Of a stretch of DNA of 13,200 nt, positions 1 through 13,200 are shown piece after piece. The DNA is from Candidatus Bathyarchaeota archaeon. Its GTDB lineage: Archaea; Thermoproteota; Bathyarchaeia; TCS64. The notes under the pieces were generated by a model. The model saw nothing but the letters and a program-made list of their open reading frames with translations. It did not search any database and was not told the DNA's origin. The DNA is taken from NCBI GenBank assembly GCA_030601645.1, contig JAUWBQ010000026.1:1-13200 (forward strand), in the 5' to 3' direction. Every line of letters starts with the position of its first letter. The first letter of the stretch is position 1. The translations under genes were made by a program, and so were the position numbers.

Positions 1-501
1 AGCCCGCTTTGTGACGAGCTCCTCGGCGGTGTACTGGGCGGTAGCAGCCTTGAGGGACTCCTCGATGTTGGGCTTGATGACCCTGGAGACATAGTCCTTC
101 CTGAGGTCCCGGTAGATCTGGTTGACGGCGTTAGGATTGAGCCTGAAGTTCACGGCGACGGTGGTCGAGACCACCTGGAGGTCGTCGGTAGCCGCGGACT
201 CGGTGGACTCTGCCTTCTGTATCTGGACGTTCATAAACTCCACGGACTGGACGAAGGGTATGATGAAGCTCAACCCCTCGCCGAGTATCTTCTCCTCTGG
301 CTTACCCCAGGTCAGGAGGACCCCTCTGTAGCCGGCGGGGGTCCGCACGAAGGCCTGGGTGTATATGACCCCCCCTGCGATGATTATTATCACGAGCACC
401 GCGATGAGGCCCGAACGGCGCACAAAAAAATCCGAGACCTCGGGGCTGCGCCCGACCCCCCTGTCCCCCCTGAATGAAGAGTCTATTCCACTCATTCTCA
501 T
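1..501 (-). CDS. SPFH/prohibitin (band 7) family membrane protein, partial
   Basis: Only the first 167 codons are present; the gene runs off the left edge. An N-terminal cytoplasmic stretch is followed by one hydrophobic segment at about residues 31-50 (GLIAVLVIIIIAGGVIY), then the start of an SPFH domain: AGYRGVLLTWGKPEEK (56-71), the loop LGEGLSFIIPFVQSV (73-87), the strand with VQIQK, and the pattern VVSTTVAVNFRLNPNAVNQIY (roughly 110-130). This order is typical of prohibitin-like proteins that form oligomeric scaffolds on the membrane and often influence membrane protease activity; that role is family knowledge, not shown here. The start is the ATG at 501, with a second in-frame ATG at 495. 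A TATA-like GGTTTAAGTC at 526-535 places transcription initiation close to the start, so the mRNA is probably leaderless. The family is clear; the specific partner is unknown. Confidence 0.85.
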   Translation of the reverse strand, partial: MRMSGIDSSFRGDRGVGRSPEVSDFFVRRSGLIAVLVIIIIAGGVIYTQAFVRTPAGYRGVLLTWGKPEEKILGEGLSFIIPFVQSVEFMNVQIQKAESTESAATDDLQVVSTTVAVNFRLNPNAVNQIYRDLRKDYVSRVIKPNIEESLKAATAQYTAEELVTKRA

Positions 502-525
502 CGTCTTACATCAACGAGAGGGGTA

Positions 526-535
526 GACTTAAACC
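526..535 (-). promoter_or_regulatory. TATA-like promoter of the SPFH gene
   Basis: On the minus strand GGTTTAAGTC lies about 25-30 bases before the ATG at 501, the normal archaeal distance for a leaderless transcript. Assigned from sequence and spacing only. Confidence 0.45.
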
Positions 536-618
536 GTTCCCCTAAAATGCGACCACACACTCGTTGATAGACACCTAAAACTTGGTTGGGCTGGGAATTT
601 TTCCATAATGCGTGTCAA

Positions 619-816
619 CTATTCCTCGGATTCTGGGGGAGGCCAGCTATAGTATTCGAGCCTTTTCTCGATGATCCGCTCCAACACCTCCTTGAGCAAC
701 TTTCGAAGGGGGGTTGACCCTCCCTCGACGTCCTCTTCCAAGTCGTATAGGGAATCCAAGAACGCCACCTCTGGATAGATCGCACCTTCGCCGGGGATCT
801 CTCTTCCATCTCTCAC
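619..816 (-). CDS. small acidic hypothetical protein, 65 aa
   Basis: This short frame begins with GTG (no ATG is in frame before the upstream stop) and ends in TAG. Codon choice resembles real genes of the window (GAG, GTC, CTC, ATC, AAG rich), whereas the overlapping frame with an ATG at 809 encodes an improbable Ser/Arg/Trp-rich peptide. The product is acidic and has a likely amphipathic helix at about residues 36-56 (LRKLLKEVLERIIEKRLEYY), then a Pro-rich tail. No signal peptide, Cys pair or known motif is visible, and I do not recognise the family. It is divergent from the pyrI-pyrE gene, and an A/T-rich promoter region at about 858-878 could serve both. No good Shine-Dalgarno precedes the GTG. 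It could be a small regulator or simply uncharacterised. Confidence 0.45.
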   Translation of the reverse strand: MRDGREIPGEGAIYPEVAFLDSLYDLEEDVEGGSTPLRKLLKEVLERIIEKRLEYYSWPPPESEE

Positions 817-857
817 CGTCTGGCCTCTGATTGTTAGAGTTACTGCGCGTGTATTAC

Positions 858-878
858 GGTGTTTTTATCCTAAATATC
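858..878. promoter_or_regulatory. A/T-rich divergent promoter region
   Basis: The stretch contains TTTTTATCC on the + strand and ATATTTAGGATAAAAA on the - strand. It lies between the divergent 65-aa gene and the pyrI-pyrE fusion gene, so it can supply TATA elements both ways. For the fusion gene it would imply a leader of roughly 95 bases; a second A/T-rich tract (GGTTTTTCTATC, about 944-955) is closer to the start. Confidence 0.35.
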
Positions 879-988
879 ATGTTCCCCTCGCTCAGGAGAT
901 GAAGGGTTATGCCCCCACAATATTCACCTTCCCGGATCCAAGGCAAGGTTTTTCTATCTCAGGGTCAGGATTCAAGGGGAGATCAAAG

Positions 989-2215
989 ATGTCGGACAGG
1001 CAGCTTCTGGTCAGCAAGATCGAGAACGGGATAGTCATAGACCACATCCCGGCAGGAAAAGCGTTCCAAGTCCTGAGGCTGCTCAAGGTGGACCCGAAGG
1101 CGAGGGCCCTCATCGCCCAGAACGTGGAGAGCCGAAGCCATGGGGCAAAGGACCTCATCAAGATCGAGGGCTCCTACCTGACCAGCAAGGAGATCGACCT
1201 CATAGCCCTCGTCGCACCGTCGGCCACCCTCAACATAATCGAGGATTGGCAGGTGAAGGACAAGCGCCGGATACGGCTCCCCGAGAGGATCGAGGGCATC
1301 TTCAGTTGTCCCAACCCCCTCTGCCCCACCAACGCCGAGTACACGCCACCCCGGACCCGGTTCGACGTGGAGGCCGACGACGGAGTCGAGTCCATCAAGC
1401 TCCGGTGCACCTACTGTGATTCCCTCCTCTACTACGGTTCCATCCTCGACTACATCAACAGCGACGGCTTCAGTTTGGAGGGGGGCGGACTGGTCTCCAG
1501 GGAGAAGATCGAGCAGGTCTTCCTGGACATCCTCATGAAGAAGGGCGCTCTCCGGCTGCCGCCCAACCCGGATGAGCCATTCATATTGAAGAGCGGGAGG
1601 CCCTCTCCTTACTTCGTCAACCTGGGCGCCCTCACCGACGGAGAGTCCCTGGCGGCGGTGAAGTGGGCCTTCGCCAGCTACGTCGTCCTCCTCATGGAGC
1701 AGGGGTTGCTCAAGGATTTTGACTACGTCTTCGGCCCCAGTTACAAGGGCATCAGCCTCGCCACGTTGACCTGTGAGGGGCTCAAAGAACTCTACGGCAT
1801 GGACAAACGGTACATGTACGACCGGAAGGAGGAAAAAGACTACGGGGACCTCTCCGCGGACAAGGTCATCGTGGGCGCAGGCTACTTCGAACAGGGGCAG
1901 AGGATCCTGATCGTGGACGACACCATCACGACGGGCACCACGAAATTGGAGAGCATCGAGAAGCTGAAGCTGCTTGGGAAACATGAGGTCGTAGGATTTA
2001 TCATCGCCGTCGACAGGCAGGAGAAGATGGGGGACACGGATAACATAGAGGAGAAAGGAGCCGTCCAGTACATCGAGGAGGAGTTGGGACTGAAGGTGTT
2101 CTCCATCCAGAACATCCAGAAAATCTACGGCCTCATCAAGGACAGCCTGGACGAAGACCTGAGGCGCCTCTGGGTGGACTACTACAGCAAGTACGGCACG
2201 GAAAAGCTGGAATAA
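989..2215 (+). CDS. pyrI-pyrE: Fused aspartate carbamoyltransferase regulatory chain (PyrI) - orotate phosphoribosyltransferase (PyrE)
   Basis: The 408-residue protein joins two complete pyrimidine enzymes. Residues 1-155 are a PyrI chain: VSKIENGIVIDHIPAGKA (8-25) and KDLIKIE (54-60) form the nucleotide-effector domain, LPERIEG is at 97-103, and four zinc ligands C107, C112, C140, C143 follow the PyrI pattern CX4C...CX2C. After a short linker (about 155-170), residues 171-408 are an orotate phosphoribosyltransferase: orotate loop KSGRPSPYFVN (201-211), GPSYKGISLA (249-258), flexible catalytic loop DRKEEKDYGD (278-287) and PRPP-binding motif IVDDTITTGT (308-317), then DRQEKMG. PyrE makes OMP from orotate and PRPP; PyrI allosterically controls the ATCase catalytic chain PyrB, which is not in the window. 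I chose the ATG at 989, with GGGGAGAT 5-13 bases upstream, because PyrI proteins start here. An in-frame ATG at 899 would add 30 unmatched residues. The two halves are continuous, without stop or frameshift. Confidence 0.92.
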   Translation: MSDRQLLVSKIENGIVIDHIPAGKAFQVLRLLKVDPKARALIAQNVESRSHGAKDLIKIEGSYLTSKEIDLIALVAPSATLNIIEDWQVKDKRRIRLPERIEGIFSCPNPLCPTNAEYTPPRTRFDVEADDGVESIKLRCTYCDSLLYYGSILDYINSDGFSLEGGGLVSREKIEQVFLDILMKKGALRLPPNPDEPFILKSGRPSPYFVNLGALTDGESLAAVKWAFASYVVLLMEQGLLKDFDYVFGPSYKGISLATLTCEGLKELYGMDKRYMYDRKEEKDYGDLSADKVIVGAGYFEQGQRILIVDDTITTGTTKLESIEKLKLLGKHEVVGFIIAVDRQEKMGDTDNIEEKGAVQYIEEELGLKVFSIQNIQKIYGLIKDSLDEDLRRLWVDYYSKYGTEKLE

Positions 2216-2261
2216 GATAGCCCTGCAAAGCCAACGCTGAACCTGGATTTGAAAATTCAGG

Positions 2262-2270
2262 GTTTTTAAC
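2262..2270 (+). promoter_or_regulatory. TATA-like promoter of the disulfide oxidoreductase gene
   Basis: GTTTTTAAC lies in the centre of a short inverted repeat (GGGTTTTTAACCC, 2260-2272) and about 34 bases before the ATG at 2300, predicting a leader of only about 8 bases. The inverted repeat could also be an operator, but that is speculative. Confidence 0.5.
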
Positions 2271-2299
2271 CCGTCGTTCCCGAATCTCTATAGATCGTC

Positions 2300-3694
2300 A
2301 TGAAGCATTTTGACATCATGGTCATCGGCTCAGGCTCGGGGATGTCCATCGCAGACGCCGCCCTCAATCGGGGGATGAAAGTCGCCGTCGTCGAGGCAGG
2401 CCCCCTGGGCGGCACATGCCTGAACAGGGGCTGCATCCCGTCTAAAATGGTGATATACCCCGCAGACGTCATCAACACCATCCGGGAGGCCGGGAAGTTA
2501 GGCATCAAGGCCAGCATAAAGGAGATCGACTTCGCCCACATCATGGAGCGCAGCGCCAGGCTCGTGGAGGAGGACGTGAACCACATGGAGGCCGGGGTGA
2601 GGCCGGCCCCCGGCCTGACGATGTACCGCGACGTGGGGGAGTTCGTCTCCGACTACACCATGGAGGTCAGTGGAGAGACCATCGGGGCAGAGAACGTCTT
2701 CATAGTCTCAGGCGCCAGGCCCAGGATACCCCCCATCGAGGGGTTAGAGGAGGCGGGCTACCTAACAAGCAGGAACGTCTGGGAGATCAGGGAGCGCCCC
2801 GAGAGCATCCTAATCGTCGGGGGAGGCTTCGTGGCCGTCGAGTTCGCCCACTTCTTCTCCAGCGTCGGGAGCGAGGTCACCCTCCTCAGCAGGAGCCCCC
2901 GCCTCATCAAGGTCGCTGAGCCCGAGGTCTCGGAGCTCCTGGGCCGCGAGATGGGGAAGAGGATGGACATCCACTACGGCGTGGAGGCGGTCGAGGCCCG
3001 CAGGAAAGGCGGCCTGAAGGAGATCGCAACCGTCAGCAAGGCCACCGGTGAGAGAAGAAAATTCCGAGGGGAGGAGATATTGATCGCCGCAGGCCGCCGC
3101 TCCAACGCCGACCTGTTGAAGCCGGAGAATACAGGGGTCGAACTGGACGACAGGGGCTATGTAATCGTCAACGAGCACCTGGAGACGAGCAAGCCCAGGA
3201 TCTGGGCCTTCGGGGACGCCATCGGCAAGCACATGTTCAAGCACGTGGCCAACTACGAGGCCGGAGTCGCCTGGAACAACTTCGCCCACCAGCACAAGGA
3301 GGCCGTAGACTACTCCGCCGTCCCCTACGCCGTCTTCACCCACCCCCAGGTCGCCGGCGTCGGCATGACGGAGCAGCAGGCCCTCGACGCCGGGTACGAC
3401 GTCCTCATCGGCTCCTACGATCACAAGAACACTGCGAAGGGGGCGGCCATGGGAGTCGAAGAGGGCTTCGTGAAGGTCGTCATCGACGCTTCCACAAACA
3501 GGATCCTAGGGGGAAGCATCATCGGGCCCTACGCTGCGGTCATGATGCAGGAGATCATCAACGCGATGAACACCAAGGATGGCACGCCGGACTCCATCCA
3601 CCGCGCCATGTACATCCACCCCGCAGCCCCCGAGGTGGTCCAGAGGGCCCTCTTCAACCTTCGCAGAGCGGGGCACAGCCACGAGCACCACTAA
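2300..3694 (+). CDS. FAD-dependent pyridine nucleotide-disulfide oxidoreductase (dihydrolipoamide dehydrogenase / MerA-like)
   Basis: The 464-residue flavoprotein has the complete class I architecture. The FAD Rossmann motif is at 6-12 (IMVIGSGSG), the redox-active disulfide at C40/C45 (GGTCLNRGCIPSK), the NAD(P) motif at 171-180 (LIVGGGFVAV), the second FAD motif at 302-308 (WAFGDAI), and the dimerisation domain carries the catalytic dyad H440-E445 (HPAAPE). After the second nucleotide-binding strand the sequence is LLSRSPR (195-201), with Arg/Ser where NADH enzymes have an acidic residue; this resembles NADPH-using mercuric and glutathione reductases. MerA's C-terminal Cys pair and N-terminal metal-binding domain are absent, so mercuric reductase is unlikely. 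The protein ends in a His-rich tail (HSHEHH). The substrate cannot be named: lipoamide, a low-molecular-weight disulfide or another thiol carrier are possible. Its neighbours downstream are a peroxiredoxin and a nitroreductase, suggesting thiol redox or oxidative defence. Confidence 0.85.
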   Translation: MKHFDIMVIGSGSGMSIADAALNRGMKVAVVEAGPLGGTCLNRGCIPSKMVIYPADVINTIREAGKLGIKASIKEIDFAHIMERSARLVEEDVNHMEAGVRPAPGLTMYRDVGEFVSDYTMEVSGETIGAENVFIVSGARPRIPPIEGLEEAGYLTSRNVWEIRERPESILIVGGGFVAVEFAHFFSSVGSEVTLLSRSPRLIKVAEPEVSELLGREMGKRMDIHYGVEAVEARRKGGLKEIATVSKATGERRKFRGEEILIAAGRRSNADLLKPENTGVELDDRGYVIVNEHLETSKPRIWAFGDAIGKHMFKHVANYEAGVAWNNFAHQHKEAVDYSAVPYAVFTHPQVAGVGMTEQQALDAGYDVLIGSYDHKNTAKGAAMGVEEGFVKVVIDASTNRILGGSIIGPYAAVMMQEIINAMNTKDGTPDSIHRAMYIHPAAPEVVQRALFNLRRAGHSHEHH

Positions 3695-3732
3695 CCTCTC
3701 ACTCTCTCTCGCCCCCTTGGTTGAACGTCCGG

Positions 3733-3740
3733 TTTAAATA
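3733..3740 (+). promoter_or_regulatory. TATA box of the peroxiredoxin-nitroreductase unit
   Basis: TTTAAATA sits about 40 bases before the ATG at 3776, placing the transcription start near 3760. A strong Shine-Dalgarno GGAGGT at 3764-3769, seven bases before the ATG, confirms that start. Confidence 0.55.
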
Positions 3741-3775
3741 TCGTCGTCCGACTCCCTCCCCATGGAGGTTTCTGA

Positions 3776-4258
3776 ATGGTTGAACCGAGCGTTGGATCGG
3801 AAGCCCCGGCCTTCTGCCTCCCCAACCAGAACGGCGAGGAGATATGCCTCAGCGACATCAAAGGGAGATGGGGGGTCCTGTACTTCTACCCCAAGGACAA
3901 CACCAAAGGCTGCACCCTGGAGGCCCTCGACTTCACGCTGAACAAGGCCGAGTTCGAGGCCATGGGAGCCGTCGTCCTCAGCGTCAGCCCCGACTCGGTG
4001 GAGAGCCACCAGGGGTTCTGCCTGAAGCACGACCTCACCATCACCCTGCTGAGCGACCCCGATCACGGGGTCCTGGAGGAGTACGGCGTCTGGGATCTGA
4101 AGAAGATGTACGGCCGTGAGTTCCACGGCGTCGTCAGGAGCACATTCCTCATCGACCCGGAGGGGAAGATAGCCCACGAGTGGCGGAAGGTCAAGGTGGG
4201 TGGCCACGTCGACGCCGTGAAGGAGAAGCTCGCGGAGCTGAAGGGGAGCCGGGAGTAG
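3776..4258 (+). CDS. Peroxiredoxin, PrxQ/BCP subfamily
   Basis: This 160-residue thiol peroxidase reduces hydrogen peroxide and organic hydroperoxides in the cytoplasm. The peroxidatic cysteine is C46 in YPKDNTKGCTLEALDF (38-53), and the conserved Arg is in VVRSTFLID (119-127). The resolving Cys often found five residues after the peroxidatic one is Leu here (position 51). A cysteine at position 82 in SPDSVESHQGFCLKHDL (71-87) lies 36 residues after C46, the spacing of the alpha-3 type PrxQ enzymes such as that of Xylella (C47/C83). C14 and C24 are additional cysteines. GGAGGT seven bases upstream fixes the start. It is separated by only 7 bases from the nitroreductase gene and is presumably co-transcribed with it. 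The reductant may be a thioredoxin-like protein; the flanking disulfide oxidoreductase is a candidate upstream donor by context only. Confidence 0.9.
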   Translation: MVEPSVGSEAPAFCLPNQNGEEICLSDIKGRWGVLYFYPKDNTKGCTLEALDFTLNKAEFEAMGAVVLSVSPDSVESHQGFCLKHDLTITLLSDPDHGVLEEYGVWDLKKMYGREFHGVVRSTFLIDPEGKIAHEWRKVKVGGHVDAVKEKLAELKGSRE

Positions 4259-4265
4259 GGGGCCA

Positions 4266-4823
4266 ATGGAGGTCAGAGAGGCCATCGAGACGAGGAGGGC
4301 GTACAGATCCCTCGACCCCGCCACCATCACCGACGAGCTAATAAGGGACCTGGCGGCGAGCGCCCGCCTCGCCCCCTCCTGCTTCAACTACCAGCCTTGG
4401 AGGTTCGTGTTCGTAAGGGACCCCGAGGTCCTCGGGAAGATGCACGGCGCCCTAGCCAAGAACAACAGGTGGATCCAGAGGGCCTCGATGATCGTCGCCG
4501 TGTTCAGCAGGGAGGAGGACGACTGCAGCGTCCGGGGCCGGGTCTACCACCAGTTCGACACGGGGATGGCCACGGCCTTCCTCATCCTCAGGGCCACGGA
4601 GCTGGGCCTCGTCGCCCACCCGATAGCGGGATACAAGGAGAAGAAGGTTAAGAGGATACTTGGGATTCCTGAGGAGATGCAGGTCATCACCCTCGTGGCG
4701 GTGGGGAAGCACGCCGGGGTCCTCCACGACCTCCTCACGGATAGCCAGAAGGAACAGGAGAAGGAGAGGCCGCCGAGGCGTCCCTTCGAGGAGTTCGCCT
4801 ACGTCGACAGATACGGGGGATGA
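4266..4823 (+). CDS. Nitroreductase family FMN-dependent oxidoreductase
   Basis: The 185-residue protein has the FMN nitroreductase fold. It begins with the phosphate-binding pattern EAIETRRAYRSLD (5-17), then APSCFNYQPWRFVFV (36-50), the dimer-interface and flavin region RVYHQFDTGMATAFLILRA (92-110), GLVAHPIAGY (114-123) and the C-terminal GK element (VAVGKHA, 144-150). Members reduce nitro compounds, quinones or flavins with NAD(P)H, usually as homodimers; the natural substrate is often unknown and cannot be read here. It starts 7 bases after the peroxiredoxin stop, so the two form an operon. A hairpin with a T-run lies 22 bases downstream. A few relatives act as dehalogenases or in cofactor metabolism, so a specialised role is possible. 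Confidence 0.88.
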   Translation: MEVREAIETRRAYRSLDPATITDELIRDLAASARLAPSCFNYQPWRFVFVRDPEVLGKMHGALAKNNRWIQRASMIVAVFSREEDDCSVRGRVYHQFDTGMATAFLILRATELGLVAHPIAGYKEKKVKRILGIPEEMQVITLVAVGKHAGVLHDLLTDSQKEQEKERPPRRPFEEFAYVDRYGG

Positions 4824-4844
4824 CTGGGGCAGAAAAGGAAACGT

Positions 4845-4861
4845 AAAGGCCTCCTTTTTTT
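4845..4861 (+). terminator. Short hairpin with T-run after the nitroreductase gene
   Basis: AAAGG, loop CCT and CCTTT are followed by more T (seven consecutive T at 4855-4861). The position just after the stop codon and before a convergent gene fits a transcription terminator. Confidence 0.55.
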
Positions 4862-4906
4862 ATCTTGAGCTTCCTGATCCCTAATTCAACTAGTTTTTCA
4901 GGTGAA

Positions 4907-4914
4907 AGAAAAAA
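4907..4914 (-). terminator. T-rich terminator of the convergent 116-aa gene
   Basis: Read on the minus strand, a run of six T (+ strand AAAAAA) lies about 20 bases after the TAG of the gene at 4933-5283. T-tracts of this kind end archaeal transcripts. Confidence 0.35.
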
Positions 4915-4932
4915 TGAGGTGAATTTTCGGGT

Positions 4933-5283
4933 CTACTTCGTTGTTATTGTGTACTTGCATCCGAGGGGGGCCATGGCCTCGTCTATCTTCCCGATGAGAC
5001 CGTTCAGCTGGTCCATGTTGGGTTCGGTGAACCACTCGAAGAAGAAGTCGTGCTCTCCAAGGGACTCTCCGGACTTGCTGATTATGTTGCCGCAGCGTTC
5101 CACGGTTACCTCGCCTGCACCGCTGAGGTATTCCATGGTGCCCTCGATCGTGTCGAACGTAGCCGGATTCTGGGAGATGAGGGTGTCCATGATGCAGACC
5201 TCAGGCATGTCGATGGCGATCTTCTGAAGCTCCTTGATAGCCTTCAAAGTAGGAGGCCCGTAAATCTTGATCAAGCTCTTCAT
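4933..5283 (-). CDS. Conserved-looking hypothetical protein, 116 aa
   Basis: I do not recognise the family. The protein starts MKSLIKIYGPPTLKAIKELQ, has an acidic middle and ends KYTITTK. Three cysteines (C30, C64, C109) are dispersed, and HDFFFEWFTEP (78-88) is an aromatic cluster. There is no signal peptide or membrane segment, so it is probably a small soluble cytoplasmic protein of mixed alpha/beta structure. The ATG at 5283 is preferred over an in-frame TTG at 5298: it has a GAGG Shine-Dalgarno about 8 bases upstream and a TATA box (TTTATAAA, 5330-5337) giving a leader of about 25 bases. It ends in TAG. It lies downstream of trpS on the same strand but has its own promoter in an A/T-rich gap, so it is likely transcribed separately. 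Confidence 0.75.
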   Translation of the reverse strand: MKSLIKIYGPPTLKAIKELQKIAIDMPEVCIMDTLISQNPATFDTIEGTMEYLSGAGEVTVERCGNIISKSGESLGEHDFFFEWFTEPNMDQLNGLIGKIDEAMAPLGCKYTITTK

Positions 5284-5329
5284 TTCTATAAGCCTCAAGT
5301 AAACCTTGAAAAACCAAGATTATTAAACA

Positions 5330-5337
5330 TTTATAAA
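5330..5337 (-). promoter_or_regulatory. TATA box of the 116-aa hypothetical gene
   Basis: TTTATAAA is a near-consensus archaeal TATA box about 50 bases before the ATG at 5283, predicting initiation near 5308. It stands in an A/T-rich 190-base gap between this gene and trpS in which I see no other gene. Confidence 0.6.
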
Positions 5338-5473
5338 AGATATCAAAAAATAGGAAATTCCGACAATTTGAATAATTAATATAGATAAAATTAACCGCAT
5401 CACTTAATCTTCTCCTAAATAGAAAAGGTTCAATGGACCTTCGTGCGTAAAGTTAGAGAAAGGTGGTGGTTTA

Positions 5474-6598
5474 TTATTTCATGAGGAAGTCTTGGAGGTT
5501 GTCCTTGGCCTTCTCCCTCTTCTCCTGGAAGTCGACCAGGAACCGGCTGATGATCTTCGCCAATCGCGCCTTGCAGTCGCCGCAGACCAGGGCTCCCGAT
5601 CTGCAGTCGTTCTCCAGGTCGACGAGTCTGGCGTCGTCCTCCTCGAACAGGAAGTAGTAGTAGGCGTAGATGCTGCAGACTGTGGGGTCTCCCCCTTTCT
5701 CCCTCTGCTCCCGGACGGTGGGCTGCCCCCCTGTGAATGCCCCCATCACCTTCTTCTCTGCATCCTCGGGGGGTTCGACGGTGAAGATGGCCGTCTCCGG
5801 CATCGAGGATGACATCTTACCCCCCTTACCCAGGCCGGGAAGGAACTTGGCGTGGATCTGGGCCGGCTTGTAGTAGCCCATCTTCTCGGCGATGTCCCTG
5901 GTCATCCTCCAGTAGGGGTCCTGGTCGATGGCCGCGGGGATGAGGCAGGGGATGTTGGCGCCCTCCCTCTCGCTCTGGAGGAAGCATGTCATGGCCTGGA
6001 GGGCGGGGTACCAGATCATGCCTATGTTGTCGCTGTCCTTGAACCCGAACACGGCCTTCGCAGTGCTGTATGTGACCCGCTTCGACACCCTAAGGGCGAT
6101 CTTGTAGAGGTGGTGGATGTGCTCCGTGTCGCTGAATATGCGGGTCTTCTCCGCGTCCAGCCCGCAGGCGATGACGTCCAATGCGTTGTCATACGTGTAC
6201 CCAATAGTCTGCTCAAGGGTCAGGTGGTCCTCGAACACGAATTTTTCGTCGTCCGTCATCTGGAAGTAGAGGTCGGCGTCGAAGGCGTCCTGGAGGTACT
6301 TGCAGAAGAACCATGGAAGGAGGTGGCCCAGGTGGACGTGCCCAGATGGTCCGCGGCCCGTATATAGACCCACACGATTCCCCTTCTCGTGCTCGCCGAG
6401 CCACCAGTCCGTGTCCCTGTGACTCAGGTATATCCCGCGCCGGAGCTGCAGGTGCATAAATCCGGCCTGCCTGGCAATCCTATCCGCGATGCTGGAGGTC
6501 ATGGGCTGGACGCCGAACTGCTCTATGAGCTTGTCGTAGTCGACCTTCCCCTTGACCTCCCAGGGGGTCACCACCATCTCTTCTTCTTTTTCCGCCAT
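5474..6598 (-). CDS. trpS: Tryptophanyl-tRNA synthetase, archaeal/eukaryotic type
   Basis: This class I aminoacyl-tRNA synthetase charges tRNA-Trp in the cytoplasm. The 374-residue protein has the HIGH-type signature GRGPSGHVHLGH (81-92) and the KMSKS-type loop GKGGKMSSSMPETA (257-270). Diagnostic segments include YFQMTDDEKFVFED (111-124), IWYPALQAMTCFLQSE (195-210) and AAIDQDPYWRMTRDIA (222-237), which recognise tryptophan and tRNA in archaeal/eukaryotic TrpRS. The N-terminal extension is short and the C-terminal anticodon-binding helical part contains CGDCKARLAKII (339-350). Length is normal for archaea. The start is ATG at 6598 with GAGGTG about 12 bases upstream. Its 5' leader is long (about 165 bases from the predicted transcription start) and contains a mini-ORF and a hairpin, unusual for an archaeal gene and described separately. 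The gene ends in TAA. Confidence 0.95.
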   Translation of the reverse strand: MAEKEEEMVVTPWEVKGKVDYDKLIEQFGVQPMTSSIADRIARQAGFMHLQLRRGIYLSHRDTDWWLGEHEKGNRVGLYTGRGPSGHVHLGHLLPWFFCKYLQDAFDADLYFQMTDDEKFVFEDHLTLEQTIGYTYDNALDVIACGLDAEKTRIFSDTEHIHHLYKIALRVSKRVTYSTAKAVFGFKDSDNIGMIWYPALQAMTCFLQSEREGANIPCLIPAAIDQDPYWRMTRDIAEKMGYYKPAQIHAKFLPGLGKGGKMSSSMPETAIFTVEPPEDAEKKVMGAFTGGQPTVREQREKGGDPTVCSIYAYYYFLFEEDDARLVDLENDCRSGALVCGDCKARLAKIISRFLVDFQEKREKAKDNLQDFLMK

Positions 6599-6704
6599 TT
6601 CTCTCTACACCTCTTCTCTGAGAACGCGCCTTACCCCGTCTAGACCTGAAGATCGTATCTCGGGGAGGCAGCTCAGAACCTTTTCTTGACTGGCCCGGTT
6701 GTCT

Positions 6705-6720
6705 TCCTCCGTCAGGAGGA
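6705..6720 (-). promoter_or_regulatory. Hairpin in the trpS leader
   Basis: A perfect 6-bp stem TCCTCC/GGAGGA encloses the tetraloop TGAC (minus-strand reading). The TGA stop of the mini-ORF at 6712-6753 is in the loop. TCCTCC is also complementary to the AAGGAGG upstream of the mini-ORF, so two mutually exclusive pairings are possible. A regulatory role is inference. Confidence 0.4.
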
Positions 6721-6753
6721 CGCCGAATCCCAGTCCGAGTGATACACACTCAT
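6712..6753 (-). CDS. Possible 13-codon leader peptide upstream of trpS
   Basis: An ATG at 6753 opens a 13-codon frame (MSVYHSDWDSASS) ending in TGA. It contains one Trp codon (TGG at 6730-6732), which is suggestive upstream of a Trp-tRNA synthetase. A strong Shine-Dalgarno AAGGAGG lies at 6755-6761, but only one base before the ATG, which is too close; initiation at the in-frame GTG at 6747 would give a normal 7-base spacing. Translation is not proven. Alternatively the region is the remnant of a frameshifted small gene. Confidence 0.3.
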   Translation of the reverse strand: MSVYHSDWDSASS

Positions 6754-6784
6754 GCCTCCTTGGCGTATCAGTTAGGGAGGGAAA

Positions 6785-6795
6785 GGTTTTAAAAA
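6785..6795 (-). promoter_or_regulatory. TATA-like promoter of trpS
   Basis: TTTTTAAAACC on the minus strand predicts transcription starting near 6766, just before the AAGGAGG and mini-ORF. A second A/T element (CTTTAAAGG, about 6801-6809) is less well placed. Confidence 0.5.
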
Positions 6796-6829
6796 CTTAC
6801 CTTTAAAGGGCAGGCGGCTCAGCGGGGCG

Positions 6830-7378
6830 TCACTCGAGGTCCTTGGCCATGATGACGTCGTCGATATACTCGCCGTCCCTGAGATGGTGGCGGGGAATCC
6901 TGCCCACCTCCCGGTAGCCCGCCTTCTCGTAGACGTGGATGGCCCTCTCATTGGTGGCGAAGACGTTCAGAGTCATCACCTCGATTCCCAGCCGGCGGGC
7001 CTGGTCCTCCGCCTCCCTCATGAGCTCCGAGCCGATGCCTAGATCCCTGTAATCCCTGGCGAGGGAGATACCTAGGACCCCGACGTGGCTCGACCGGCCC
7101 CCCTTCGGATACACCTGGACCTAGCCCACGAACCTTCCGTCGACCTCGGCGACGATGCCCACTCCCTGATCCTTCTCAACCCTTGAGAGGTACCCGGCGA
7201 GCCAGTCGACCTCCTCGTCCCGGGTCATCTTCCTGTTAACGGTGATCTCTACACCCTCGTCCACCAGGGCGTTTATGAACTCTAGCATGTCGTCGAGTTC
7301 CGACCACCGGGGCGCCCTCAGAGCGATCTCCCTGCCGTCTTTTGCCTGAAACATCCTGAAGAACGTCCCAGCTTTCAT
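6830..7378 (-). pseudogene. GNAT family N-acetyltransferase interrupted by an in-frame TAG
   Basis: One reading frame of 183 codons encodes a GNAT acetyltransferase, except that codon 86 (7121-7123) is TAG. Before it the frame reads KMTRDEEVDWLAGYL...GVGIVAEVDGRFVG; after it VQVYPKGGRSSHVGVLGISL, then acetyl-CoA motif A YRDLGIGSELMREAE and motif B RAIHVYEKAGYREVGR. Both halves are in the same frame and match consecutive GNAT strands, so the amber codon replaces one residue between two beta strands. The ATG at 7378 has GGTGAGG close upstream and a TATA-like element at 7411-7421; an upstream in-frame GTG is at 7387. Family members acetylate amino groups of proteins, polyamines or antibiotics; the substrate is unknown. 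It may be a recent pseudogene, a sequencing error or a pyrrolysine/readthrough codon. TAG is an ordinary stop for three other genes in the window. The frame ends in TGA. Confidence 0.8.
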
Positions 7379-7710
7379 GGACCTCACCGATGAATCCAGC
7401 TCGCTTCGGAATTATAATATGACCGATTTGTTGAATCTATGAAAAAGAGGGGGGGGGAGGATCAGTCCAAATGTTCTCTCCTCTTGGGCGCTCATCGGAG
7501 GGTCACACGCTTGCCCGTCGCGGCATGGGTTATTGACTCCGAAGTAGGTGGTGTGATCGACTGTCCTCTCCAAGCGGTGAGAGAAGGAGAAGTGGGCGAT
7601 GTGCGTGTTCGCATCGACGCGCGTCGTTAATAAATATTTCATCCATGCAGTATATAGTTGAGTGTGGATATCTATATATAATCCATCTTCTTAGGGGTTT
7701 AATGATATTC
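7379..7710. other. Intergenic region with divergent promoters and an uncertain frame
   Basis: These 332 bases separate the GNAT frame from the AbrB-PhoU gene. TATA-like sequences lie at 7411-7421 (for GNAT, -) and 7671-7684 (for AbrB-PhoU, +). A 12-base perfect palindrome, CGACGCGCGTCG, is at 7615-7626, and a run of nine G at 7449-7457. A minus-strand frame at 7412-7642 (76 codons) has coding-like codon use in its first half and the phrase HFSFSHRL followed by YFGVNNP, faintly like the start of 6-pyruvoyl-tetrahydropterin synthases, but the expected continuation is missing. I cannot support a functional gene. Confidence 0.5.
7671..7684 (+). promoter_or_regulatory. TATA box of the AbrB-PhoU gene
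   Basis: TCTATATATAATCC predicts a transcription start at about 7702-7705, so translation begins at the ATG at 7711 (or at 7702). It rules out the longer frame beginning at 7645, whose first codons would be the promoter itself. Confidence 0.65.
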
Positions 7711-8760
7711 ATGGACAGCCAACCTTCGGAGGAGCTCAGGAAGATCCAGCTGACCGGGGGCTCCACGTTCATCGTCTCCCTCCCCAAAGACTGGGTGAAG
7801 AAGGTAGGGCTGGGCAAGGGGAGCGTCGTGAGCATCACCCAGCTGGACGACCTCACCCTCTGCGTGCAGCCCAAGGACAGCAGGAAGGAGGAGGATGCCA
7901 AGAAGGCGATCATAACCGTCACCGACGATATGTCCCCGGAGAACGTCACGAGGAGGGTGATCTCCGCGTACCTCGTGGGGTACAACATCATCCAGCTGAG
8001 GAATCTCTCGAAGCGTATCGATCCCTCCCAGAGGTATGCGGTGAAGGATTTCACCCGGAAGAAGCTGGTGGGAACGGAGATCCTTTCGGATCTGCCTAGG
8101 GAGTTGACCCTACAGGTCCTGCTGAGCCATACGGAACTCTCGGTGAAGGACGCCCTGCGGAGGATGTGCATCATCGCCGCCTCCATGCACCGGGATGCGG
8201 TGAGCACCTTGGCCGCGGATGATTCGCAGTTGGCGCGGGAGATCGTGGGAATGGACGACGAGGTGGACCGGTTCGGCCTGTACATCATCAGGCTGCTGAA
8301 GGCTGCGGTGGTCAACACGGGGATCCTCAGGGAGATCGGCCTCGGGTCTCCGAGGGAGAGCCTGGGGTACAGGCTGATCACCAAGTCGGTGGAGCGGATG
8401 GCGGACCACGCGGTGAAGATCGCTGAGAACAGCCTGGCCCTGACCTTGATGACGTTGGACGATGAGGTCCTCTCGGAGCTCCGGGCGGTGAGCGATGCGG
8501 CGGTGAGGGTGTTCGAGGACGCCGTGGACTCGCTGTTCGAGGGGGACTACTCGACGGCGGAGGGGGTGATGACGGTGGCGCTGGAGGGGAGGAACAGGGA
8601 GGCGGAGATCGTCCAGATGATCATCAAGAATGCGCCCCCGAAGGACGTGCCTGAGCTGAGGCTTATCCTTGAGAGCATCCTGAGGACGGCGGAGTACGGG
8701 GCGGACATCGCGGAGGTGGTGCTGAACATGACCGTGGAGAGCGAGATCGGGCGGGGATAG
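7711..8760 (+). CDS. AbrB-PhoU domain regulatory protein
   Basis: The 349-residue protein begins with an AbrB/SpoVT-type swapped-hairpin DNA-binding domain, RKIQLTGGSTFIVSLPKDWVKKVGLGKGSVVSI (about 10-42). Two helical PhoU-like repeats follow: the first around MDDEVDRFGLYIIRLLKAA (181-199), and the second including KSVERMADHAVKIAEN (225-240) and ILRTAEYGADIAEVVLN (323-339). The acidic EXXXD-type motifs that bind metal clusters in PhoU are recognisable in both parts. This domain pair is common in archaea and is usually annotated as a phosphate-uptake regulator, but no pst transport genes are nearby, so phosphate regulation is only a family-based guess. The TATA box at 7671-7684 supports a leaderless or nearly leaderless start at the ATG 7711. 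It ends in TAG, just before a tRNA gene with its own promoter. Confidence 0.88.
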   Translation: MDSQPSEELRKIQLTGGSTFIVSLPKDWVKKVGLGKGSVVSITQLDDLTLCVQPKDSRKEEDAKKAIITVTDDMSPENVTRRVISAYLVGYNIIQLRNLSKRIDPSQRYAVKDFTRKKLVGTEILSDLPRELTLQVLLSHTELSVKDALRRMCIIAASMHRDAVSTLAADDSQLAREIVGMDDEVDRFGLYIIRLLKAAVVNTGILREIGLGSPRESLGYRLITKSVERMADHAVKIAENSLALTLMTLDDEVLSELRAVSDAAVRVFEDAVDSLFEGDYSTAEGVMTVALEGRNREAEIVQMIIKNAPPKDVPELRLILESILRTAEYGADIAEVVLNMTVESEIGRG

Positions 8761-8768
8761 CCCAGATC

Positions 8769-8778
8769 GTTTTTAAGC
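8769..8778 (+). promoter_or_regulatory. TATA box of the tRNA-Pro gene
   Basis: GTTTTTAAGC is centred about 34 bases before the mature 5' end at 8808, giving initiation near 8799 and a short 5' leader for RNase P, as expected for an archaeal tRNA gene. Confidence 0.6.
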
Positions 8779-8807
8779 CCTGATCCCGCCGTGTTTAGAT
8801 CGTCTGG

Positions 8808-8886
8808 GGGGTCGTGGTCCAGCTTGGTCTAAGATTCGCGGCTCGGGTCCGCGAGATCCCCGGTTCGAATCCGGGCGACCCCACCA
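8808..8886 (+). tRNA. tRNA-Pro (anticodon CGG)
   Basis: A full cloverleaf can be folded. The acceptor stem GGGGTCG/CGACCCC (8808-8814 with 8876-8882) is perfect. The anticodon stem CGCGG/CCGCG (8837-8841 with 8849-8853) encloses the loop CTCGGGT with anticodon CGG at 8844-8846, which reads CCG proline codons. The T arm is CCCGG TTCGAAT CCGGG (8859-8875). The D arm has the usual weak archaeal pairing, with one C-A mismatch. The discriminator is A8883 and CCA is encoded (8884-8886). There is no intron. TTTT follows directly and may terminate transcription. An A+T-rich restriction-modification block begins just downstream, consistent with tRNA genes being integration sites. Confidence 0.95.
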
Positions 8887-9103
8887 TTTTGAACGGCTCA
8901 TAATTGTGGTCGCTCATAGTGGTTTTTCTAGGTAAGGGCCGTGTTTTATTAAACGGGGATCGAATCGTGGAGTAAGTTCCAACTCCCGATGTGTTATTCC
9001 CCCAATGAGTTTGATGGATAGACAGTTAGTGTTTGGGATAAGCACCAATTTCTTCGGTGTTTATTTCCACACGTACTAGGTTTAAAGAAACTAAAGGAAA
9101 GAC

Positions 9104-9112
9104 TTCTAAAAG
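9104..9112 (+). promoter_or_regulatory. Possible TATA element of the restriction endonuclease gene
   Basis: TTCTAAAAG lies about 25 bases before the ATG at 9133, which has no Shine-Dalgarno, so a leaderless mRNA is plausible. An alternative TTTAAAG is at 9081-9087. The rest of 8887-9103 shows no gene. Confidence 0.35.
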
Positions 9113-9132
9113 CTCAGGCACTACTCAACTTT

Positions 9133-9942
9133 ATGAAAGAGAGATCCACGAGTTACGAACGCCCGCCGGATTCACGGCCCGAATTAATTGAACGCTTAAA
9201 AGAATTGCACGAGATAGGGTGGATCCAAACTAGGAAACAATTCAACGATGGTCTTGTCGGGAATACTTTAGAGGATTTCTTAGGCATCGAGGAAAACAAC
9301 ATTACTTTGCCCGATGCCGGAAGATATGAACTGAAAGCTCAAAGGTTGGGGACCGGTTCGTTGACAACCCTTTTACATTTTGATCCGTATCCCAGGAGGC
9401 CCAAGAGCGTGGTCGCCCATTATTTGGGACCGGTTTATGGGTGGCCGCACGAGACGATACCGGACGAGTGGAGTTTCAGAGTCACGATGTATGGAAAAGG
9501 GTATACTAACAGGGGATTCAAGATAGCAGTGGATCCAATACGAAACAGGCTGCTTGTGACGTTTGATCCGAACGAAGTGGCTCCGGATAAGCAAGACTGG
9601 TTAAAAGAAGTTTTGAGGAAAAGCGGGGGCAGGTTTGACCCGATTCCCCATTGGCCGTTGGATGAGTTGAAGAGGCGTCTAGAGAAAAAGCTCCCTAACA
9701 CGGTATACGTACACGCAGTTTCCCGTAAGACGGGATCTGGGTACGAGGAGTTTCGATACGACCAGGCAACAGTTTATGAGGGAATAGATTGGGATAAAAT
9801 ATTGGCTGGTCTGTCTTCCGGTCAAGTGTATGTGGATTTTGATGCGAGAACTGGGCACAACCACGGCACGAAGTTTAGGATAAGACAGGGAACCCTGAAT
9901 CAGTTCTACGCCAACATGGTGGAAATATTTGGCCCAACTTGA
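9133..9942 (+). CDS. Type II restriction endonuclease, MvaI/BcnI family
   Basis: This 269-residue protein carries the signature of monomeric MvaI/BcnI-type endonucleases: GNTLEDFLGIEENN (43-56) followed by LPDAGRYELKAQR (59-71). The catalytic triad D61-X4-E66-X-K68 has the same spacing as D50/E55/K57 of MvaI. The remainder (HYLGPVYGWP, TMYGKGYTNRGFKIAVD, TGHNHGTKFRIRQGTLNQFYANM) fits the DNA-binding part of such enzymes. Family members cut short CC-centred sites (MvaI CCWGG, BcnI CCSGG); the specificity of this one cannot be read. It is convergent with a methyltransferase gene whose stop is 9 bases from its own, forming a complete R-M system that would cut unmodified incoming DNA. Base composition is clearly more A+T rich than the flanking genes and the block follows a tRNA gene, so horizontal acquisition is likely. 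No truncation is seen. Confidence 0.85.
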   Translation: MKERSTSYERPPDSRPELIERLKELHEIGWIQTRKQFNDGLVGNTLEDFLGIEENNITLPDAGRYELKAQRLGTGSLTTLLHFDPYPRRPKSVVAHYLGPVYGWPHETIPDEWSFRVTMYGKGYTNRGFKIAVDPIRNRLLVTFDPNEVAPDKQDWLKEVLRKSGGRFDPIPHWPLDELKRRLEKKLPNTVYVHAVSRKTGSGYEEFRYDQATVYEGIDWDKILAGLSSGQVYVDFDARTGHNHGTKFRIRQGTLNQFYANMVEIFGPT

Positions 9943-9951
9943 GGGTGTGAA

Positions 9952-10851
9952 CTAAGGCGGGGGCCGCCAGAAATCCATGATGTACTCGAAGGTCACGCCC
10001 ATCGTGATGTAATTACTGGGCCAACCAAATATTCCGACCCGGTTAACTATGTTTGTTCTGTCCCAGATTATGATGTTTCTCAGCTCAAACCCTGCGTCTT
10101 CGACGGCCTCGATCACGTAGACGTGGAGAGGGATCCGGGCGTTATTCCACCAGAAATCTGGAACGTTAATGACGTTATGACCCTTTATTTTCATTAATGG
10201 CAGTATTTCCGAGTATATCTCTGTTAATGCCTTCTTGTATTCTATGATGTCATAAGTGCCTAAATCTCGTGGATCTTGGCTGTATTGTTCCACCTTCATG
10301 TATTGCTCGTTTCTTCTATCTTTGCCCCTTCTGCTCTTGTTTTTTCTTTTCCTGTTCAACAAATTTGCATACGGCGGCGATGTGATAGACAGGGCGACGG
10401 TTTCTTCATCCAGGTAATCAGATATGTTTCTCGCATCGTCCCAAACGGCCATTTGTTTGGTGTGAGACACTAGTTTTTGTTGGGACAGCCTGGATTCGCT
10501 GAGCTCGACATACTCTTTCTTTAGATCGAATCCCAAGGCGTTTCTGTCGAGGTCGCGAGCGGCGACCAACACGGTCCCTGATCCTACGAAGGGATCGATC
10601 ACCAGTTCACCTTTATGGGTGAAAAGTTCAACGCATTTCTTTGCCAGGGCTATGGGAAAAGTGGCGGGGTGTAGGTTTTTATCCCTGATGTCTCTGCCTT
10701 CATAATAAAACTGCCAAACGCCGATTTGCGCTTTTATCCATTCCTTCGCTGTCAAGCAGTTTAAATGATTGTCTGGACATTCGCATGTTTTCGAGAATCC
10801 GACTTTTAGTATTTCATTGGGTTTTTCTATTGTCGTTGAGACACCGGACAT
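9952..10851 (-). CDS. DNA methyltransferase, TSPPY-type (probable N4-cytosine), partner of the MvaI-like endonuclease
   Basis: The 299-residue protein contains SAM-binding motif X (HPATFPIALA, 61-70), motif I (VIDPFVGSGTVLVAA, 84-98), motif II (NALGFDLKKEYVEL, 104-117) and the catalytic motif IV TSPPYANLL (157-165). TSPPY is typical of N4-cytosine methyltransferases, though some adenine enzymes use related motifs. The order X-I-II-IV means the SAM region precedes the catalytic region, and the part after motif IV, including a very basic stretch (166-183), is probably the DNA-recognition region. An N-terminal cluster C23, C25, C32 is unusual. The ATG at 10851 has an A/T-rich promoter (about 10879-10890) and ends next to the convergent endonuclease stop. 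It would protect host sites from that enzyme. Composition is A+T rich like its partner and unlike the surrounding genes. Confidence 0.87.
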   Translation of the reverse strand: MSGVSTTIEKPNEILKVGFSKTCECPDNHLNCLTAKEWIKAQIGVWQFYYEGRDIRDKNLHPATFPIALAKKCVELFTHKGELVIDPFVGSGTVLVAARDLDRNALGFDLKKEYVELSESRLSQQKLVSHTKQMAVWDDARNISDYLDEETVALSITSPPYANLLNRKRKNKSRRGKDRRNEQYMKVEQYSQDPRDLGTYDIIEYKKALTEIYSEILPLMKIKGHNVINVPDFWWNNARIPLHVYVIEAVEDAGFELRNIIIWDRTNIVNRVGIFGWPSNYITMGVTFEYIMDFWRPPP

Positions 10852-10878
10852 ATAACCATGTCCCTCTAAGTAAGTCTT

Positions 10879-10890
10879 CCATATTAAATC
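10879..10890 (-). promoter_or_regulatory. TATA-like promoter of the methyltransferase gene
   Basis: GATTTAATATGG on the minus strand is about 34 bases from the ATG at 10851, giving a leader of around 8 bases. I see no gene in 10891-11045. Confidence 0.45.
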
Positions 10891-11015
10891 TTGTTTTTAA
10901 CGTTGATATGCGGTCCCCGACACGCCTCAATGTTCTTTGATATGGCTCACCGGAGAGAATGGAAGCACATACAAGCGCGTGTAGGTTTGTGCAACGCGAA
11001 GCACGCCTGATCAAA

Positions 11016-11025
11016 CTTATTTTTG
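11016..11025 (+). promoter_or_regulatory. TATA-like promoter of the truncated methyltransferase
   Basis: CTTATTTTTG is about 25-30 bases before the ATG at 11046, indicating a leaderless transcript even though the gene is truncated. Confidence 0.4.
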
Positions 11026-11045
11026 AGAGACAGTAAATTCAAATC

Positions 11046-11237
11046 ATGCCCGTATACGACGAGCCAATCTACTACGAGATCGCCTTCAGCTTCGTGGACG
11101 CCGAGAAACAGGTGGACCTCTTCGAGGAGTTCATCGAGGCACACTCCAGAATAGAAGTGAAGAAGTTCCCCGACATCGGCTGCGGCCCGGCGGCGTCAGT
11201 GATAGCCCCGCAGATGTCGTCCTCCGAGCCCCTTTAG
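11046..11237 (+). pseudogene. Truncated class I SAM-dependent methyltransferase (N-terminal remnant)
   Basis: The 63-codon frame reads like the beginning of a small-molecule or protein methyltransferase: MPVYDEPIYYEIAFSF, a helix (VDAEKQVDLFEEFIEAHS), then KFPDIGCGPA, the SAM-binding motif I (DIGCGP). Immediately after motif I the sequence becomes unlike any methyltransferase and ends in TAG; about three quarters of a normal enzyme is missing, and I could not find the remainder in other frames as far as 11350. Codon use is G+C rich like the chromosomal genes, in contrast to the restriction-modification block upstream. The promoter looks intact. It is most likely a gene truncated by deletion or by the rearrangement that placed the R-M cassette here; a functional short protein is unlikely. 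Confidence 0.6.
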
Positions 11238-11247
11238 GGACCACGAC

Positions 11248-11346
11248 TTACTCGTAGGCGGATGGGTCTAGGTATTTGCAGAATCTCGCGGATTGCATCG
11301 CGCAGGGGACACGCCACCAGAGTGAAACGATCTTGGACTTGCTCAT
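11248..11346 (-). CDS. Possible small protein, 32 aa, Trp/Cys-containing
   Basis: A minus-strand frame starts at ATG 11346 and ends in TAA. It encodes MSKSKIVSLWWRVPCAMQ followed by SARFCKYLDPSAYE: a basic, aromatic N-terminal half with adjacent Trp residues, and two cysteines eight residues apart. Codons are coding-like (AAG, ATC, CTC, GTC, CCC, TGC, TTC, TAC). A clear TATA-like TTTTTTAATAG at 11366-11376 is centred 25 bases before the ATG, exactly right for leaderless translation. I do not recognise a family. It is convergent with the truncated methyltransferase, with 10 bases between the stops. The short length keeps confidence moderate. Confidence 0.4.
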   Translation of the reverse strand: MSKSKIVSLWWRVPCAMQSARFCKYLDPSAYE

Positions 11347-11365
11347 CTGAGAACCTCGTGAAAGT

Positions 11366-11376
11366 CTATTAAAAAA
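11366..11376 (-). promoter_or_regulatory. TATA-like box of the 32-aa frame
   Basis: TTTTTTAATAG is placed about 25 bases before ATG 11346. The same T-run could instead contribute to termination of the AbrB gene transcribed toward it. Confidence 0.4.
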
Positions 11377-11406
11377 TGTCAGTTCGGCACGCGCCAATGA
11401 GAACGT

Positions 11407-11424
11407 GGGGGGTACGTACCCCCC
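11407..11424. repeat. 18-base perfect palindrome
   Basis: GGGGGGTACGTACCCCCC is fully self-complementary. It starts 7 bases after the stop of the small AbrB-like gene (minus strand), with a T-run about 30 bases further on, so it may be a terminator stem or a binding site for a dimeric protein. Confidence 0.6.
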
Positions 11425-11431
11425 CTGTTGG

Positions 11432-11641
11432 TTATTGTGTGCTTGGTTTTTTCTCTATTCCTAGAATCGTGTCGATTCTCTCTTTTGAATCAGTTCTCTT
11501 CACAATCATAGAACCGTTGGTCAAACCGACATCGAGAACATCCCCCTCTTTTATTCCGAGGGCCTGGGCGACGGGCTTGGGTATCGTCATCCTTAGGCTG
11601 TTACCGATCTTGACGACTTTCACGGGAATGGTTAAGGGCAT
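11432..11641 (-). CDS. AbrB/MazE/SpoVT family DNA-binding protein
   Basis: The roughly 69-residue protein is a single swapped-hairpin AbrB domain: PVKVVKIGNSLRMTIPKPVAQALGIKEGDVLDVGL, then a short charged tail. Such proteins bind DNA as dimers and act as transition-state regulators, antitoxins of MazF or VapC toxins, or repressors. No toxin gene is adjacent on either side, so the antitoxin assignment is not supported; autonomous regulation is more likely. The start is uncertain: the ATG at 11641 is used here, but in-frame GTG codons at 11650 and 11647 would add two or three residues. A TATA-like element (about 11668-11677) puts transcription initiation near 11648, favouring a leaderless or nearly leaderless mRNA. 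The palindrome at 11407-11424 follows the stop codon and may terminate the transcript. Confidence 0.8.
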   Translation of the reverse strand: MPLTIPVKVVKIGNSLRMTIPKPVAQALGIKEGDVLDVGLTNGSMIVKRTDSKERIDTILGIEKKPSTQ

Positions 11642-11667
11642 TTTCACCACCAGATTGTTGTATATCC

Positions 11668-11677
11668 AAAAATTATA
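11668..11677 (-). promoter_or_regulatory. TATA box of the small AbrB gene
   Basis: TATAATTTTT on the minus strand gives initiation close to 11648, within a few bases of the possible start codons. Confidence 0.45.
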
Positions 11678-11721
11678 CTCAATAATAAGTGTATCTTGAA
11701 GTTATACCAAGTGTAATAATC

Positions 11722-11817
11722 ATGTGTATGAAGCCGAAGCTCCGCGAAAAGCCCTGGAAGCCGGCCACGCGCAACCGTTATACAATCATCAAACCCTTCA
11801 ATCAAGGAAGATCATGA
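11722..11817 (+). CDS. Doubtful 31-codon basic frame overlapping the peptidase start
   Basis: The frame starts at ATG 11722, encodes a basic peptide (MCMKPKLREKPWKPATRNRY and 11 more residues) and ends in a TGA that overlaps the peptidase ATG (ATGA). G+C-rich codons in its middle contrast with the A/T-rich flank, but the probable peptidase TATA box lies inside it and there is no good promoter or ribosome site. It may be the end of a decayed gene. Confidence 0.2.
   Translation: MCMKPKLREKPWKPATRNRYTIIKPFNQGRS
11777..11786 (+). promoter_or_regulatory. TATA-like promoter of the M28 peptidase gene
   Basis: CGTTATACAA is about 33 bases before the ATG at 11814. A purine-rich AAGGAAGA just before the ATG may serve as ribosome-binding sequence. 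Confidence 0.45.
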
Positions 11818-13200
11818 TCTGGCTCACCGAAGAGGACAGAAACCTCCTCGCCGAGATGGAGGGCAAGATCTCCAAGGAGCTCATGCAGGAGAACTGGGAG
11901 CGCTTCATGGAGCACACACCCATCCACTCAGGCAGCCCCGAGGAAGAGGCCGCACTCCGGTTCCTCAAGGGGAAGCTGGAGGAATACGGCCTAGAACCCG
12001 AGATCCTCCGCTTCGACGCCTACATCAGCGACCCAAAAGGATCCAAGCTGGAGATCCTCCAGCCCCTGGAGATGGAGATCGCCTGCACCCCCTACCGCCA
12101 GGTCGGCACAACCGGCCCCAATGGCATCGAGGGAGACGTCATCTACATCTCCCCTCAGGACATCGGCAGGGTCCCCTGTAAGGATAAGATCGTCCTCGCC
12201 GAGCAAAGGACCGCCGGGGACTGGATGGGCCTCAGGGACGGCCTCCTCCTCAGGCTCCAGAAGATGGATGTCAAAGGCCTCATAGTCATCGAGCAGGACA
12301 GCTACAAGCCCGACGTCGTCCACCAGCGGGCCGACTTCAGCGTCTCGGGCAACCCCACCAGTGACAACATAGGCCTCGTTCAGACCATCCCCGCCATAGT
12401 CCACCTCACCCATAAGGACGGAGAGGCACTCAGGGAGCTCGTCAAACGGGGAGGCGTCCAGGCCAGGGTCACATCCATCGTCGAGACCGGTTGGAAGGAG
12501 CTGCCCCTCCTCGTCGCGGAGATAAAGGGTAACTGGGACCCCGACAGGTTCCTCTTGGTGAACGGCCACGTCGACACTCCCCCCTTCTCCCCCGGCGCCT
12601 TGGACAACGCCTCGGGGGACGTCGCCATCCTGGAGCTCGCCCGGATCCTCTCCATCTACAGGGGCCGGCTCCGCAGGAGCGTCCGATTCGCCTTCTGGCC
12701 CGGCCACGAGACAGGCCGCTACGCAGGCTCCACTTGGTACAACGACGCCTTCTGGCACGACCTCCGCTACCACTGCATCGGCTCCTACAACATCGACTCC
12801 CCCGGAGCTAAGGGGGCCAACACCTTCAGGGCCGCCCCCATCAGCGAGGTCCAGGAGGCCGTCGTCGAGAGCATACGGGCCGCCACGGGTATCAGGGTCG
12901 ACAGATTCAGGTGGCCCACCAGGGCCGGGGACGGCAGCTTCTGGGGCACAGGCCTCCCCCACGTTAGCCTCACTTCCTCCAGGCCTGAGGAGCTCTACGA
13001 CCCCTATGTTAACTACTCGGGGGGAGGGTGGTGGTGGCACACGACCCAGGCGACCATGGAGCACGGCGACGTCGACGTGTTGGAGACGGATGTCAGGGCC
13101 GAGCTCAACTACATATTCCTGATGGTCAGCTGCCCCGTCCTCCCCATGAACTTCACACCCTACGCCGAGCACTGCCTCAACGTCCTCGAAGGCCTCCAAG
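11814..13200 (+). CDS. M28-family zinc peptidase-like protein, partial
   Basis: The first 462 codons are present; the gene continues past the right edge. A lead helix region (MIWLTEEDRNLLAEMEGKIS) is followed by a PA-like insert (about 95-220), then the peptidase domain. Expected dinuclear zinc ligands are visible: H252 and D254 in NGHVDTPPF, D264 in GALDNASG, E299 in PGHETGRYAGSTWY, a later Asp in NIDSPGAKGA (D328), and H409 in WWHTTQATMEH. The catalytic Glu normally preceding the metal-binding Glu (EE motif) is His here (H298), so activity may be altered. There is no signal peptide, so it is probably cytoplasmic. Relatives are aminopeptidases or carboxypeptidases acting on peptides or amino-acid conjugates; the substrate is unknown. 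The start has a TATA box 33 bases upstream. The long opposite-strand open frame here is a composition artefact. Confidence 0.85.
   Translation, partial: MIWLTEEDRNLLAEMEGKISKELMQENWERFMEHTPIHSGSPEEEAALRFLKGKLEEYGLEPEILRFDAYISDPKGSKLEILQPLEMEIACTPYRQVGTTGPNGIEGDVIYISPQDIGRVPCKDKIVLAEQRTAGDWMGLRDGLLLRLQKMDVKGLIVIEQDSYKPDVVHQRADFSVSGNPTSDNIGLVQTIPAIVHLTHKDGEALRELVKRGGVQARVTSIVETGWKELPLLVAEIKGNWDPDRFLLVNGHVDTPPFSPGALDNASGDVAILELARILSIYRGRLRRSVRFAFWPGHETGRYAGSTWYNDAFWHDLRYHCIGSYNIDSPGAKGANTFRAAPISEVQEAVVESIRAATGIRVDRFRWPTRAGDGSFWGTGLPHVSLTSSRPEELYDPYVNYSGGGWWWHTTQATMEHGDVDVLETDVRAELNYIFLMVSCPVLPMNFTPYAEHCLNVLEGLQ

Follow-up and report, generated by a model that had tools for sequence, protein, structure and literature searches.

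The pyrimidine pathway provides several examples of fused proteins, including PyrB-PyrI, UMP synthase (PyrE-PyrF), and CAD, and its ATCase is the textbook allosteric enzyme. Two of these fusions, PyrB-PyrI and PyrE-PyrF, are represented by NCBIfam models (NF009916 and NF004034, respectively). The PyrI-PyrE protein described here resembles all three in that enzymes of the same pathway are placed on one chain. However, none of them pairs PyrI with PyrE, and PyrI-PyrE joins non-consecutive steps via the regulatory chain. The PyrI proteins of E. coli (1d09_B), Sulfolobus (1pg5_B), and M. jannaschii (2yww) end after the zinc domain, whereas the fusion adds a whole orotate phosphoribosyltransferase (OPRT). 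Conversely, long-type OPRTs such as PyrE of E. coli and Francisella and yeast Ura5 are free proteins, whereas the fused enzyme has an N-terminal PyrI.

In Methanomethylicota, pyrI and a long-type pyrE belong to one operon but are not fused. The order pyrB-pyrI-pyrC-pyrDK-pyrE-pyrF was observed in 11 of 12 Methanomethylicota loci, with gene families checked in locus L027; in the latter, PyrD-PyrK is encoded in one frame (8193-9869, 559 aa). No description of a PyrI-PyrE protein was found in the papers searched, few of them from subscription journals, in agreement with the initial annotation, which knew of no characterized protein of this kind; the available passages of PMC10477458 and PMC13260591 are silent on such a fusion. 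Each half is standard, and their conserved joining is apparently new within the papers searched.

Architecture and conserved sites of the fusion

The pyrI-pyrE gene (989..2215, plus strand) of the window, the whole analyzed stretch of 13,200 nucleotides, is a single frame of 408 codons plus stop that encodes a complete PyrI followed by a complete PyrE, as initially annotated. Residues 1-160 (989..1468, plus strand) make up the PyrI half. Both domains of an ATCase regulatory chain are present, the allosteric domain (residues 7-95) and the zinc domain (residues 100-147), the latter with the four zinc cysteines C107, C112, C140, and C143. Residues V16, D18, H19, K54, K58, N82, and K92 are aligned with E. 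coli V17, D19, H20, K56, K60, N84, and K94, which we take to be the effector-site residues of ATCase. A linker at approximately residues 161-170 (1469..1498, plus strand), ending in GGGLVS, has the lowest model confidence and lies between the two folded halves. The PyrE half (residues 171-408; 1499..2212, plus strand) has the profile, fold, and active-site residues of an OPRT; K201, K253, R279, K280, K283, D310, and D311 presumably play the roles of their counterparts in the E. coli and Salmonella enzymes. This half belongs to the longer PyrE type known from bacteria and yeast, in contrast to the short PyrE of other Bathyarchaeia. Thus, the zinc cysteines, effector-site motifs, and orotate and PRPP motifs previously noted in the two halves are all intact.

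The protein differs from both fusions with NCBIfam models. The PyrB-PyrI model scores 51.4 bits (cut-off 800) with the match confined to the PyrI part, and the UMP synthase model scores 28.8 bits (cut-off 656) with the match confined to the OPRT part. The domain search of the 408-aa protein revealed neither a PyrB nor an OMP decarboxylase domain on the polypeptide.

Conservation of these sites was surveyed in 190 fused proteins from two protein searches. All seven effector-site residues are invariant in 174 of them. Among the other 16, P0184 and P0191 are gapped at this site, K58 is replaced by a non-basic residue in eight (P0180-P0183, P0185, P0187-P0189), and P0174 has Arg at this position. 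At the level of genomes, the effector-site residues are unaltered in 27 of 28 checked (G039 was left out of the check), the exception being G027. All four zinc cysteines are present in 189 of the 190 proteins, the remaining one being a cut sequence, and the seven OPRT residues are retained in at least 189. Still, the zinc domain of the Bathyarchaeal fusions is a few residues longer than that of unfused PyrI, and the residue after the third zinc cysteine, His in 18 of 21 unfused Bathyarchaeal PyrI, is mostly Thr or others in the fused proteins. A further peculiarity concerns residue 285 (1841-1843), which is Tyr in all 190 fused proteins, whereas the E. coli and Salmonella OPRTs have the loop His105 here; His occupies this position in 31 of 37 other long PyrE and in 9 of 11 Methanomethylicota PyrE.

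It is extremely improbable that the fusion is an artefact or that the gene yields two products by internal initiation of a free PyrE. The best 120 of the 571 matches in the first protein search are all full-length single-frame fusions of 401-433 aa, with identity of at least 74% (the window's own protein counted in), and a single-frame fusion is also present in a 2.3-Mb chromosome record (G001). These relatives refute an assembly join or frameshift as the cause of the fusion, one of the outcomes that the initial annotation had named as fatal to it, even though the halves lie in two overlapping frames in G029 (L023/L111). As for internal initiation, 2 of 15 genes have a start codon accompanied by a Shine-Dalgarno-like stretch within the linker (residues 168-171), and 5 of 15 have one at some point between residues 150 and 189. 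However, the internal start candidates of the window gene (residues 163 and 183) lack such a stretch, and their position is not conserved.

Distribution and evolutionary history

A scan of species genomes with two peptide patterns from the PyrE half yielded 75 loci, 22 of which (L001-L018, L020-L023) cover the query completely or almost completely. In L023 the halves are in two frames, L019 and L024 are broken by contig ends, L025 contains a close unfused PyrE, and L026-L075 contain more distant PyrE. In the Bathyarchaeota class (the class of G001), 196 of 201 sampled genomes have some match and 23 have the complete fusion. Fused-type pieces occur in six more genomes of this class (G108, G029, G056, G067, G052, and G096), where contig ends, a run of N, or a frameshift interrupt them; in G063 and G123, the fused-type PyrE lacks an intact PyrI half. 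The other genomes of the class have mostly PyrI alone, among the matches listed.

A sample of 398 genomes from the phylum contains eight matches at E 1e-50 or better, three from the Bathyarchaeal class and five from another class. Among 44 genomes of this second class, the fusion is present in five and a PyrI-only match in 25, and 14 have no match to the fusion at E 1e-20. The closest named matches of the second-class fusion, among the matches listed, are Candidatus Caldarchaeum and Aigarchaeota; P0143 is identical to the G427 fusion over the compared parts. Further fused matches carry the names Geothermarchaeales, Nitrososphaerales, and Nitrososphaeria. In the second protein search, the PyrI domain is present in 82 of 120 and absent in 38 of 120 among the matches listed, and two of the latter (P0190 and P0191) look like cut fusions. 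Another fusion of the second type, that of G007, is the sole one in a sample of 101 genomes of its class. PyrI-PyrE is a conserved architecture rather than a one-off; at least two archaeal classes have it, and some members have secondarily lost the PyrI half. Where the protein is named in public sources, the name covers one half only, and hence pathway reconstructions of these archaea can miss pyrI or pyrE.

The PyrI tree of 81 sequences unites all 48 fused halves in one clade (100/99). Twenty of the 21 unfused Bathyarchaeal PyrI group apart from it (98/94), the last one, from G042, sitting weakly beside the fused clade, and 12 Methanomethylicota PyrI form a separate group outside it (100/100). 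In the PyrE tree of 97 sequences, a quick tree with long branches and no bootstrap, a single clade (SH-aLRT 99) unites the fused halves with their close unfused relatives; the order of fused and unfused forms inside it is not settled. This clade is separate from the short Bathyarchaeal PyrE and from the Methanomethylicota and bacterial long PyrE, which group together, consistent with the earlier suggestion that the long-type PyrE half has its own origin. Since pyrI and pyrE share an operon in Methanomethylicota, it was attractive to derive the fusion from an operon of this kind through deletion of the intervening genes; however, this origin is not supported, as neither fusion half groups there. 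An origin within Bathyarchaeia alone was dropped once a second class with the fusion appeared.

Unfused forms fall within the fused-type PyrE clade. Four of them (P0195, P0198, P0206, and P0222) start with the linker of the fusion, and G063 retains the first PyrI residues, then a stop, then the linker ahead of PyrE. Because the linkers are kept and the fused PyrI halves form a single clade, the unfused members probably result from loss of PyrI rather than descend from an unfused ancestor.

In the EF-2 tree of 26 genomes, the window's kind is represented by 11 fused genomes, which group as a single clade (100/100); therefore, the fusion gene was inherited within this kind. At least three changes of the fused label are required across the tree as a whole, and inheritance must hence be supplemented by transfer or repeated loss. 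In the window's lineage, separate pyrI and short pyrE were apparently displaced by the fused gene; wherever a separate pyrB-pyrI pair was retained, the PyrI half of the fusion would have been free to decay. The genome at the base of the 11-genome clade, G003, carries additional copies of pyrI and of a short pyrE on other contigs and a single EF-2 over the cut-off; it could represent either an intermediate or a mixed bin.

Probable function of the fused PyrI half

The most probable explanation, to which we assign a probability of roughly two thirds, is that the fused PyrI is a working ATCase regulatory chain that carries OPRT onto ATCase. The pyrI-pyrE gene would then produce a bifunctional protein. 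Its N-terminal half would act as the regulatory chain and bind nucleotides in the allosteric domain, and its zinc domain, known for holding the catalytic chain, would dock on PyrB encoded elsewhere. Its C-terminal half would be the orotate phosphoribosyltransferase of the cell, with a predicted catalytic activity. ATCase built with this chain would bear OPRT domains on its regulatory chains, by analogy with the E. coli enzyme in the composition c6(r-OPRT)6. If so, a regulatory chain bearing a later enzyme of the pathway would represent a new coupling of two distant steps, and a mixed ATCase-OPRT particle could be made from two genes.

Support for OPRT being carried on ATCase comes from gene content in the 29 genomes that carry the complete fusion (23 first-class genomes, G007, and five second-class genomes); their completeness is not stated, which makes absences in drafts weak. 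In 27 of the 29, no PyrI besides the fused one was found; G003 and G027 have a separate one too. No full-length OPRT other than the fused PyrE was found in 27, whereas G003 and G048 each have a second OPRT match over the cut-off. No other extra OPRT match in these genomes exceeds 38 bits, apart from a 49-bit pyrE fragment with a stop that adjoins the fusion in G027 (contig 38, 1338-1682, minus strand, in L121), perhaps a remnant of a displaced short pyrE. PyrB was found over the cut-off in 25 of the 29 and was not found over it in the draft genomes G078, G084, G102, and G458; these four cases count against OPRT on ATCase. The retained effector-site, zinc, and OPRT residues also support this explanation; the differences of the zinc domain from unfused PyrI weaken it.

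Alternatively, the PyrI half no longer serves ATCase and has become a nucleotide-sensing domain for the attached OPRT only, which we find quite unlikely. Such a change would fit an effector site that is retained though the zinc domain somewhat diverged. It would also fit the location of pyrB, which never adjoins the fusion and shares a contig with it only in G001, G316, and G427, at least 139 kb away, whereas in unfused Bathyarchaeia it lies beside pyrI in 10 of the 20 loci analyzed, in a divergent arrangement in nine; this contrast counts against OPRT on ATCase. However, loss of the ATCase role would leave 27 of the 29 genomes without an ATCase regulatory chain, and the zinc cysteines are retained.

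Genomes that retain a separate pyrI provide a natural experiment on whether the PyrI half serves ATCase or OPRT. Four genomes have both a separate pyrI and a fused-type PyrE: (i) in G003, the fused effector site is intact; (ii) in G027, it is lost; (iii) in G063, the fused PyrI half is deleted; and (iv) in G123, the fused-type PyrE has no PyrI half and may never have had one. The separate pyrI is divergent from pyrB in G027, G063, and G123. Without a separate pyrI, the fused PyrI is intact in 26 of 27 checked genomes. The exception is G008 (L025/L120, 134-4528), with an unfused fused-type PyrE inside a pyrF-pyrE-pyrD-pyrK-pyrC cluster; no PyrI was found in this genome. The fused PyrI is thus not intact in 3 of 4 versus 1 of 27 genomes (Fisher's exact p 0.0035, kinship ignored). 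Among the 12 analyzed genomes of the order to which G027 and G063 belong, 11 have a separate PyrI (both included) and in one no separate PyrI was found; the fused PyrI is present in G027 only.

This pattern would be expected of a fused PyrI that serves PyrB as an ordinary PyrI does; decay of the site or loss of the half would not be expected if it served OPRT alone. The effect comes from few independent cases: G027 and G063 belong to one order, G123 might have lacked a PyrI half from the outset, and the fused PyrI of G003 is intact. The initial proposal that OPRT is attached to the ATCase holoenzyme thus has indirect support from the gene counts and from the fate of the PyrI half, assembly with PyrB being a prediction.

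Another scenario is a passive tether, in which the halves work as their separate counterparts do and joining them merely sets their ratio or location, leaving OPRT kinetics unaffected by ATCase or nucleotides. It departs from OPRT carried on ATCase only by denying functional coupling, and we consider it unlikely. The linker looks flexible in the model, between two complete folds, and the PyrE kept without PyrI in G063 and, with the linker alone, in P0195, P0198, P0206, and P0222 points to an OPRT independent of PyrI. Yet two classes conserve the architecture, with a linker similar in place and end, a hint of something beyond convenience, though no proof. Beyond attachment of OPRT to ATCase, a single nucleotide-sensing device in one particle might control both the pathway entry and the PRPP-consuming step, with binding of CTP or ATP shifting the two activities in concert; we regard this as possible but doubtful.

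Gene neighborhoods

Other pyrimidine genes accompany the fusion in two genomes of the second class. In G316, an OMP decarboxylase gene over the model cut-off overlaps the end of the fusion. In G427, a gene for dihydroorotate dehydrogenase is located upstream of the fusion and one for OMP decarboxylase downstream, in the opposite strand, both under the model cut-offs. A different fusion, a Woesearchaeal PyrE-PyrF of 504 aa, is encoded in L032 (4757-6268). In the window, the fusion is followed by genes for a disulfide oxidoreductase, a peroxiredoxin, and a nitroreductase-family protein (2300-4820, plus strand); relatives of the disulfide oxidoreductase are found downstream of the fusion in 14 of 24 loci (L001-L024), mostly within about 250 bases. 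Farther along, an MvaI/BcnI-type restriction endonuclease gene (9133-9942, plus strand) is convergent with a gene for an N6/N4 DNA methylase (9952-10851, minus strand), and the two probably constitute one restriction-modification system.
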